DNA of 64,000 nt, taken from the NCBI RefSeq assembly GCF_001007875.1, contig NZ_CP011412.1, forward strand, positions 558,001 to 622,000, read 5' to 3'. The position numbers and the translations under genes were made by a program. A model generated the notes under the pieces. The model was given only the letters and a program-made list of their open reading frames with translations. It was not told where the DNA came from and did no database searches. Below are positions 1 to 64,000 of the stretch, one piece after another; the first letter of the stretch is position 1, and each line of letters opens with the position of its first letter. The DNA comes from Sedimenticola thiotaurini. GTDB lineage: Bacteria > Pseudomonadota > Gammaproteobacteria > Chromatiales > Chromatiaceae.

Positions 1-1
1 G

Positions 2-109
2 CCTGAGGCCCGTTCGCGGGATGCGGCACGCCACGCCCTGGTCGCCTGGGTCAGTCGCCCGGGCAGTCAACGGCCCTTGCAAGCCGCCGCCGGCTGGCTG
101 CCGGACTAG
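2..109 (+). CDS. C-terminal end of an unidentified protein (partial)
   Basis: An open frame enters from the left edge and stops with TAG at 107-109, giving 35 residues that end in GWLPD. The composition (many Ala, Arg and Leu) resembles ordinary high-GC coding sequence. The fragment is too short to assign to a family, and no start is visible. From 110 to 231 I see no further gene. Confidence 0.35.
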   Translation, partial: PEARSRDAARHALVAWVSRPGSQRPLQAAAGWLPD

Positions 110-231
110 CCCTGATCCCGGTAACCCGGCTTCAGTCGCGGGAGGATAATACCATTGAATAGATAGGCGTTTATGCCGGCTGCGGGGTCGCTATGGTATC
201 ATCCGAAACAAAACTGAATCGGGAAGATATC

Positions 232-1566
232 ATGCGTGAAGCCGTAACCGCCGTACTCGTCCATGGTGATGAAGTCTTTGTCATCAAACGCCAGAACTAT
301 CTGCGTGCCTTCCCGGGCTATTACGCCTTTCCCGGCGGGAAGGTGGATGAAGAGGACGCCGGCTTTGTTTACCAGCATCCGCAATTGGCCGAATTCAGAC
401 CGGAGCGAATCCGGGCGCTGGTCCGGGAGCTGGATGAGGAGCTGGGCTTCGATCTGGAACAGGCGATCGAACAGAACCAGGTGGAGGAGATCGATCTGAT
501 CGGGGTTGCCGTCACGCCGGCGTTCGAACGGGTCCGTTTCCACGCCCACTATTACAAGGTCGTACTGAAATCCAAGGCGCTGTTCCGTCCCGACGTGAAT
601 GAGATTGCCTGGTCCGGCTGGCTGCATAAAGATGAGTTCCTGGCCCGCTACGAATCGGGTGAAGGGATGATGGTAGTGCCGATCATGCACACTGCCCGTG
701 CCCTGGCCCGGGATATGGCCAGCAGTCCGATTGAGCCCTTCAACCTGGAGTATGATGAAGAGCGTGAACTGGCCTATCTTGAGCTGATTCGTGGACTTGG
801 ATATATACCCACCCCGTCCAACACACTGCCACCAGCGGAATATACCTACGCCCTGATGATTGGTGATGGTGATGCGCCGCGCTACCTGGTGGATCCGGCA
901 CCGGCCTCCGATCAGGTGCTGGAGCGGATGTTCAATACCCTGAAGGATCACCCGGTGGACGGCATCCTGATCACCCATCACCACCCGGACCACCATGAGC
1001 GGGCCCCTGACATCGCCCGCCAGCTTGGCCTGCCCATGCTCTGTTCAAAAAACACCCGGCAACGCCTGCTGGAGCGTAATGGTGCCGACTACCTGGACGG
1101 TATCGAGGTCAGGCATGTGCAGGAGGGAGATCAACTGACCCAGTGGCTGGGCCGGGATGTGCACTGTTATGAGCTGCCGGGACACGATGACGGCATGATC
1201 GGCCTGGCGCCGGAGGATATGTCCTGGTTCTTTGTGGCGGATCTGGTGCAGCCCATGGCTACCGTGGTGATCCCGGAGCCGGAAGGAGATATGCAGGACT
1301 ATTTTGACACCCTGCAACGGATTATCGATCTGCAACCCGGAGTGGTTGTCTCATCTCACGGTATCCCGATGGGTGGCACCCATGTGCTGGAGAAAACCCT
1401 GCAACATCGGCAGGAGCGGGAGGCGCAGATTGTCGCCATGCTGAACGCCGGGGATGATCTGGATCAGATAGTGAAGCGTCTCTACCGTGGCGTCGATCAG
1501 AAATTGCTACCATTGGCTGAGCAGAATGTCAGACAGCATCTGCGCAAGCTGGGCCACGCGGTATAG
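232..1566 (+). CDS. Nudix hydrolase fused to a metallo-beta-lactamase-fold hydrolase
   Basis: This is a two-domain soluble enzyme of 444 residues. The N-terminal half is a Nudix domain whose box is interrupted by an insertion between the Gly part and the catalytic helix; R65-E66 and E69-E70-x-G72 supply the metal-binding signature. The C-terminal half is a metallo-beta-lactamase fold with H249-x-H251-x-D253-H254, a later GHDDG histidine, a VADL aspartate and a final SSHG histidine, so it probably binds two metals. Family knowledge: Nudix enzymes cleave nucleoside diphosphate-X compounds (or acyl-CoAs), and LACTB2-like MBL proteins hydrolyse esters or nucleic acids; the substrate here is unknown. 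The ATG at 232 follows GGGAAG at 221-226. An in-frame ATG at 193 would add 13 residues but has no clear ribosome site. It is monocistronic as far as visible. Confidence 0.8.
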   Translation: MREAVTAVLVHGDEVFVIKRQNYLRAFPGYYAFPGGKVDEEDAGFVYQHPQLAEFRPERIRALVRELDEELGFDLEQAIEQNQVEEIDLIGVAVTPAFERVRFHAHYYKVVLKSKALFRPDVNEIAWSGWLHKDEFLARYESGEGMMVVPIMHTARALARDMASSPIEPFNLEYDEERELAYLELIRGLGYIPTPSNTLPPAEYTYALMIGDGDAPRYLVDPAPASDQVLERMFNTLKDHPVDGILITHHHPDHHERAPDIARQLGLPMLCSKNTRQRLLERNGADYLDGIEVRHVQEGDQLTQWLGRDVHCYELPGHDDGMIGLAPEDMSWFFVADLVQPMATVVIPEPEGDMQDYFDTLQRIIDLQPGVVVSSHGIPMGGTHVLEKTLQHRQEREAQIVAMLNAGDDLDQIVKRLYRGVDQKLLPLAEQNVRQHLRKLGHAV

Positions 1567-1760
1567 GGTGTTCTGCTTGATACACCGGTTCGGCGGCAAC
1601 AGGGAATGGGGAGTGGTCAGCCACAGCACTGCCGCTAACTGAGCAGATCCGCGTTTCTTCCGGGGCTGGCCCTGGCATGAAAAACAGGGAATGAAAAAGG
1701 GTAGTTTCTGAAGTTATTTTTTTACTGGGTTGACTGTGTTTGGAACAAGAGGGAGTGCCT

Positions 1761-2237
1761 ATGGCTACAATGGAAAACATACCCTATAGCGAATTGGAGG
1801 TCGGTACGACCGCCAGTTTCAGTAAATCTTTACAGCATGATGATCTGATACTGTTTGCCCAGATCTCCGGTGACGTGAATCCGGTACACCTGGACGATGA
1901 GTTTGCTCAGGAAACCCCGTTCAAGGGGCGCATTGCCCACGGCATGTGGACCGGTTCGGTGGTCTCGGCTGCGGTAGCGACCGTATTACCTGGTCCCGGC
2001 ACCATCTATCTGGAGCAGAATCTGCAATTTCGCCGGCCGGTGCGGCCCGGTGATGAGGTCACCGTAAAGTTGACCGTGACCGGAAAGCTGGATGATACCA
2101 AACGCCATGTGGCACTGGATTGCCAGGTACACAACCAGGATGGCGTACTGGTGGCCAAGGGAGACGCCCGGGTGATCGCCCCGGATAAGAAGATAAAACT
2201 GGACAAGCCGGTACTGCCGTCGATCAAGATTGGCTAG
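1761..2237 (+). CDS. MaoC-like (R)-specific enoyl-CoA hydratase
   Basis: A 158-residue single hot-dog-fold protein of the MaoC/PhaJ family, which adds water to trans-2-enoyl-CoA to give (R)-3-hydroxyacyl-CoA. The hydratase motif is intact: SGDVNPVHLDD with D38, N40 and H43, followed by the conserved GRIAHGMWTGS segment around residues 57-66. The length fits PhaJ-type stand-alone hydratases. I chose ATG 1761 because AGAGGGAG lies just before it; the frame extends 21 bases further to a TTG at 1740. It converges on the racemase-like gene at 2317. Whether it feeds PHA synthesis or fatty acid breakdown cannot be told, since no phaC is in the window. Confidence 0.82.
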   Translation: MATMENIPYSELEVGTTASFSKSLQHDDLILFAQISGDVNPVHLDDEFAQETPFKGRIAHGMWTGSVVSAAVATVLPGPGTIYLEQNLQFRRPVRPGDEVTVKLTVTGKLDDTKRHVALDCQVHNQDGVLVAKGDARVIAPDKKIKLDKPVLPSIKIG

Positions 2238-2267
2238 GGGAGAAACAGGGTAGATCAACAACATCTA

Positions 2268-2310
2268 CTGCCGATTGCCGGAGCGGTCTCAATGCTCCGA
2301 CAGTCGGCAG
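2268..2310. terminator. Hairpin between convergent genes
   Basis: A two-part inverted repeat: CTGCCGA at 2268-2274 pairs with TCGGCAG at 2304-2310, and CGGAGC at 2279-2284 pairs with GCTCCG at 2294-2299. It lies between two genes that end toward each other, so it may terminate both. It lacks a T-run, so factor-independent termination is uncertain. Confidence 0.45.
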
Positions 2311-2316
2311 AACCGG

Positions 2317-3426
2317 TTACTCTGGGTGATCCTCGGTAAACCAGTTGACACTCTCTCCATCGCCGACCTCCACCAGCGGGTTGGGTAGGCGACAGGGGGC
2401 GCCGTTGATCCAGGCCGGATAAGCTGGCTCCCAATCGTTCAGCAAACCCCGGGCTTCCACCTGTGGGTGGTGCTTGGTCTGATCCAGACTGGGTATGGTC
2501 TCAAAGCAGCAATCCACTTCACCCAGCAGACGCTGCCAGTGTTCCAGGGGTTGGGAGAGGAACAGCTCCCGTAACTCTTCGATCAGGACGGTCTGGGGCA
2601 TGTTCTCCAGTTGGCGGGGTATCCAGGCGGGGCGATCCACCGCTTCACAGAATGCGCGCCAGAATTTGGCCTCCAGTGGCGCCAGGGCCAGGAACTGGTT
2701 GTCGGCGGTCTGATAGATGTTGTAACAGGCGGCGCCACCATTCAGCAGCAGTTGTTCCCGTTGTACACCCGCGCTCTCCTTCGCCTCACTCAGTCCCAGG
2801 TACTGTAGTGCCATGGCCGAATCGAACAGACTGATGTCGATAAACGCCCCCTTACCACTCTTGGCCCGGCCAAGCAGGGCCGATTGAATAGCGGCCACCG
2901 CCTGCATGGCACCGGCATGATCGGCCAACGGCGGGAAGATGATCATGGGCTGTGCCAGGGTGCCGGTGGCGCTGAGGGCCCCACTGGCGGCGCAGTAGTT
3001 CAGGTCGTGGCCGGCGTGGTCACGGTAGGGGCCATTCTGCCCGTAACCGGAAAGGGCGCAATGGACCAGTTGCGGATTGAGTTGTTCCAATCGGGCCCGG
3101 TCGAAACCGAGTCGATCCATAACGCCGGGCCGGAACGCTTCCAGCAGCACATCGGCGTTTTTCAGCAGGCGGCTCAGCTCCGCTTTACCCTGGTCGGACT
3201 TCAGATCCAGTTTGACCACCCGCTTGCCACGATTCAGATGCCGATAGAGCGCCGAAGGTGTGGCGTTATCCGATAGCATGAAGTTACGCATCGGGTCGCC
3301 GCGTGGCGGTTCGATTTTGATTACATCTGCGCCGAGGTCGGAGAGCATCCGGGTGGCAAACGGCCCCGGAATATACTGGGACAGGTCCAGTACCCGGTAG
3401 CCGGCGAGAAAACTTTGGTTTTTCAT
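2317..3426 (-). CDS. CaiB/BaiF family protein, alpha-methylacyl-CoA racemase-like
   Basis: A 369-residue family III CoA-transferase-fold protein. The opening VLDLSQYIPGPFATRML and the DLKSDQGKAEL segment are typical. The pair H140 in AGHDLNY and D169 in PPLADHAG matches the His/Asp acid-base pair of alpha-methylacyl-CoA racemases rather than the single nucleophilic Asp of formyl-CoA transferases, so I favour racemisation of 2-methyl-branched acyl-CoAs. The length (about 360) fits. It lies downstream of the PaaK-like gene on the same strand but 275 bases away with a hairpin between, so cotranscription is uncertain. A branched-chain acyl-CoA role would fit the neighbourhood. A genuine CoA transfer activity cannot be excluded. 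Confidence 0.75.
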   Translation of the reverse strand: MKNQSFLAGYRVLDLSQYIPGPFATRMLSDLGADVIKIEPPRGDPMRNFMLSDNATPSALYRHLNRGKRVVKLDLKSDQGKAELSRLLKNADVLLEAFRPGVMDRLGFDRARLEQLNPQLVHCALSGYGQNGPYRDHAGHDLNYCAASGALSATGTLAQPMIIFPPLADHAGAMQAVAAIQSALLGRAKSGKGAFIDISLFDSAMALQYLGLSEAKESAGVQREQLLLNGGAACYNIYQTADNQFLALAPLEAKFWRAFCEAVDRPAWIPRQLENMPQTVLIEELRELFLSQPLEHWQRLLGEVDCCFETIPSLDQTKHHPQVEARGLLNDWEPAYPAWINGAPCRLPNPLVEVGDGESVNWFTEDHPE

Positions 3427-3633
3427 GGTTCTATTCAGCCCTGATGAAGATTAGCCTGTTCTCTGGTTGAAATGCTACGGTGTTCAGGTCTGCCGTGTCG
3501 AGCGTAGACCCGCTGCCGACAAGGTCCACCACCGGATCCGCAGATTAGCACGATTTGTCACTTAATGGGTTTTAAACCGCGGGTGCTGTTGGTGCCGCAA
3601 ACAACCGAGGGGCTGGCGTTCCGAACCCACCTT

Positions 3634-3651
3634 CGCTGCGGGATCGCAGCG
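3634..3651 (-). terminator. Hairpin downstream of the PaaK-like gene
   Basis: CGCTGCG at 3634-3640 and CGCAGCG at 3645-3651 form a perfect 7-bp stem with a GGAT loop, extended imperfectly by CACC and GGTG. A weaker stem (CCAGTT at 3667-3672, AACTGG at 3687-3692) precedes it. No T-run follows on the minus strand. It may end the liv-ligase transcript or merely slow readthrough into the racemase-like gene. Confidence 0.35.
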
Positions 3652-3701
3652 GGGGGTGTCAATGTTCCAGTTTCCGGGTAGTGGGTAACTGGAGAATCGG
3701 T

Positions 3702-4937
3702 TCAGTCGTATTGGCGGGTATCGTCTATCACCTTGCCATCGTTCGGCAGCGTCCCGGGTGCTACCGGTTTGGCTTCGCCGCGCACTTTGCAGACATCCCG
3801 GATACTATCGGCAATCGCCTGCTCCAACTCAGCGGAGCTGCTGTCGGCTTCAAACTGCAGGGTCAACTGATCACTTTCGTTTACCCAGTCAACCACCAGG
3901 CGTGCTTTACGGATCTCCGGATGACGTTTGACAACCCGGTCCACCTGTTCCGGGTGGATAAACATACCCCGCACCTTGGCAGTCTGGTCAGCACGTCCCA
4001 TCCAGCCCTTGATGCGACGGTTGGTACGTCCACAGGGACTGATCCCCGGCATGATGGCGGAGAGATCGCCGGTTGCAAAACGGATCAGCGGATAGTCCGG
4101 GTTGAGGCTGGTGACCACGACTTCGCCGACTTCGCCATCGGCAACCGGCTCTCCGGTGCCCGGGCGGACAATCTCCACATAGACCCCTTCATCGATAACC
4201 AGGCCCTCCATTGCGTCGGTCTCATAGGCGATTACACCCAGGTCGGCGGTGGCGTAACACTGCAACACTTTGATGCCCCGTTTGCTGAATCCTTCGCGCA
4301 ATGGCGGTGGCAGTGCTTCACCGGATACCAACGCCTTCTTCAGGCTGCTCACATCCGCCCCCATATCGTCCGCTTTTTCCAGGATGATCTTGAGGAAGGA
4401 GGGGGTTCCGACGTAACCATCCGGTCGGAGATCGGCGATGGTTTGCACCTGCAGTTCGGTCTGCCCGACACCTGCCGGAATTACCGAGCAGCCCAGGGCA
4501 TGGGCTCCACTATCGACCATGGCGCCGGCGGGTACAAAATGGTAGGAGAAGCAGTTATGCACCAGTTCACCGGTTCTGAAGCCGGCCGCAAACAGTGCCC
4601 GGGCAAAACGCCAGAAGTCCGAGCGTTTTGAACCCGGCTCGTAGATGGGCCCAGGCGAGGCGAACACGTAGGCAAGCCGGGGCGCTTTGGCCGCCGCCAA
4701 ACCGCCAAACGGGCGGGCGTTCTGCTGCATCTCGATCAGAGCCGACTTTCGGGTCAGTGGCAGCCGGGTGATCGCTTCCGCGCTGGTGATGTCGGCCGGA
4801 TCAACGTCCGCGAGAATACGGCTATAGGCGGGTGCCTCGGCCTTGGCGTGGGCGACTTGGGCAGCCACCGCCTCGATCAGCGCCTCCTGGCGCTGCTTCT
4901 GATCACGGGTTTCCAGGTGATCGTAAAACTCGGTCAT
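3702..4937 (-). CDS. PaaK-like phenylacetate-CoA ligase family protein with altered phosphate-binding loop
   Basis: A 411-residue adenylate-forming enzyme relative of the short phenylacetate-CoA ligase class. Recognisable parts are the VGTPSFLKIIL region, CYATADLGVIAYE (in place of the usual aromatic-Gly-x-Thr-Glu core), YPLIRFATGDLS and a C-terminal lysine, K402, within NDGKVIDDTRQYD. The phosphate-binding loop, normally SSGTTG-like, reads ASPGPIYEPG at residues 93-102, so ATP use cannot be assumed. It is the last gene of a run livG - acyl-CoA synthetase - livH - livM - livJ - livF on the same strand, which suggests a role with an imported carboxylate. Its ribosome site is weak. The substrate is unknown; the name should be read as a family label. 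Confidence 0.72.
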   Translation of the reverse strand: MTEFYDHLETRDQKQRQEALIEAVAAQVAHAKAEAPAYSRILADVDPADITSAEAITRLPLTRKSALIEMQQNARPFGGLAAAKAPRLAYVFASPGPIYEPGSKRSDFWRFARALFAAGFRTGELVHNCFSYHFVPAGAMVDSGAHALGCSVIPAGVGQTELQVQTIADLRPDGYVGTPSFLKIILEKADDMGADVSSLKKALVSGEALPPPLREGFSKRGIKVLQCYATADLGVIAYETDAMEGLVIDEGVYVEIVRPGTGEPVADGEVGEVVVTSLNPDYPLIRFATGDLSAIMPGISPCGRTNRRIKGWMGRADQTAKVRGMFIHPEQVDRVVKRHPEIRKARLVVDWVNESDQLTLQFEADSSSAELEQAIADSIRDVCKVRGEAKPVAPGTLPNDGKVIDDTRQYD

Positions 4938-5070
4938 CGGATATGGGCCTTTAGCTGGATTGGATAATAAATAGGATCACTACACTACGGGTTAAAAACT
5001 TCATGTAACCTGTCACCGGATTGACCGGGATGCAATGTCTTCGGGTCAGTCCGGTCATGGCGGATCGGGC

Positions 5071-5094
5071 GGCAGTCCCGCATAGGGCACTGCC
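5071..5094 (-). terminator. Hairpin between livF and the PaaK-like gene
   Basis: GGCAGT at 5071-5076 pairs with ACTGCC at 5089-5094, reinforced by CCC/GGG inside. There is no T-run on the minus strand, so it may be a weak terminator or an RNA-processing stem reducing expression of the ligase. Confidence 0.35.
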
Positions 5095-5107
5095 GATTGC
5101 TCAGTGA

Positions 5108-5935
5108 TTACAACCAGCGCTTGCGCCGCTTGTATGACTTGAGGTTCTTGAATGATTTACGATCTCCTTCGCCACCACCAAGATAGAACTCTTTCACATC
5201 TTCGTTGTTGAGCAGTCCTTCCTGGGTACCATCGAGGACGATTTTACCAGACTCCATAATGTACCCATAGGAGGCGTGACGCAAAGCCATGTTGGCGTTC
5301 TGTTCCACCAGAACCATGGTGATGCCCTGGTCCCGGTTGATGGTCTTGATGATATTAAACACCTCTTTCACCAGCAGGGGAGAGAGGCCCATGGATGGCT
5401 CATCAAACAGAATCAGTTTGGGCTTAGCCATCAGGGCGCGTCCGATAGCGAGCATCTGTTGTTCACCACCAGAGAGATAGCCGGCCAGGCCGGTACGCTC
5501 CTTCAGGCGTGGGAAGTAGTTGAATACCATTTCGATATCGTCATTGATCTCCCGGCTGCTGGCCTTTCGGGTGTAGGCCCCCAGGCGGAGATTTTCAATA
5601 ACGGTCATGTCCTCGATAATCCGGCGACCCTCCATGATCTGGAAGATACCTTTACGGACAATATCCTCAGGCGCCTGGTTATTGATCTGTTCCCCCATAA
5701 AGGTGATTTCACCCCGGGTAACTTCACCATCTTCGGTCTTCAGCAGGCCGGATATCGCCTTGAGTGTGGTTGATTTTCCTGCACCGTTGGGGCCGAGCAG
5801 GGTCACGATCTTACCCTCCGGCACTTCCAGGCTGACGCCACGTAGTACCAGGATCACATCGTCATACACAACTTCAATATTATTGACGGTAAGAATCGGC
5901 TCTTCGGTTTCAATTTTCTTTATGGGTTCACCCAT
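5108..5935 (-). CDS. livF: Liv-type ABC transporter ATP-binding protein (LivF)
   Basis: A 275-residue ATPase subunit of the branched-chain amino acid type (HAAT) importer family. Walker A GPNGAGKST is near residue 50, the signature YLSGGEQQMLAIGRA near 160, Walker B LILFDEP near 175-181, and the switch histidine position carries VLVEQNAN, typical of LivF, where Gln replaces the usual His. It ends with a basic tail (KSYKRRKRWL) beyond the normal domain. The start follows AGAGG. It sits between the binding protein gene and the PaaK-like gene. Family knowledge says LivF pairs with LivG; the paired LivG is at 11438-12259. The transported compound is probably a branched-chain or aromatic carboxylate or amino acid, inferred only from context. 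Confidence 0.9.
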   Translation of the reverse strand: MGEPIKKIETEEPILTVNNIEVVYDDVILVLRGVSLEVPEGKIVTLLGPNGAGKSTTLKAISGLLKTEDGEVTRGEITFMGEQINNQAPEDIVRKGIFQIMEGRRIIEDMTVIENLRLGAYTRKASSREINDDIEMVFNYFPRLKERTGLAGYLSGGEQQMLAIGRALMAKPKLILFDEPSMGLSPLLVKEVFNIIKTINRDQGITMVLVEQNANMALRHASYGYIMESGKIVLDGTQEGLLNNEDVKEFYLGGGEGDRKSFKNLKSYKRRKRWL

Positions 5936-5992
5936 CGCACTCGGCCTCTATTTTCACAATGCCCGTTGAAACGTGTTATTAACAGCGGCTGG

Positions 5993-6018
5993 ATGGTGGA
6001 CCCCGCAGGGTCCACCAT
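5993..6018 (-). terminator. Intercistronic hairpin after the binding protein gene
   Basis: A perfect 11-bp stem (ATGGTGGACCC at 5993-6003, GGGTCCACCAT at 6008-6018) with a CGCA loop lies 10 bases past the livJ stop. There is no T-run. Such stems behind periplasmic binding protein genes are known to protect upstream mRNA and to attenuate downstream genes, giving excess binding protein; that role is inferred here. Confidence 0.6.
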
Positions 6019-6027
6019 GACCGTCAA

Positions 6028-7272
6028 TTACATGCCGAGCCAGTCGTCGCGACGTGGCAGATCAGCAGTGTAAATCTTTTCCATCTTCAGCGTATCACCA
6101 TCAATGCTGCGATAGACCATCACATTCAGGTTTCCACGGTGATCCTGATCGGTCCAGGTGTGTGGTGCGCAAACACCTTCCATACCGGCGGGTACATGAT
6201 CCGTCATCTTCTCCATGGCGGCCTTCAGAGTGGGGCCGGTGATCTTGCCGGCCTTGTCAGCAGCCAGCATGGCATCACGCATGAACATGGCGGTACAGAC
6301 ACCACGCATGTAGTGCAGCGGACGTGCTTCCTCGCCACTGGGGTCGGAGATCTTGGAGATCTCTTTAACGGTCTTCATACCGGGGACATCGTCATACCAA
6401 GTGGATGCGGCTACAACCCAGGCCAGACCATTGCCATCGCTGCCGGTGGCTTTCATGGCGTTCTCATCCCAACCCCAGATGTTGGAGAGGAACTGGGTAT
6501 CCACACCGACGGTTTTACAGGATTTCAACAGCGAAATGTTGGAACCGGAGGTGTTGGCCAGGTAGGCATAGTTGGCGCCGGAATCTTTCAGGGACAGGCA
6601 CTGTGCCTTGAAATCACCCGGTTTCAGGGAGTAGACAATCGGGTTCAGGACCTCGAATCCCAGCTCTTTGGCATAGGCTTCGCAAGCCACTTTGGGAGAG
6701 TTGGGGTAGGGGTGGTTGTCACCCATGTGGACGTACTTGGGCGTGCCCTGACCACCTTTGTTCTTCCAGTCTTCAGCAGCCCACTGCACCACGGCACGAC
6801 AGCCGTCAGAATAGGAAGGGCCGTAGAAGAAGTTATAGGGAGCCGGAGACTTGACGTACTTGGACTTACCCGTGGGGTCGGTCAGGTGACTGGAGTAGGA
6901 AGCGGACATGAAGAAGATCTTGTCCCGCGTTACGAATTTAACCAGTGCCTCGGTATCCGCTGTGCCCCAGCCCTGAATGGCGACAGGCTTGTTTCCCGAC
7001 ATCCATTTTTTGTAGGTGGATACGGCGCGTGGTGCGTTGTAGGAGTAGTCGACCGTGTCAAAATCGAGCATCTTGCCGTTGATGCCGCCATGTGCGTTGA
7101 TGTAACTCATGGCATCGGCGATACCCTGGCCATAGGGTTTGCCGACATCAGAGGTCGGGCCGGTGTAAGCGGCCAGATGACCAACCTGAATGGACTCCTC
7201 GGCCACAACATTACCTGCGCCAAAAGCCAGAAGAGCGGAGCTAACCGCGATAGAAATTATATTTTTATGCAT
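6028..7272 (-). CDS. livJ: Liv-type ABC transporter periplasmic substrate-binding protein
   Basis: A 414-residue type I periplasmic binding protein (Peripla_BP_6 / LivJ-like). A Sec signal peptide covers about residues 1-25 (Lys, hydrophobic stretch, then VVAEES). The mature part starts IQVGHLAAYTGPTSDVG, the classic ligand-cleft strand and loop of this family, and contains the YSYNAPRAVSTYKKWM and GWGTADTEALV segments. ATG 7272 is preferred: GAGG lies 9 bases upstream, whereas ATGs at 7281 and 7302 are badly placed for a ribosome site. At about 415 residues it is longer than LivJ (about 365), as in relatives that accompany acyl-CoA ligases rather than amino acid importers. The ligand is unknown. 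Confidence 0.88.
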   Translation of the reverse strand: MHKNIISIAVSSALLAFGAGNVVAEESIQVGHLAAYTGPTSDVGKPYGQGIADAMSYINAHGGINGKMLDFDTVDYSYNAPRAVSTYKKWMSGNKPVAIQGWGTADTEALVKFVTRDKIFFMSASYSSHLTDPTGKSKYVKSPAPYNFFYGPSYSDGCRAVVQWAAEDWKNKGGQGTPKYVHMGDNHPYPNSPKVACEAYAKELGFEVLNPIVYSLKPGDFKAQCLSLKDSGANYAYLANTSGSNISLLKSCKTVGVDTQFLSNIWGWDENAMKATGSDGNGLAWVVAASTWYDDVPGMKTVKEISKISDPSGEEARPLHYMRGVCTAMFMRDAMLAADKAGKITGPTLKAAMEKMTDHVPAGMEGVCAPHTWTDQDHRGNLNVMVYRSIDGDTLKMEKIYTADLPRRDDWLGM

Positions 7273-7537
7273 ATTCTTCATCCTCAAATACCCGATGGGC
7301 ATGTTGTGGGGTGATCCTCCCCCGTGTTATTGACACCGTCACAGGCGATTACTCGCGCTGCTGGGTTATCCTCTGGCTGATCGCCATACCGGGCTGTGCA
7401 TATGGCCCGGGCTACCAAAAAGACCCGTGGGTCAATCCGGTAATTCTTCCCCCGCCGAATCCCTCACAAGGACGGCGAGATGATTTTTTACTGGTTCCCC
7501 GCCTGTATTTCAGACTCAAACCAGTGGTTTCCATCCG

Positions 7538-8596
7538 TCAGTAACTGAACGGATAGAGTTTCCAGTATGATTTGATCATCTTCCAGCGATGGGCCAGTCC
7601 GTCCGGCTCAAATATCAGGAACAGGATAATCGCCAGACCGATGGACATCTCTTTAATATAGGCCAGTGCATCGCCACCGCCAGACGGCATGACGTTAACC
7701 ACGGTCTCCATCACTTCCGGCAGCAACACCATAAAGGCCGTACCGAGCAGGGTACCCATCACCGAGCCGAGACCGCCGATGATGACCATGCCCAGGAACT
7801 GGATGGAGAGCAGAATGGTGAATCCTTCCACCGAGACGAACCCCAGATAGTGGCCGAACAGGGCGCCACCGATGCCGGCATAAAATGAGGAGATACCAAA
7901 CGAGAGTATCCGGTACTTGGTCAGATTGATACCCATGATCTCGGCGGACAGGTAGTGGTCCCGTACCGCGATAAAGGCCCGTCCGTCCCGGGTGCGCATC
8001 AGGTTGGCGCCCAGCAGGAACATGATGACCACCCAGAAGAGCACTACATAGAAGAAGGTCTCATCGGTGAAGAACTCGTAGCCGAACAGGCTGAACGGGT
8101 TGGCCATGGAGCCGGCAGAACCACCGGTAAACCAGTCTGCCCGGGCGAAAAAATCCTCCAGAATAAACTGGGATGCCAGGGTGGCGATGGCCAGGTAGAG
8201 ACCCTTGATACGTCCGGCCGGTATACCGAAGATCAGGCCGACCGCAGTGGTCATCAGGCCCGCCAGAGGGATCGTCAGAAACACCGGGATGCCGGTGGTG
8301 TTATTCAGCCAGGCCGAAGCAAAGGCGCCAAAGCCGAAGAACGCCGCGTGGCCCAGGGAGATCTGTCCGGTGAATCCGACCAGGATATTCAGACCCAGGG
8401 CCGCGATGCCGTAGTAACCAATCTGAATCATCAGGTTCAGCAGGTAGGCATCCAGTACAAAGGGCGCACCCAGTAACAGCACCACAGTTGCAATGGCCAC
8501 ATTACGTGACATGGGTGTGGGAAAAATGGTGGTATCTGCTTTGTAGGTGGTTCTGAACTCACCACAACGCATTTGGGAATGTCCGCCGCCAGCCAT
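7538..8596 (-). CDS. livM: Liv-type ABC transporter permease (LivM)
   Basis: A 352-residue inner-membrane permease with about nine to ten hydrophobic helices. The conserved LivM stretch ALGLNILVGFTGQISLGHAA lies near residues 65-85 and the cytoplasmic coupling segment RTRDGRAFIAVRDHYLSAEIMGIN near 200-225, with GGLGSVMGTLLG near 285. A GAGAGGA ribosome site precedes ATG 8596, only 2 bases after the livH stop, so the two are translated together. It forms the heterodimeric channel with LivH. Residues 1-35 form an unusually long hydrophilic N-terminus. Confidence 0.9.
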   Translation of the reverse strand: MAGGGHSQMRCGEFRTTYKADTTIFPTPMSRNVAIATVVLLLGAPFVLDAYLLNLMIQIGYYGIAALGLNILVGFTGQISLGHAAFFGFGAFASAWLNNTTGIPVFLTIPLAGLMTTAVGLIFGIPAGRIKGLYLAIATLASQFILEDFFARADWFTGGSAGSMANPFSLFGYEFFTDETFFYVVLFWVVIMFLLGANLMRTRDGRAFIAVRDHYLSAEIMGINLTKYRILSFGISSFYAGIGGALFGHYLGFVSVEGFTILLSIQFLGMVIIGGLGSVMGTLLGTAFMVLLPEVMETVVNVMPSGGGDALAYIKEMSIGLAIILFLIFEPDGLAHRWKMIKSYWKLYPFSY

Positions 8597-8598
8597 AC

Positions 8599-9492
8599 TT
8601 ATATCCTCTCAATATCTTTAGTGCCAAACAGGCCGTACGGTTTGATCATCAGGATGATCACCAGAATGTAGAACGGCGCGACCGTGTAGAGGTTGCCCAG
8701 GTTGAGCCACTGACTGTCGACAAACTCCGCCAGGTTCTCCAGGATGCCGATGATCAGCCCGCCGACAATGGCACCAACGATCGAGTCCAGGCCGCCCAGA
8801 ATGACCGCCGGGAACACCTTGATGCCGAAGAAGGAGAGGGCGGAAGAGACGCCGTTGACCATACCCACAACCACGCCGGCGAGGGCGGAAACCATGGCCG
8901 AGATGGCCCAGGCCATGGCAAACACCTGCTTGACCGAGATTCCCAGGCTCTGCGCCACCTGCTGATCGAACGCGGTTGCGCGCATGGCCAGGCCCATACG
9001 GGAATACTTAAAGAAGTAGTAGAAGCCGACCATGATAATGACCGAGATGATCAGACTCATGATATACGCGGTCTGGACCTGCAGCCCCAGAATGTTCATC
9101 GCTTCGTTTTCAAAAATTTGCGGATAGGGTTCCGCGAATACCCCGAACATCCAGCCCATGGCAGCCTGGAAGAAGATCGACAGGCCGATGGTCAGCATGA
9201 TCACGGAGATCACCGGTTCGCCAATCATGGGACGCAGCACCACCACCTGCAGCACGATGCCGAACACCATCATGAACAGCAGTGTGACCGGGAAACCGAT
9301 CCAGAACGGCAGGTTGAATTTCACCAGCAGGGCCCAGCAGACCCAGGCGCCAATCAGGAGGAATTCGCCCTGGGCGAAGTTGACCACCTGGGTGGATTTG
9401 TAGATGAGTACGAAACACATCGCGACAACCCCGTAGAGGGTGCCGATAATGGCTCCATTAACCAGTAGTTGGCCTAACAACTCGTAATTCAT
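8599..9492 (-). CDS. livH: Liv-type ABC transporter permease (LivH)
   Basis: A 297-residue integral membrane protein with the LivH hallmarks NGAIIGTLYGVVAMCFVLIYKSTQVVNFAQGE (residues about 12-43), MGLAMRATAFDQQVAQSLGI and GVVVGMVNG. The ILGGLDSIVGAIVGG segment contacts the ATPases. The ribosome site GAGGAG sits before ATG 9492. The synthetase gene ends 12 bases upstream, and livM follows after 2 bases. Placing an acyl-CoA synthetase inside a liv cassette suggests transport of a carboxylate that is thioesterified on entry. Confidence 0.9.
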   Translation of the reverse strand: MNYELLGQLLVNGAIIGTLYGVVAMCFVLIYKSTQVVNFAQGEFLLIGAWVCWALLVKFNLPFWIGFPVTLLFMMVFGIVLQVVVLRPMIGEPVISVIMLTIGLSIFFQAAMGWMFGVFAEPYPQIFENEAMNILGLQVQTAYIMSLIISVIIMVGFYYFFKYSRMGLAMRATAFDQQVAQSLGISVKQVFAMAWAISAMVSALAGVVVGMVNGVSSALSFFGIKVFPAVILGGLDSIVGAIVGGLIIGILENLAEFVDSQWLNLGNLYTVAPFYILVIILMIKPYGLFGTKDIERI

Positions 9493-9503
9493 GGTCTTTC
9501 TCC

Positions 9504-11441
9504 TCAGGCCGCAGCCGATGAAGATGGATCTGTCAGACTGATCAGTTTCAGATCCGTGACAATCCGGGACTTGGTACCATCCTGGAAAGTAATCATGGTA
9601 TCGACGTGAACCGAATCGGTGTCGCTGTAGATAGCATCGATAATCTCTTTATATTTCTCGGAGATCACCGAGCGGCGTACTTTCCGGGTCCGGGTCAGTT
9701 CGCCATCATCCGCGTCCAGCTCCTTGTAGAGCAGTACGAAACGCTGAATTTTGTGCGCCTCGGGCAGGGTCGCGTTGACCCCTTCAACCTCTTTTTGAAG
9801 CAGATCATAGACCGCCTCCTGAGTAGAGAGGCTGGTGTAGTTGGTGAATGCGATGCCTTTCTGTTCAGCCCACTTGGCGACAATGCCATAGCGTATGCAG
9901 ATGATTGCGGTGAGGTAGGGCTTCTTGTCGCCCAGAATGACCGCCTCCGCCACGAACGGAGAGAACTTCAGTTTGTTCTCAATGAACTGGGGAGAGAAGT
10001 GAATGTTGTTGGTGGTGGTGGCGATATCCTTGATACGGTCGATCACCACCAGGTGGCCATTATCCTTCTTGATGTAACCGGCGTCACCGGTGTACATCCA
10101 GCCATCCCGCACATCCTTTTTGGACGCCTCCTCATCCTTGTAGTAGCCGAGGAACATACCGGAGTTGCGTGCGACAATTTCCCCCACACCCTGGTCGTCC
10201 GGTTCGTGAATCCTGATCTCGGTATTATCGAAGGGCAGGCCGACACTGTCGAAATCCACATCATTTTCAGCATGGATGGTATAGGCACCGCCCAATTCGG
10301 TCTGGCCATACAGCTGACGCAGGGGAACCCCCATGGCCAGGAAAAACTTGAACGTGTCCGGTCCCAGCGCGGCACCACCGGTAGCGGCTGAGCGCAGGTT
10401 GGTGAATCCCAGGCGGTCCTTGAGGGCACGGAAAAGCAGGAAGTGGGCCAGCGGTGATCGTTCACCACGCTCCAGCGCCTCCATGCCGATCTTCATGCCG
10501 TAGTTGTAGAGTTTCTGTTTCAGGGGGGTGGCATCCATCATGCGCGATTTAACGTCCGCGGAGATGCTCTCCCAGATTCTGGGTGCCAGCAGGACAAAAG
10601 TCGGGCCGATTTCACGCATATCACTCATCATGGTCTCGGTCCCTTCCACGAAGTTGACCGTGATGCGACTGATCAGTGACTGGGCTACCGCGTACACCTG
10701 CTCCATAATCCAGGGCAGGGGCAACATGGAGACATAGTCGTCCGATGGATACTTTGGGTCAGCCCGCAGGTAGGCGGAGCAGTGATCCAGGAAGGGACCG
10801 GTCTGCAACATGGCCATCTTGGGATGGGAAGTGGTACCGGATGTGGTACAGAGTACGCCCACATCCTCACCCTTGCCCTCGGCAACCAGCTTGTCATAGA
10901 GATCGGGTTGTTCCTGGTCGAGCTTCACGCCCATCTCGAGCAGGGTCTCCTGGCTCATCAGGCGGTCATCTTCATATTTACGCATGCCCCGGGGGTCATG
11001 GTAGGCGATGTGCTTGACGCAGGGGCACTCTTCGGTGATCTCCAGCAGCTTGTCGACCTGCTCCTCATCCTCAGCCATGATCAGTTTGGCTTCGGCGTAG
11101 TTGATCAGGTAGGCGACTTCCTGGTTCATGGAGTCCTGGTAGATACCCAGGCTCATGGCACCGATGGCGTGGGCGGCGATCTCGGCGTGCAGCCATTCCG
11201 GCCGGTTGTCGCCGATCACACCGACAACATCCCCCCGCCTGATGCCCATGGCGTACATGCCCAAGGCCATCTGCTTCACCGTGGTGTGGTAATCACGCCA
11301 GGTGAATTCGTTCCAGATTCCGAACTCTTTTTCACGCATGGCCACTTCGTCGGGCCATTGCTGGGCATTGTAGGCAAGCAGCTTGGGAAAAGTGTCGTAC
11401 TTTTTTATATCGGGATAATTGGCGATCAGTGCTTTACTCAT
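9504..11441 (-). CDS. Long-chain-type acyl-CoA synthetase (AMP-forming)
   Basis: A 645-residue adenylate-forming enzyme that activates a carboxylic acid to its CoA thioester at the expense of ATP. Motifs are complete: phosphate loop TTSGTTSHPKMAM near residue 200, YGQTELGGAYT near 375-385, GWMYTGDAGYIKKDNGHL near 445-460 and VIDRIKD near 465, as in FadD/FAA-like synthetases. ATG 11441 overlaps the livG stop in ATGA, so translation is coupled. The length and motifs match long-chain synthetases, but relatives inside liv clusters may prefer branched or aromatic acids; the true substrate is not visible. It differs from acetoacetyl-CoA synthetase in its motifs. It is the second gene of a transcript that probably starts at the LiuR-type operator at 12438-12465. 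Confidence 0.87.
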   Translation of the reverse strand: MSKALIANYPDIKKYDTFPKLLAYNAQQWPDEVAMREKEFGIWNEFTWRDYHTTVKQMALGMYAMGIRRGDVVGVIGDNRPEWLHAEIAAHAIGAMSLGIYQDSMNQEVAYLINYAEAKLIMAEDEEQVDKLLEITEECPCVKHIAYHDPRGMRKYEDDRLMSQETLLEMGVKLDQEQPDLYDKLVAEGKGEDVGVLCTTSGTTSHPKMAMLQTGPFLDHCSAYLRADPKYPSDDYVSMLPLPWIMEQVYAVAQSLISRITVNFVEGTETMMSDMREIGPTFVLLAPRIWESISADVKSRMMDATPLKQKLYNYGMKIGMEALERGERSPLAHFLLFRALKDRLGFTNLRSAATGGAALGPDTFKFFLAMGVPLRQLYGQTELGGAYTIHAENDVDFDSVGLPFDNTEIRIHEPDDQGVGEIVARNSGMFLGYYKDEEASKKDVRDGWMYTGDAGYIKKDNGHLVVIDRIKDIATTTNNIHFSPQFIENKLKFSPFVAEAVILGDKKPYLTAIICIRYGIVAKWAEQKGIAFTNYTSLSTQEAVYDLLQKEVEGVNATLPEAHKIQRFVLLYKELDADDGELTRTRKVRRSVISEKYKEIIDAIYSDTDSVHVDTMITFQDGTKSRIVTDLKLISLTDPSSSAAA

Positions 11442-12259
11442 GCGCTTTTCTCTTTGCCGTCATTCACCGAGGTCTCTTCGTCCACCTCTTCGCCGAGGTA
11501 GGCTTTCTTGACATAGGGATCCGCCATCACTTCTTCCGGCAGCCCCTCGGCAATTTTTTTACCGAAATCCAACACCATGACACGGTGCGAGATATCCATC
11601 ACCACGCCCATGTCATGTTCAATCATGATCACGGTCATGCCCCACTCTTCATTCAGGTCGTTGATGTAGCGGGCCATGTCCTCTTTCTCTTCCAGGTTCA
11701 TGCCGGCCATGGGTTCATCGAGCAGGATCAGGTCCGGGCGCAATGCAATCGCCCGGGCCAGCTCGACCCGTTTGCGCAGACCATAGGAGAGGGTGCCGGC
11801 AACCGATTTGCGGATGTGGCTGATCTCCAGGAAGTCGATGATATCCTCCACTTCACGACGGTGCGTCAGCTCCTCCTTCTGGGCACCGGAGAACCAGTAG
11901 AGCGGACCGGTGATGAAGTTGTTTTTCAGCAGGTGATGACGCCCGACCATGATGTTGTCGAGGACGGTCATGTGACTGAACAGCGCCAGGTTCTGGAAGG
12001 TTCGGCCCATACCAAGGGTACAGCGATCGTTCGGCCGCAGCTTGGTGATGTCCTGACCTTTGAAAATGATCTGACCCTGATTCGGGTTGTAACGTCCCGA
12101 AACGCAGTTGAGCATCGAGGTCTTTCCCGCGCCGTTGGGGCCGATGATGGAGAACAGTTCGCCCTTGTTGACACTGAACTTGACGTTGCTCAAAGCGCGC
12201 ACACCACCGAAAGTCAAAGTGACGTCGCGGACTTCAAGTAATGGGTTCTTATCGTTCAT
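11438..12259 (-). CDS. livG: Liv-type ABC transporter ATP-binding protein (LivG)
   Basis: A 273-residue ABC ATPase. Walker [12 protein letters not shown] is near residue 37-45, FQNLALFSHMTVLDNIMVGRH is the Liv-type Q-loop region, TLSYGLRKRVELARA is the LivG variant of the signature, LILLDEPMAGMN is Walker B, and MIEHDMGVVM carries the switch His. Unlike LivF it retains a standard His loop. I chose ATG 12259 with AGGCAGG upstream; a TTG at 12289 would add 10 residues. It is the promoter-proximal gene of the seven-gene minus-strand run, about 180 bases below a LiuR-type operator. Confidence 0.9.
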   Translation of the reverse strand: MNDKNPLLEVRDVTLTFGGVRALSNVKFSVNKGELFSIIGPNGAGKTSMLNCVSGRYNPNQGQIIFKGQDITKLRPNDRCTLGMGRTFQNLALFSHMTVLDNIMVGRHHLLKNNFITGPLYWFSGAQKEELTHRREVEDIIDFLEISHIRKSVAGTLSYGLRKRVELARAIALRPDLILLDEPMAGMNLEEKEDMARYINDLNEEWGMTVIMIEHDMGVVMDISHRVMVLDFGKKIAEGLPEEVMADPYVKKAYLGEEVDEETSVNDGKEKSA

Positions 12260-12437
12260 TGGCCTGCCTTCATGGTGTAAAGAAGACAATCCAAGGGGTA
12301 CCTGCCTGGCATGGCTATGCCTACAGTCATATCCTCACTCCTCGTTTTGTCGCTAAAAGCGTACGGTTATCCAGAATGGTCTGGGTGCAAAAAACGACTA
12401 ATTGCCCTGAAGCAATTACTAAATTCTTATTATGAGT

Positions 12438-12465
12438 CTATTAATTACGTTGACGTAAACGTCAA
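12438..12465 (-). promoter_or_regulatory. LiuR-type operator over the livG promoter
   Basis: On the minus strand a -35-like TTGACG (plus 12460-12465) begins an array of three ACGT cores at 6-bp steps, and a -10-like TAATAG (plus 12438-12443) follows 16 bases later. The array is nearly the same as those before uspA, icmF, liuR and liuA. A MerR-family regulator normally binds exactly this spacer region. The intergenic stretch 12260-12625 holds nothing else I can name; it is AT-rich at 12560-12610. Confidence 0.75.
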
Positions 12466-12625
12466 TATTATCTGGCAACGCTATAGTAAACAGTTTCGAT
12501 GGTCAACTCGGTTTGGCTGATCGGGTCGACCGTGTTCCTTAATCCTGTGTTTTCTCAGCCTGCCTCTTATTAAAGTAATATTTATTATTAATGGTTACCG
12601 GATCATATTTGCCTGAACCGGGTTG

Positions 12626-13459
12626 TTAGTGCGCCATCAGTACAGGTATTGCCATGTTCTTCAGCATGGCGCGGGTCACCCCACCCAGGATCAACTCCTG
12701 CAACCTGTGGTGACCATAGGCGCCCATCACCAGCAGATCCGCACTTTCATCCGCTGCACAAGAGAGCAGCATATTGGCCGGGTCCACGTCTTTCGTGGTC
12801 AGGTGTTCGGATGTTGCCTTAATGCCATGGCGTACCAGATGTTGCGTAATATCTTCCGCCGGGTTCTCGCCATGGCGTTTTTTGCCCTGATTCGGATTGA
12901 TCGCGATCACGTTGACCTTGTTGGCATTCTGGATGAGCGGGATGGCGTCATTGACCGCCCGAACCGACTCTCTGCCGGTGTTCCAGGCCACCAGGACGCG
13001 CTTTCCCACATCCTTGAAGTCGCCCGCATAGGGCACGATCAGGGCCGGGCGCCCGCTCTGGAGTACCAGTTGCTCCGCCAGGTCAGGGGGGAGAATGCCG
13101 GCCGCGGTCTTGTGGTGATACTGGCTGATGATTGTAAGATCCATGTGCTGAGCTGCATGGATCAGCTGTTTGGTGACATCATCCTCTGAATTGGGCAGCT
13201 TGGAGACTTCCGTGACCAGTTCCACTTCTGCCTTGTCCGCCAGTTTCTGGTACTTGGCAAAGATCTCCTGGGCCGCTTTGTCATGCAGTTTGCGACGCTT
13301 GTCTTTGTTGTTACTCAACCCCAGGGAGAGTGGCATTACCTGGGTGTAGAGACAGAAGAGGGTGGCGCCATGACGCTTGGCGAGTTTCAAACCCAGCTTG
13401 AAGCGTTTTTCGCTTTTTGCTGAAGAGTCTGCGTGTACCAGAATATCTTTAAGCGGCAT
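12626..13459 (-). CDS. Universal stress protein, tandem UspA domains
   Basis: A 277-residue cytoplasmic protein of two Usp domains (about 1-145 and 150-277), each beginning with the hydrophobic strand typical of the family (ILVHADSSAKS at the start, VLVAWNTGRES in the second). The second domain ends with GAYGHHRLQELILGGVT, the G-x2-G-x9-G pattern of nucleotide-binding Usp proteins; the first domain lacks a clean version. It lies between the livG operon and the icmF side of the island and has its own LiuR-type operator at 13543-13562, 84 bases above the start. A function in the acyl-CoA regulon is not known; energy or acyl-CoA stress sensing is a guess. Confidence 0.87.
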   Translation of the reverse strand: MPLKDILVHADSSAKSEKRFKLGLKLAKRHGATLFCLYTQVMPLSLGLSNNKDKRRKLHDKAAQEIFAKYQKLADKAEVELVTEVSKLPNSEDDVTKQLIHAAQHMDLTIISQYHHKTAAGILPPDLAEQLVLQSGRPALIVPYAGDFKDVGKRVLVAWNTGRESVRAVNDAIPLIQNANKVNVIAINPNQGKKRHGENPAEDITQHLVRHGIKATSEHLTTKDVDPANMLLSCAADESADLLVMGAYGHHRLQELILGGVTRAMLKNMAIPVLMAH

Positions 13460-13542
13460 TGCGTGTCTCCTGAATCAGGGGTGCTACCCGAATCATTCTA
13501 ATAGAGTATCGTCCTGATACATTTATATTATTGTTTATTAAA

Positions 13543-13562
13543 TTACGTTAACGTAAACGTAA
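13543..13562 (-). promoter_or_regulatory. LiuR-type operator upstream of uspA-like gene
   Basis: Three ACGT cores (13545-13548, 13551-13554, 13557-13560) in a run beginning and ending TTACGT/ACGTAA. Read on the minus strand it aligns base for base with the icmF operator except that the -35-like part is TTACGT rather than TTGACG, so the promoter may be weaker. The rest of 13460-14051 contains no convincing gene; only this operator and the terminator at 13987-14015 stand out. Confidence 0.72.
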
Positions 13563-13986
13563 TTGCAGCTAACACTAAATAAAAACCATGACCGGGTCAA
13601 TAGTTTCTTGAAAGACTTTTTTTATCTGTATAACTAATTGAATTAACAGTTATATATGGTTGCTGAAAAGTCTCCGTCCGAGTCGGATTCAATCTGATAT
13701 GCAGACCCTGATCAGAGAAATCAATCCCTGTATTAAATAGTCTGCTGTCGACCGCTGCTCCCGGGTCGGTGGAATAGATCAGAAATTGCGCCGGAATGCC
13801 TCTGCCTTATCGTTTTTTGATAGGTGGATCGGGTGCTGCTGCCTGGCTCCCGGCGATTCCGATGCATTGTTTATATCAGTCGGCGCCGTACAAGTCATGT
13901 TACTGTTCCGTTTTCGCCGTTAAGCATGGCGCGGTTCCCTGGCTGGGTTGGCCATAGCCGCTGTCAGAACCTATCCGGTGCGACAC

Positions 13987-14015
13987 AAAAAAACCGCTCC
14001 CGGAAAGGGGAGCGG
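13987..14015 (-). terminator. Rho-independent terminator of the crotonase gene
   Basis: CCGCTCCC (13994-14001) pairs with GGGAGCGG (14008-14015), and on the minus strand the stem is followed by seven T residues. It lies 37 bases past the crotonase stop. This is a textbook intrinsic terminator, ending the transcript that carries the dehydrogenase and crotonase. Confidence 0.92.
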
Positions 14016-14051
14016 TCAGTCATTGGGCCAGGCGGGCGCAAAATTGTCTTT

Positions 14052-14837
14052 TCATCGAGCCTGGAAATCCGCTTTGCGCTTCTCCAGGAAGGCTCCCATG
14101 CCCTCTTTCTGATCGTCTGTAGAGAAGCAGAGACCAAATACTTCGCTCTCCAGCACGCAGGCGTTATCCAGATCCATATCCTGGCCGCGTTGTACCGCCT
14201 GTTTCACTAGCCGCACTGCAATCGGCCCTTTCTGGATTATCTGCCGGGCGGTCTCCAGCGCCTTCTCCATCAGTTCTTCTGCTGCATGGACGTGATTGAC
14301 CAGGCCCCAGGTCAATGCCTGATCGGCCTTGATCTGCTGTCCGGTAACCAGCATTTCCATCGCCTTGGCGCGGCCGATCAACCGGGTCAGGCGCTGGCTG
14401 CCACCAAAACCGGGGGTCACCCCCAGGCTCACTTCCGGTTGGCCGAACTGGGCGCGTTCCGAGGCGATGATCCAGTCGCAGCTCATGGCCAGTTCGCAGC
14501 CGCCCCCCAGACAGTAACCGTTGACCACGGCGATAACCGGAATATCCAGAGTCTCCAGGCGTCGGAAGGCGCGCATCCCTTTCTGGGAGAATACCTGCCC
14601 CTCGATGGCGCTCTTGTTCTGCATCTCCGAGATATCGGCACCCGCCACGAAGGCTTTCTCTCCCGCACCGGTGACCAGCAGCACACGGGCGTCCGGGGTG
14701 TTGGCGATCTGTTCCCCGGCGGCGTAAATCTCGTCCAGGGTGGCGCTGTTGAGTGCATTGAAGCTGCGCGGGCGGTTTACCGTCAGCTGGTAGATGCCGG
14801 TTTCCACCTGTTCCAGGAGGATGTTTTCAAATTCCAT
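14052..14837 (-). CDS. Enoyl-CoA hydratase (crotonase family)
   Basis: A 261-residue crotonase-fold enzyme that hydrates short 2-enoyl-CoAs such as crotonyl-CoA to (S)-3-hydroxyacyl-CoA. It shows the oxyanion-hole motif AFVAGADISEM (residues about 62-72), NGYCLGGGCELAMSCD with the first catalytic Glu region near 105-115, and QPEVSLGVTPGFGGSQRLTRLIG near 130-152 with the second Glu in PEVSLG. Both Glu residues needed for hydratase activity appear to be present. I chose ATG 14837, with GAGG five bases upstream, over a longer frame starting at 14939. It follows the 3-hydroxybutyryl-CoA dehydrogenase by 120 bases and ends in a strong terminator. In context it fits the butyryl-CoA branch downstream of IcmF. 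Confidence 0.87.
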   Translation of the reverse strand: MEFENILLEQVETGIYQLTVNRPRSFNALNSATLDEIYAAGEQIANTPDARVLLVTGAGEKAFVAGADISEMQNKSAIEGQVFSQKGMRAFRRLETLDIPVIAVVNGYCLGGGCELAMSCDWIIASERAQFGQPEVSLGVTPGFGGSQRLTRLIGRAKAMEMLVTGQQIKADQALTWGLVNHVHAAEELMEKALETARQIIQKGPIAVRLVKQAVQRGQDMDLDNACVLESEVFGLCFSTDDQKEGMGAFLEKRKADFQAR

Positions 14838-14957
14838 AATGGCCTCGTTTGGGTTGTCAGTCAGGAGGTTCTGCTTGCCATGGTTGCCGGTTTCTGGCGG
14901 GGAGCCCTGGCTGGGCAAGCGGTCGGGATGGCGAGCCACCCGACCGCCATCAGGTGA

Positions 14958-15806
14958 TCAGTAGTCGTAGAAACCTTTGCCACTTTTACGTCCCAGATAA
15001 CCTGCATCCACCATCCGGCGGAGCAGGGGGCAGGGGCGGTATTTGGTATCCCCCAATCCCTCATGCAGCACCTCCATAATGGAGAGGCAGGTATCCAGAC
15101 CGATCAGGTCGGCCAGGGCCAGCGGCCCCATAGGGTGGTTCATGCCCAGTTTCATCACCTCATCAATCGCTTCAACAGTAGCCACGCCTTCGTACAGGGT
15201 GTAAATCGCCTCGTTGATCATCGGCAGCAGGATGCGGTTGGAGACAAATCCCGGGCTGTCATTGACCTCCACCGGCACCTTGCCGATCTTTTTGGAGAGC
15301 TGATCAATCAACTGGTAAACCTCGTCGCTGGTCTGCAGGGCGCGGATCACTTCCACCAGTTTCATGACCGGAACCGGATTCATGAAGTGCATGCCGATCA
15401 CCTTTTCCGGGCGAGCTGTCTCCCGGGCAATGCGGGTCAGGGATATGGATGAGGTGTTGGTGGCCAGTACCGCCTCCGGTTTACAGATACGATCCAGCTC
15501 CTGGAAGATTTTGCATTTGATCTCCAGATTTTCGCTGGCCGCTTCCACCACCAGGTCCACATCGGCCAGTTTGGCCAGGTCGGTGACACCGGTGATGTTG
15601 TCCAGGGTGGCTGATTTGTCCGCTTCGCTGATCTTCTCTTTCTTCAGCATGCGATCGAGACTTTTGTTGATCGTATCCAGGCCGCGCTGCAGTGGGGCGT
15701 CGGCAATGTCATGCAGAATGACCTTGAATCCGGACGCTGCGAAGACCTGGGCAATGCCGTTCCCCATGGTACCGGCCCCGATGACACCAACTGAACTAAT
15801 TTGCAT
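14958..15806 (-). CDS. 3-hydroxybutyryl-CoA dehydrogenase
   Basis: A 282-residue NAD-dependent dehydrogenase oxidising (S)-3-hydroxybutyryl-CoA to acetoacetyl-CoA. The Rossmann motif [21 protein letters not shown] is at residues about 6-26. [13 protein letters not shown] (about 138-150) carries the catalytic His, [19 protein letters not shown] follows with the conserved Asn, and the C-terminal [19 protein letters not shown] is typical of the short, single-function form (length about 283). SD AGAGGTAG precedes ATG 15806. It lies between the icmF terminator and the crotonase gene on the same strand; with the crotonase, the acyl-CoA dehydrogenase at 23475 and the thiolase at 22144 it would complete butyryl-CoA oxidation. 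Symbol left blank because hbd and paaH names overlap. Confidence 0.9.
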
Positions 15807-16095
15807 ATCTACCTCTGACTAAAGTGAAAGTTAAAACCATTTACCGGGACTCCGGTATTTACAGCAAAAGCTGTTACTGAGTCGCCGTATTACGCTTTTC
15901 CGGGATGGGTTATCAGCCCGCCGGGCACCTGGTTTAGCGCTCCGGGAACGCCGGGCCAGGTTCGGTGGTTATCCATCAGGCGATCTTTTGCGGCCCTGTC
16001 AGATGTCCTGGTTCGGCCAGTTCATTACAATAATCACCTGATTAATATAATTTAAAAAAACAATAAGATAACAAAACTTATTAATGCTTGTTATC
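15807..16095. other. Intergenic region before the 3-hydroxybutyryl-CoA dehydrogenase gene
   Basis: No gene seen. It contains a perfect 6-bp inverted repeat (TACCGG at 15842-15847, CCGGTA at 15852-15857, loop GACT) and a strongly AT-rich stretch at about 16030-16095 that could hold a minus-strand promoter. No LiuR-type ACGT array is present, so these two genes depend either on readthrough from icmF or on another promoter. Confidence 0.4.
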
Positions 16096-16119
16096 AAAAA
16101 AAGGGGCGGTAGCCGCCCC
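16096..16119 (-). terminator. Rho-independent terminator of icmF
   Basis: GGGGCGG at 16103-16109 pairs with CCGCCCC at 16113-16119 (loop TAG), and the minus strand continues with a T7 run (plus 16096-16102). It begins 10 bases past the icmF stop. Clear intrinsic terminator, which should limit readthrough into the dehydrogenase gene. Confidence 0.92.
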
Positions 16120-16128
16120 TGATCTGGT

Positions 16129-19100
16129 TTACATGTTACGGCGGTACTGACCGCCCACTTCGTAGAGGGCGTTGGAGATCTGCCCCAGTGAGCAACTGCG
16201 CACGGCGTTCATCAGCTCGACAAAGATGTTCTGGTTGTTGATGGCGGCTGTACGAATCCGCTCCAGTGCTTCATCGGCAGTATCAGCGTGGCGTTGATGG
16301 AACTCTTTCAGTCGGGTGATCTGACTCTGCTTTTCCGCCTCGGTTGAGCGGGCCAGTTCGATGGTCGTCTCCTGATTGCCCTTCGGGTTCAGGAAGGTGT
16401 TGACCCCGATGATGGGCAGGGAGCCGTCGTGCTTTTTGTGCTCGTAGTAGAGCGATTCGTCCTGAATCTTGCCGCGCTGGTAACCGGTCTCCATAGCGCC
16501 CAGTACACCGCCACGCTCGGAGATGCGCTCGAACTCACTGAGAACCGCCTCTTCAACCAGTTCGGTCAGCTCCTCGATGATAAAGGCGCCCTGGTTCGGG
16601 TTCTCGTTTTTGGTCAGGCCCCACTCGTTATTGATGATCAGCTGGATGGCCAGTGCACGGCGTACCGACTCTTCAGTTGGCGTGGTGATCGCCTCGTCAT
16701 AGGCGTTGGTGTGCAGGCTGTTGCAGTTGTCATAGATGGCGATCAGCGCCTGCAGGGTGGTACGGATATCGTTGAAATCCATCTCCTGGGCATGCAGGGA
16801 GCGACCGGAGGTCTGAATATGATACTTCAGTTTCTGGCTGCGTTCATTGGCGCCATACTTGAAGCGCATGGCGGTCGCCCAGATGCGCCGGGCCACCCGG
16901 CCCATCACGGTGTACTCCGGGTCCATGCCGTTACTGAAGAAGAACGACAGGTTCGGGGCAAATTCGTCGATGTCCATTCCCCGGGCCAGGTAGGTTTCCA
17001 CGTAGGTGAAGCCGTTGGCCAGGGTGAAGGCGAGCTGGGAGATCGGGTTGGCCCCTGCTTCGGCGATGTGATAGCCGGAGATGGAGACCGAGTAGAAGTT
17101 GCGCACCTGGTTGTGGACGAAATACTCCTGGATGTCGCCCATCAGCTTGAGGGCGAACTCGGTGGAGAAGATGCAGGTGTTCTGGCCCTGGTCCTCTTTC
17201 AGGATATCCGCCTGTACCGTGCCCCGCACATTGGAGAGGGCCCAGGCGCGAATCTTCTCGATCTCTTCGTCAGTGGGCTGGCGGCCGTTGTCGCTCTCGA
17301 ACTTTTCAATCTGCTGGTCGATAGCGGTGTTCAGGAACATGGCCAGGATCATCGGTGCAGGGCCGTTGACGGTCATGGAAACCGAGGTGCTCGGGTTGCA
17401 GAGATCGAAACCGTCATAGAGCGCCTTCATGTCATCCAGGGTGGCGATGGATACGCCGGAGTTACCGATCTTGCCGTAGATGTCTGGCCGTTCATCCGGG
17501 TCACAGCCGTACAGAGTGACCGAGTCAAAGGCGGTTGAAAGTCTTTTTGCATCAGAGTGTTCCGACAACTTCTTAAAGCGTCGGTTAGTCCGGAAGGCGT
17601 CCCCTTCACCGGCGAACATCCGGGTTGGATCCTCGCCCTCGCGCTTGAAGGCGAACACGCCAGCGGTGTAGGGGAATGTACCCGGGACGTTCTCCAGCAG
17701 CAGCCACTTGAGCAGCTCGCCATGGTCCTCAAACTTGGGCAGCACCACCTTGGGGATCTTGGTGCCGGAGAGGGTCGTGCGGGTGATCTGGGTGCGGATC
17801 TCCTTGTCACGGATCTTCACCACATATTCATCACCGGCGTAACTCTCCTTAACCTGTGGCCAGATCTCCAGCAGTTTTTTAGCCCTCTGATCCAGCGCCT
17901 GGTCACGCTTGGCGATCAGCCCGTCCAGATCCGCCACTTCGGTGCCGGCTTCACTCAGCATGCGTTTGGTTTCGGTCAGCTGCTGACGCTCCCGGGCAAT
18001 GCGGGACTGGGTTGCCACGGTCTTTTTGTAATCCCGTACCGTCTCGGCGATCTCCGCCAGGTAGCGCGCCCGCTGAGGCGGAACGATGACCTGCTTGCCG
18101 GTGGAGCATTTTTCGCTGCTGCGGGGGAGGGCGTCTTCACTGACGCCCATACCCAATTCCGCCAGCTTGTCCCGCAGACCGTGATAGAGGGCTGTGACCC
18201 CTTCATCGTTGAAACGGGCTGCAATGGTGCCGTATACCGGCATCTCCTCCACCGGCGTGGAGAATGACTCGCGATTGCGCTGTACCTGCTTACGCACATC
18301 CCGGAAGGCGTCCTCGGCTCCCTTGCGGTCAAACTTGTTAATGGCAATGAAGTCGGCGAAGTCCAGCATGTCGATCTTTTCCAGCTGGCTCTGGGCACCG
18401 AACTCCGGGGTCATCACGTAGAGCGAGGCGTCCACCAGGGGGACGATACCGGCATTACCCTGGCCGATACCCGGGGTCTCCACAATGATGAAATCAAATC
18501 CGGCCAGTTTGCAGGCCTTGACGATATCCGCCACATAGTTGGGCACTTCTCCGCTGGCATCCCGGGTGGCAACCGAACGGAAGAAGATATTCGGATGTTC
18601 AATGGCATTCATGCGGATGCGGTCGCCAAGCAGGGCGCCACCGGTTTTCCGCCGGGTCGGATCCACCGCGATGATGGCGATCTTCAGCTGATCCTGCTGG
18701 CCCAGCCGGAAGCGGCGGATCAACTCGTCGGTCAGGGATGACTTGCCGGAACCGCCGGTGCCGGTGATACCCAGTACCGGGATCTGTTTCTTGATCCCCT
18801 GCAGGGCGTCATCTATCTGGTCCGGCAACTTGCTGGTTTCGGTACTGTTTTCCAGGCGTGTGATGATCTGGGCCAGTGCCCTCAGGTCGCCCTTGAGCAC
18901 CGGATCGAGACTGTCCGGTGCAAACTGTCCAGGGTCAAAGTCACTCTGCTCCATGGCGAACTGAATCATGCCCTGCAGCCCCATATGCTGGCCATCTTCG
19001 GGGGAGAAGATGCGGGTCACGCCGTAATCGTGCAGCTCCTTGATCTCTTCCGGTACGATCACGCCACCGCCGCCGGCAAAGACCCTGATCTCCTCGCCGC

Positions 19101-19392
19101 CATGCTCTTTCAGCATGTCCACCATGTACTTCAGATACTCCACGTGGCCGCCCTGGTAGGAGCTGATGGCGATACCCTGGACATCCTCCTGCAGGGCGGC
19201 ATTGACGATTTCAGCTACTGAGCGGTTGTGCCCCAGATGGATCACCTCCGCGCCCTGTGCCTGGAGGATGCGCCGCATGATGTTGATAGAGGCGTCATGG
19301 CCATCGAACAGACTGGCGGCTGTTACGAAGCGAATCTTGTTCTGTTGCGGGGCAATGTTGACCACATTGCTTGTCTGTGGGGCGTTAGACAT
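16129..19392 (-). CDS. icmF: Fused adenosylcobalamin-dependent isobutyryl-CoA mutase (IcmF)
   Basis: A 1087-residue three-part enzyme. Residues about 20-150 are the B12-binding domain, with D30-G-H32 supplying the lower axial histidine. Residues about 200-420 are the MeaB-like G-protein chaperone, with P-loop GTGGSGKS at 211-218. The rest is the acyl-CoA mutase TIM barrel. This order is diagnostic of IcmF. Two active-site positions distinguish it from methylmalonyl-CoA mutase: F593 (codon 17614-17616, in RMFAGEG) stands where MCM has Tyr, and Q737 (codon 17182-17184, in GQNTCIF) where MCM has Arg. Known IcmF enzymes interconvert isobutyryl-CoA and n-butyryl-CoA, and more slowly pivalyl-CoA and isovaleryl-CoA. 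ATG 19392 follows GGAG. It has its own LiuR-type promoter and a strong terminator, so it is probably monocistronic. Confidence 0.95.
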
Positions 19393-19501
19393 GATGTCTC
19401 CAGTGTGATTCTTTAACTTACTGTAAATAATAGAAATATCAACTCACTGATGGTAAAGTTAGCGCTTTTTGAAACGCTCTATCAGTAGCGTATTGAGACT
19501 A

Positions 19502-19530
19502 AAACTACCTTACGTTAACGTAAACGTCAA
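19502..19530 (-). promoter_or_regulatory. LiuR-type operator and promoter of icmF
   Basis: Minus strand: -35 TTGACG (plus 19525-19530), 17-base spacer, -10-like TAGTTT (plus 19502-19507). Three ACGT cores (plus 19512-19515, 19518-19521, 19524-19527) lie in the -35/spacer region, and TTACGTTAACGTAA at 19510-19523 is a perfect palindrome. Transcription would start about 100 bases above icmF. Confidence 0.8.
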
Positions 19531-19598
19531 TAATATCCTGTGCGCTTGCCGGCGGGGTTGGCATCGGACAGCGGAGCATGTTGAAAATGCAAAGAATA

Positions 19599-19627
19599 GT
19601 GACGTTAACGTTAACGTAGGTTATAAC
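19599..19627 (+). promoter_or_regulatory. LiuR-type operator and promoter of liuR (autoregulation)
   Basis: Plus strand: -35-like GTGACG (19599-19604), 17-base spacer, -10 TATAAC (19622-19627). ACGT cores are at 19602-19605, 19608-19611 and 19614-19617. The operator overlaps the promoter of the regulator gene itself, leaving a leader of about 160 bases. It is 70 bases from the icmF operator, facing the other way. Nothing else is recognised in 19393-19794. Confidence 0.78.
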
Positions 19628-19794
19628 AAGTAAGTGACAGGTTTTACCGTTCAGCGTCGTCACCGTTGAGTATGGCATCCGGTGAAGCAAAATGTAGTCG
19701 ATTTTTGTGTGGCAACTTTAACCATTATAAATGGCGTCCGGTGGGACGTACTGAATAATAAAAACTACTATTCGAGAGGGGTGGAACAGAATAA

Positions 19795-20229
19795 ATGGAT
19801 AATCTACACGACGAACCGGCAGACGATTTAGAGACCATGAGCGGCATCAGTTATAGCATCTCCGAACTGGCTAAAGAGTTCGATGTCACCCCAAGGGCGA
19901 TCCGTTTTTATGAGGATCAGGGTCTGATAGCCCCAAGCCGGAAAGGGCGTCGCCGTGTTTATCGGGAACGGGACAGGGTACGTCTGAAACTGGTATTGCG
20001 TGGTAAGCGACTCGGATTTGCCCTTTCCGAGGTAAAAGAGTTGTTTGACCTCTATGACACCTCTCCAGGGGAAGTGGGGCAGTTAAATTTTTTACTGGAC
20101 AAAATTAAAGCCCGTCGCGCCATGCTTGAGCAGCAGCGGCAGGATATCGAGGCGGTGCTTCACGAGATGGCGAGCGTCGAAAAGCGTGCGCTGAATGTGC
20201 TGAGTGAATTGCAGGGCGAGGCTCCCTGA
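19795..20229 (+). CDS. liuR: MerR-family regulator of branched-chain acyl-CoA catabolism (LiuR)
   Basis: A 144-residue MerR-type regulator. The winged helix-turn-helix YSISELAKEFDVTPRAIRFY is at residues 20-39, followed by the wing EDQGLIAPSRKGRRRVY and a second helical pair RLKLVLRGKRLGFALSEVKE. Residues about 95-138 form the dimerising coiled coil. It lacks the C-terminal cysteines of metal-sensing MerR proteins. LiuR proteins of gammaproteobacteria are known from comparative genomics to control isovaleryl-CoA and leucine degradation genes; the adjacent liu operon supports this identity. Five matching operators in the window, one at its own promoter, are the likely targets. The start at 19795 has a loosely spaced GAGGGG; an in-frame ATG at 19837 is an alternative. 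Confidence 0.92.
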   Translation: MDNLHDEPADDLETMSGISYSISELAKEFDVTPRAIRFYEDQGLIAPSRKGRRRVYRERDRVRLKLVLRGKRLGFALSEVKELFDLYDTSPGEVGQLNFLLDKIKARRAMLEQQRQDIEAVLHEMASVEKRALNVLSELQGEAP

Positions 20230-20559
20230 GACGCATCGACGCAGACCCCGTCACTGTTTCCACATAATCGGTCCCCACTCCCTAATTAAATATCTCCGTA
20301 AATACCCGGTGGCAATATGGGTGATCGATTATGCTTGGGTGATGGAGCAGGATTGCGATACTCCTGTCAGCTCTGCCGGTCTGGACTCCGGACAGGACAA
20401 ACCGGGTGGGGGTGTTTGCAGCGGGGACTCTGTCGGTCAGTTGTGTAGAGGATGCCGACTGCTGTGATGGGTCCGCGGGATCCGGATGTCGGAAAGTATT
20501 TCCCGCCCCCCTTTATTACTAGCGCAAATATGGATGGTAGTTGCGGTTGCAGATCAAGG

Positions 20560-20588
20560 TTGACGTTAACGTAAACGTAATATATGTT
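20560..20588 (+). promoter_or_regulatory. LiuR-type operator and promoter of the liu operon
   Basis: -35 TTGACG at 20560-20565, 17-base spacer, -10-like TATGTT at 20583-20588. ACGT cores are at 20563-20566, 20569-20572 and 20575-20578. The predicted leader to liuA is about 165 bases. The preceding stretch 20230-20559 shows no gene, hairpin or other site that I can support. Confidence 0.8.
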
Positions 20589-20757
20589 CTGTGTCGGTTG
20601 TTGATTTCCGGCAGATCCCGGTTACGGATAATAATTACCAGATTGATCTGCCCTGGTGGGTACCTGTGTACTGTTTCAGGCTTGCCGACCACACCTGCTC
20701 TGCCTATTTTTTAAAAGGCTGCCTGCTGGCAACAGCACCTGATAAGGAGAAATCTGA

Positions 20758-21921
20758 ATGATCCACCTGCCTTCACTGAATTTTGATCTGGGTGAGACCG
20801 TGGAAATGCTGCGTGACTCGGTACGGGAGTTTTCTGCTGCCGAAATCGCACCCATCGCGGCAGAAACCGACGAGAAGAATGAATTCCCGAACCATCTATG
20901 GAAAAAGCTGGGCGATATGGGGCTGTTGGGTATCACCGTTGCCGAAGAGTTCGGCGGCAGTGAAATGGGCTACCTGGCCCATATTGTGGCAATGGAGGAG
21001 ATCAGCCGCGCTTCCGCTTCCATTGGACTGAGCTATGGCGCCCACTCCAATCTCTGCGTTAACCAGATCAAGCGCAACGGCACCCAGGCGCAGAAAGAGA
21101 AATACCTGCCAAAACTGATTTCGGGCGACCATATCGGTGCCCTGGCCATGTCTGAACCGAATGCGGGATCCGACGTGGTGGGTATGCGACTCAAGGCCGA
21201 GAAGAAGGGTGATCGTTACATTCTCAACGGTAACAAGATGTGGATCACCAACGGTCCCGATGCCCACGTCATGGTGGTCTATGCCAAGACCGATCCCGCC
21301 GCCGGCCCGAAGGGTATTACCGCTTTCATTATCGAACGGGAGTTTGGCGTCAAGAGCGCCCAGAAACTGGACAAACTCGGCATGCGCGGCTCCAACACCG
21401 GTGAGCTGGTGTTCGAGGATGTGGAGGTGCCGGAAGAGAATATCCTCGGGGAACTGAACCAGGGTGTCAGGGTACTGATGAGCGGACTTGACTACGAACG
21501 CGCCGTACTCTCCGGTGGTCCCCTCGGTATCATGCGGGCCTGCATGGACGTGGTGGTGCCCTATATCCACGAACGGCAGCAGTTTGGCCGCCCCATCGGT
21601 GAATTTGAACTGATGCAGGGCAAAATGGCTGATATGTATACCACCATGAATGCCTGCCGGGCCTACGTCTATGCTGTGGGTAAGGCGTGTGATCGTGGCG
21701 AGACCACCCGTAAAGACGCCGCCGGCGCCATACTCTATTGTGCCGAGAAGGCGACCTGGATGGCACTGGAAGCGATTCAGACCCTGGGCGGCAATGGTTA
21801 TATCAACGAATATCCCACCGGACGTCTGCTGCGGGACGCAAAGCTCTATGAGATCGGTGCCGGTACATCGGAGATCCGTCGTATGCTGATCGGTCGCGAG
21901 TTGTTCAACGAGACCCGTTAA
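20758..21921 (+). CDS. liuA: Isovaleryl-CoA dehydrogenase
   Basis: A 387-residue FAD-dependent acyl-CoA dehydrogenase converting isovaleryl-CoA to 3-methylcrotonyl-CoA, the first committed step of leucine breakdown. The catalytic base identifies the subtype: E247 in [15 protein letters not shown] occupies the isovaleryl-CoA dehydrogenase position, while the position used by short- and medium-chain enzymes reads [12 protein letters not shown] with Gly instead of Glu. FAD and substrate motifs [14 protein letters not shown] and [19 protein letters not shown] are intact. SD AAGGAGAAA precedes the ATG. It heads the operon that runs to liuE. Confidence 0.95.
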
Positions 21922-22143
21922 CCGGTCGGGGCAGGAGTGGGGCGTCAGGTCAGGTCGGTTAACCCCGAAGCGCGGGAACCGGCCCTGCTCCCCGGCAGTA
22001 TCAAACCCGCCACAACGGGTTCATTGGTGCGAACCGTGTCGATCGCTTTGCAGCGTCCCATGTGTATCAGTTTTTCCCGGCCATCCCGAATGGCCGGTTA
22101 GTGACAGATTCAGTTGTCTATTTGTATAAACCGGAGTTATCCC

Positions 22144-23328
22144 ATGAGTGATCCAATTGTCATTGTCGATATTGCCCGCACCCCGATGGGGGGTTTTCAG
22201 GGCGTCCTCTCTTCACTGACCGCGCCCCAGCTCGGCGCCGCGGCCATTGCCGCCGCCGTGTCACGGGCCGGTATCAGCAGTGAGGATGTACAGGAGGTAC
22301 TGATGGGTAATGTGCTGACCGCCGGAATCGGCCAGGCGCCCACCCGCCAGGCGGCGATCGGCGCCGGCATTCCACTGAACGTACCCTGCGCCGGCATCAG
22401 TAAGGTGTGTGGCTCCGGCATGAAGGCGGTGATGCTGGCCCACGACCTGATCAAGGCCGGCACCAACGAGGTCATGGTGGCAGGTGGTATGGAGTCCATG
22501 ACCAACGCCCCCTACCTGCTGGAGAAGGCCCGTGGCGGTTACCGTCTGGGTCACGGCAAGACCATGGATCACATGTTCCTGGATGGGCTGGAAGACGCCT
22601 ACTTTGATCGGGGCGCATTGATGGGGACTTTTGCCGAGCAGTGTGCCGATCATTTTAATTTTACCCGTGAACAGCAGGATGAATTTGCCATCGCCTCCCT
22701 CAGTCGCGCCAATGCGGCAATCGAAGCAGGCCGCTTCGAGCGGGAGATTGTGCCGGTGACCGTTTCCAGCCGTAAAGGTGATACCGAGGTGGCGACTGAC
22801 GAACAACCCGGTAATGCCCGTCCGGAGAAGATCCCTAGCCTGCGTCCTGCTTTCCGCAAAGATGGCACGGTGACCCCGGCCAACTCCAGTTCTATCTCCG
22901 ATGGTGCGGCAGCCCTGGTGCTGATGCGCGCTTCAGAAGCGGAGCGTCGCGGTCTCTCGCCCAAGGCGGTGATTCGCGGACATGCCGGCTATGCCGGCGA
23001 ACCCCGTTGGTTCACCACCGCCCCGGTCTACGCCATGCAGAATCTGTTGCAGCGCCTGGAGTGGAAAACCGATGACGTGGATCTGTGGGAGATCAACGAG
23101 GCCTTTGCCGTAGTGACCATGGCAGCCATGCGCGAAATGGAGCTGGATCATGAGAAGGTCAACGTGAACGGTGGCGCCTGCGCGCTGGGTCATCCGATTG
23201 GTGCCTCGGGTGCGCGTATCATCGTCACCCTGTTGGCCGCACTGGAAGAGAAGGGGCTGAAACGGGGTGTCGCTTCGCTCTGCATCGGCGGCGGTGAGGC
23301 GACGGCGGTGGCGATCGAGCGGGTTTAA
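22144..23328 (+). CDS. Acetyl-CoA C-acetyltransferase (thiolase)
   Basis: A 394-residue biosynthetic/degradative thiolase interconverting acetoacetyl-CoA and two acetyl-CoA. The nucleophilic Cys lies in SKVCGSGMKAVMLA (about residue 88), the catalytic His in GGACALGHPIGASGARI, and the second Cys in ASLCIGGGEATAVAIE. The length matches AtoB/PhaA. I chose ATG 22144 with CGGAG upstream; the frame extends to a TTG at 22114. It is 222 bases downstream of liuA and can receive acetoacetyl-CoA from the butyryl-CoA branch, or from acetoacetate once activated; no CoA transferase for acetoacetate is seen in the window. Confidence 0.93.
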   Translation: MSDPIVIVDIARTPMGGFQGVLSSLTAPQLGAAAIAAAVSRAGISSEDVQEVLMGNVLTAGIGQAPTRQAAIGAGIPLNVPCAGISKVCGSGMKAVMLAHDLIKAGTNEVMVAGGMESMTNAPYLLEKARGGYRLGHGKTMDHMFLDGLEDAYFDRGALMGTFAEQCADHFNFTREQQDEFAIASLSRANAAIEAGRFEREIVPVTVSSRKGDTEVATDEQPGNARPEKIPSLRPAFRKDGTVTPANSSSISDGAAALVLMRASEAERRGLSPKAVIRGHAGYAGEPRWFTTAPVYAMQNLLQRLEWKTDDVDLWEINEAFAVVTMAAMREMELDHEKVNVNGGACALGHPIGASGARIIVTLLAALEEKGLKRGVASLCIGGGEATAVAIERV

Positions 23329-23341
23329 CCGCTGCCGACGG

Positions 23342-23400
23342 GGCGCCGTCCTACGGTGATGAGCCGTAGGGTGGGCACGTTTTTGTGCCCACCCGGCGCC
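23342..23400. repeat. Double-hairpin intergenic element
   Basis: Two adjacent stems: CCTACGG (23350-23356) with CCGTAGG (23364-23370), and GGGTGGGCAC (23369-23378) with GTGCCCACCC (23385-23394) around a GTTTTT loop, the whole flanked by GGCGCC at both ends. The two stems share bases 23369-23370, so they may be alternatives. It resembles the REP-like elements that many gammaproteobacteria carry between genes. Only one copy is in the window. Confidence 0.55.
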
Positions 23401-23474
23401 CTGGAACAGTTTCAGCGGCCGTCGCCATCAATCGATGGCTGGAAAAGTAAAAAATAACTCACAGGAGTTTCTGC

Positions 23475-24611
23475 ATGATCCTCACTGAAGAACAGCGCAT
23501 GATCCGCGATATGGCGCGTGATTTTGCCCGGGAGCGCCTCGCGCCCAATGCCGCCGAGTGGGACCGGGAGAGTATCTTCCCCGCCGAAGAGCTGAAGGAG
23601 TTGGGGGCGTTGGGTCTGTTTGGCATGACTATCCCGGAAGAGTGGGGTGGTGCCGGTACCGACTATGTTTCATTCGCCCTGGCGATCGAAGAGATTGCTG
23701 CCGGCGATGGCGCCTGCTCGACCATTCTGAGCGTGAACAACTCGGTGGTCTGTGGACCGTTGCTGAAATTTGGCAGTGACTATCTCAAGGAGACCTACCT
23801 GAAGCCGCTCGCTTCCGGTGAGATGCTGGGTTGCTTCTGCCTCACCGAGCCCCAGGCCGGCTCCGATGCGGCGGCCCTGAAGATGCGCGCGGTGCGGGAT
23901 GGCGATGAGTATGTGCTGAATGGCACTAAGCAGTTCATCACCTCCGGCAAGTATGCCCAGGTTGCGATTGTCTTTGCGGTGACCGATCCGGCCGCCGGTA
24001 AGCGGGGCATCAGTGCCTTTGCCGTGCCCACCGACAACCCGGGCTACAAGGTGGCCAATATCGAGCACAAGATGGGTCAGCACGCGTCAGACACGGCCCA
24101 GATCTTTTTCGACGACTGCCGGATTCCGGCGGACCACCTGATTGGCAAAGAGGGCGAAGGGTACAAGATTGCCCTGAGCAATCTTGAAAGCGGGCGCATC
24201 GGTATCGCGGCCCAGAGTGTGGGTATGGCCCGGGCCGCTTACGAGGCAGCCCTCGATTATGCCCGGGAGCGGGAGAGTTTCGGCACCGCGATCATGAATC
24301 ACCAGGCGGTGGGTTTCCGGTTGGCCGACATGGCCACACAACTGGAAGCGGCCCACCTGATGGTGATGAATGCGGCGGTCCTGCGGGACGCCGGTGAACC
24401 CTGCCTGAAGCAGGCCTGCATGGCCAAGCTGTTTGCTTCCGAGACGGCGGAAAAGGTCTGTTCCGCGGCCATCCAGGTACACGGTGGTTACGGCTATCTG
24501 AATGATTTCCCGGTTGAGCGGATCTATCGGGATGTACGTATTTCACAGATCTATGAAGGCACCAGCGATATACAGCGCATCGTGATCTCCCGCGCTATCG
24601 CCGAGGAGTAG
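23475..24611 (+). CDS. Acyl-CoA dehydrogenase (short-chain/butyryl-CoA type)
   Basis: A 378-residue FAD-dependent acyl-CoA dehydrogenase. The catalytic Glu is E361 in [11 protein letters not shown], the short- and medium-chain position, and the alternative position reads [16 protein letters not shown]; both argue for a straight short-chain substrate rather than isovaleryl-CoA. [16 protein letters not shown] and [10 protein letters not shown] are the flavin-loop motifs. SD CAGGAG precedes the ATG. In this operon it would oxidise butyryl-CoA made by IcmF, or 2-methyl-branched acyl-CoAs from valine or isoleucine; sequence alone does not choose. Confidence 0.9.
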
Positions 24612-24614
24612 GCT

Positions 24615-25219
24615 ATGGCTGCTGCGCCACTGGAGTTCTATTTCGACTTCTACTCGCCCTATGGTTACCTGGCCAGTGCCCGGATTGACGAAATAGCCAG
24701 TCGGCATGGTCGGGAGGTGATCTGGCGTCCGTTCCTGGTCGGGGCAACTTTCGCCCTGACCGGCGCCCGCCCGCTGGTGGATATTCCCCTGTTGGGTGAC
24801 TACTCGTTACATGACATGGAGCGTTGCGCCCGGGAACAGGGTGTGGCCTTCCAACTGCCGGAGAACTTTCCCAAGGCGGCATTGGCGCCGTCACGGGCCT
24901 TTTACTGGCTGGTGGATAGCCAGCCCGAGACCGCCCGGCAACTGGCCCGGGCGGTTTACCACGCGACCTTTGCCGAGGGGCGCGATGGCACGGCGGCAGA
25001 CCTGGTGGCGGATCTGGCCGAGCCGTTGGGGGTCGATCGGCAGCAGTTGCTGGAAGGAATACAGCGCCCGGAAGTTAAGGAGCGCCTGAAACAGGAGACC
25101 GAGGCGGCAGTGGCCCGTGGCGTATTCGGCTCGCCCTTTATATTTGTGGATGACGAACCGTTCTGGGGTAACGACCGACTGGAACAGGTGGACCGCTGGT
25201 TAGCAACAGGAGGCTGGTA

Positions 25220-25220
<1 letters not shown>
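24615..25220 (+). CDS. DsbA-fold protein, 2-hydroxychromene-2-carboxylate isomerase family
   Basis: A 201-residue thioredoxin-fold protein of the kappa glutathione transferase / HCCA isomerase branch. It starts [16 protein letters not shown], with the conserved Ser of SPY replacing the DsbA CxxC, and ends with [21 protein letters not shown], the cis-Pro segment of the fold. Known members use glutathione to isomerise aromatic-ring products. It lies 3 bases after the acyl-CoA dehydrogenase gene and its TAA overlaps the liuB ATG (TAATG), so it is embedded and translationally coupled in the leucine operon. A role in leucine catabolism is not established; its substrate is unknown. Confidence 0.82.
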
Positions 25221-26827
<1,607 letters not shown>

Positions 26828-26842
26828 CAGGGAGCCCATGCT

Positions 26843-27646
26843 ATGACGGCAGATAACTCGGTAATCGTGGCGGTGGATGGGCGCGGTGTGGCGACACTGA
26901 CCATCAATCGTCCTGAGATTCATAACGCATTCGACGATCAGCTGATCGAGCGGATGCTGCAAGCCCTGGAGTCGATTGAAAACGACTCCCGGGTGCGGGT
27001 GGTGGTGCTGGGCTCCGAGGGCAAAAGCTTCTCGGCCGGTGCCGATCTGAACTGGATGCGCCGCATGGCGGATTACGGCGAGGCGGAAAACCTGGCCGAT
27101 GCCCGCATGCTGGCCAGGTTGATGGAGCGGTTGAATGGCCTCAGCAAGCCCACGATTGCCCGGGTGCAGGGGGCGACGTTTGGCGGTGGCGTCGGGCTGG
27201 TGGCCTGCTGTGATATGGCCGTGGCGGCAAGCGGGGCGAAGTTCTCCCTGTCGGAAGTGCGCCTGGGCCTGATTCCGGCAGTTATCTCACCCTATGTGAT
27301 CGCCGCCATGGGGGAGCGGGCCGCACGGCGTTACTTCCTCACCGCTGAGCGGTTTGACGCTGCCGAGGCGTTGCGCCTGGGGTTGCTGCATGCGGTGGTG
27401 CCGGAGGAACAGCTGCAGTCCCGGGTTGACAGCCTGGTCGATGAGTTACTGAAAGGTGGTCCGGCCGCCCAGGCTGCAGCAAAGTCCCTGATCTTTGCCG
27501 TCGCCCGTCAGCCCACCAGCGCAGCGGTGATCGAGGATACCGCCAAACGCATTACCACCACCCGGGCTTCGGACGAGGGCAAGGAGGGACTGAGTGCCTT
27601 TCTGAATAAACGTAAACCGGCCTGGATAGCAGAGGACCTGCAGTGA
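26843..27646 (+). CDS. liuC: 3-methylglutaconyl-CoA hydratase
   Basis: A 267-residue crotonase-family enzyme hydrating 3-methylglutaconyl-CoA to 3-hydroxy-3-methylglutaryl-CoA. Conserved parts are TLTINRPEIHNAFDDQLIE near residues 14-32, the oxyanion segment SFSAGADLNWMRRMADYGEAEN (the NWM extension is typical of LiuC), and VQGATFGGGVGLVACCDMA followed by SEVRLGLIPAVISPYV. AGGGAG precedes ATG 26843. It lies between the two carboxylase subunit genes, 15 bases after liuB, and its TGA overlaps the liuD ATG. That position, more than the fold, fixes the function. Confidence 0.93.
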   Translation: MTADNSVIVAVDGRGVATLTINRPEIHNAFDDQLIERMLQALESIENDSRVRVVVLGSEGKSFSAGADLNWMRRMADYGEAENLADARMLARLMERLNGLSKPTIARVQGATFGGGVGLVACCDMAVAASGAKFSLSEVRLGLIPAVISPYVIAAMGERAARRYFLTAERFDAAEALRLGLLHAVVPEEQLQSRVDSLVDELLKGGPAAQAAAKSLIFAVARQPTSAAVIEDTAKRITTTRASDEGKEGLSAFLNKRKPAWIAEDLQ

Positions 27647-29637
27647 TGTTTGACAAGATATTGATCGCCAACCGGGGCGAGATCGCCTGCCGGGTTGCCC
27701 GTACCGCCCGCCGTCTTGGCATCACCACCGTGGCGGTCTACTCCGAGGCCGATGCGGATGCCATGCATGTGACCCTGTGTGACGAGGCCTATCTGATCGG
27801 ACCGGCGGCCGCTAAGGAGAGCTACCTGCGGGCGGACAAGATTCTGGCGGTGGCGAAGGCGTCCGGTGCTCAGGCGGTACATCCCGGTTACGGCTTCCTG
27901 TCGGAAAATGCCGAGTTTGCCGAGGCGTGCCAGGCGGCGGGTATCGTGTTTATCGGCCCACCCGCAGCGGCCATCATCGCCATGGGTTCCAAGAGCGAAG
28001 CGAAGCGCATCATGAGTGAGGCCGGTGTGCCGCTGGTGCCCGGTTATCACGGCGATGATCAGAGCGACGAACGCCTCAGACAGGAGGCGGATGCCATGGG
28101 CTATCCGTTGCTGATCAAGGCGACCGCCGGCGGTGGTGGCAAGGGTATGCGGGTGGTGGAGAAGGCGGGAGATTTTCTCACCGGCCTGAATGCCGCCAAA
28201 CGGGAGGCGATCGCCTCGTTCGGCGATGACAAGGTGCTGCTGGAGCGCTACCTGCTGGCACCCCGCCACGTGGAGCTGCAGGTGTTCGCCGATACCCAGG
28301 GCAACGCGGTACATCTGTTTGAGCGGGACTGTTCGGTACAGCGACGGCACCAGAAGGTGCTGGAGGAGGCGCCGGCGCCCGGTATGACCCCTGAACTGCG
28401 TGACGCCATGGGTGAGGCCGCCATCAACGCCGCCAAGGCGATCGGCTACGTGGGTGCCGGCACCGTGGAGTTCCTGCTGGACAGCGATGGCAAGTTCTAC
28501 TTCATGGAGATGAATACCCGCTTGCAGGTGGAACACCCGGTGACCGAAATGATCTCCGGACAGGATCTGGTGGAGTGGCAGCTCAAGGTGGCGGCGGGTG
28601 AGGCCTTGCCCTTGGCCCAGTCCGAATTGCGTATTAACGGCCACGCCTTCGAGGCCCGGGTCTATGCCGAGAATCCGGCGCGGGAGTTCCTCCCCGCCAC
28701 CGGCACACTGCGTTATCTGCAGACCCCCGAGACCGGTCCCTGCGTGCGGGTCGATACCGGTGTGGAGCAGGGTGACGAAGTGAGTGTCCATTACGACCCG
28801 ATGATCGCCAAGCTGATTGTCTGGGGCGAGGACCGGGCCAGCGCCCTGCACAAACTGCGTGCGGCCCTGGCAGATTACCGAATCGTGGGTGTAACCACCA
28901 ACCTGGAGTTTCTCTCCACCCTGTGCGCCCTGCCTGCGTTTGGCAACGCCGAGCTGGATACCGGGTTCATTGATAAACACGAAGCGGAGTTGTTCCCGGT
29001 TACTGAGCCGGTATCGGACGATATCCTGGCCATCGCCGCCCTGTATGAGCTGCTGGTGGAGCAACGCGATATTTTACAACGCCAGGCCCGATCCAATGAT
29101 CCTTTCTCGCCCTGGGGCAGCGCCACCGGCTGGCGTATGAACCAGGACAGTTTCCACCAGTTGCACTGGGCGAGCGGTGAACAGCAGGGGAGTGTGGTGG
29201 CGCACTACCGGGATGGCAGCTTCCTGCTGGAACTGCCCGGCGGCGACTGCCTGGTGTCCGGGGAATTGCTGGAGAATGGTGATCTGCTGGCGGATCTGGC
29301 GGGACGTCGTTTCAAGGTGGCGGTAATCAAGCACGATCAGGAACTGACCATCCTGCACCAGGGGCGCTCCTGGCAGCTGCTGCTCTCCGACCCACGTCTG
29401 GAGGCGCTGGAAGGTGAAGGGGCTGGCGGCAGCCTGGTGGCACCCATGACCGGTAATGTTATCGCCATCCACGTGCAGGAGGGCGATGCGGTGAAGCAGG
29501 GTGATGCGGTGATGATCGTCGAGGCGATGAAGATGGAGCACACCATTACCGCCCCGGCCGACGGCACGGTGAAAGAGGTGCGTTTTGCCGTTGGCGATCA
29601 GGTGCAGGATGGCGAACCACTGCTGGTGATCGAGTAG
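27646..29637 (+). CDS. liuD: Methylcrotonyl-CoA carboxylase, biotin (alpha) subunit
   Basis: A 663-residue biotin-dependent subunit. The biotin carboxylase half begins FDKILIANRGEIACRVARTA and holds the ATP glycine loop KATAGGGGKGMRVV near residue 160-173 and EMNTRLQVEHPVTE near 288-301. A BT linker region follows, and a biotinyl domain closes the protein with the acceptor lysine K629 in VEAMKMEH (codon 29530-29532). Start: ATG 27646 shares its A with the liuC TGA, with AGAGGA upstream; a GTG at 27643 is also in frame. It works as a complex with LiuB in the cytoplasm, using ATP and bicarbonate. Confidence 0.95.
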   Translation: MFDKILIANRGEIACRVARTARRLGITTVAVYSEADADAMHVTLCDEAYLIGPAAAKESYLRADKILAVAKASGAQAVHPGYGFLSENAEFAEACQAAGIVFIGPPAAAIIAMGSKSEAKRIMSEAGVPLVPGYHGDDQSDERLRQEADAMGYPLLIKATAGGGGKGMRVVEKAGDFLTGLNAAKREAIASFGDDKVLLERYLLAPRHVELQVFADTQGNAVHLFERDCSVQRRHQKVLEEAPAPGMTPELRDAMGEAAINAAKAIGYVGAGTVEFLLDSDGKFYFMEMNTRLQVEHPVTEMISGQDLVEWQLKVAAGEALPLAQSELRINGHAFEARVYAENPAREFLPATGTLRYLQTPETGPCVRVDTGVEQGDEVSVHYDPMIAKLIVWGEDRASALHKLRAALADYRIVGVTTNLEFLSTLCALPAFGNAELDTGFIDKHEAELFPVTEPVSDDILAIAALYELLVEQRDILQRQARSNDPFSPWGSATGWRMNQDSFHQLHWASGEQQGSVVAHYRDGSFLLELPGGDCLVSGELLENGDLLADLAGRRFKVAVIKHDQELTILHQGRSWQLLLSDPRLEALEGEGAGGSLVAPMTGNVIAIHVQEGDAVKQGDAVMIVEAMKMEHTITAPADGTVKEVRFAVGDQVQDGEPLLVIE

Positions 29638-29750
29638 TGGATGGTGTTCAAAGGTAAAGACCGCAGAATCAGTTAGTCGAAAGGTCATCACCGGACAGAT
29701 AACCCCGGGTCGCTGAGCAGGCCCATACAGGGCACGGCAGAGGAGCAACT

Positions 29751-30653
29751 ATGCAACTACCCCAACAGGTAAAGATCGTCGAAGTGGGGCCCCGGGACGG
29801 ACTGCAGAATGAGTCCGCCTCGGTGCCGGCGGAGATCAAACTGGAGTTGATTCAAAAACTTGAACAGGCCGGTTTGTCGGTGATCGAGGCGGGTAGTTTT
29901 GTCTCCCCCAAGTGGGTGCCCCAGATGGCCTCCAGCGCGGAAGTCTACCAGTCCATTGAACAGAAACCGGGTGTCAGCTATCCCATGCTGGTGCCCAATC
30001 TACGTGGCCTGGAGAGCGCGCTGGCGGTTGGCGTAGAGGAGATTGCCATCTTCGCAGCCGCTTCCGAGAGCTTTACCCGGAAGAATATCAACTGTTCGAT
30101 CGATGAGAGCATTACCCGTTACGGCGACGTGATGGAGCAGGCCCGGCAACACAATCTCAGGGTGCGGGGTTATGTCTCCTGCGTGCTGGGATGCCCCTAC
30201 GAGGGGGCGATAGCCGTCGAACGGGTCGCCGAAGTGGCCCAGCGGCTGTATGAGATGGGCTGCTATGAGATCTCCCTGGGCGATACCGTGGGTGTCGGCA
30301 CTCCGGTCCAGGCGCAGCAGATGATCGACGCAGTGGCGGAACGGGTGCCGATGGAGAGACTGGCGGCCCATTTCCATGACACCTATGGCCAGGCGCTGGC
30401 CAATCTGTTTGCCGTGTTGCAGCGGGGTGTGAGCGTCATTGACAGCTCGGTCTCCGGGCTGGGGGGGTGCCCCTACGCCAAGGGTGCCTCGGGAAATGTG
30501 GCCACCGAAGATGTGCTCTATATGCTCAACGGAATGGGTATAGAGACCGGCGTCGATATGTCGAAGCTGGTAGAGGCGGGCCGCTTTATCAGCGACTTTC
30601 TGCAACGGCAGCCGGCCTCGAAAGTGGCCCGGGCCCTGATAGCCGCCGATTGA
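29751..30653 (+). CDS. liuE: Hydroxymethylglutaryl-CoA lyase
   Basis: A 300-residue TIM-barrel lyase splitting HMG-CoA into acetoacetate and acetyl-CoA, the last step of leucine degradation. [14 protein letters not shown] at residues 7-20 is the N-terminal catalytic segment (Arg-Asp), [13 protein letters not shown] lies mid-protein, [12 protein letters not shown] carries metal-binding His residues, and the signature [20 protein letters not shown] includes the mobile-loop Cys. GAGGAG precedes the ATG. It follows liuD by 113 bases and closes the recognised liu set. Confidence 0.95.
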
Positions 30654-30779
30654 CTTTCCGGCCCAGTCCAGTGACCGGGCCAAGCCTCTGACAGAGGATA
30701 TCCGTTGCAGGGCAGTCCCGCCCGCACAGGACAAAACAATAACGGGACATGATTACAAAAATTCAGAGAGGAGATAGAG

Positions 30780-31376
30780 ATGTCCGATAAGCCGATCAGC
30801 CGTTTTCCCATACCCGATATCAACGCACTGCCCGAGGATATCAAAGCCACCATACTGGGCGTGCAGGAGAAATCGGGCTTTATTCCGAATATTTTTCTCG
30901 TCCTGGCCCATCGTCCGGACGAGTTTCGTGCCTTCTTTGCGTACCATGATGCCCTGATGGAGAAGGAGAGCGGGCTCACTAAAGGTGAGCGGGAGATGAT
31001 CGTGGTGGCCACGTCCAGCGCCAACCAGTGCATCTACTGTGTGGTGGCTCATGGCGCCATTCTGCGCATTCGGGAGAAGAATCCACTGATCGCGGATCAG
31101 ATCGCGGCGAACTATCGCAAGGCGGATATCTCACCCCGTCAGAAGGCGATGCTCGATTTTGCCGTCAAGGTGTCCCAGTGTGGCCATGCAGTGAGTGATG
31201 CGGACTACGAGCTGCTGCGCAGCCACGGTTTCAGCGATGAAGATATCTGGGATATCGGTGCCATCTCCGCCTTCTTCGGGCTATCCAACCGCATGGTCAA
31301 TCTCACCAACGCGCGAACCAACGATGAGTTCTATCTACTGGGACGGGTGCCGAAACAGGATAAGCCGGCGACTTGA
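30780..31376 (+). CDS. AhpD/carboxymuconolactone decarboxylase-like peroxidase-related protein
   Basis: A 198-residue all-helical protein of the AhpD-like superfamily. The redox motif is complete: C84-I-Y-C87 followed by H91, preceded by LTKGEREMIVVATSSANQ. The length fits the 'uncharacterised peroxidase-related enzyme' class rather than the shorter decarboxylases. GAGGAGATAGAG precedes the ATG. It lies 127 bases below liuE on the same strand and may be the tail of the liu transcript, though no LiuR operator stands before it. It might detoxify peroxide from flavin dehydrogenases; that is a guess. Confidence 0.85.
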   Translation: MSDKPISRFPIPDINALPEDIKATILGVQEKSGFIPNIFLVLAHRPDEFRAFFAYHDALMEKESGLTKGEREMIVVATSSANQCIYCVVAHGAILRIREKNPLIADQIAANYRKADISPRQKAMLDFAVKVSQCGHAVSDADYELLRSHGFSDEDIWDIGAISAFFGLSNRMVNLTNARTNDEFYLLGRVPKQDKPAT

Positions 31377-31400
31377 AAAAGAGCCGGGGGATATGGCCCC

Positions 31401-31643
31401 ATGATCAGTTGTGCCCAACACGACTATGTGGAGATCGCTTGCCTCTACAGGATGGGAGTTATCCTGACCCTGCGTTCGGGGGAAGTACTCAGGGGGATCG
31501 CTGTGGATACGGCAAGAAACCAGGCCGGGGAGGAGTGTCTCAAGCTGAGTACCGGATCTGCGGAGGCGCTGGTGGTACTGGATCAGGTGCGGCAGATGGA
31601 GGCCGCTGAGGAGAATCCGCATTTCGCTACGGTGGATTTCTGA
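31401..31643 (+). CDS. rof: Rho-binding antiterminator (Rof/YaeO family)
   Basis: An 80-residue small protein starting MISCAQHDYVEIACLYRMGV, the hallmark of the Rof family, which binds transcription terminator Rho and blocks its RNA-binding site. An Sm-like beta fold is expected (alternating hydrophobic strands VILTLRSGEVL, GIAVDTARN, EECLKLS). It is 24 bases downstream of the AhpD-like gene with a GGGGGAT stretch as a weak ribosome site. The acidic C-terminus is typical. Confidence 0.82.
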   Translation: MISCAQHDYVEIACLYRMGVILTLRSGEVLRGIAVDTARNQAGEECLKLSTGSAEALVVLDQVRQMEAAEENPHFATVDF

Positions 31644-31891
31644 ATCCCATCTGATTTAACTCTCCACCTGCTCTGGCGCCTGGTTGAGGTCCGCCGCACG
31701 AGGGCTGCTGTTGGGACCGGGGCTGATCAATGGTGGAAGAAACTTCTCCAGTCCTCCGGCCAATAAAGGGTTGTTGATCCGGCGGCCCAGGCAGTAGAAT
31801 TCACCGGGTGTGTTTGCGGTTGTATCCACAACTACCATGGCCGGAAGCCGCGAAGGATCACGCTTTGAATAAAGTCGCAGGGAGGATTGCC

Positions 31892-32740
31892 GTGGGAGCG
31901 GGTGGAATTTACTCGGAGATATACGCCAGTCTGGCATCTAACCAGTCGCTGTTTCCCTCTCTTCCAGAGACCACGATTCGGTTGCGGACCCTGCTTGGTC
32001 AGTCCAACTGCGATATCCCGGCTGCGGCCAAGCTGTTGCAGTCTGACCCCGGTCTGTCAGCCTTTATTCTCCGGGTAGCCAACAGTGCCGGTTACCTGTC
32101 ACGGGTACCGCCCAAGGATCTGGAGAGTGCATTGCGAAGAATCGGTCTGAGCGCTGCATCCCGTCTGGCGACCACTTTTTTTGTCCGCTCATCTTTCCGT
32201 TCCCCGGACCCTGTCATTAACAAGGTGTTGCTGCAGGCCTATCGTGAATCCACCACGGTCGCTGTGATCAGTCACGTGCTGGCGGGCAGAGTGAGGGGTA
32301 TTGATGCCAGTAAAGCCATGCTCGCCGGTCTGCTGCAGGATATTGGATTACCACCGATCCTGATCCGGCTTCGGGAGCGCAAGGATATCTTCGACGATAT
32401 CGACAGACGGCGGGATGCGGTGGACAAGTTGGCGCCTCTGGTGGGTGTGCTGATTCTTAAACAGTGGAAGTTTGACGAAGAGCTGATCGAGGTGGCCCGA
32501 AGCCGTAAAGACTGGTGGCGGGAGGGGGGCAAAAAAGCGGATCTGAGCGATATCGTGTTGATCGCCAGACTCCACTCCATGATCGGCACGCCCCAGTTCA
32601 AGGAGGCGCCGGCATTTCAGGAGTTACCGGCCTTCGGTAAACTGCCGGTGGGTGAACTGACACCGGATAACAGTATCAGAATGCTGGATGAAGCCCGTGA
32701 AGAGATTGCCGGTCTGACGCAGATGTTGCAGGGCGTATAG
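31892..32740 (+). CDS. HDOD domain protein
   Basis: A 282-residue protein mostly formed by one HDOD domain (PSLPETTIRLRTLLGQ through the YRESTTVAVISHVLAG and MLAGLLQDIGLPPILIRL segments, residues about 20-215), a degenerate HD hydrolase fold lacking most metal ligands and used in bacterial signalling. The start is GTG 31892 because GGAGG at 31881-31885 is ideally placed six bases before it; the frame is open back to 31808. Its target is unknown. It converges on the GGDEF/EAL gene, so both neighbours may act in motility, biofilm or c-di-GMP control. Confidence 0.82.
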   Translation: MGAGGIYSEIYASLASNQSLFPSLPETTIRLRTLLGQSNCDIPAAAKLLQSDPGLSAFILRVANSAGYLSRVPPKDLESALRRIGLSAASRLATTFFVRSSFRSPDPVINKVLLQAYRESTTVAVISHVLAGRVRGIDASKAMLAGLLQDIGLPPILIRLRERKDIFDDIDRRRDAVDKLAPLVGVLILKQWKFDEELIEVARSRKDWWREGGKKADLSDIVLIARLHSMIGTPQFKEAPAFQELPAFGKLPVGELTPDNSIRMLDEAREEIAGLTQMLQGV

Positions 32741-32759
32741 CGCTGCGCCCCGCAGCCAC

Positions 32760-35318
32760 TCAGGCCGGGGTGTCCGCGTGGGATTCACGGGCCGGGATCA
32801 CCCCGTCGGGACTCAACAACAACTCCGCCTCGTTCGGTGGCAGTGGCCGGCTGAACAGGTAACCCTGCAGGTAGTCGCAACTGTGTTCCGCCAGAAAATC
32901 GCGCTGAAGTTGGGTTTCCACCCCTTCCGCGATCACTTTCAGGCCCAGATTGTGTGCCAGGGCGATTGTCGCCATGCAGATCTCGGCATCATTCCGATCA
33001 TTCTCAATATCGCGGACAAAGGTTCTATCCAGTTTCAGGGTGTTGATCGGGAGCTTCTTCAGGTAGGCAAGGGATGAGTAGCCGGTGCCAAAATCATCAA
33101 TGGCGAGACTCACCCCCAGTTCGCTCAGTCTGCTCAGCTGATTTATCGCCACTTCAGGATCTGACATGGCCGCTGTCTCGGTGATCTCCAGTTCCAGTTC
33201 CCCGTCCATGATCTGATAGGTTTCCATCGCTTCGTGAACCGTATCGATCAGATCGGCGGAGTGCAGCTGTTTGGCTGAGAGGTTGACGGAGACCTGGGGT
33301 GGTGTGTCGGTGGCCTGTTTCCATCGGGCCAGTTGTTGGCACGCCTTTCGGATCACCCATGCACCCAGGGGATGGATAATATCGGTCTCCTCGGCGATCG
33401 GGATAAAGCGGTCAGGTCCGATAAAACCCCGATCCGGATGATTCCAGCGAATCAACGCCTCCATACCCCAGATACGGTTCTGTTCCGTATCCACCTGGGC
33501 CTGGTAATAGAGCTCAAATTGCTCCTGCTCCAGGGCTGTGCGCAGCTGGTTTTCGAAATGGAGCCGCTCCTCGGAAGCGATCAGCAGGCTCTTTGTGAAA
33601 AACTGGAAATTCTTTCGGCCCTGGTCTTTTGCGTGATACATGGCGATATCACTGTTTTTCAACAGCTCTTGAATAGTGCTTCCATCATCGGGATAGATGC
33701 TGATGCCGATACTCGGGCTGCTGTTAAAAGTATTGTCATCGACCGTATAGGGTTCAGAGAGCTGCTCAATGATATACCTGGCCAGAGCCGGTACATAGAT
33801 CATCTCCTTCAACCCGGTGAGTACGATGACAAACTCATCGCCACCGATCCGGGCGACGATGTCACTCTCCCGGATGCAGCCTTTCAGTCGATCGGCAACC
33901 TCGATCAACAGCTGGTCACCCACATGGTGTCCCAGGGAGTCATTGATATACTTAAACCGGTCCAGATCGATAAACAGCACCGCCAACTGCTGTTCATCCC
34001 GTTTGGCTGCCAGTATGGCCTGCTCCATCCGGCTCTCCAGGCTGAAGCGGTTGAGCAGCCCGGTCAGCATGTCGTAGTGAGCCAGGTGTTCGATCCGGGC
34101 TTCTGCGGCCTTACGGTCGGTAATGTCAGAGAAGCTGGCTATGTGGAAAATGACCTCGCCGTCGTCGTTGTGGATAGCGGATATTGCGGTCCACTTGGGA
34201 TAGATCTCCCCCGATTTTTTTCTGTCCCACAGCTCGCCCTGCCAGAAACTGTCCCGTTGCAGGGCGTTCCACATTTCAAGATAGGTCTCTTCACTGGTTC
34301 TGCCGCCCGCCAGCATCTTCGGGTTCTTGCCCATAACTTCCGACAGCTCGTAACCGGTTTGTTGGGTAAAGGCGCTATTGGCGTTGATAATGCGGTTGTC
34401 CTTATCCGTGATCAGTATGGCTTCACCGCTGTTTTCGAAAGCATTGGCATAGATCTGCAGCGCTTCGGCGATCGATTCGGCGCTGCGTTTCGACATCTCA
34501 AGCTTGTTATGGGCATCGGCGACGTTTTTCGCCATCTCCAGCATGGCGCGGGTCAGTTGGCCGACCTCATCGTCGGCATTCAGGGTCAATGGGGCCGAGT
34601 AGTCACCCAGGGCTATTTTTCTTGACCAGACCAGCAGTTCAGAAAGTCGTTGAGTTACGTCCCGTATAACCACAAAGGCGATGAACAGCAGCAGGCTCCC
34701 ACCCAGGATACCGATGGTTATGGTAATGAAAAGGTTGTGGGTTGCACCCGAGACCAGGGCGCGGCGGGAGTCTGCTATCGCGTCGAACTCCTGGCGAATC
34801 AACTGGGAGGTGATCTCCTTGATAAAGGGGATGTAGCCGGATTCCGTACTGCTGAGCTGGATAAAGGCCGCCTCTTTTTCAAAATCGGCACTCAGCTTGA
34901 GAACGTTCCGGGTCTCTTCAAAATAGTTTCGAAGAATGGTTGACAGCTGCTGGGCCGATGAACGGGCTGCCCCGTCGTCGGCAGCCGACAAATGGCTGGT
35001 GGCAAGGGTATTGGGCAGTAAGTCGATAAGAACCCGCCTGGTATCCTCCAGTTCCTGGCCGATCTGTTGCATGCTGAGGTAACTTTCCGCCGTCAGGTGG
35101 CGCAGGCAGAGCGCGCGATAGCGGGTGATCTGTTTCTCTATGTTCTCCAGGTTCCGAAGTCGGTCATTATCTTCGATATAGACCGTATCGATGGCGGTCA
35201 CGGAGTCGTTTAGGTTGTGGGAAAAATAGACAGTGCCGAGCAGTGAGATGAGACCGATACTGAACATCGGGATGATCAGTTGCTGGTAGAGTGAAAAGTT
35301 TCTCAGCCTCTCAATCAT
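32760..35318 (-). CDS. Membrane sensor with HAMP, PAS, GGDEF and EAL domains
   Basis: An 852-residue c-di-GMP turnover protein. The order is: membrane helix at about 15-35 (FSIGLISLLGTVYFS), a helical periplasmic sensor region to about 190, a second membrane helix (TITIGILGGSLLLFIAFVVI), HAMP, a PAS domain (ILITDKDNRIINANSAF), GGDEF and EAL. The cyclase site is intact (RIGGDEFVIVL) with HYDMLTGLLNRF before it, and the phosphodiesterase motif is EALIRW with DDFGTGYSSL later; either or both activities are possible. I chose ATG 35318, 14 bases past the stop of the ModA-like gene, so translation is probably coupled. A longer frame overlaps that gene. The periplasmic partner suggests ligand-controlled c-di-GMP. 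Confidence 0.88.
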   Translation of the reverse strand: MIERLRNFSLYQQLIIPMFSIGLISLLGTVYFSHNLNDSVTAIDTVYIEDNDRLRNLENIEKQITRYRALCLRHLTAESYLSMQQIGQELEDTRRVLIDLLPNTLATSHLSAADDGAARSSAQQLSTILRNYFEETRNVLKLSADFEKEAAFIQLSSTESGYIPFIKEITSQLIRQEFDAIADSRRALVSGATHNLFITITIGILGGSLLLFIAFVVIRDVTQRLSELLVWSRKIALGDYSAPLTLNADDEVGQLTRAMLEMAKNVADAHNKLEMSKRSAESIAEALQIYANAFENSGEAILITDKDNRIINANSAFTQQTGYELSEVMGKNPKMLAGGRTSEETYLEMWNALQRDSFWQGELWDRKKSGEIYPKWTAISAIHNDDGEVIFHIASFSDITDRKAAEARIEHLAHYDMLTGLLNRFSLESRMEQAILAAKRDEQQLAVLFIDLDRFKYINDSLGHHVGDQLLIEVADRLKGCIRESDIVARIGGDEFVIVLTGLKEMIYVPALARYIIEQLSEPYTVDDNTFNSSPSIGISIYPDDGSTIQELLKNSDIAMYHAKDQGRKNFQFFTKSLLIASEERLHFENQLRTALEQEQFELYYQAQVDTEQNRIWGMEALIRWNHPDRGFIGPDRFIPIAEETDIIHPLGAWVIRKACQQLARWKQATDTPPQVSVNLSAKQLHSADLIDTVHEAMETYQIMDGELELEITETAAMSDPEVAINQLSRLSELGVSLAIDDFGTGYSSLAYLKKLPINTLKLDRTFVRDIENDRNDAEICMATIALAHNLGLKVIAEGVETQLQRDFLAEHSCDYLQGYLFSRPLPPNEAELLLSPDGVIPARESHADTPA

Positions 35319-35331
35319 ACTTAAATCATGC

Positions 35332-36102
35332 TCATAGGGACTCCACAACGAATCCCGCTGTTTCGAATACCGCTTTAGCAGCATCGCTGTTTATGTAGTC
35401 AGCCAGTGCCATGGCGCCAGACATATCTGTTTCATTTTCCAGCGGTGCCATGTAGTAACGGATTGCCGGGTGCAGCGATGGATCGACCGGGTGCAGGATA
35501 CGCAGTTGGGGGGTCAGGTTGGTGGCGAACAGTATGCCTACACTGTGCCCCCCTGATTCAGCCAATGTGTCGGCCAGCAGCGTGATATGTTTCTGTGTCG
35601 TGATCTTCTGTTTGACCTGCTCCCAGATACCGCTCTTCTGCATGGCCTGTTTCGCATAGCGACCGAACGGGGCGGTACCCGGATCACCGATAAAGATGGT
35701 TTTGACAGGGTCTGACATCAAATCCTTCCAGGTGTCAAATTTTAAAGGGCTGTTGGCAGGCGCACTGACCACCAGACGATTGCCCCAGGGACTGGCCACC
35801 TTATCGGCAGTCACCAGACCAGCTTTAATCATGTAATCCATCCACGCTCTGTTGGCCGAGATATAGATGTCAGCCCGAATAGCCCGTCCCCGGATCCCCT
35901 TGGCCAACAGTCCTGATGACTTACAGATGTAGCGGATATTTACAGCGTGGTTTTGCGAATACTGTTGGCCGACCGCTTTGATGGCATTACAGGTTGAATT
36001 TGCCGCCGCAATGGTAAGATCCTGCGCCTGGACGGCATTGATGGAGAGAGATGCGCAGATTGCCCATAGAGCCCCCCCGATCCTGCGTATAGGATTTGGC
36101 AT
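35332..36102 (-). CDS. ModA-like periplasmic substrate-binding protein
   Basis: A 256-residue type II binding protein of the molybdate/phosphate-like class. A signal peptide spans about residues 1-26 (ALWAICASLSINAVQAQ). DLTIAAANSTCNAIKAVG, RADIYISANRAWMDYM and IGDPGTAPFGRYAKQAM follow the ModA layout. No ModB/ModC permease is nearby; the next gene, 14 bases on, is the membrane GGDEF/EAL sensor. It is therefore more likely a ligand-sensing partner than a transporter subunit, an inference from the pairing. Two mature cysteines (in NSTCN and YICKS) could form a disulfide. The ligand, possibly an oxyanion, is unknown. Confidence 0.82.
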   Translation of the reverse strand: MPNPIRRIGGALWAICASLSINAVQAQDLTIAAANSTCNAIKAVGQQYSQNHAVNIRYICKSSGLLAKGIRGRAIRADIYISANRAWMDYMIKAGLVTADKVASPWGNRLVVSAPANSPLKFDTWKDLMSDPVKTIFIGDPGTAPFGRYAKQAMQKSGIWEQVKQKITTQKHITLLADTLAESGGHSVGILFATNLTPQLRILHPVDPSLHPAIRYYMAPLENETDMSGAMALADYINSDAAKAVFETAGFVVESL

Positions 36103-36298
36103 AAGAGAAACCTGTCTGGTTTATGTTATTAGAATCGGACAAGTGATGCCCAGAGTCTACATGAATCGTGGGAGTTAAAGCTATTAAATCGGTGAACCAG
36201 CCAGCAGTAGTACTTTAAGGCAGATCGATCGATTTGGTGCAGAAAACCGGCACCGGCAGAAATCCAGAGTCATTCTGCTCGATGACGGGGGCGGGAGT

Positions 36299-38107
36299 TC
36301 AGGCAGCTGTTTCCTGTTTCCGTTGGCACTCCAGGAACACCGGCTGGCTGCACTGCTGACAGGTCTGGTGGTTCAGTTTGCGGTAGATAGCGCTGATGGC
36401 GTCGGTCTTATTATCGAAAAAGTATTGGGCGCCTATCTGTTTCAGATAACCCCCTTCAGCAAGAAACTGCCAGAGTTCATCTTTCAGACCGTAGACATAC
36501 AGTCCCCCACCGGCTGCTTTGAGTCGTCTGGCCTCCTGAGTCAGCAGTTCCGCTCCCGCCATGTCGATATAGTTGATTCGGGTGGCGATCAGCAGGATGT
36601 GATTGACTCCGTAGCTGGCAGAGATCATCTGCAGTTTAAGCTGTAGATAGCTCACTGATCCGAAATAGATGGAGCGATCCACCCGTACCACCTTCAGTTG
36701 GCGGCACTCCGGCAACGGCTTGGTCTCGATATCGGTAAATGTGCGGCTCTTCTGGGTCTGATCCGGTGCCAGCAAGGTGACTTTGGGCTTGGAGGTCTTG
36801 GCCAGAAAAATAACCAGTGACAGCAGCACGCCGATATAGATGGCGAACTCCAGCTCCAGGAACAGGGTGGAAAAGAAGGTCACCAGAAAAATGGCGGATT
36901 CCGAGCGGCTGGTCTTGAAGATTGCCTGGATATGATGGAAATCCACCAGGTTATAGGCCACCAACAGGATGACACCCCCCATTGCAGCCACCGGCAGGTA
37001 GGCAGTCAAGGGGGCAATGAGCAACACGATGGCCATCAGGATGATGGCTGCAAAAATGGCCGACATGGGGGTCTGGGCCCCTGAATCGTAGTTGATGCCG
37101 GAACGGGTGAACGATCCGGAACCGGCGTAGCTGGAGAAAAAGCTGCCGACAATGTTGGACAGGCCCTGGCCCATGAACTCCTGGTTGCCATCAATGCGCT
37201 GGTTGGAGCGGGTGGCCACCGAGCGGGCGATGGATACCGCCTCTATCAGGCCCAGCAGGGCCACGGCGAACGCCTGAGGGGCCAGCATGCGAATGGTATC
37301 CATGCTGAACTGGGGAGTGGATAGAGGGGGTAACTGGGCCGGGATTTTACCTACCAGGGCAACCTGGTGGGACTCGGCCCCCAGGAACAGGGCGATCAGG
37401 GAACCGACAATCAGGCCCAGCAGCAGATGGGGCATTTTGCTGGACAGACGACGGCTGAACAGGGCCACGGTCAGGGTGGCAAGGGCAATCGCCAGAACAT
37501 AGCCGTTGGTCTGGGTTATGTTCTGGAACAGATGCAGCCAGGTGTCTGCAAAGGAGTGGCCGCCGGCCAGTTCCACTCCCAGTACATGTTTCATCTGGCT
37601 GGTGGCGATCAGGATGGCGGCTGCCGCCGTAAATGCCACCACCACGGTGTGGGAGACAAAGTTGACCAGCGCCCCCAGACGCGCGACACCGAACGCGAAC
37701 TGGTATATGCCGGCCAGAAAAGTCATGGTGAGTACCAGTTGAATAAACTCGGGTGTGCCCGGAGTGGCGTGTTGACTGATGGAAGAGAAGACCACGATTG
37801 AAATAGCGGTGGTCGGTCCGGAAACCAGGTGCCTTGAAGAGCCGAACAGGGCCGCGATGATCGGCGTGATCATGGCGGTGTAGAGACCGTACTGGGGCGG
37901 CATCCCGGCGATGGTGGCGAAGGCCACACCCTGCGGCAGCACCACCACTGCACCGGTTAATCCCGCCATCAGATCCTGCTGCAGGGTCCGGCGGGAAACA
38001 CCGGGTAACCACTGCAGGAAAGGTAGCAGCAGTAACAGCCGTTGCGGAAGTGATGGCAGCCCTGCTGTTCCAGCGAAGGTGTTGGAGTTTCCGAATACTG
38101 TTTTCAT
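36299..38107 (-). CDS. SulP family anion transporter with STAS domain
   Basis: A 602-residue membrane protein. About 10-14 membrane segments span residues 25-430, starting with DLMAGLTGAVVVLPQGVAFATIAG, the SulP signature, and VSGPTTAISIVVFSS. The cytoplasmic STAS domain follows (about 455-565, with INYIDMAGAELLTQEARRL). An unusual tail TCQQCSQPVFLECQ contains three cysteines that could bind a metal. SulP proteins carry sulfate, bicarbonate or dicarboxylates; the substrate here is not decided. Its start overlaps the end of the small membrane protein gene by 4 bases (ATGA). Confidence 0.9.
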   Translation of the reverse strand: MKTVFGNSNTFAGTAGLPSLPQRLLLLLPFLQWLPGVSRRTLQQDLMAGLTGAVVVLPQGVAFATIAGMPPQYGLYTAMITPIIAALFGSSRHLVSGPTTAISIVVFSSISQHATPGTPEFIQLVLTMTFLAGIYQFAFGVARLGALVNFVSHTVVVAFTAAAAILIATSQMKHVLGVELAGGHSFADTWLHLFQNITQTNGYVLAIALATLTVALFSRRLSSKMPHLLLGLIVGSLIALFLGAESHQVALVGKIPAQLPPLSTPQFSMDTIRMLAPQAFAVALLGLIEAVSIARSVATRSNQRIDGNQEFMGQGLSNIVGSFFSSYAGSGSFTRSGINYDSGAQTPMSAIFAAIILMAIVLLIAPLTAYLPVAAMGGVILLVAYNLVDFHHIQAIFKTSRSESAIFLVTFFSTLFLELEFAIYIGVLLSLVIFLAKTSKPKVTLLAPDQTQKSRTFTDIETKPLPECRQLKVVRVDRSIYFGSVSYLQLKLQMISASYGVNHILLIATRINYIDMAGAELLTQEARRLKAAGGGLYVYGLKDELWQFLAEGGYLKQIGAQYFFDNKTDAISAIYRKLNHQTCQQCSQPVFLECQRKQETAA

Positions 38108-38436
38108 TGTTTCATGTGCGCCCGTTCAAAACTGCCGCCATCGCAGACGATCTTGATGCCTCTGGTTGGTGGTGGGGATCTCTTTTCCAGAATGAATGAG
38201 CCACCATCAAATGACTGGTCGGGTTTCAGGATGGCTGGCGTAGCAGGGTTCAGTCTGTTTACCCGGTCGAGAACAGAGAAGCCTAACGTCACTGCCAGTA
38301 GCAGCAGGACGAACTGACCGGTGCTCAGTTCAAGCGCCGCCAGGATGATCAGTAGAGCCAGTAACCCGTAACGGACCGGGATGGAACGCAAGCCGTGGGG
38401 CAGGCGTGTATCGGGATGGGCATGAAGATACTGCAT
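38104..38436 (-). CDS. Small membrane protein of unknown function, coupled to SulP
   Basis: A 110-residue protein with two hydrophobic stretches (about residues 22-52, YGLLALLIILAALELSTGQF then VLLLLAVTLGFSVL) and a hydrophilic C-terminal half. No family recognised. Its stop lies within ATGA that starts the SulP gene, so they are one operon and could form a complex. The N-terminus (MQYLHAHPDTRLPHGLRSIP) is proline- and histidine-rich. Confidence 0.65.
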   Translation of the reverse strand: MQYLHAHPDTRLPHGLRSIPVRYGLLALLIILAALELSTGQFVLLLLAVTLGFSVLDRVNRLNPATPAILKPDQSFDGGSFILEKRSPPPTRGIKIVCDGGSFERAHMKQ

Positions 38437-38614
38437 GATTGATCCTGCTGCATAATTGCTGTCTGACGGGATGGCGGGAGGCTCTGCCCCCGTCTTCCAC
38501 TACCGCTGTTCCTGATCCGCTACAGCACCTCTCCGGCGATCCGGAAGATATCGGTCTGGCAGATAGTCAGCCCGATTCCTTATGGGCGCCGATTGAGTGA
38601 AGTGGGAACAAGAG

Positions 38615-38637
38615 GCCCCTCACGAAGTGGGAGGGGC
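38615..38637 (-). terminator. Hairpin downstream of the histidine kinase gene
   Basis: GCCCCTC (38615-38621) pairs with GAGGGGC (38631-38637). On the minus strand the stem is followed by CTCTTGTTCC, only partly T-rich. It lies about 110 bases past the kinase stop and before the SulP operon. The rest of 38437-38746 shows no gene. Confidence 0.5.
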
Positions 38638-38746
38638 AGGGGGATTACTACCCGGCATTTGCTCGTGACAAACCTTATCGGTTTGCTGGTATAGGGATTG
38701 GATAGAAAATGTTAAAGGAGTGTATAGGAGTGGGTTGTCAGTCTAA

Positions 38747-40024
38747 TTACCCGGCAGCGGGGGCCAGGTTAAGCTGTGCCCGGGTACCACCATCCGGGTG
38801 GTTTTCCAGGGAGATATGCCAGCCTTCATGCTGACACAATCGCCATACCAGCGACAACCCCAGCCCTGCTCCACTGCTTTTATCACTCCGTACGTAGGGT
38901 TTAAACAGTTCAGACGGGTTGGCCTGCTCCAGTCCCGGACCGGAATCGGTGATGCAGAGCGTCTCATTATCCAGGGTGATCCGTATCTCGCCCTGTTCGG
39001 TAAAGCTCAGGGCGTTGCGTAACAGATTACCCACCACCATGGAGAGGATGGCATGGTCCACCCGCCTCTCTGATGGGTGCACCACCTCCAGTATGACCTC
39101 CACCGGTTTGTGACGGAACAGGGTGCGATAGCGCTCGATCACCTCTTCGATCACGCTCTGCAGATCCTCGTCGACAGATGGGCGATGGGAGTCACCCTGC
39201 TCCCGGGAGAGCGCCAGCAGAGCAGCGGATATCTCTCCCATCTCGGTGGCTGCACGGGAAATGCGGGTCACACGATTCCTGTTTTTCTCATCCAGTGTGG
39301 TATCCAGCATCATCAGCTCGGTGGCGCCATTGATCACCGCAATCGGGGTGCGCAGTTCGTGGCTGACATCCCCGGTAAACAGCCGTTCCCGTTCAATGAA
39401 ATCGTGCAGTCGTTTCAGGTAGGTGTCGAAGTCGCCCGCCAGCTGGTGAATCTCCACCCAGGGGAACTCCCGGGCCAGAGTGGTGGGTTCATCTTCCGGG
39501 TGCAGTTGTGCCACCCGACGCGCCAGTTCGGTTACCGGCGCGATGATGAGCGCCGCCAGCCAACGTCCGGCCAGTGCCGATATGAGTGTCACCACCAGCA
39601 CACTGGCGGATAGCAGGATCAGGAAACTGGTCTCCCGCTGGTGTAGTGCACTGGTGTCGTAGAGTACGACAAAGCGCTGTTCCTCTACCTCTCTGACAGC
39701 GGCGCGATAATCGGTGCTGTCTATTTTTACATTGTGGAATCCCGGTGCCAGAGTCCTGATCTCGTCGGGAATCGGGCGGGTGCCCCCTTCCGCCGCCACC
39801 ACGTAGGCCCGGATGGTGGCGGTGTGTTCCGGCAGGGAGAAGGGGTTGCGTTGACGACGGGCTACGTAGTCATCCAGCTCCGCCGTCAGGGTCTCATCAA
39901 TCAGGTGTGCTTCCAGATCGTGGGAGGCGAAATAGATCGTGGTGGCCAGTGCCAGGCTGACCACCGCGCCGAACAGGGCCAGGGTGATGGCCACCCGGTT
40001 GCGCAGTGTCCAGCTACCGGCCAT
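38747..40024 (-). CDS. Two-component sensor histidine kinase
   Basis: A 425-residue membrane kinase. TM1 is at about residues 8-28 and TM2 near 145-165, framing a periplasmic region of about 115 residues. HAMP-like linker, dimerisation/phospho-acceptor motif DVSHELRTPI with H222, then a catalytic domain with NLLRNALSF (N box), ITDSGPGL (G1) and GAGLGLSLVWRL (G2). I chose ATG 40024, which overlaps the end of the response regulator gene by 11 bases; a longer frame to 40192 runs antisense-free but through the regulator and looks spurious. With the adjacent regulator it forms a complete pair. The signal is unknown; no metal-binding motif stands out in the sensor region. Confidence 0.9.
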   Translation of the reverse strand: MAGSWTLRNRVAITLALFGAVVSLALATTIYFASHDLEAHLIDETLTAELDDYVARRQRNPFSLPEHTATIRAYVVAAEGGTRPIPDEIRTLAPGFHNVKIDSTDYRAAVREVEEQRFVVLYDTSALHQRETSFLILLSASVLVVTLISALAGRWLAALIIAPVTELARRVAQLHPEDEPTTLAREFPWVEIHQLAGDFDTYLKRLHDFIERERLFTGDVSHELRTPIAVINGATELMMLDTTLDEKNRNRVTRISRAATEMGEISAALLALSREQGDSHRPSVDEDLQSVIEEVIERYRTLFRHKPVEVILEVVHPSERRVDHAILSMVVGNLLRNALSFTEQGEIRITLDNETLCITDSGPGLEQANPSELFKPYVRSDKSSGAGLGLSLVWRLCQHEGWHISLENHPDGGTRAQLNLAPAAG

Positions 40025-40694
40025 CGGGCCCACAGAGCTGATAACCCATGCCACGAATGGTGTGTAGCAGGGGCGGTTCAAAATGGCGGTCGATAGCCGC
40101 GCGCAGGGCGTGCATATGGGCGCGCAGGGTATCACTGTCCGGTGGATCGTCTCCCCATATCTCCCGTTCGATCTCCATCCGGCGCACCACACCTGGTGAA
40201 CGGCGCATCAGCAGGGCGAGTATTTTCAGCGGAATAGGGGCCAGCTCTATACGCTGACCATTGCGCTCCACGCGCAAAGTGTCGGGATCGAACCGCAGGT
40301 CTTCAACCTCCAGGCGGCGTTGGGCCATTTCGCTGCGGCTGCGTCGGGAGAGTGCCCCGAGGCGGGCGGCGAGTTCCGGTAGTGCAAAGGGTTTGACCAG
40401 ATAATCATCGGTGCCGCTGGCGAATCCCTCCAGCTTGTCTTGCAGGGTGTCCCGGGCGGTAAGCATCAGCACCGGGGTGTCATGCCCCTCCCGACGCAAC
40501 CGGCTGCAGACCTCCAGTCCGTCCATGCCCGGCAGGGTCAGGTCGAGGATGATGACGTCATAACTGTTATCCAGTGCGAACCCGAGACCACTCAACCCGT
40601 TATAGGCGATATCCACGATGTGCCCCTGGGATTCGAGAAACTCACACAGGTTCTCTATCAGGTCGGGATTGTCTTCAATCAGCAGCAGATACAT
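40014..40694 (-). CDS. OmpR-family response regulator
   Basis: A 226-residue regulator: receiver domain (residues 1-118) with acidic pair E7-D8, phosphorylation site D51 in LDLTLPGMDG and K100 in LVKPFALPE, then a winged-helix DNA-binding domain (about 130-225). It belongs to the same operon as the kinase at 38747. No target promoter is evident in the window. Confidence 0.92.
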   Translation of the reverse strand: MYLLLIEDNPDLIENLCEFLESQGHIVDIAYNGLSGLGFALDNSYDVIILDLTLPGMDGLEVCSRLRREGHDTPVLMLTARDTLQDKLEGFASGTDDYLVKPFALPELAARLGALSRRSRSEMAQRRLEVEDLRFDPDTLRVERNGQRIELAPIPLKILALLMRRSPGVVRRMEIEREIWGDDPPDSDTLRAHMHALRAAIDRHFEPPLLHTIRGMGYQLCGPDGR

Positions 40695-40765
40695 GGGTTA
40701 ACTTTACCACTCCTGTTTTCTCTTGGCATGGCTTTAACCATTCGGCAGACGCTCCCGATGCAGGT

Positions 40766-43090
40766 TCAGAACAGCGTCAGCTGGTCAGCAGTGATCCGTC
40801 TGAAGCTGTCGTCCAGAAAGTGCAGGATGCCGTCGGCCACCGGTTCTATCTGGCGGTCGATATAGTGCTGGTAGTCGATCGGGCTGCCGCTTCGGCCACT
40901 GAAATAGTGCTCCGCCGGTTCCGGGCCGTTCAGAGTGATCAGGTAACTGACCGTGCGTCCCGGTTTATCCAGCTTTCTGGCCGCCTGCACATGGGGCGGT
41001 ACATTCCGCTGGTAGTCGTCCAGTTTGCGCCGCAACCGTTTCCGGTAGACCAGCTCCCGATCCAGCTCACCCCGTTTCAGCTGCTCTACTAGGTCGCTGA
41101 TATAGGCTTCGTAGGGTTCCTGGAAAAAGATCCGCCGGTAGAGTTCGCGCTGAAAGCGCTGGGCCAGGGGGGTCCAGTCGCTGCGTACACTCTCCAGCCC
41201 CTTGAACACCAGCTCATACTCGCCCTGGACATTGCGGATGACACCCGCATAGCGTTTCTTGCTACCGGTTTCGGTGCCGCGGATGGTGGGCATGATGAAC
41301 TGGATGAAGTGAGTTTCATACTCGATCTCCAGGGCCGACTGAACGCGAAACTCCCGGGCGATGGTGTCGTTCCACCAGCTATTCAGCTCCCGGGCCAGCT
41401 GGCGCCCGGTTGCATCGGCCCGGGCCTCATCGTAGCCCTCGCCGAGCAGCACAAACACCGAGTCGGTATCACCGTAGATGACCGGATAACCGGCCGCCTC
41501 CAGCCAGTCGCGGCTGCGGGTGATGATTTCGTGGCCACGCCGGGTGATGCTGCTGGCGAGTCGGGGATCGTAGAAACGGCAGCCGCTGGATCCGAGCACG
41601 CCGTAGAAAGAGTTCATGATAATCTTGATTGCCTGGGAGAGTGCCTTGTCCTGGCGCCGCTTGGCCTCGTCCCGGCTGGCCCAGAGCCGGGAGATGATGC
41701 CCGGCAGTAGATGGCGTTCCCGGGCGAAGCGGGCCTCCAGGAAGCCGGGGATCGGATCGTCACCGGGAAACGCCATACCCAGGGGATCTATGCGAAAAGT
41801 GCGGATGATGCTGGGATACAGGCTTTTGAAATCCAGCACCAGTACATTCTGGTAGAGACCGGGCTGGGAGTCCATCACGTAGCCGCCGGGACTGGTCTGG
41901 GAGTGGTGAAAGGCGCCGATGTCATGGGCCACTACCCCCTCACGGTGCAGCAGCGGCAGGTAGAGATTATCGAATGCCGCTACCGACCCCCCCTGGCGTC
42001 CCAGGGAGAGGCCGGTCATGGTGGCGCGCTGGCGGACAAAGTTGATCAGGTCGGTCTGCTGGAAGATATCCTCCACCAGGCGGCAGTCCTCCAGGTTGTA
42101 GGCGGCCAGAGCGGGGCGATCCTCCCGGAACTGGCGCTGAATCTCGGCCAGTTTATCCTGGCTGCCACTGATCAGCTTCTTACGCCCCAGCAGTTTTTCC
42201 GCCACATGGTCAAGGGCGAAACTGTCGAAAGACCAGAAGGCGGCGCGCAGATTGTCGATGCCGTCCAGGGCCACCCGGCCGGGAATGCTGGCAATCCTGG
42301 CCTGCCCGCTCTGTTGTGGCTGGAGAATGGTAGCCTGTTCGCCGCCCCGACCCAGGGTGAAGGGGATATGGTGGGCGCGGCAGCGTCGCTCCAGATAGTC
42401 CAGGTCGAAGTTGATCAGGTTCCAGCCCAGGATCAGGTCCGGGTCCAACTGTTGCATCTGTTGCAGAAACTCCCGCAGCAGTTGCGCCTCGTCCCTGACC
42501 CAATGGATCGGCAGGTCGCTGGGCCAGTCAGAGGCTTCCCCCTGCATCAGAATCCGTCTCACGCCGGGGCCACAGAAGGCGATGGAAAGTACCTGGTTGG
42601 CACTGCCGTCGGTTTCGATATCAAGGCTCAGGTAACTGAGTTCCGGCTGGTATTCAATGGGTTGTATACGGGGGTTGATCAGCTCCAGATAACCGTTACG
42701 CTGTCGCGGGTTGCCGGTTACCTGCATGGGGGCGGTGACAAAACGCTCCATCAGAAAACGGTCCACCACCTTGATATCCGACTCCAGCAACAGGGTACTG
42801 CTACCGGCGGTTCGCTCACGTAACTGCTGCAACTGGCGCTGCTGTTGGAAATAGAGTCCATCCACCGGTTGACCCTGCATGTCGGTCAACTGCAGCGGTT
42901 TGCGTTCCACCCGCACCCCATCCAGGGGCAGGGCAGTGTCCCGTGCAATAAAACAGACCGCCTTCTGATCGGGATAGATCAGCCGCAATGGTCCGGACGC
43001 TGAATGGGCCCAGAATTGCAGTTCTATCCCGTTCGCTCCGTCACGCCAGTGACGGGTGAGCAGGAACGCCTTGTATTGCGCCGGATTCAT
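40766..43090 (-). CDS. polB: DNA polymerase II (family B)
   Basis: A 774-residue family B polymerase with 3'-5' exonuclease. The N-terminal LLTRHWRDGANGIEL resembles E. coli Pol II. Exo I motif D157-x-E159 in SLDIETDG; polymerase motif A DFKSLYPSIIRTFRIDPLG near 415; motif C YGDTDSVFV near 540. The length agrees with Pol II (783). It replicates past damage in the SOS response of enterobacteria. Its ATG overlaps the stop of the YbbP-like gene in ATGA, an unexpected operon partner. No LexA box was recognised upstream because the upstream DNA is coding. Confidence 0.94.
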   Translation of the reverse strand: MNPAQYKAFLLTRHWRDGANGIELQFWAHSASGPLRLIYPDQKAVCFIARDTALPLDGVRVERKPLQLTDMQGQPVDGLYFQQQRQLQQLRERTAGSSTLLLESDIKVVDRFLMERFVTAPMQVTGNPRQRNGYLELINPRIQPIEYQPELSYLSLDIETDGSANQVLSIAFCGPGVRRILMQGEASDWPSDLPIHWVRDEAQLLREFLQQMQQLDPDLILGWNLINFDLDYLERRCRAHHIPFTLGRGGEQATILQPQQSGQARIASIPGRVALDGIDNLRAAFWSFDSFALDHVAEKLLGRKKLISGSQDKLAEIQRQFREDRPALAAYNLEDCRLVEDIFQQTDLINFVRQRATMTGLSLGRQGGSVAAFDNLYLPLLHREGVVAHDIGAFHHSQTSPGGYVMDSQPGLYQNVLVLDFKSLYPSIIRTFRIDPLGMAFPGDDPIPGFLEARFARERHLLPGIISRLWASRDEAKRRQDKALSQAIKIIMNSFYGVLGSSGCRFYDPRLASSITRRGHEIITRSRDWLEAAGYPVIYGDTDSVFVLLGEGYDEARADATGRQLARELNSWWNDTIAREFRVQSALEIEYETHFIQFIMPTIRGTETGSKKRYAGVIRNVQGEYELVFKGLESVRSDWTPLAQRFQRELYRRIFFQEPYEAYISDLVEQLKRGELDRELVYRKRLRRKLDDYQRNVPPHVQAARKLDKPGRTVSYLITLNGPEPAEHYFSGRSGSPIDYQHYIDRQIEPVADGILHFLDDSFRRITADQLTLF

Positions 43091-45579
43091 GTGCGGTTTT
43101 GCAGCACCCGCAAGGGGGGATGAACAGTCAGGGGCCAGGTGGCCAATACGCCGGCCATACCGATAGCGAGTCCGCTGCCCAGGATACCCACGATGGCGAT
43201 CGAGGCGCTGGGACGGAAGGTGAACCCAAACACTTCGGTGGCGACGAACCAGCCGGTGGCGGTGGCACAGACACTGGCCAGGGCGCCGGCCAGCAGACCC
43301 AGGGTGACGAACTCAATTCCGGCCGCCTGGAGCAGTCCCCGGCGCTGCATGCCCAAGGTGCGCAGCACCACCGACTCCTGCTGGCGATGTTCCCGGCTCG
43401 CCTGAATGCCGGTATAGAGCATCAGCAGGCCGGCGGCCAGGGTGAACAGGAATACGTACTCCACCGCCAGGGAGCCACGCTGCATGATTTCACGGATCTG
43501 CTGCATGATGGCACTCACATCGATAATAGTGACGGAGGGGAACTGTTTAACCAGTTGCGCCAGTATCCCTTCCTGGCCCGGTGGCAGGTAGAAGCTGGTG
43601 ATGTAGTTGGTGGGGTGATCCCGCAGCAGGGCGGGGGTGCCGATTACAAAAAAGTTGGGTTGGAACGAATCCCACTGCACCTGGCGCAGATTGGCCACTG
43701 TCGCTTCGATCGGCACCCCGGCCAGATCGAAACTGAGCTTGTCGCCCAGCCGGATACCCAGGTTTTCGGCAATACCCGTCTCCACCGAGAAGAACCGGGC
43801 ATCCGGATCCGTGGCGTCCCACCACTGGCCGGCTACAATCCGGTTGTCTGCCTGGGGCTCAGTTGCCCAGGAGAGGTTGAATTCCCGCTCCACCAGTCGT
43901 TGGGCGCGATCGTCCTGATACTGTTCGGGTGATACCGGGCTGCCGTTGATCCGGGTGAGACGGGCCCGCAGCATGGGGTAGATGCCGGCCTGCGCGATCT
44001 CCTGCTGCTGGAAGAAGTCGCCCAGGGCCTCTACATCTTCCGGCTGGATGTTAATCAGGAAGTGGTTGGGTGCCTGATCCGGAATGGTCCGTTGCCAGGC
44101 ATCCAGCAGATCCATGCGGATAATGCCCAGCAGCAGCATGGCAAGAATACCCAGGCCGAAGCCGGTCAGTTGCAGGGCGGTCATGGCCGGATCCCGCAAC
44201 AGTCCGGCCAGCCCCTGACGCCACAGGGTGCCACCGTGCTGGCGCAACGGTCTGAGCATACGGATCAGCAGCCAGGCCGCCAGCAACAGCAGGAGAACCG
44301 TTCCGAGTGTGCCAAGCAGCACCCAGCCGGCCAGGGTGGCATCGCCGGCCTGCCAGCGCATCAGCAGTGCCATGGCGCCGATGGCACAGAGGGTCAGCAG
44401 CCAGGTACTGGCCGGTGGTGCGCCCAGGTCACGTCGCAGCACCCGCAACGGGGGGACGGCACCCAATCGCAAAGCCGGCGGCAGGGTAAAACCGATCAGG
44501 GTGATCATGCCGGTACCCAGACCCACCAGTAGCGGCCAGGGGCTGGGGGGTGGCAGGGTGCCACCAAACCAGTCGCTCAACAGACCGGCCAGCAGGTATT
44601 GGGCCATCCAGCCGACCCCGATACCCAGCAGACTTGCCAGCAGCCCGAGCAGTAGCAGACGTAGCGACAACACCTGCAGTATCATTGCCTGGCTGGCACC
44701 CAGGCAGCGCATGATGGCGCTGGTGTCCGACTGGCGTTCAACAAACCGCCGGGTGGCCAGGGCCACGGTGGCACCCGCCACCAGCACCGCCACCAGGGCA
44801 GCCAGACTGAGAAAACGACTGCCCCGTTCCAGGGTTTTCCGAAGTTCAGGACGGGCACTGCTCAGGTGCTCCAGCCGTACCCCGCGGGGCAGCTGTGACT
44901 GGCTCCAGCTCTGGAATGCCTCCACCTGGGCCTGGTCGCCGGCCACCAGCAGGCGATAACGTACCCGGCTGGCCGGAGTGACCAGTCCGGTTTTCGGAAT
45001 GTCTTCCAGCGCGATCAGCACTTCCGGTCCGAGCCGAAAAAAGCTGTTGCCGAGGGCCGAGTCCCGACTCAGAATCTGTTCCAGGGTGAACTCCGCTTCC
45101 CCCAGTGAGACCTGTTCGCCCGGTTGTATGCCCAGGGCGGCCATCAGCCGCGCTTCGCCCCACAGATTACCCGGAGCCGGCGGTCGGTTGATGCGCTGCT
45201 CCTCGGCACCCGGTTGGTTGCGGGTTCGCAACTCACCGCGCAACGGGTATTCGCGGCTGACCGCCTTGACCTCCACCAGCTGGGTTTCATCCCGATGCAT
45301 GATCACGCTGGGAAAACTGAGGGTGTGGGCGGTACGCAGACCAGCGGATCGGGCCTGCTGTTCGAACTGTTCCGGTAACGGGCGGCTGCTGGAGAGTACC
45401 AGGTCGGCGGCCATCACCTGATTGGCTTGCAGGACCATGGCCTGCTCCACCCGATCCGTGAAGAAACCCACTGCCGTCACCGCCGATACGGCAATGATCA
45501 ACGCCAGCACCAACAGACGCAGTTCACCGCTGCGCCAATCCCGGCGCAGAAATCGCAGGGCCAGCAACAGCGTATTCAT
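43087..45579 (-). CDS. ABC exporter permease, YbbP/FtsX family
   Basis: An 830-residue permease with two FtsX cores. The start is NTLLLALRFLRRDWRSGELRLLVLALIIAVSAVTAVGFF, the first membrane helix. Groups of hydrophobic helices lie near 260-470 and 710-820, with large periplasmic regions between. It pairs with the YbbA ATPase, whose stop it overlaps by 4 bases. This YbbA-YbbP exporter divergent from tesA is conserved in gammaproteobacteria; its cargo is unknown, possibly lipid- or peptide-related. Confidence 0.88.
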   Translation of the reverse strand: MNTLLLALRFLRRDWRSGELRLLVLALIIAVSAVTAVGFFTDRVEQAMVLQANQVMAADLVLSSSRPLPEQFEQQARSAGLRTAHTLSFPSVIMHRDETQLVEVKAVSREYPLRGELRTRNQPGAEEQRINRPPAPGNLWGEARLMAALGIQPGEQVSLGEAEFTLEQILSRDSALGNSFFRLGPEVLIALEDIPKTGLVTPASRVRYRLLVAGDQAQVEAFQSWSQSQLPRGVRLEHLSSARPELRKTLERGSRFLSLAALVAVLVAGATVALATRRFVERQSDTSAIMRCLGASQAMILQVLSLRLLLLGLLASLLGIGVGWMAQYLLAGLLSDWFGGTLPPPSPWPLLVGLGTGMITLIGFTLPPALRLGAVPPLRVLRRDLGAPPASTWLLTLCAIGAMALLMRWQAGDATLAGWVLLGTLGTVLLLLLAAWLLIRMLRPLRQHGGTLWRQGLAGLLRDPAMTALQLTGFGLGILAMLLLGIIRMDLLDAWQRTIPDQAPNHFLINIQPEDVEALGDFFQQQEIAQAGIYPMLRARLTRINGSPVSPEQYQDDRAQRLVEREFNLSWATEPQADNRIVAGQWWDATDPDARFFSVETGIAENLGIRLGDKLSFDLAGVPIEATVANLRQVQWDSFQPNFFVIGTPALLRDHPTNYITSFYLPPGQEGILAQLVKQFPSVTIIDVSAIMQQIREIMQRGSLAVEYVFLFTLAAGLLMLYTGIQASREHRQQESVVLRTLGMQRRGLLQAAGIEFVTLGLLAGALASVCATATGWFVATEVFGFTFRPSASIAIVGILGSGLAIGMAGVLATWPLTVHPPLRVLQNRT

Positions 45580-46271
45580 CGGCCACCCACCAGGCGGCCG
45601 CTCTCGATCCGCAGGCGATGGTCACAGCGGGCTGCCAGCTGTTCATCGTGGGTGACCAGCAGCAGTGCCGCACCGGTCTTCTCCCGCATCTGGAACAGCA
45701 GGTCGATAATGTGGCTGCCGGTGGCCTGGTCAAGACTGCCGGTTGGCTCATCGGCAAACAGCAGCCGGGGGCCGGGGGCGAAGGCACGGGCGATGGCCAC
45801 CCGTTGCTGTTCGCCGCCGGAGAGCTGTCCGGGGTAGTGGTGCAGGCGATCCGCCAGACCCACCTGGCGCAGCGCCTCGGTGGCACCTGCCGCCGGTTGT
45901 GCGGTACCGGCCAGCTCCAGTGGCAGCATGACATTTTCCAGGGCAGTCATACCGGGTAGCAGTTGAAAAGACTGGAATACAAATCCGACTCTGCCGGCCC
46001 GCAGTGCGGCGCGCTGGTCTTCACTCAGCGCATTGAGGGACTTGCCAAACAGTTCGATGTCGCCGCTGCTGGTCTCATCCAGACCGGCCAGCAGCCCGAG
46101 CAGGGTGGATTTACCCGAACCGGATGCCCCCAGAATGGCGGCTACCTCGCCGCTGGCCAGTTGCAGGGAGATGTCCTGCAGAATGGTCAGGGTGCCGCCC
46201 GGCGCATTGACCTGTTTTCCTACGCCGGTAGCCTTTACCAATATGTCATCTGGGTTATGATCTGTATCCAT
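45576..46271 (-). CDS. ybbA: ABC exporter ATP-binding protein, YbbA
   Basis: A 231-residue ATPase of the LolD/MacB class. Walker A GASGSGKSTLLGLLAGLD near residue 42-55, signature LSGGEQQRVAIARAF near 143-157, Walker B LLFADEPTGSLD and switch LVTHDEQLA. Its ATG and the tesA ATG overlap in CATG, so the two genes share start-codon bases on opposite strands. The permease gene follows with a 4-base overlap. Confidence 0.92.
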   Translation of the reverse strand: MDTDHNPDDILVKATGVGKQVNAPGGTLTILQDISLQLASGEVAAILGASGSGKSTLLGLLAGLDETSSGDIELFGKSLNALSEDQRAALRAGRVGFVFQSFQLLPGMTALENVMLPLELAGTAQPAAGATEALRQVGLADRLHHYPGQLSGGEQQRVAIARAFAPGPRLLFADEPTGSLDQATGSHIIDLLFQMREKTGAALLLVTHDEQLAARCDHRLRIESGRLVGGR

Positions 46272-46905
46272 GAAAAAACTTTTCCTGCTGCTGATTTTTG
46301 CGATGTCTAACGTACCGGCCGCCGAGCCGGTGATTCTTGTATTGGGTGACAGTCTGAGCGCGGCCTACGGTATTGAGCGCAGCCGGGGCTGGGTCTCCCT
46401 GTTACAAAGCCGCCTGCAACAGGCGGGTTATCCCCATCGGGTGGTGAATGCCAGTATATCGGGTGATACCACCGCCGGCGGACTGGCACGCCTGCCCCGG
46501 GCGCTGGAGCAGTTCCAACCGGATATCCTGATTATTGAACTGGGTGGCAACGACGGCTTGCGTGGACTCGGTAATCGCCAGACCCGTGACCATCTGGATC
46601 AGATGATAACACTTGCCCGGGCCAGTCATAGCCGGCCACTGCTGCTGGGCATGATGCTGCCACCGAACTTCGGCAAGGCATTTACCGAGAAGTTCCTGCA
46701 AATCTATCGGGATCTGGCCGAACAGCGCAACGTGCCGCTGGTGCCGTTCTTCCTGGCTGGCGTGGCGGATCGGCCGGAGTGGATGCAGAGCGATGGCATC
46801 CATCCCACGGCGGAGGGGCAGCCGTTAATGCTGGAACATGTCTGGGAGCAGTTGCAGCCGATGCTTGAAGAGACCTCCGTTCACTCCGACAAGAGCCTGA
46901 AATAG
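46270..46905 (+). CDS. tesA: Periplasmic thioesterase/lysophospholipase TesA (arylesterase, SGNH)
   Basis: A 211-residue SGNH hydrolase with a signal peptide (MKKLFLLLIFAMSNVPAAEP). Blocks: GDSLS with nucleophile S28, Gly in SISGDTTAGG, GGND near 95, and DGIHPTAEG with the catalytic Asp-His near residue 176-179. TesA hydrolyses acyl-CoAs, lysophospholipids and aryl esters. It starts inside the overlapping CATG shared with ybbA, so its ribosome site and promoter must lie inside the ybbA reading frame; no strong Shine-Dalgarno is visible. Its 3' end overlaps the convergent esterase-like gene by 25 bases. Confidence 0.92.
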   Translation: MKKLFLLLIFAMSNVPAAEPVILVLGDSLSAAYGIERSRGWVSLLQSRLQQAGYPHRVVNASISGDTTAGGLARLPRALEQFQPDILIIELGGNDGLRGLGNRQTRDHLDQMITLARASHSRPLLLGMMLPPNFGKAFTEKFLQIYRDLAEQRNVPLVPFFLAGVADRPEWMQSDGIHPTAEGQPLMLEHVWEQLQPMLEETSVHSDKSLK

Positions 46906-47852
46906 ATCAACTGGGTCTGGGCCCAGGGCATGTTGCCGTCATCACTGACCATGAAGAAGTGACTGCCCTGGTGCCGGGTCAATCCCTCGATATTCTGTGT
47001 CAGCCAACCCTGTCCACTGTCAAAGCGGGCGATCAGCTCGATGGGCACCGTTGTTGCTGTGGCCAGGTCAGCGGCCCGCACCCGGTTCAGAGTGATCACC
47101 CAGGGTGCGAAGATAGAGGTGTAGGCGCGCTCCAGCAGGATCAGGTCACCATTCGGCAGTGCCTCCAGGCCCACCAGCGCTCCGGCGGCCTCCTGAAACC
47201 GGTATTGCCAGGTCCGACCGCTGGTGTTGATCAGGTAGGGTGCATGGTGTCTGCGCGGTGTCTCGGGGCCGGTGAGGATGCCGTACTCCGGGTGCAGGGT
47301 GACCGCTTCCAGTCCCCGGTTGTTTTTCGGCCGGTAGTCGCTCTGGCCCAGCAGGCTCGGAAACGGCAGGGTGGAGTGCCAGCGACCATCCGGATAGTAG
47401 CGTTCGATACGGTGGTGCCGCTCAAAAGAAATGATCAGGCGGCTGTCACCCCGGATGCCGTTGGTGCTGTTTTCCAATGTCAGCCCCTCGGCGTCGCTCC
47501 AGCCACCGCGCAGTGGTTTGCCGCGCCGGTCCAGCAGGGGATGGACCGCAAGCAGCGCTACCTGGCTGAGGTGTCCGTCGCTGAAGTGCGGCGCCAGTTT
47601 CACGATCCGGCCCTGGTCAGAGATGGCAAACAACAGCTGTTCATCTTCGTCCCAGGCCAGCCCGGAGAGCTCCGCAAGTGCCGAATCTCCCCGCAGTGCC
47701 AGGCTGCCGAGCAGTTCGATACCCATGAACGGTTCACCGTTGCCGACCTGGTCGGAAACAACGATCGTACGACCGATCAGATTGTCGGCATCGCCCCGGG
47801 CCCAACCGGGTAACAGAATCAGGCATAAAAAAAGGCGTTGAATCAGAGTCAT
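46881..47852 (-). CDS. Exported esterase-like protein of the phytase family
   Basis: A 323-residue secreted protein (signal peptide MTLIQRLFLCLILLPGWARG). The domain is the esterase-like activity of phytase fold, a beta-propeller: LSGLAWDEDEQLLFAISDQG, GWSDAEGLTLE, NRGLEAVTLHPEYGILTGPE and NIEGLTRHQGSHFFMVSDD mark repeated blades with Glu/Asp. Function beyond family is unknown. I chose ATG 47852; a TTG 12 bases upstream would add four residues. Convergent with tesA, overlapping by 25 bases, which may lead to antisense effects. Confidence 0.82.
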   Translation of the reverse strand: MTLIQRLFLCLILLPGWARGDADNLIGRTIVVSDQVGNGEPFMGIELLGSLALRGDSALAELSGLAWDEDEQLLFAISDQGRIVKLAPHFSDGHLSQVALLAVHPLLDRRGKPLRGGWSDAEGLTLENSTNGIRGDSRLIISFERHHRIERYYPDGRWHSTLPFPSLLGQSDYRPKNNRGLEAVTLHPEYGILTGPETPRRHHAPYLINTSGRTWQYRFQEAAGALVGLEALPNGDLILLERAYTSIFAPWVITLNRVRAADLATATTVPIELIARFDSGQGWLTQNIEGLTRHQGSHFFMVSDDGNMPWAQTQLIYFRLLSE

Positions 47853-47996
47853 GGCGGGAGACAATAGGCGGCGACCGGGGAGGCGTCAAGGGTCCCGGCA
47901 GTGCTTGTTTCCCGGTGCCGGATCCCGGCCTGGTTTGATATTCGCCGCTGTTGCCATTATGGTTTCCCACTCCTGTCGTCATGAGATTGAACCGCC

Positions 47997-48560
47997 GTGC
48001 CGTTACCCGACCCCGTCGAACGCGAACATCTCCATACCCGCCGGATCACCTGCCAGGGCTATCTGCGCAGCGATGGTCTTTGGGATCTGGAAGCCCATCT
48101 GACCGATACCAAGACTTTCGGTTTCGATACCCGCCATCGGGGTTATCTGGAGCCGGGTGCGCCGGTACATGACCTGCATCTGAGGATCACTTTGGATCTG
48201 GATTTTGTCATCCATGATGTGATTGCCGTCTCTGACGATACCCCCTATCTGGCCTGCAAGCAGACGGCAGAGATCATGCGGGAGTTGATTGGTCTGAAAA
48301 TCGGCCCCGGCTGGATGCGTGCAGTGAGAGACCGGATTGAGCGGAAATCGAGCTGTACCCACCTGATGGAGCTGCTCGGGCCACTGGCCACTACCGCTTA
48401 TCAGACCATGCATGGGGCGCTGGAGGAGCGGGCCAGACAGCAGCCGGTGCGTCAACGGCCACGTATTCTGGATGCCTGCATCGGCCTGGCCAGCGATGGG
48501 CCGGTGGTCAGGGAGCGCTGGCCCGAGTTCTATACCGGACCCCGGGATGCAGCCGATTGA
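47997..48560 (+). CDS. DUF2889 domain protein
   Basis: A 187-residue soluble protein. EREHLHTRRITCQGYLRSDGLWDLEAHLTDTK at the N-terminus, GAPVHDLHLRITLD in the centre and SCTHLMELLGPLATTAYQ toward the end are the DUF2889 pattern; no catalytic function is established. Such genes often sit near aromatic or acyl-CoA catabolic clusters. Start is GTG 47997. It stands alone between convergent/divergent neighbours. Confidence 0.8.
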   Translation: MPLPDPVEREHLHTRRITCQGYLRSDGLWDLEAHLTDTKTFGFDTRHRGYLEPGAPVHDLHLRITLDLDFVIHDVIAVSDDTPYLACKQTAEIMRELIGLKIGPGWMRAVRDRIERKSSCTHLMELLGPLATTAYQTMHGALEERARQQPVRQRPRILDACIGLASDGPVVRERWPEFYTGPRDAAD

Positions 48561-48691
48561 CCCGACAGCCCGGGTTGGGCAACCGGGTACGGAAAGGTTA
48601 AAGATTGATTTTAGGCAATTACCCGGCTGTTCCGGGTACCTATAATCCTCCACTCATACGACTATTCGATCAATTTCAGGTGATAAGCGCG

Positions 48692-49036
48692 ATGATGGGT
48701 TTCAGATTGACTGTAGCGACCCTGTTGGTACTACTGCTCAGTAGTGTGGCAAGGGCGGACGGCATGGATGACGTACAGCTGGCCGCGGTGCAAAAACTGG
48801 GCGAACTCAACGGCATGGCGCTTAACTGCCACTATCTGATTGAAACCCGCCGTATGAAAAAAACTCTGGTACTGACACTTCCGAAACGGCGTCAGTACGG
48901 GGAGTTGTTTGATAGCACCACCAATACCGCGTTTCTCAAAATCCTCGAGAACAGGACCGGTTGTCCGGAGGAGGGAGTCTTCAGCGAGCAGGTGGACGCA
49001 GCGATTCTGGAACTGGAAGCTGCTTTCGCCAATTAA
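48692..49036 (+). CDS. Small exported protein of unknown function
   Basis: A 114-residue protein with a clear signal peptide (MMGFRLTVATLLVLLLSSVARADG). The mature part has two cysteines, in ALNCHYLIETRRMKK and NRTGCPEEG, that may form a disulfide. No family is recognised. CAGGTGA precedes ATG 48692. The next gene, an exported ZnuA-like/Sco1 fusion, begins 42 bases later on the same strand, so an operon is likely and the two may act together in the periplasm. Confidence 0.7.
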   Translation: MMGFRLTVATLLVLLLSSVARADGMDDVQLAAVQKLGELNGMALNCHYLIETRRMKKTLVLTLPKRRQYGELFDSTTNTAFLKILENRTGCPEEGVFSEQVDAAILELEAAFAN

Positions 49037-49078
49037 GAGATCCATTCGATCCAAGTACATGTAGGTGGGTAGAAATTC

Positions 49079-50536
49079 GTGAACAGGCTAACCGCAGTTT
49101 TTTTCAACTCTTTACACTCCATTCTTCTGGCATTGTTGCTGCTGGTCAGCCAGCCACTCCTGGCCGATTCGGCTTTTCGGGTGGTCACCAGTATCAAGCC
49201 AATCCACTCCATCCTGTCGGGGCTGATGGTTGGTACCGAGGGACCGCAGCTGCTGCTGGATGGTGAAAAGCTGCCGTTCAATTACCAGATGGATGCCGAG
49301 CAGCAGACCAGCCTGGAACAGGCGGATCTGATTGTCTGGGTGGGGCCGGAACTGGAGCAATTTCTGGTTAAACCGGTTGCCCAGGCACAACAGCGTGGCG
49401 CCCGGGTCGTTACCCTGCTGGATAACCTGGAGCTGAAGATCCTGCCGTCCCGCTGGGACAAGCGGGAAGATGCCGAGCTGCGTGACCCCTATTTCTGGCT
49501 GGACAGCCGCAATGTGCTGATTCTGGTGGATGAGCTCTCCCGGGCACTGATGGATGCGGATACCGGCCGGGCCCATCTCTATCGAAGAAATCGTGCCCAG
49601 CTGCTGGGGCGGGTGGCTGAACTGGATCGCAAACTGGAGTACGGCTATCGCGGACTGAAAAGCGGTGTGGGTATGGCTTACTACGACACGCTGCAATATT
49701 TTGAACAGGCCTATGCGCTGAAGATCCGGGGCGTACTGGCCCAAGCGCCTTATCAGCCGGTTGATGCCCTCTCCCTGTTACAGAATCACGCCAAACTGAA
49801 AGAGGGCTATTACGCTTGTCTGTTGACCGAATACGGTATGCCGATGCCGGAACTCCCCCTGCTGACTGAAGATGTGGATATCAATATCGGCACCCTGGAC
49901 AGTTTTGGCGCCACGATGGAGGCCGGACCGGATCTCTACTTTGAGCTGATGCAAAAGAATACCGATACCATCAAGGCCTGCCTCCAGTTTGATGGAGACG
50001 CCGGGCAGGTTGCCGCCAAGGAGGAGCTCTATGAGCCGGAAACCGCCAAGGTGGGTGCCAAGTTCATGCTGGTGGATCACAATGGCCAGATCTTCACTGA
50101 CAAGGATATGCTGGGGAAATTCCAGCTGGTCTATTTTGGTTACACCTTCTGTCCCGATATCTGCCCCACCTCGTTGCAGGTCATATCACAGGCGCTGAAC
50201 CTGCTCGGTGAGCGGGCCAATCTGATCAGACCCTATTTCATTACCGTCGATCCGGAACGTGACAATGTGGATGTGATGAAAAACTATGTGAAATACTTCA
50301 ACGAAAATCTGGTGGGTCTGACCGGTAGCAGAAGCATGATAGACCGGGTGGTTAAAGGATACAGGGCCAGGTATGAGAAGGTGGAAGAGGAGGGCGGCGA
50401 CCCCGATCTCTATATCATGGATCACACCGCCAGCGTCTACCTGATGGCGCCGAATGGAGAGTTCATCACCAAGTTTGCCCATGGCATCTCTGCCAAGCAG
50501 ATGGTGGATGCTCTGAACGAATACCTGCCGAAATAA
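49079..50536 (+). CDS. ZnuA-like domain fused to Sco1/SenC copper chaperone domain
   Basis: A 485-residue exported or membrane-anchored protein. After a signal (residues 1-30) comes a ZnuA/TroA-type binding domain (about 33-300: VVTSIKPIHSI, QADLIVWVGPELEQFL, GTLDSFG). Its three zinc-ligand histidines appear replaced: F66, Y138 and Y202 stand where E. coli ZnuA has His. The C-terminal Sco domain (about 325-485) is complete, with C358-P-D-I-C362 in YFGYTFCPDICPTSL and H449 in IMDHTASVYL, the copper ligands. Known Sco proteins deliver copper to the CuA site of cytochrome oxidase or act as thiol-disulfide reductases. GTG 49079 follows AGGTGGG. No oxidase genes are near. The fused lobe probably no longer binds zinc and may bind a partner protein. 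Confidence 0.85.
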   Translation: MNRLTAVFFNSLHSILLALLLLVSQPLLADSAFRVVTSIKPIHSILSGLMVGTEGPQLLLDGEKLPFNYQMDAEQQTSLEQADLIVWVGPELEQFLVKPVAQAQQRGARVVTLLDNLELKILPSRWDKREDAELRDPYFWLDSRNVLILVDELSRALMDADTGRAHLYRRNRAQLLGRVAELDRKLEYGYRGLKSGVGMAYYDTLQYFEQAYALKIRGVLAQAPYQPVDALSLLQNHAKLKEGYYACLLTEYGMPMPELPLLTEDVDINIGTLDSFGATMEAGPDLYFELMQKNTDTIKACLQFDGDAGQVAAKEELYEPETAKVGAKFMLVDHNGQIFTDKDMLGKFQLVYFGYTFCPDICPTSLQVISQALNLLGERANLIRPYFITVDPERDNVDVMKNYVKYFNENLVGLTGSRSMIDRVVKGYRARYEKVEEEGGDPDLYIMDHTASVYLMAPNGEFITKFAHGISAKQMVDALNEYLPK

Positions 50537-50553
50537 TCCGATATCTTCCCATC

Positions 50554-50582
50554 GCACCCGGGCTGGGCTTCAGTCCGGGTGC
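50554..50582 (+). terminator. Hairpin at the convergent end of the Sco fusion and nudC genes
   Basis: GCACCCGG (50554-50561) pairs with CCGGGTGC (50575-50582). It spans the nudC stop codon and is followed on the plus strand by GTCGTTTC. Possible terminator for the Sco fusion gene; the T content is low. Confidence 0.4.
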
Positions 50583-51490
50583 TGTCGTTTCATCCAGGTC
50601 TCGATCAGGCGCCAGGAGATGGAGTCCCGACGCGGCAGATGGAAATGCTCATCCTCCGGTGATTCCAGCAGCTGGTCCCGGTGAAACCAGTTGGCGCTCT
50701 CCAGCTCCAATCCATCCACCTGAATTTCGCTACTGGTCGCCCGGGCATAGAAACCCAGCATAATCGAGGCTGGAAATGGCCAGGGCTGGGAGGAGTGGTA
50801 ACGGATACCGGTCACCCGGATACCGGCCTCCTCGCACACTTCCCGCGCCACTGCATCCTCCAGACTCTCCCCCGGCTCGACAAAACCGGCCAGGGTGGAG
50901 TGCATGCCGGGTGGCCAGCTAGGTTGCCTGCCGAGCAGACAGTAATCGCCGTCGTGGACCAGCATGATCACTGCCGGATCGGTGCGCGGGTGGTGTGCCC
51001 GTCCGCAGGCCGAGTCACTACAGACCCGCATGTGTCCGGCGCGGGTTGAGTGGGTCTGGCTGCCGCAGTTAGGGCAGAAACGGTGGTGCTGATGCCAGTA
51101 GACCATGGCCCGGGCATGGGCCAGCAACGCCCCACTGTGCCGGTCGACCAGCGGGCCGACCACCCGCAGGTCACGGAAAGTCTGCTCGGCCGGGCAGGGC
51201 AGCCAGTCCAGGGGTTGCTCGAGCTGGGAAATATCCAGGGCCAGCCAGATAGTGCCCTCCCCATCGCGGCCCAGCAGGATCCGCTCTTGGGCGAGCGCCA
51301 ACAGCCCCCGGTCCTGGTCACCCGGAAAGGAGACCGGCCGATTATGGTCGGTCACCAGATGCTGATTGCGCCACACCGGCAGCAGCCGGGTCTGCTTGGT
51401 TGCCAGGATGGATTGCAGCCAATCGGTATCATCCCGGTAGCGGTCCAGTCGATCGAATCCCGGATTACTGTAGAAGTTGGGCTGTTTCAT
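50570..51490 (-). CDS. nudC: NADH pyrophosphatase / NAD-capped RNA decapping hydrolase
   Basis: A 306-residue Nudix enzyme. A zinc ribbon CPNCGSQTHSTRAGHMRVC with a further Cys in SACGRAH lies near residue 140-170. The Nudix box is GFVEPGESLEDAVAREVCEEAG, complete at G-x5-E-x7-REVCEE-x-G, and the NudC signature SQPWPFPAS follows it. NudC hydrolyses NADH and removes NAD caps from RNA. The start is at 51490 within reach of a GGAGCAATG context. It is on the minus strand below a small HTH gene and the cobalamin riboswitch, with 141 bases of spacer after the HTH gene. Confidence 0.93.
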   Translation of the reverse strand: MKQPNFYSNPGFDRLDRYRDDTDWLQSILATKQTRLLPVWRNQHLVTDHNRPVSFPGDQDRGLLALAQERILLGRDGEGTIWLALDISQLEQPLDWLPCPAEQTFRDLRVVGPLVDRHSGALLAHARAMVYWHQHHRFCPNCGSQTHSTRAGHMRVCSDSACGRAHHPRTDPAVIMLVHDGDYCLLGRQPSWPPGMHSTLAGFVEPGESLEDAVAREVCEEAGIRVTGIRYHSSQPWPFPASIMLGFYARATSSEIQVDGLELESANWFHRDQLLESPEDEHFHLPRRDSISWRLIETWMKRQHPD

Positions 51491-51631
51491 TGCTCCCTAG
51501 CATGGTCAAAATCTACTCCAAAAGCAAAACCGGAACGACCTCCCGCACGGCTTCCAGACCGGGGCAGGATCAAACGGGCAATCCCGGCCGGCCTCCATCC
51601 GGAGGGGGCGGCCAACTCTTCCGGTCAGGTG

Positions 51632-51856
51632 TCAGGTATCAGTGATGCCCATCAGATAGCGTGGATCGGCGCCCGGCAGGGACTGGCAGATCTTGCTGAA
51701 ATTTCTCAGATTGGGCAGTCGTCTGCCGCAGCAGAAGTGATTGATCTGGGTCGGTTTCAGTCCGGTCCGGTTGGCCAGTTCCAGTTGTGAAATACGCGCT
51801 TGATGAAGACAGCTGTTGAGTCGTTTGGCAAAAGAGTAGGGGTCACTGTGATGCAT
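51632..51856 (-). CDS. Small helix-turn-helix (XRE-like) protein
   Basis: A 74-residue protein almost entirely made of an XRE-type fold: RLNSCLHQARISQLELANRTGLKPTQINHFCCGRRLPNLRNFSKIC contains the helix-turn-helix SQLELANRTGLKPTQINHF. I chose ATG 51856, preceded by AGGA, over a frame opening at 51892. Phage or plasmid repressors are often this size, but no other mobile genes are near. It lies 50 bases below a 31-codon ORF and about 190 bases below a cobalamin riboswitch, so its expression may depend on B12; that is inference. Confidence 0.75.
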   Translation of the reverse strand: MHHSDPYSFAKRLNSCLHQARISQLELANRTGLKPTQINHFCCGRRLPNLRNFSKICQSLPGADPRYLMGITDT

Positions 51857-51905
51857 ACGGTTTCCTGCGTAATCGGTTGATAGTCGGAGCAACGGCTGTT
51901 GGCTT

Positions 51906-52001
51906 TCAGCAACAGCAACGGATTGGCTCAGCAGTGGAAAAACGCAGGCAGGTAATCTTGAGCTGACCGGTCACGGTGGTCGGTCTATGTGATGATTTCA
52001 T
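51906..52001 (-). CDS. 31-residue ORF directly below the cobalamin riboswitch
   Basis: ATG (minus, 51999-52001) is preceded by AAGGAAC with good spacing and opens a frame of 31 codons ending RCCC-stop. The peptide starts MKSSHRPTTVTGQLKI and ends with three consecutive cysteines; no family is recognised. A hairpin GGGAC (52016-52020) / GTCCC (52026-52030) lies just upstream of its Shine-Dalgarno, a possible switch element. A second stem (GCTGTTG 51895-51901, CAACAGC 51910-51916) overlaps its stop codon. It may be a leader peptide or a small protein. Confidence 0.45.
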   Translation of the reverse strand: MKSSHRPTTVTGQLKITCLRFSTAEPIRCCC

Positions 52002-52044
52002 GGTTTTGTTCCTTAGGGACGCCCCGTCCCAGTGAAATTAATGA

Positions 52045-52225
52045 TTTGTCGATGGCAGGTCTCCTGGCTCGCGGGTCGATGTTCGAATGTCGCCTTCCCG
52101 GATTGCTCCAGTGGCAAATTGACATGAACTCTCCGCTTACAGTTGCGGGGGCAGCCACGGCTTGGTTTTCCCGTTCCGTGTTCCCTTTTAATCCCGTCGG
52201 CTGATGCCGTTTCGGAACCATCGGG
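52045..52225 (-). ncRNA. Cobalamin (B12) riboswitch
   Basis: On the minus strand the region carries, in order, GGTTCCGAAAC, AAAAGGGAAC, GCTGCCCCCGCAACTGTAA, GCCACTG, GGGAAGGC and the B12 box GAGCCAGGAGACCTGCC (plus 52054-52070). This is the canonical cobalamin riboswitch aptamer, which lowers expression when adenosylcobalamin or related cobalamin is bound. It faces the 31-residue ORF, the small HTH gene and nudC; no B12 transport or synthesis gene follows, which is unusual. Boundaries are approximate. Confidence 0.93.
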
Positions 52226-52493
52226 GCCATTCTATCGACAGCCCGCTGATCAGTGCAAGGCGCTTTTTCCGAGCTGTGACCGGGTTCTGTGGGAATGGCG
52301 TCACCACCATCTGCCGGTGAGTTGATAACCCGTATTTGATGTGGTTGATCGGGACAGTGACTTATTACCAGAATAAGATTAATCGAATGTTCTTCTCTGG
52401 ATTGATCTGCTAGATTCACACTGCTCACCTATAAAAATCATGAGCAGAATAAGAGGCCACGACCAGGGCCCATCAACATCTTGGGAGGAAATC

Positions 52494-53378
52494 ATGCGAA
52501 CTGTCCGTCTTGCAGCGGTGCTGCTAATACTCTGTTTATCTTCACTGTCACTGGTTGCCCAGGCAGAGGAGCGACTCCGTCCTTTTGTGCTGGCGGAGAT
52601 CGTCCAGACCCCACTGGATGCCAAGGTGGCAACAGTCAGGGAGGCACTGACCGGCGCCGGCTTTTCCATTGCGGGTGAATATGCCCCCTATGCGGGCGCA
52701 CGGATTCTGATCATTACCGATGAGCTGTTGCGCAAGCAGGCCGCGGCATCCCCCATGGGCGGTTTTGGGGCGGCGCTGCGGGTCGCCCTGACCGAGCGGG
52801 ACGGGTTGGTACAGGTCAGTTATACCGACCCGCAATGGATGGGGAATGTTTACCGAATGGCGGGGGATTTCATGACGCTGTCGCAACGTCTGAAGAGCGC
52901 TTTGGGACGGGACAAAACCTTCGGCACGGAGGGTGGTCGCACGAGGGAGAATCTGCGTGAGTATCACTACATGATGTTCATGCCCTATTTCGACGATCAG
53001 GTGGAGTTGGCCAGTTTTGACTCTTACCAGGCCGCTCTGGACGCGGTCGAAGCGGGACTGGCCGCTGGAAGAGGTGGGGTTGGCAAGATCGCCCGGGTGG
53101 ATGTGTTGGGCAAGGATGAGTCCCTGTTCAGTGTCTCTGTCACCGAGGGAGCGGGAGCGGATGGGGCGGTGATGAAGATTATCGACCAGGGCGAGTTACG
53201 CCATACCGCCCATCTTCCCTATGAGCTGCTGGTGTCCGGTAAGCGGGTCTATATGCTGCACGGCAAGTTCCGCATCGCCCAGAGCTTTCCCGATCTGACC
53301 ATGTCCACCTTTATGAAAATCTCCGATGCGCCGGATGGGATCGAAGCGTCATTGAAGATGGCCGTGGGTGGTAAGTAG
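52494..53378 (+). CDS. Exported protein of unknown function
   Basis: A 294-residue protein with signal peptide (TVRLAAVLLILCLSSLSLVAQAEE). The mature part starts LRPFVLAEIVQTPLDAKVATVREALTGAGFSIAGEYAPYAGARILIITDELLRK, and a DUF302-like fold is conceivable but not proven. GGGAGG just before ATG 52494 fixes the start. It is transcribed away from the cobalamin riboswitch; the 270 bases between have no obvious promoter on this strand that I can name. No cysteines or histidine clusters stand out. Confidence 0.75.
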   Translation: MRTVRLAAVLLILCLSSLSLVAQAEERLRPFVLAEIVQTPLDAKVATVREALTGAGFSIAGEYAPYAGARILIITDELLRKQAAASPMGGFGAALRVALTERDGLVQVSYTDPQWMGNVYRMAGDFMTLSQRLKSALGRDKTFGTEGGRTRENLREYHYMMFMPYFDDQVELASFDSYQAALDAVEAGLAAGRGGVGKIARVDVLGKDESLFSVSVTEGAGADGAVMKIIDQGELRHTAHLPYELLVSGKRVYMLHGKFRIAQSFPDLTMSTFMKISDAPDGIEASLKMAVGGK

Positions 53379-53459
53379 GGAGTAGTAATCCGGCCTTGGT
53401 CCAGGCTTCGGCGCCGGAGCGGTTTCATCCGCGAGTGGTGTTCCCATCAGATCGGGGCG

Positions 53460-53483
53460 GGAGCCGCTTCTGCGGGTGGCTCC
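53460..53483. terminator. Hairpin between convergent genes
   Basis: GGAGCC (53460-53465) pairs with GGCTCC (53478-53483), with an inner GC/GC pair. It lies between the exported protein gene and cmoB, which converge. There is no T-run. Confidence 0.4.
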
Positions 53484-53504
53484 GGGCCCGATCAACCGCC
53501 CTGG

Positions 53505-54485
53505 CTAGGGTGCGGTGGCCAGCAGGATGGCCCGCAACGGCGCCGGATAACCCTCGATCGTGCGACTTTGATTCTGTGGGTCGAGGTAATCGGCCAGGGA
53601 TTCAAAACGCATCCAGTCGGTGGCACGCTGCTCCTGGGTGGTGGTGGGGGTGACATCCACCACCCGCACGTCCCGAAAACCGCAGCGTTTCAGCCAGCCG
53701 GCCAGGGTCTCCGCGGTGGGGATGAACCAGACGTTACGCATCTTGGCATAGCGGCCTTCCGGTACCAGCACCTTGCCTGCGTCCCCCTCAATGACGAGGG
53801 TTTCCAAAACCAGCTCACCACCGGGTCGTAGTGCCGCCTTCAGCTCATAGAGATGATCTATCGGTGAACGTCGGTGATAGAGCACGCCCATGGAGAATAC
53901 ACTGTCGAAGGCGCGCAGGTTGGCCGGCAGATCCTCGATGCCCATGGGCAGCAGATGGACCGGCCAGTCCGGCCCCAGAAAGTGGCGGACAGCGAGGAAC
54001 TGGGCCAGAAACAGCTGGGTCGGGTCGATGCCGATGACCAGTTCCGCCCCTTCACCGGCCATACGCCAGCAGTGATAGCCGTTGCCACAGCCGATATCCA
54101 GCACGCTGCGTCCCCCTAGCGGGCTGATGTGTGGCCGCAGCCGGTCCCACTTCCAGTCTGAACGCCACTCGGTATCGATAGGGATGCCGTGCAGCTGGAA
54201 CGGACCTTTGCGCCAGGGGTGCAGCTGCTGAAGCAGATCGTGGATTTCGGACCGCTCTGACTCCGTCAGGGGGCGAGTGCCTGTCACGGATACCCGGGCG
54301 TCGTCCAGGGTCACCTGGGCCGGTTTCAGGGTCGGCAGGCGGGCAATTGCCGCCAGCCAGCGATCCAGATCGCCATGGGGCCGCTGGTTGAAAATCTGTT
54401 CCAGCTGAGTCGGAAGCTGTTCGGCCCAGCTCTCCAGTCCATGGGAGTGCATCAGCTGGCCAAGCGCTGCTGTGTCGATGATCAC
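53505..54485 (-). CDS. cmoB: tRNA U34 carboxymethyltransferase
   Basis: A 326-residue enzyme transferring the carboxymethyl group of carboxy-SAM to 5-hydroxyuridine at the wobble position (U34) of tRNA, forming cmo5U. KGPFQLHGIPIDTEWRSDWKWDRL and SVLDIGCGNGYHCWRM (the SAM-binding glycine loop, near residue 120-140) are CmoB hallmarks. ATG 54485 overlaps the cmoA stop in ATGA. Together the two complete the last steps of the cmo5U pathway. Confidence 0.95.
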   Translation of the reverse strand: MIIDTAALGQLMHSHGLESWAEQLPTQLEQIFNQRPHGDLDRWLAAIARLPTLKPAQVTLDDARVSVTGTRPLTESERSEIHDLLQQLHPWRKGPFQLHGIPIDTEWRSDWKWDRLRPHISPLGGRSVLDIGCGNGYHCWRMAGEGAELVIGIDPTQLFLAQFLAVRHFLGPDWPVHLLPMGIEDLPANLRAFDSVFSMGVLYHRRSPIDHLYELKAALRPGGELVLETLVIEGDAGKVLVPEGRYAKMRNVWFIPTAETLAGWLKRCGFRDVRVVDVTPTTTQEQRATDWMRFESLADYLDPQNQSRTIEGYPAPLRAILLATAP

Positions 54486-55219
54486 TTGCGCGCCACCAGT
54501 GAGACGAAGTTAAAACACTGGAACCAGAGATCCGCCCGCCGGAAGCCGGCCTGTTTCAGACGGCTCTGGTGGCGTGCCAGACTCTCGGGGATCAGTACAT
54601 TCTCCAGGGCGCTGCGTTTCTGGCTGATCTCCAGGTCGTTATAGCCGTTGGCCCGTTTGAAGGCGTGGTGCATCTCGATCTGCAACTGCTCCTCTTCCGG
54701 ATCTTCGAAGCGGATCTTTTCTGACAGGATCAGGATGCCGCCGGGGCGCAATCCGGCCTGGATCCGTTGCAGCAGAGCGCTGCGCTCCTCCAGCGGAATG
54801 AACTGCAGGGTGAAGTTGAGCGTCACCATGGAGGTGTTTTGAAACGTCATCCGGGTGATGTCGGCGCAGACAAAGTCGATCGGTGTGGCACCGTCCGCCG
54901 CCGGCAGCCGTTTCGCCGCCTGTTCCAGCATGGCCGGCGAGTTGTCCACCGCGATAATGCGGCAACCCGGCACCCGGATACCATTCCGAATAGCCAGGGA
55001 GGTGGCCCCCAGGGAACAGCCCAGGTCATAACAGAGTGTGTCGGGCTGCACATACTGGGCCGCCAGTACCCCACTGAGATTGATCACGCTGTCGTAGCCT
55101 GGCACCGAGCGCCCGATCATGTCGGGAAATACCCGTGCTACCTGCTGGTCGAAGACAAACTTGTCAATCTGTTCCCTCGGGTCGGAGTAGACCCGGTCCT
55201 GCTCTGTATTGCGTTTCAT
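54482..55219 (-). CDS. cmoA: Carboxy-S-adenosyl-L-methionine synthase
   Basis: A 245-residue enzyme making carboxy-SAM from SAM and prephenate. DQQVARVFPDMIGRSVPGYDSVI near residue 25-47 and YDLGCSLGATSLAIRN (the SAM loop) match CmoA. I chose ATG 55219 because the alternative GTG 55264 lies inside a terminator-like hairpin; family members start at a similar point before VFPDM. It heads a two-gene operon with cmoB. Confidence 0.93.
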   Translation of the reverse strand: MKRNTEQDRVYSDPREQIDKFVFDQQVARVFPDMIGRSVPGYDSVINLSGVLAAQYVQPDTLCYDLGCSLGATSLAIRNGIRVPGCRIIAVDNSPAMLEQAAKRLPAADGATPIDFVCADITRMTFQNTSMVTLNFTLQFIPLEERSALLQRIQAGLRPGGILILSEKIRFEDPEEEQLQIEMHHAFKRANGYNDLEISQKRSALENVLIPESLARHQSRLKQAGFRRADLWFQCFNFVSLVARK

Positions 55220-55247
55220 CTGGATGGTCGATGGTCCGGAAAGAGAA

Positions 55248-55280
55248 ATGGCCACCCGCGACACTACCGCGGGCGGCCAT
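55248..55280 (-). terminator. Terminator of the AcuI-like gene
   Basis: A stem of ATGGCC (55248-55253) with GGCCAT (55275-55280), extended by CCGCG/CGCGG, followed on the minus strand by TTTCTCTTT. It begins 20 bases past the AcuI-like stop and precedes cmoA, supporting separate transcripts. Confidence 0.75.
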
Positions 55281-55299
55281 TATCCCTGATTGGCAGGCG

Positions 55300-56295
55300 T
55301 CAGGCTATCTTGACCAGGTAGTGGCCATGGGCCTGTCCCTGGAGGATCTGTTTGAGCTTTTCCGGTACCTCATCGAGGGTGATTTCGGTGGTGAGGGTAT
55401 CCAGGCAGTCCGGTTTCCATTCGCTGGCCATGCGATTCCAGGCGGTGACCCGTTCGGCCATGTCGGCTTCAGCCGAGTCGACGCCGATCAGGGATACCCC
55501 GCGCAGGATGAACGGAAACACCGTGGTGTGAAGTTCCGGGGAGCCCACCAGGCCGGCACAGGTGACAACGCCGCCATAACGGGTCGCCTTAATGGCGCTG
55601 GCCAGCATGTCGCCGCCCACCACATCGATAACCCCGGCCCACTGCTCCTTCAGCATCGGGCGCTGGGTGTCAATAATCGCTTCCCGGCCAACCACTTCGT
55701 TGGCACCAAGCGATTGTAAAAAGTCTGCCGCATCCACCTTGCCGGTAACCGCTGTGACGGAAAATCCCGCCTTGGCCAGCATGGCCACCGCCAGGCTGCC
55801 CACGCCACCGGTGGCACCGGTGACCAGCACCGGCCCGGCCTCGGGGGTGACGCCGTTACGCACCAGGGCATCCATCATCAGGGCAGCGGTCAGGCCGGCG
55901 GTGCCGAACATCATCGCCGCTTTCAGGCTCAGGCCCTGGGGCCGCTTGATCACCCAGGCCGCCGGCACACGAATATATTCAGCCAGGGCACCGTCGGTAT
56001 TCATGCCCAGGTCGTAGCTGGTGACGATGATCTGGTCACCCACGGCAAAATCGGCCTGTTCACTGGCGACAACCACACCGGCCGCATCGATGCCCGGGGT
56101 GTGGGGATAGTTGCGGGTCACCCCCTTGTTACCAATGGAGGAGAGGGCATCCTTATAGTTCAGGGCAGAGTAGTGCACTTTCACCAGCACTTCGCCGGCG
56201 GGCAGTTCGTCGATCCGGCGGGTCCTGATGTGGGTGACATATCTGTTCGGTTCAGCCTCTTCTACAACCAGGGCGCGAAATTGTGTTTCGCTCAT
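55300..56295 (-). CDS. acuI: Acryloyl-CoA reductase / YhdH-type MDR oxidoreductase
   Basis: A 331-residue zinc-independent medium-chain reductase. HYSALNYKDALSSIGNKGVTRNYPHTPGIDAAGVV and the NADPH loop GATGGVGSLAVAMLAKAGF are those of YhdH/AcuI, which reduces acryloyl-CoA to propionyl-CoA with NADPH. The ribosome site AGGAGATAAAC precedes the start. It could protect against reactive acryloyl-CoA arising from branched-chain or other acyl-CoA metabolism; it is far from the island and has its own terminator. Confidence 0.88.
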   Translation of the reverse strand: MSETQFRALVVEEAEPNRYVTHIRTRRIDELPAGEVLVKVHYSALNYKDALSSIGNKGVTRNYPHTPGIDAAGVVVASEQADFAVGDQIIVTSYDLGMNTDGALAEYIRVPAAWVIKRPQGLSLKAAMMFGTAGLTAALMMDALVRNGVTPEAGPVLVTGATGGVGSLAVAMLAKAGFSVTAVTGKVDAADFLQSLGANEVVGREAIIDTQRPMLKEQWAGVIDVVGGDMLASAIKATRYGGVVTCAGLVGSPELHTTVFPFILRGVSLIGVDSAEADMAERVTAWNRMASEWKPDCLDTLTTEITLDEVPEKLKQILQGQAHGHYLVKIA

Positions 56296-56435
56296 TGTTT
56301 ATCTCCTGATGGGGATAGTGGGGTAAAAGATCGGCAGCGCGAGAAATCCTGCTGCAAGCGTGGGATCTCCCTACAACCTAGCAATCCAGGTTGACAGGGG
56401 CAAGGTCGTCAGATCGATCCAGTTGAATCATCGGA

Positions 56436-57230
56436 TCACTCCTGCAGCCGTTTTAGGAATTCGATCCAGTAAGGATTGACCGTGTCCGCATGGCTTATCG
56501 GGGCCATGTGACCACCCTGGAGCCAGTGTGTCTCCACCTGTGGCAGATGCTGTTCAAGGACCTCCGCGACCCGGCGGCTGGGTAGGGGACTCTCCGGGCT
56601 GCGTAACAGGCAAACCGGCATAGTGAGGTTGCGATACTGGGCTGCCCGGAGGTGCTCTCCCAGTATGGCATTGAAATCGAGCTGAACCTTGGGGAAATGG
56701 TGATTTAACAGGCGCTGTCGTTCCGCTGGGAGTCTGTCGTAGGTGCCGGGAGCACTCCAGAAATCGATAAACAGGGCAGTGGCTTCGGCAATTGCATCGG
56801 CCGCCAGCAGTTCACTCAGGCGGGAGTAGACCTGCTGAACAATCTGGTAGGCCTGCTCATCCCTCTCCAGCAGATGAAAGGCGACCGGCTCGTACAGGCC
56901 GAGGGAGAGGATACGATCGGGTTGGGCATGGGCCAGGCGCAGGGCCGTGGCGCCTCCATAGGAGTGTCCGATCAGGTGAAACGGCGCTTCCCCGAGCCGC
57001 TGCCCGGTTATATGGGCTATGCGCCCGGCTTCCTGTGCCAGGTTGAATTGTGCGGGTTCGTCGGGGTATTCGCCGGCGCCATAGCCGTATAGATCGATAG
57101 CCAGAACCCGGTATTCGGACTGCAACCGTTCGCTCAGTTTGCGCCACTGGGTGCGGTTGCTCAGGGAGCTGTGCAGCAGGACCAGAGGTGTACCGGCTCC
57201 CCGGTCATCAATTACCTGTTCAAGATACAT
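56436..57230 (-). CDS. Alpha/beta hydrolase
   Basis: A 264-residue hydrolase: VLLHSSLSNRTQW (oxyanion region), nucleophile elbow GHSYGG (Ser near residue 90), and a late GGHMAPISH with the catalytic His near 240. The substrate is not predictable. GGGAGAG before ATG 57230 decided the start; a longer frame opens at 57257. Monocistronic, divergent from putA. Confidence 0.85.
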   Translation of the reverse strand: MYLEQVIDDRGAGTPLVLLHSSLSNRTQWRKLSERLQSEYRVLAIDLYGYGAGEYPDEPAQFNLAQEAGRIAHITGQRLGEAPFHLIGHSYGGATALRLAHAQPDRILSLGLYEPVAFHLLERDEQAYQIVQQVYSRLSELLAADAIAEATALFIDFWSAPGTYDRLPAERQRLLNHHFPKVQLDFNAILGEHLRAAQYRNLTMPVCLLRSPESPLPSRRVAEVLEQHLPQVETHWLQGGHMAPISHADTVNPYWIEFLKRLQE

Positions 57231-57371
57231 GGACTCTCCCGTGGTTTGTCGCCGCACGATTATTGGTTAGCAGGCAGGTGGATGCAACCTGTGTCAGCGA
57301 GCGGTCCGTGAGAAAACTCGCCGCTGCGCGGATCAGACTATTTCACGCCGTTACTGGGGAGCAGTGCAGAG

Positions 57372-57391
57372 CACTCCACAGTGGTGGAGTG
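57372..57391. repeat. Perfect inverted repeat between the hydrolase gene and putA
   Basis: CACTCCAC (57372-57379) and GTGGAGTG (57384-57391) with an AGTG spacer: an 8-bp dyad in the shared promoter region of two divergent genes. It could bind a regulator as DNA or fold as RNA. The rest of 57231-57583 shows no gene. Confidence 0.5.
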
Positions 57392-57583
57392 AGGGGCTTG
57401 GTTACTGTTACCGGCAAAAGTAATCCGGCCCAGGGGGCGGGTGGCCGGTTAAAGGATAGGCCATGCTGAATAGAGGGTTGGGGCATGGCCGGTAGCTGTT
57501 TTTCTGCGTGCTACAGTTTGACACAGGTAACCTGTCGCTATTCTCAACCGAGTCTGCGGGTCCAGCCAGAGGAGTCAGCTGTT

Positions 57584-60500
57584 GTGATAATCCCATTCGA
57601 TGCCAGCACTGCCTTGGATAGCAACACCATTCAGCAGGCCCCCGATCTGCTCAAGGAGCGCATCAGCCCCCTCTATTGCGTAGACGAAGCGCGTCTGCTT
57701 GAGACGCTCATTCCGCTGGCCCGCCCAGTCGATGATCTGCTGGAGAAGATCACCCGGGAGAGTGCTGGTCTGATCCAGGCTGTGCGGGAGCGGGATGATG
57801 CCATCCACATGATCGACGCCCTGCTGCTGGAGTACAGCCTGGATACCCGGGAAGGGGTGCTGCTGATGTGCCTGGCAGAAGCGCTGATGCGTATCCCCGA
57901 CAGTGCCACCGCGGATGCCCTGATCAGGGACAAGCTGACCGTAGCCGACTGGAAACAGCATCTGCAGCGCAGCCAATCCCTGCTGGTCAATGCCTCCACC
58001 TGGGGGCTGCTGCTGACCGGTAAGGTGATTACCCTGGATGCCGGTATGGATGATGAACCGGCCACCATTATCAACCGGCTGGTGAACCGTCTGAGCGAGC
58101 CGGTGGTGCGGCAGGCGATGCACCAGGCGATGAAAATCATGGGACGGCAGTTTGTGCTGGGCCGCACCATTGCCGAGGCACTGGTCAACAGTCGCCGGTT
58201 GCGGGAGGCGGGTTACAGCTACTCCTTCGATATGCTGGGGGAGGCCGCCATTACGGGCCAGGATGCCGACCACTATTTCGACGCATACAGCCAGGCGATC
58301 CGCGTCATTGGCAGTGAGAAACCCCGGTCAGATCCGGCCGGTCGTTCCAGTATCTCCATCAAGTTGTCGGCCCTGCATCCCCGCTATGAACAGGCCCAGA
58401 AACAGCGGGTGATGGGGGAGTTGGGTGAACGGATGCGGCGTCTGATCCAACTGGCCCGGGAGCTGGATGTGGGTATCACTATCGATGCGGAAGAGGCGGA
58501 TCGGCTGGAGCTGTCCCTGGATCTGTTCGAGCAGCTCTACCGGGACCGGGTCAGCCGGGGCTGGGGCAACATCGGCCTGGTGGTGCAGGCCTATCAGAAG
58601 CGGGCGTTGCCGGTGCTCTGCTGGCTGGCGGCGCTGGCCAACAGCCAGGGGGATCGGATACCGCTGCGCCTGGTCAAGGGGGCTTACTGGGACAGCGAGA
58701 TCAAGCATGCACAGCAACTGGGTCTGCCGGGCTATCCGGTATTCACCCGCAAAGAGGCGACCGATGTCTCCTATCTGGCCTGTGCCCGTTTCCTGCTGAG
58801 TGAACCGGTGCGGGGGCTGCTCTATCCCCAGTTCGCCACCCACAATGCCCATACCGTGGCCAGCGTCGCCAGCATGGCCTCCCATGATGAGTTTGAGTTC
58901 CAGCGCCTGCACGGTATGGGGGATGCGCTCTATGCAACTGTCAGGGAGCGTTACAGTAACCGGGTACGTATCTACGCCCCGGTGGGGAGCCACAAGGATC
59001 TGCTGCCCTACCTGGTGCGGCGGTTACTGGAAAACGGCGCCAACTCCTCTTTTGTGCATCGCTTGATTGATCGGGCGACGCCGGTGGATTCCCTGATCGA
59101 ACATTCGGTCATCCAGTTGTGCCGTAACCAGACCCTGGCCAATGAGCGTATCCCGTTACCAACGGCAATCTATGGGCCGACACGGGGCAATTCCCAGGGA
59201 CTGAATATCAACGTGGCGGATCAACGGTTGCCATTGCAACAACAGGTCGCCGGTTTTTACAAACAGCGCTGGCAGGCCTGTCCTATCGTCAACGGCAGCG
59301 CCATGGAGACCGGCACGGCGCTGCCGGTACGGGCTCCCCAGGATCGGGCCATCCAGGTGGGCAGCCTGTTTGAGGCGGACAGTGAAACGGTCGCGCAGGC
59401 GATCCAGGGAGCACAGCAGGCATTCCCCCGCTGGAACGGGACGCCGGTGAAGGAGCGTTCAGCCGCCCTGGAGCGGGCCGCCGATCTGTTGGAAACTCAC
59501 CGGGCGGAGTTGATTGCTCTCTGCCAGCTGGAGGCCGGCAAAACTCTGCAGGATGCCATCGACGAAGTGCGCGAGGCGGTGGATTTCTGTCGCTATTACG
59601 CGGTACAGGCTCGACAACTGTTTGGTACGCCAGTCACTCTGGACGGTCCCACCGGTGAGACCAATGAACTCTATCTGCAGGGACGGGGAGTGTTTGTCTG
59701 TATCAGTCCCTGGAATTTTCCCCTGGCCATCTTCACCGGCCAGGTGATGGCGGCCCTGGTGGCCGGCAACTGCGTGCTTGCAAAACCTGCGGAGCAGACC
59801 AGCCTGATCGCCGCCCGTGCTGTCACTCTGTTCCACCAGGCCGGAATTCCGGGCGAGGTGCTGCAACTGGTGCCGGGGGAGGGGCGGCGGATCGGGCCTC
59901 TGCTCACTGCCCATGCAGGGATTACCGGCGTGGCCTTTACCGGCTCCACTGAAACGGCCTGGCAGATCAACCGTTCCCTGGCGGCGCGCAACGCACCCAT
60001 CGCCACACTGGTGGCGGAGACCGGTGGGCAGAATGCCATGATCGTGGATAGTACCGCACTGCCGGAGCAGGTGATTCAGGATGTGGTCGCTTCCGCCTTT
60101 ACCAGTGCCGGACAGCGCTGCTCCGCGCTGCGGGTACTGTTTGTCCAGGAGGATGTGGCCGACCGCATACTGGATCTGCTCAGGGGAGCCATGGCGGAGC
60201 TGACGGTGGGCGATCCCTGTCATCTGGAGAGCGATGTGGGGCCGGTTATTGATGAAGCGGCCCGCCGTACGCTGCAGCAACATATCAGCGAGATGCGCCA
60301 GCAGGCCAGGCTGATTGCCGAGACGCCCTTGCCCCCGGATGGGGAAGCCGGCTGTTTCGTGGCACCGGTGGCGTTTGAGATCAAGCGTATGGATCAGCTC
60401 GACCGCGAGCACTTTGGTCCTGTCCTGCATGTGATCCGCTTCAAGGCTGCCGGGTTGGACGAGGTGATCAGCCAGATCAACCAGGCCGGCTATGGTCTTA

Positions 60501-60769
60501 CCCTGGGCATCCATTCCCGCAATGAAACCACCAGTCGTTATATTGAATCGCGAGTGCGGGTGGGCAATGTCTATATCAACAGAAACCAGATTGGTGCGGT
60601 AGTTGGTGTGCAGCCGTTTGGTGGTCTGGGCCTGTCTGGCACCGGACCCAAAGCGGGCGGTCCACACTATCTGCTGCGCTTCGCCACGGAGAGAACCCGC
60701 ACCATCAACAGCGCAGCGATTGGTGGTAATGCAACGCTGCTGTCCCTGCAAAACAGCGTGATCCGATGA
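57584..60769 (+). CDS. putA: Bifunctional proline dehydrogenase / L-glutamate gamma-semialdehyde dehydrogenase
   Basis: A 1061-residue enzyme oxidising proline to glutamate in two steps with substrate channelling. The FAD-linked proline dehydrogenase barrel covers about residues 100-450 (YSYDMLGEAA-like SYSFDMLGEAA, SISIKLSALHPRYE and RLVKGAYWD). The aldehyde dehydrogenase half (about 530-1040) has E812 in VAETGGQ and the catalytic C846 in SAGQRCSALR. There is no ribbon-helix-helix domain, so it does not repress its own gene. GTG 57584 follows AGAGGAG; a longer in-frame ATG at 57485 lacks a ribosome site. A second liv-type transporter follows after 200 bases. Confidence 0.95.
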   Translation: MIIPFDASTALDSNTIQQAPDLLKERISPLYCVDEARLLETLIPLARPVDDLLEKITRESAGLIQAVRERDDAIHMIDALLLEYSLDTREGVLLMCLAEALMRIPDSATADALIRDKLTVADWKQHLQRSQSLLVNASTWGLLLTGKVITLDAGMDDEPATIINRLVNRLSEPVVRQAMHQAMKIMGRQFVLGRTIAEALVNSRRLREAGYSYSFDMLGEAAITGQDADHYFDAYSQAIRVIGSEKPRSDPAGRSSISIKLSALHPRYEQAQKQRVMGELGERMRRLIQLARELDVGITIDAEEADRLELSLDLFEQLYRDRVSRGWGNIGLVVQAYQKRALPVLCWLAALANSQGDRIPLRLVKGAYWDSEIKHAQQLGLPGYPVFTRKEATDVSYLACARFLLSEPVRGLLYPQFATHNAHTVASVASMASHDEFEFQRLHGMGDALYATVRERYSNRVRIYAPVGSHKDLLPYLVRRLLENGANSSFVHRLIDRATPVDSLIEHSVIQLCRNQTLANERIPLPTAIYGPTRGNSQGLNINVADQRLPLQQQVAGFYKQRWQACPIVNGSAMETGTALPVRAPQDRAIQVGSLFEADSETVAQAIQGAQQAFPRWNGTPVKERSAALERAADLLETHRAELIALCQLEAGKTLQDAIDEVREAVDFCRYYAVQARQLFGTPVTLDGPTGETNELYLQGRGVFVCISPWNFPLAIFTGQVMAALVAGNCVLAKPAEQTSLIAARAVTLFHQAGIPGEVLQLVPGEGRRIGPLLTAHAGITGVAFTGSTETAWQINRSLAARNAPIATLVAETGGQNAMIVDSTALPEQVIQDVVASAFTSAGQRCSALRVLFVQEDVADRILDLLRGAMAELTVGDPCHLESDVGPVIDEAARRTLQQHISEMRQQARLIAETPLPPDGEAGCFVAPVAFEIKRMDQLDREHFGPVLHVIRFKAAGLDEVISQINQAGYGLTLGIHSRNETTSRYIESRVRVGNVYINRNQIGAVVGVQPFGGLGLSGTGPKAGGPHYLLRFATERTRTINSAAIGGNATLLSLQNSVIR

Positions 60770-60811
60770 TCCGGGGCGCTGCTGCATCTCAATCTGATTG
60801 GGCTGTGAAAG

Positions 60812-60840
60812 TTGTTATTGTGCGGATTACTAACTATAAG
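60812..60840 (+). promoter_or_regulatory. Predicted promoter of the second liv cassette
   Basis: -35-like TTGTTA (60812-60817), 17-base spacer, -10 TATAAG (60835-60840), followed by a leader of about 120 bases to the livH-like start. No LiuR-type ACGT array is present, unlike the first cassette. Confidence 0.5.
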
Positions 60841-60968
60841 AATGTAGAGCGATATAAAAAGAAAACATTTCAGCGCCGGTAACAAGCTGATCAGACAGTC
60901 GGCAGAGACCGCTATATACGGGTCGATGCGCGGCTGCAATATAACAAGAAGAGACCTGTGAGGAGTGC

Positions 60969-61883
60969 ATGGAATACTTTATCCAGCAGTTAATCAACGG
61001 CGTTACGCTTGGGTCGATTTACGGACTGATCGCCATCGGCTACACCATGGTGTATGGCATTATCGGCATGATCAATTTTGCGCATGGCGATATTTTCATG
61101 ATCGGTGCGTTTCTTTCCCTGATCACTTTTCTGGTGCTCGGAATTATCGGTATCACCTGGATTCCCCTGGCGCTGCTGATCGTACTGCTGGTCTCCATGC
61201 TGATCGCCGCAATATACGGCTGGACGGTGGAACGACTGGCTTACCGGCCGCTGCGGGGGTCATTCCGGCTCGCTCCCCTGATCTCCGCCATCGGGATGTC
61301 GATCTTCCTGCAGAACTATGTCCAGCTGCTGCAGGGGGCCCGGGTCCGTCCCGTACCTCCGGTTATCTCCGGCGGATTCACTTTTCTGGAGGGTGGCAGT
61401 TTCCCTATTACGGTCAGCTATCTGCAGATCGTGATCGTGTTGTTGACCATTGCACTGATGACAGGGTTTGCGCTGTTGATCGCCCGCACTTCACTGGGGA
61501 GGGCGCAGCGGGGCTGTGAACAGGACCGAACCATGTCGGCCCTGCTCGGCATTAATGTGGACCGGACCATCTCGCTGACCTTCGTCATGGGGGCCGCGCT
61601 GGCGGCGGTGGCCGGTATGCTGTTCGTGCTTTATTACGGAGTGATCGATTTCTATATCGGTTTTCTGGCCGGCATCAAAGCGTTTACCGCGGCGGTGCTG
61701 GGTGGTATCGGATCGTTGCCGGGCGCCATGCTGGGTGGTCTGCTGATTGGCCTGATTGAGACCTACTGGTCTGCCTACTTCAGTATCGAGTACAAGGATG
61801 TGGCCGCCTTCGCCATTCTGGTGCTGGTGCTGATCTTCCGGCCCACCGGGCTGTTGGGGAAACCGGAAATCGAGAAGGTGTAG
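60969..61883 (+). CDS. livH: Liv-type ABC transporter permease (LivH, second cassette)
   Basis: A 304-residue permease closer to classical amino acid LivH than the copy at 8599: [39 protein letters not shown] near residue 10-48, [21 protein letters not shown] and [16 protein letters not shown] 60969 follows GAGGAG at 60960-60965. With livM (2-base gap) and livG it forms a transporter whose binding protein and livF are probably beyond the window. Being near putA, it may import amino acids. Confidence 0.92.
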
Positions 61884-61885
61884 GT

Positions 61886-63235
61886 ATGACGATCGAATCC
61901 AGTAACGAACCCCGCGCCATCGATTTTCCCGCGCTGTTGAAGGAGTCGGCTGTCGCCGCGCTGGTGGCCCTGGGCCTGACTGTGGTCATGCTCGGTTTCC
62001 GCACGGTGGATACCAGCTCCGGGCTGGGTATCACGACCCGCTGGCCCCTGGTGGCGGTGGCCGTCATGTCGGTATTTTTCGGCCGTTTGCTGTTTGCCTT
62101 CCGCCGTGAATGGAAGGCCGCCCGGCAACCGGCAAAACGGGATCTCAAGCGGGAGGAGAGGCGCGCGGCAACCATTGTGAAACGCTTTTCCACCATTGGC
62201 GGTCCGCTGTTCATCGCCTTCGCCCTGGTGTTACCCATGCTGCCGTTTGCCGACCGCTACGTGGTGGATATAGCCACCTATGTGTTGATCTATGTGATGT
62301 TGGGTTGGGGACTCAATATTGTGGTCGGACTGGCCGGCCTGCTGGATCTGGGTTACGTGGCGTTCTATGCCGTTGGCGCCTACTCCTATGCCCTGTTTGC
62401 CCTCTATTTTGATCTCTCATTCTGGGTCTGCCTGCCCCTGGCCGGGCTCTGTGCGGCCGGTTTTGGTGTGCTGCTGGGGTTTCCGGTTCTGCGGCTGCGT
62501 GGCGATTACCTGGCCATTGTTACCCTGGGGTTCGGTGAAATTATCCGGGTGATCCTGCTCAACTGGTACACCTTCACCAACGGGCCTGATGGCATCTCCG
62601 GTATTCCACGGCCCAGTTTCTTCGGCCTGGAGTTCAAGCGCAGGGCCAGCGAGGGGGCTGAGACTTTTCACCAGTTCTTCGACCTCGATTACTCCTCCAT
62701 GCACCGGCTGATCTTCCTCTATTATCTGATCCTGGTTCTGGCGCTGATGACCAATTTCTTCACCCTGTGTATCCGCAAAATGCCGGTGGGTCGTGCCTGG
62801 GAGGCGCTGCGGGAAGATGAGATAGCGTGCCGATCGCTGGGTATCAATCCCACCAATACCAAGCTGACGGCGTTTGCCCTGGGTGCCATGTTTGCCGGCT
62901 TTGCCGGCTCCTTCTTCGCCACCCGGCAGGCCTTTATCAGTCCCGAGAGTTTTACTTTTATCGAATCGGCAGTGATCCTTGCCATCGTGGTGCTGGGTGG
63001 AATGGGTTCCCAGGTGGGCGTGGCGATCGCGGCAGTTTTGCTGATCGGCGGCACCGAGTTGTTCCGGGAGTTGGAGGAGTATCGCATGCTCGCCTTCGGT
63101 GGTCTGATGGTTGCCATCATGGTGTGGAAACCACGCGGACTGCTGGCTCATCGTGAACCCACCATCAAACTCCATCCGGATGGTGAGCCGCCGCCTGAAG
63201 AGAGTCCGCCAGCAGCTGCGGGGGAGCGGGCATGA
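61886..63235 (+). CDS. livM: Liv-type ABC transporter permease (LivM, second cassette)
   Basis: A 449-residue permease. Residues 1-110 add two membrane helices and a charged linker ([18 protein letters not shown]), as in E. coli LivM, before the conserved core [59 protein letters not shown] is the coupling segment. The Pro-rich C-terminus ([13 protein letters not shown]) is poorly conserved. Its stop overlaps the livG start in ATGA. Confidence 0.92.
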
Positions 63236-64000
63236 GCAGTAGCGTATCCTCCCTGTCACCTGAACTGGTCATACCCAGTGGCGTTGCACCGCTGTTGACC
63301 ATTGAGCACCTGACCATGCGGTTTGGTGGCCTGACCGCCATTGATGATGTCTCCTTCGCCGCGGGCGAGGGGGAGATTACCGCGATTATCGGACCGAATG
63401 GGGCCGGTAAAACCACTCTGTTCAACTGTATCACCGGCTTCTATACACCCACTGTCGGCCGGTTGACCCTGCGGGCCCGGGGGGAAACCTTTCTGCTGGA
63501 ACGGATGGATGGGTTTCGCATCGCCCAGAAGGCCCACGTTGCCCGGACCTTCCAGAATATTCGTCTCTTCTCGGAGATGTCGGTGCTGGAGAATCTGGTC
63601 GTTGCCCAACATAACGAATTGATGAAGGCATCCGGTTATACAGTAACCGGCCTGTTCGGTTTTCGCGGCTATCGGAAAAAGGAGCAGGAGGCGGCCGATC
63701 TGGCGCGCTACTGGCTGGACCGGGTGGGACTGACCCGGCTGGCCGATATCAATGCGGGCAATCTCCCCTATGGCGCCCAGCGACGACTGGAGATTGCCCG
63801 GGCCATGTGCATCAAGCCGACCCTGCTCTGTCTGGATGAGCCGGCCGCGGGGCTGAATCCGAAGGAGTCAGGGGAACTCAACGCCTTGCTGAACTACATC
63901 AAGGATGAACACCGGATCGGGCTGCTGTTGATTGAACACGATATGAGCGTGGTGATGGAGATTTCGGATCACGTGATCGTGCTCGATTACGGCAGCAAGA
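63232..64000 (+). CDS. livG: Liv-type ABC transporter ATP-binding protein (LivG, second cassette, partial)
   Basis: 256 residues before the window ends; the C-terminal part is missing. Walker [21 protein letters not shown]-loop [20 protein letters not shown], signature [16 protein letters not shown] and Walker [13 protein letters not shown] are complete, with [12 protein letters not shown] carrying the switch His. A 25-residue N-terminal extension precedes the domain. Translationally coupled to livM by ATGA. Confidence 0.93.

Follow-up and report, generated by a model that had tools for sequence, protein, structure and literature searches.

Nitrous oxide, a greenhouse gas, is removed by NosZ, an enzyme described as being limited by copper supply (PMC6530538). 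Accounts of how this copper arrives assign NosL to the CuZ site and regard the CuA site as filled by Sco/PCuAC (PMC7558416, PMC6530538). Sco proteins are described as classically serving the CuA site of oxidases; Paracoccus mutants lacking senC2 (Sco), pcuC, or Pden_4445, the last named in the source beside the other two with no function assigned, are reported to reduce less N2O at low copper, and SenC2 is thus a Sco protein that supports N2O reduction under these conditions (PMC7558416). Members of the Sco1/SenC family (PF02630), such as Bradyrhizobium ScoI, human SCO1, and Paracoccus SenC2, share a thioredoxin fold, a CxxxC motif with a distal His, and a periplasmic location. To our knowledge, the route of copper into the CuA site of clade II NosZ has been little studied.

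The window analyzed here, a stretch of 64,000 nucleotides from Sedimenticola thiotaurini, encodes a Sco protein that differs from these relatives in that a lobe of about 270 residues precedes the Sco domain and a small helical protein is encoded with it. The lobe shares with ZnuA/TroA proteins (PF01297; e.g., Escherichia coli ZnuA and AztC) the fold, the site Asp, and a Cys pair that aligns with ZnuA C252/C306, but it differs in that the three site His are replaced, no ZnuB was found at the locus, E187, R191, and Q210 are invariant, and a Sco domain is fused to it. The zinc-binding protein AdcA, solved with zinc bound (7jj9), likewise carries a second domain behind a ZnuA-like one in a single chain. 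That second domain is ZinT-like and differs from the Sco domain of the window fusion. NosL, the nosDFYL maturation set, and PCuAC are copper chaperones of NosZ whose genes adjoin the pair in several loci, but they have no sequence relation to it, and NosL is assigned to CuZ (PMC6530538). The features of the window, in order along the forward strand, are as follows.

48605..48618 (+): FNR/DNR-like box TTGATTTTAGGCAA, a match to TTGATNNNNRKCAA
48641..48646 (+): -10 hexamer TATAAT, read from the sequence, 32 bp from the box, center to center
48692..49036 (+): small secreted partner gene, 114 aa from the ATG at 48692, with a hydrophobic leader; directly 5' of the lobe or fusion in 71 of 75 related loci
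49079..50536 (+): lobe-Sco fusion gene, 485 aa, GTG start
49181..49981 (+): ZnuA-fold lobe, residues 35 to 301 (PF01297, E 2.9e-32; Z about 30 to E. coli ZnuA for the model)
49277..49279 (+): F67, in the column of ZnuA H60
49490..49492 (+): Y138, in the column of ZnuA H143
49682..49684 (+): Y202, in the column of ZnuA H207
49898..49900 (+): D274, the retained Asp, in the column of ZnuA D279
50057..50464 (+): Sco domain, residues 327 to 462, including C358, C362, and H449 (PF02630, E 1.5e-47)

A first-pass annotation, made from the sequence before any database search, had described one reading frame joining a TroA/ZnuA fold to a full Sco1 domain, and this description was borne out by Pfam, by an AlphaFold2 model, and by the related loci. 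Behind a hydrophobic, signal-like N-terminal leader, the ZnuA-type domain precedes the Sco domain, and Pfam recovered both in that order above their curated cut-offs (PF01297, 112.6 bits versus 29; SCO1-SenC, PF02630, 161.3 bits versus 22.8). The model (mean pLDDT, 91.2; pTM, 0.73) is confident inside each domain, with the lobe matching E. coli ZnuA (2osv; Z 30.1, rmsd 2.2 over 261) and the C-terminal domain matching an Arabidopsis Sco (6n5u; Z 26.6, rmsd 1.7 over 159); the best PDB sequence matches of the Sco domain are ScoI/SCO1. The alignment used for modeling held 59 rows including the window, 10 of the 69 usable fusion frames having been omitted as near-duplicates or contig-cut. The Sco motif is intact, with C358, C362, and H449 present as originally reported, and its columns are conserved in all family rows that reach them (71 of 71 for the two Cys, 69 of 69 for the His). 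A strand-reversed reading of frame 49079-50536 gave nothing coherent.

To find related loci, genome contigs were scanned with two lobe-derived peptide patterns, which matched 99 stretches, 75 of them confirmed; lobes that have diverged far from these patterns may have escaped the scan. The 75 loci belong mostly to Sedimenticola, Thiodiazotropha, tubeworm and clam symbionts, and Chromatiales MAGs, with one alphaproteobacterium, Terasakiella. Lobe and Sco share one frame in 70 of them, so the fusion is more than chance, and an assembly artefact or a chance read-through is ruled out. The other five comprise two loci cut by contig ends (L114 and L118), one frame change (L137), and two stand-alone lobes (L080 and L134). 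L137 (6001-7355), from a Lamellibrachia symbiont (Eratosthenes 1), holds lobe and Sco in two overlapping frames just upstream of nosZ, reflecting either a frame change or an assembly error. The stand-alone lobe of Terasakiella (L134, 5902-6828; L, Y, H, and K at the four site columns) has neither the small gene nor Sco in its stretch, and the next gene encodes 125 aa with no Pfam match. In a search of plasmid records, 383 matched parts of the fusion protein and none covered 80% of it in one place; the partner matched none.

The partner is a new helical protein family. In the window it has no Pfam or NCBIfam match, and among 50 members no Pfam family occurs in more than two (best E, 0.0068). 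These 50 sequences share two invariant Cys, and the AlphaFold2 model of 89 residues consists of four helices (mean pLDDT, 97.1) with no match in the PDB at E 0.001 or better. The best structural hit, a helical cytokine complex at Z 6.0, is uninformative because the partner is a helical bundle, and a PDB profile search returned unrelated receptors at best (E 0.5). The four loci lacking an upstream match to the partner profile are two cut at the contig start and the two stand-alone lobes.

Site columns of the lobe were assigned by MAFFT alignment to E. coli K-12 ZnuA (from NC_000913). The first-pass annotation had put the three lost His at F66, Y138, and Y202; the two Tyr stand, and the first position is F67, residue 66 being Pro. 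Its statement that all zinc ligands are replaced holds for the three His of the window but not for the Asp, which is kept as D274, so the three His are replaced, yet not every site residue is. Across 76 rows (the 75 related loci plus the window), 55 lack His in all three columns, but 16 keep one or two and 5 keep all three, so permanent loss of all ligands is not fully right as a description of the family. Among rows with a letter, an aromatic residue or His (F, Y, W, or H) occupies the first His column in 66 of 75 cases, the second in 74 of 76, and the third in 74 of 76; the remaining rows have Leu, Gln, or Thr. The D274 column is D in 57 of 74 rows and N in 16. Parsimony assigns frequent changes to the His columns (19, 15, and 20 steps), yet they remain for the most part aromatic, and the cleft may therefore be filled or stacked. 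Only Phe or Leu occupies the first two His columns in 19 of the 76 rows. The invariant residues gained by the lobe (E187, R191, and Q210, each in 76 of 76 rows) are accompanied by Y190 and Y201, each in 75 of 76.

Lobes with replaced His group together in the tree (support, 100), and a long branch leads to their clade. The five loci with three His, all of the Thiodiazotropha group and all with N at the Asp column, nest in the best trees inside an 18-row Thiodiazotropha-group clade (support, 99; 18 of 18 rows in a second tree), and parsimony on these trees gives one loss of His followed by one gain in the five loci. The best tree thus favors the view that the triad was regained there, but AU tests do not reject a tree in which the three His were simply retained (p 0.263 and p 0.272).

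A role in ordinary zinc import was rejected: the site lacks its His, and searches of the 75 lobe loci (L064-L138) and of the surroundings of the window gene (L060) yielded no ZnuB homologue. ATPase matches at the lobe loci reach 28 to 34% identity at most, NosF among them. In contrast, the nearest stand-alone relatives with three His and the Asp (L016-L019 and L036-L039) adjoin ZnuC in eight of eight loci and ZnuB in six of eight, two stretches being short. The genome of the window also encodes another ZnuA-like protein (L062, 8308-9342; G000:C1 near 3216616), with no ZnuB or ZnuC match at E 1e-10 in the surrounding 18 kb.

The lobe is not always attached. Four genomes carry the small gene with Sco and no adjoining lobe (G047, G030, G318, and G510, the last with both in one frame). 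Two of these are Rosetta stone variants that encode a separate lobe of the family elsewhere in the genome (G047, 386 bits; G510, 369 bits), while the only lobe match in G318 scores 93 bits and G030 has none; the lobe is thus dispensable, as these last two pair the small gene with Sco and have none of this kind. In the Sco tree, 14 solo Sco rows stand outside a clade (support, 97) that unites the fused with the small-gene-linked domains and in which the Sco of G510 groups among the fused ones. Together, these genomes and this tree suggest that the small protein and Sco may be the constant core, with the lobe joined or separated more than once. The stand-alone lobe of G047 (F, Y, H, and D at the site columns; L058, 7455-9939) lies downstream of a thioredoxin/DsbA-like gene and a DsbD-type membrane gene.

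Genes for nitrous oxide reduction are frequent neighbors of the pair. At 34 of the 75 loci, nos genes (nosZ, -B, -D, -G, -H, -F, -L, or -Y) lie within about 6 kb; in 41 the examined stretch contains none, and several of these are cut by contig ends. The names NosB, NosG, and NosH were assigned by position and Fe-S domains. nosZ itself is nearby in 26 loci, 25 times downstream on the same strand, with a gap of 149 to 508 bp (706 in the split L137), and once divergent, and the neighboring NosZ is of the Sec-dependent clade II type (TIGR04246). Full clusters run in the order small gene-fusion-nosZ-B-D-G-H-F-L-Y in G162 and G122 and nosZ-B-D-G-H-F-L-Y-small gene-fusion in G442, and L116 holds a whole nos cluster with the pair at one end. 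Sco and PCuAC genes stand directly before the pair in L117 and L123, and Sco does so in L128. In three clusters where the pair adjoins nosZ (L159 with L142, L160, and L161), no Sco or PCuAC gene follows nosY within 5 to 8 kb. In the complete genome of the window (G000), the nos cluster is of clade II, has all its genes, and is followed by Sco and PCuAC genes of its own (L141, G000:C1:2436000-2455500), with the pair 1.8 Mb away from nosZ. NirS-type genes lie near 5 of the 75 loci.

Co-occurrence was compared at two taxonomic levels. Within the taxonomic family (194 genomes), a lobe was counted, fused or not, at 280 bits or more (next match, 207 bits), and clade II NosZ was called over the cut-off in 78 genomes and by bits per position for 6 fragments. 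The lobe was found in 60 genomes, clade II NosZ in 84, and both in 52 (Fisher P = 9e-17, too small a value because the genomes are related, so that here as below Fisher values overstate the evidence). Thirty-two of the 84 NosZ genomes have no lobe. Eight lobe genomes have no NosZ, seven of them at most 82% complete; the other is that of a Solemya velum symbiont (G013, 99% complete), in which the fusion is present and NosZ was not found. Cytochrome d1-domain proteins of the NirS type occur in 54 of the 60 lobe genomes (Fisher P = 5e-15, again among related genomes), and since they co-occur nearly as well, NosZ is indistinguishable within the family from denitrification in general. Across the class (369 genomes), the small gene was found in 11 genomes of seven families, and clade II NosZ in 23 (21 over the cut-off plus two fragments), namely, 10 of the 11 small-gene genomes versus 13 of the 358 others (Fisher P = 1e-12, genomes related). 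Clade I-type NosZ showed no association with the small gene in the same 369 genomes (1 of 11 versus 35 of 358; P = 1). The eleventh genome (G400, 87% complete) is the one with clade I-type NosZ, the only NosZ type found in it; there, the small gene and the start of the lobe lie at a contig end (L149).

The region upstream of the pair contains an FNR/DNR-like box. It is the only match to TTGATNNNNRKCAA in the window, and 37 of 100 shuffles also give a match, so the box is not significant alone. In class II FNR promoters, the box is centered at -41.5. The window box would have this layout if transcription starts 7 nt downstream of the -10 hexamer. With a pattern set after the window had been seen, related loci, and mostly coding controls, box plus -10 at the set spacing with at most three mismatches occurs in 40 of 67 upstream regions versus 6.1% of random same-locus stretches, and the box alone with at most one mismatch, under the same limits, occurs in 18 of 66 versus 5.7%. 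TTGATCAAAGTCAA is found upstream of nosZ in the genome of the window. These patterns point to a putative FNR/DNR-like promoter at many loci, including that of the window, and thus to anaerobic expression.

The Sco half and the ZnuA fold are of known kinds; on the joined, ligand-stripped form with a new partner and a link to NosZ, searches of an open full-text collection, which omits most subscription journals, returned no paper. We think it reasonably probable that the two genes form a periplasmic copper delivery module for clade II NosZ, probably for its CuA site, in which the lobe is a former metal-binding protein reused for docking. The Sco domain would hand Cu(I) to the CuA site or reduce its thiols, a role proposed on the precedent of SenC2/PCuAC in Paracoccus. 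The lobe would no longer carry metal to an ABC importer and may instead dock NosZ, the small protein, or some further accessory factor in the manner of a clamp, with the small protein as a co-chaperone; the unit would then do the Sco part for clade II NosZ. In favor of this module are the intact CxxxC and His, which bind Cu(I) in Sco proteins, the near-constant adjacency of the partner, the linkage to and co-occurrence with nos genes, the Rosetta stone variants, the putative promoters, and the Paracoccus precedent. Against it stand the distance of the window's pair from nosZ in a genome whose nos cluster has its own Sco and PCuAC, the 41 loci with no nos gene in the examined stretch, the Solemya symbiont with the fusion and no NosZ, the 32 NosZ genomes with no lobe, the NirS-type proteins that co-occur nearly as well, and the dispensability of the lobe. 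The first-pass annotation had likewise imagined a binding protein turned into a docking or sensing lobe, possibly in copper delivery or periplasmic redox; it mentioned neither the partner gene nor the promoter. The replaced His triad, the kept fold, and the absence of ZnuB matches at 75 loci agree with this idea, and docking is still the best guess, but D274 is kept and the loss of His is incomplete in the family. For cytochrome oxidase, whose assembly the annotation had proposed to test, the outlook is poorer, as genomic context and co-occurrence point to nitrous oxide reductase instead.

In one alternative, the protein would help assemble cytochrome oxidase as other Sco proteins do, or would supply copper in the periplasm generally, and the nos link would reflect a denitrifying lifestyle. 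Such a role would follow the classical service of Sco proteins to oxidase CuA (PMC7558416), and it would suit the Solemya symbiont that has the fusion without NosZ, the near-equal co-occurrence of NirS-type proteins, and the Sco and PCuAC that the window's own nos cluster already possesses. It accounts poorly, however, for the pair standing immediately beside nosZ or nosY in many loci, for a class-wide link with clade II NosZ and none with the clade I type, for the separation of the fused and small-gene-linked Sco clade from the solo Sco rows, and for promoters that point to anaerobic expression, and we regard it as unlikely, if still deserving of attention. A periplasmic thiol-redox device, in which Sco reduces the CuA cysteines of NosZ, the lobe brings the reductant, and no copper is carried, appears less probable again. 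The thioredoxin fold with CxxxC, the solved TlpA-Sco complex (4txo) among the PDB matches, the two invariant Cys of the partner, and the thioredoxin/DsbA-like and DsbD-type genes ahead of the stand-alone lobe of G047 would all fit such a device, but the copper-site His, needless for a pure thiol reductase, is invariant in the rows that cover it, and the DsbD neighborhood was seen in one genome only.

The cleft of the lobe might also still bind something, either an organic ligand or, through Tyr and Asp, a different metal; one Thiodiazotropha group would then have restored or retained its three His. The strong constraint of the His columns to F, Y, W, or H, the frequency of Asp at the D274 column, and the five loci with three His and N speak for this idea. 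Where the first two columns offer nothing but Phe or Leu, ligands could come from no more than the third column and the Asp, and no match was found at the loci to the ZnuB that, like ZnuC, commonly adjoins the relatives with three His, so we give this reading little credence. Returning to the copper delivery module for clade II NosZ, a more elaborate form of it can be proposed tentatively, and we consider it possible rather than probable. Here, a four-helix partner, a metal-stripped lobe that clamps protein, and Sco as the source of copper would make up a three-part NosZ metallation device, induced in the absence of oxygen. The device would be specific to clade II and would parallel the Sco/PCuAC route to CuA. 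In one Thiodiazotropha group, the lobe would have regained its His triad; if so, the same clamp could become metal binding again in that group. As a conserved, co-occurring unit with a new helical family, the pair makes the question of copper for the CuA site of clade II NosZ testable in culturable Sedimenticola, and the lobe offers a clear case of a nutrient-binding protein that lost its ligand site and gained a new role inside a chaperone.

Two further observations concern neighboring genes. Farther along the window, a frame of 312 aa (52440-53378) has no Pfam or NCBIfam match at E 0.1. A family of secreted pentapeptide-repeat proteins, present at 18 loci (e.g., L094, 2336-3130, and other Thiodiazotropha loci), is often encoded two or three genes before the fusion.
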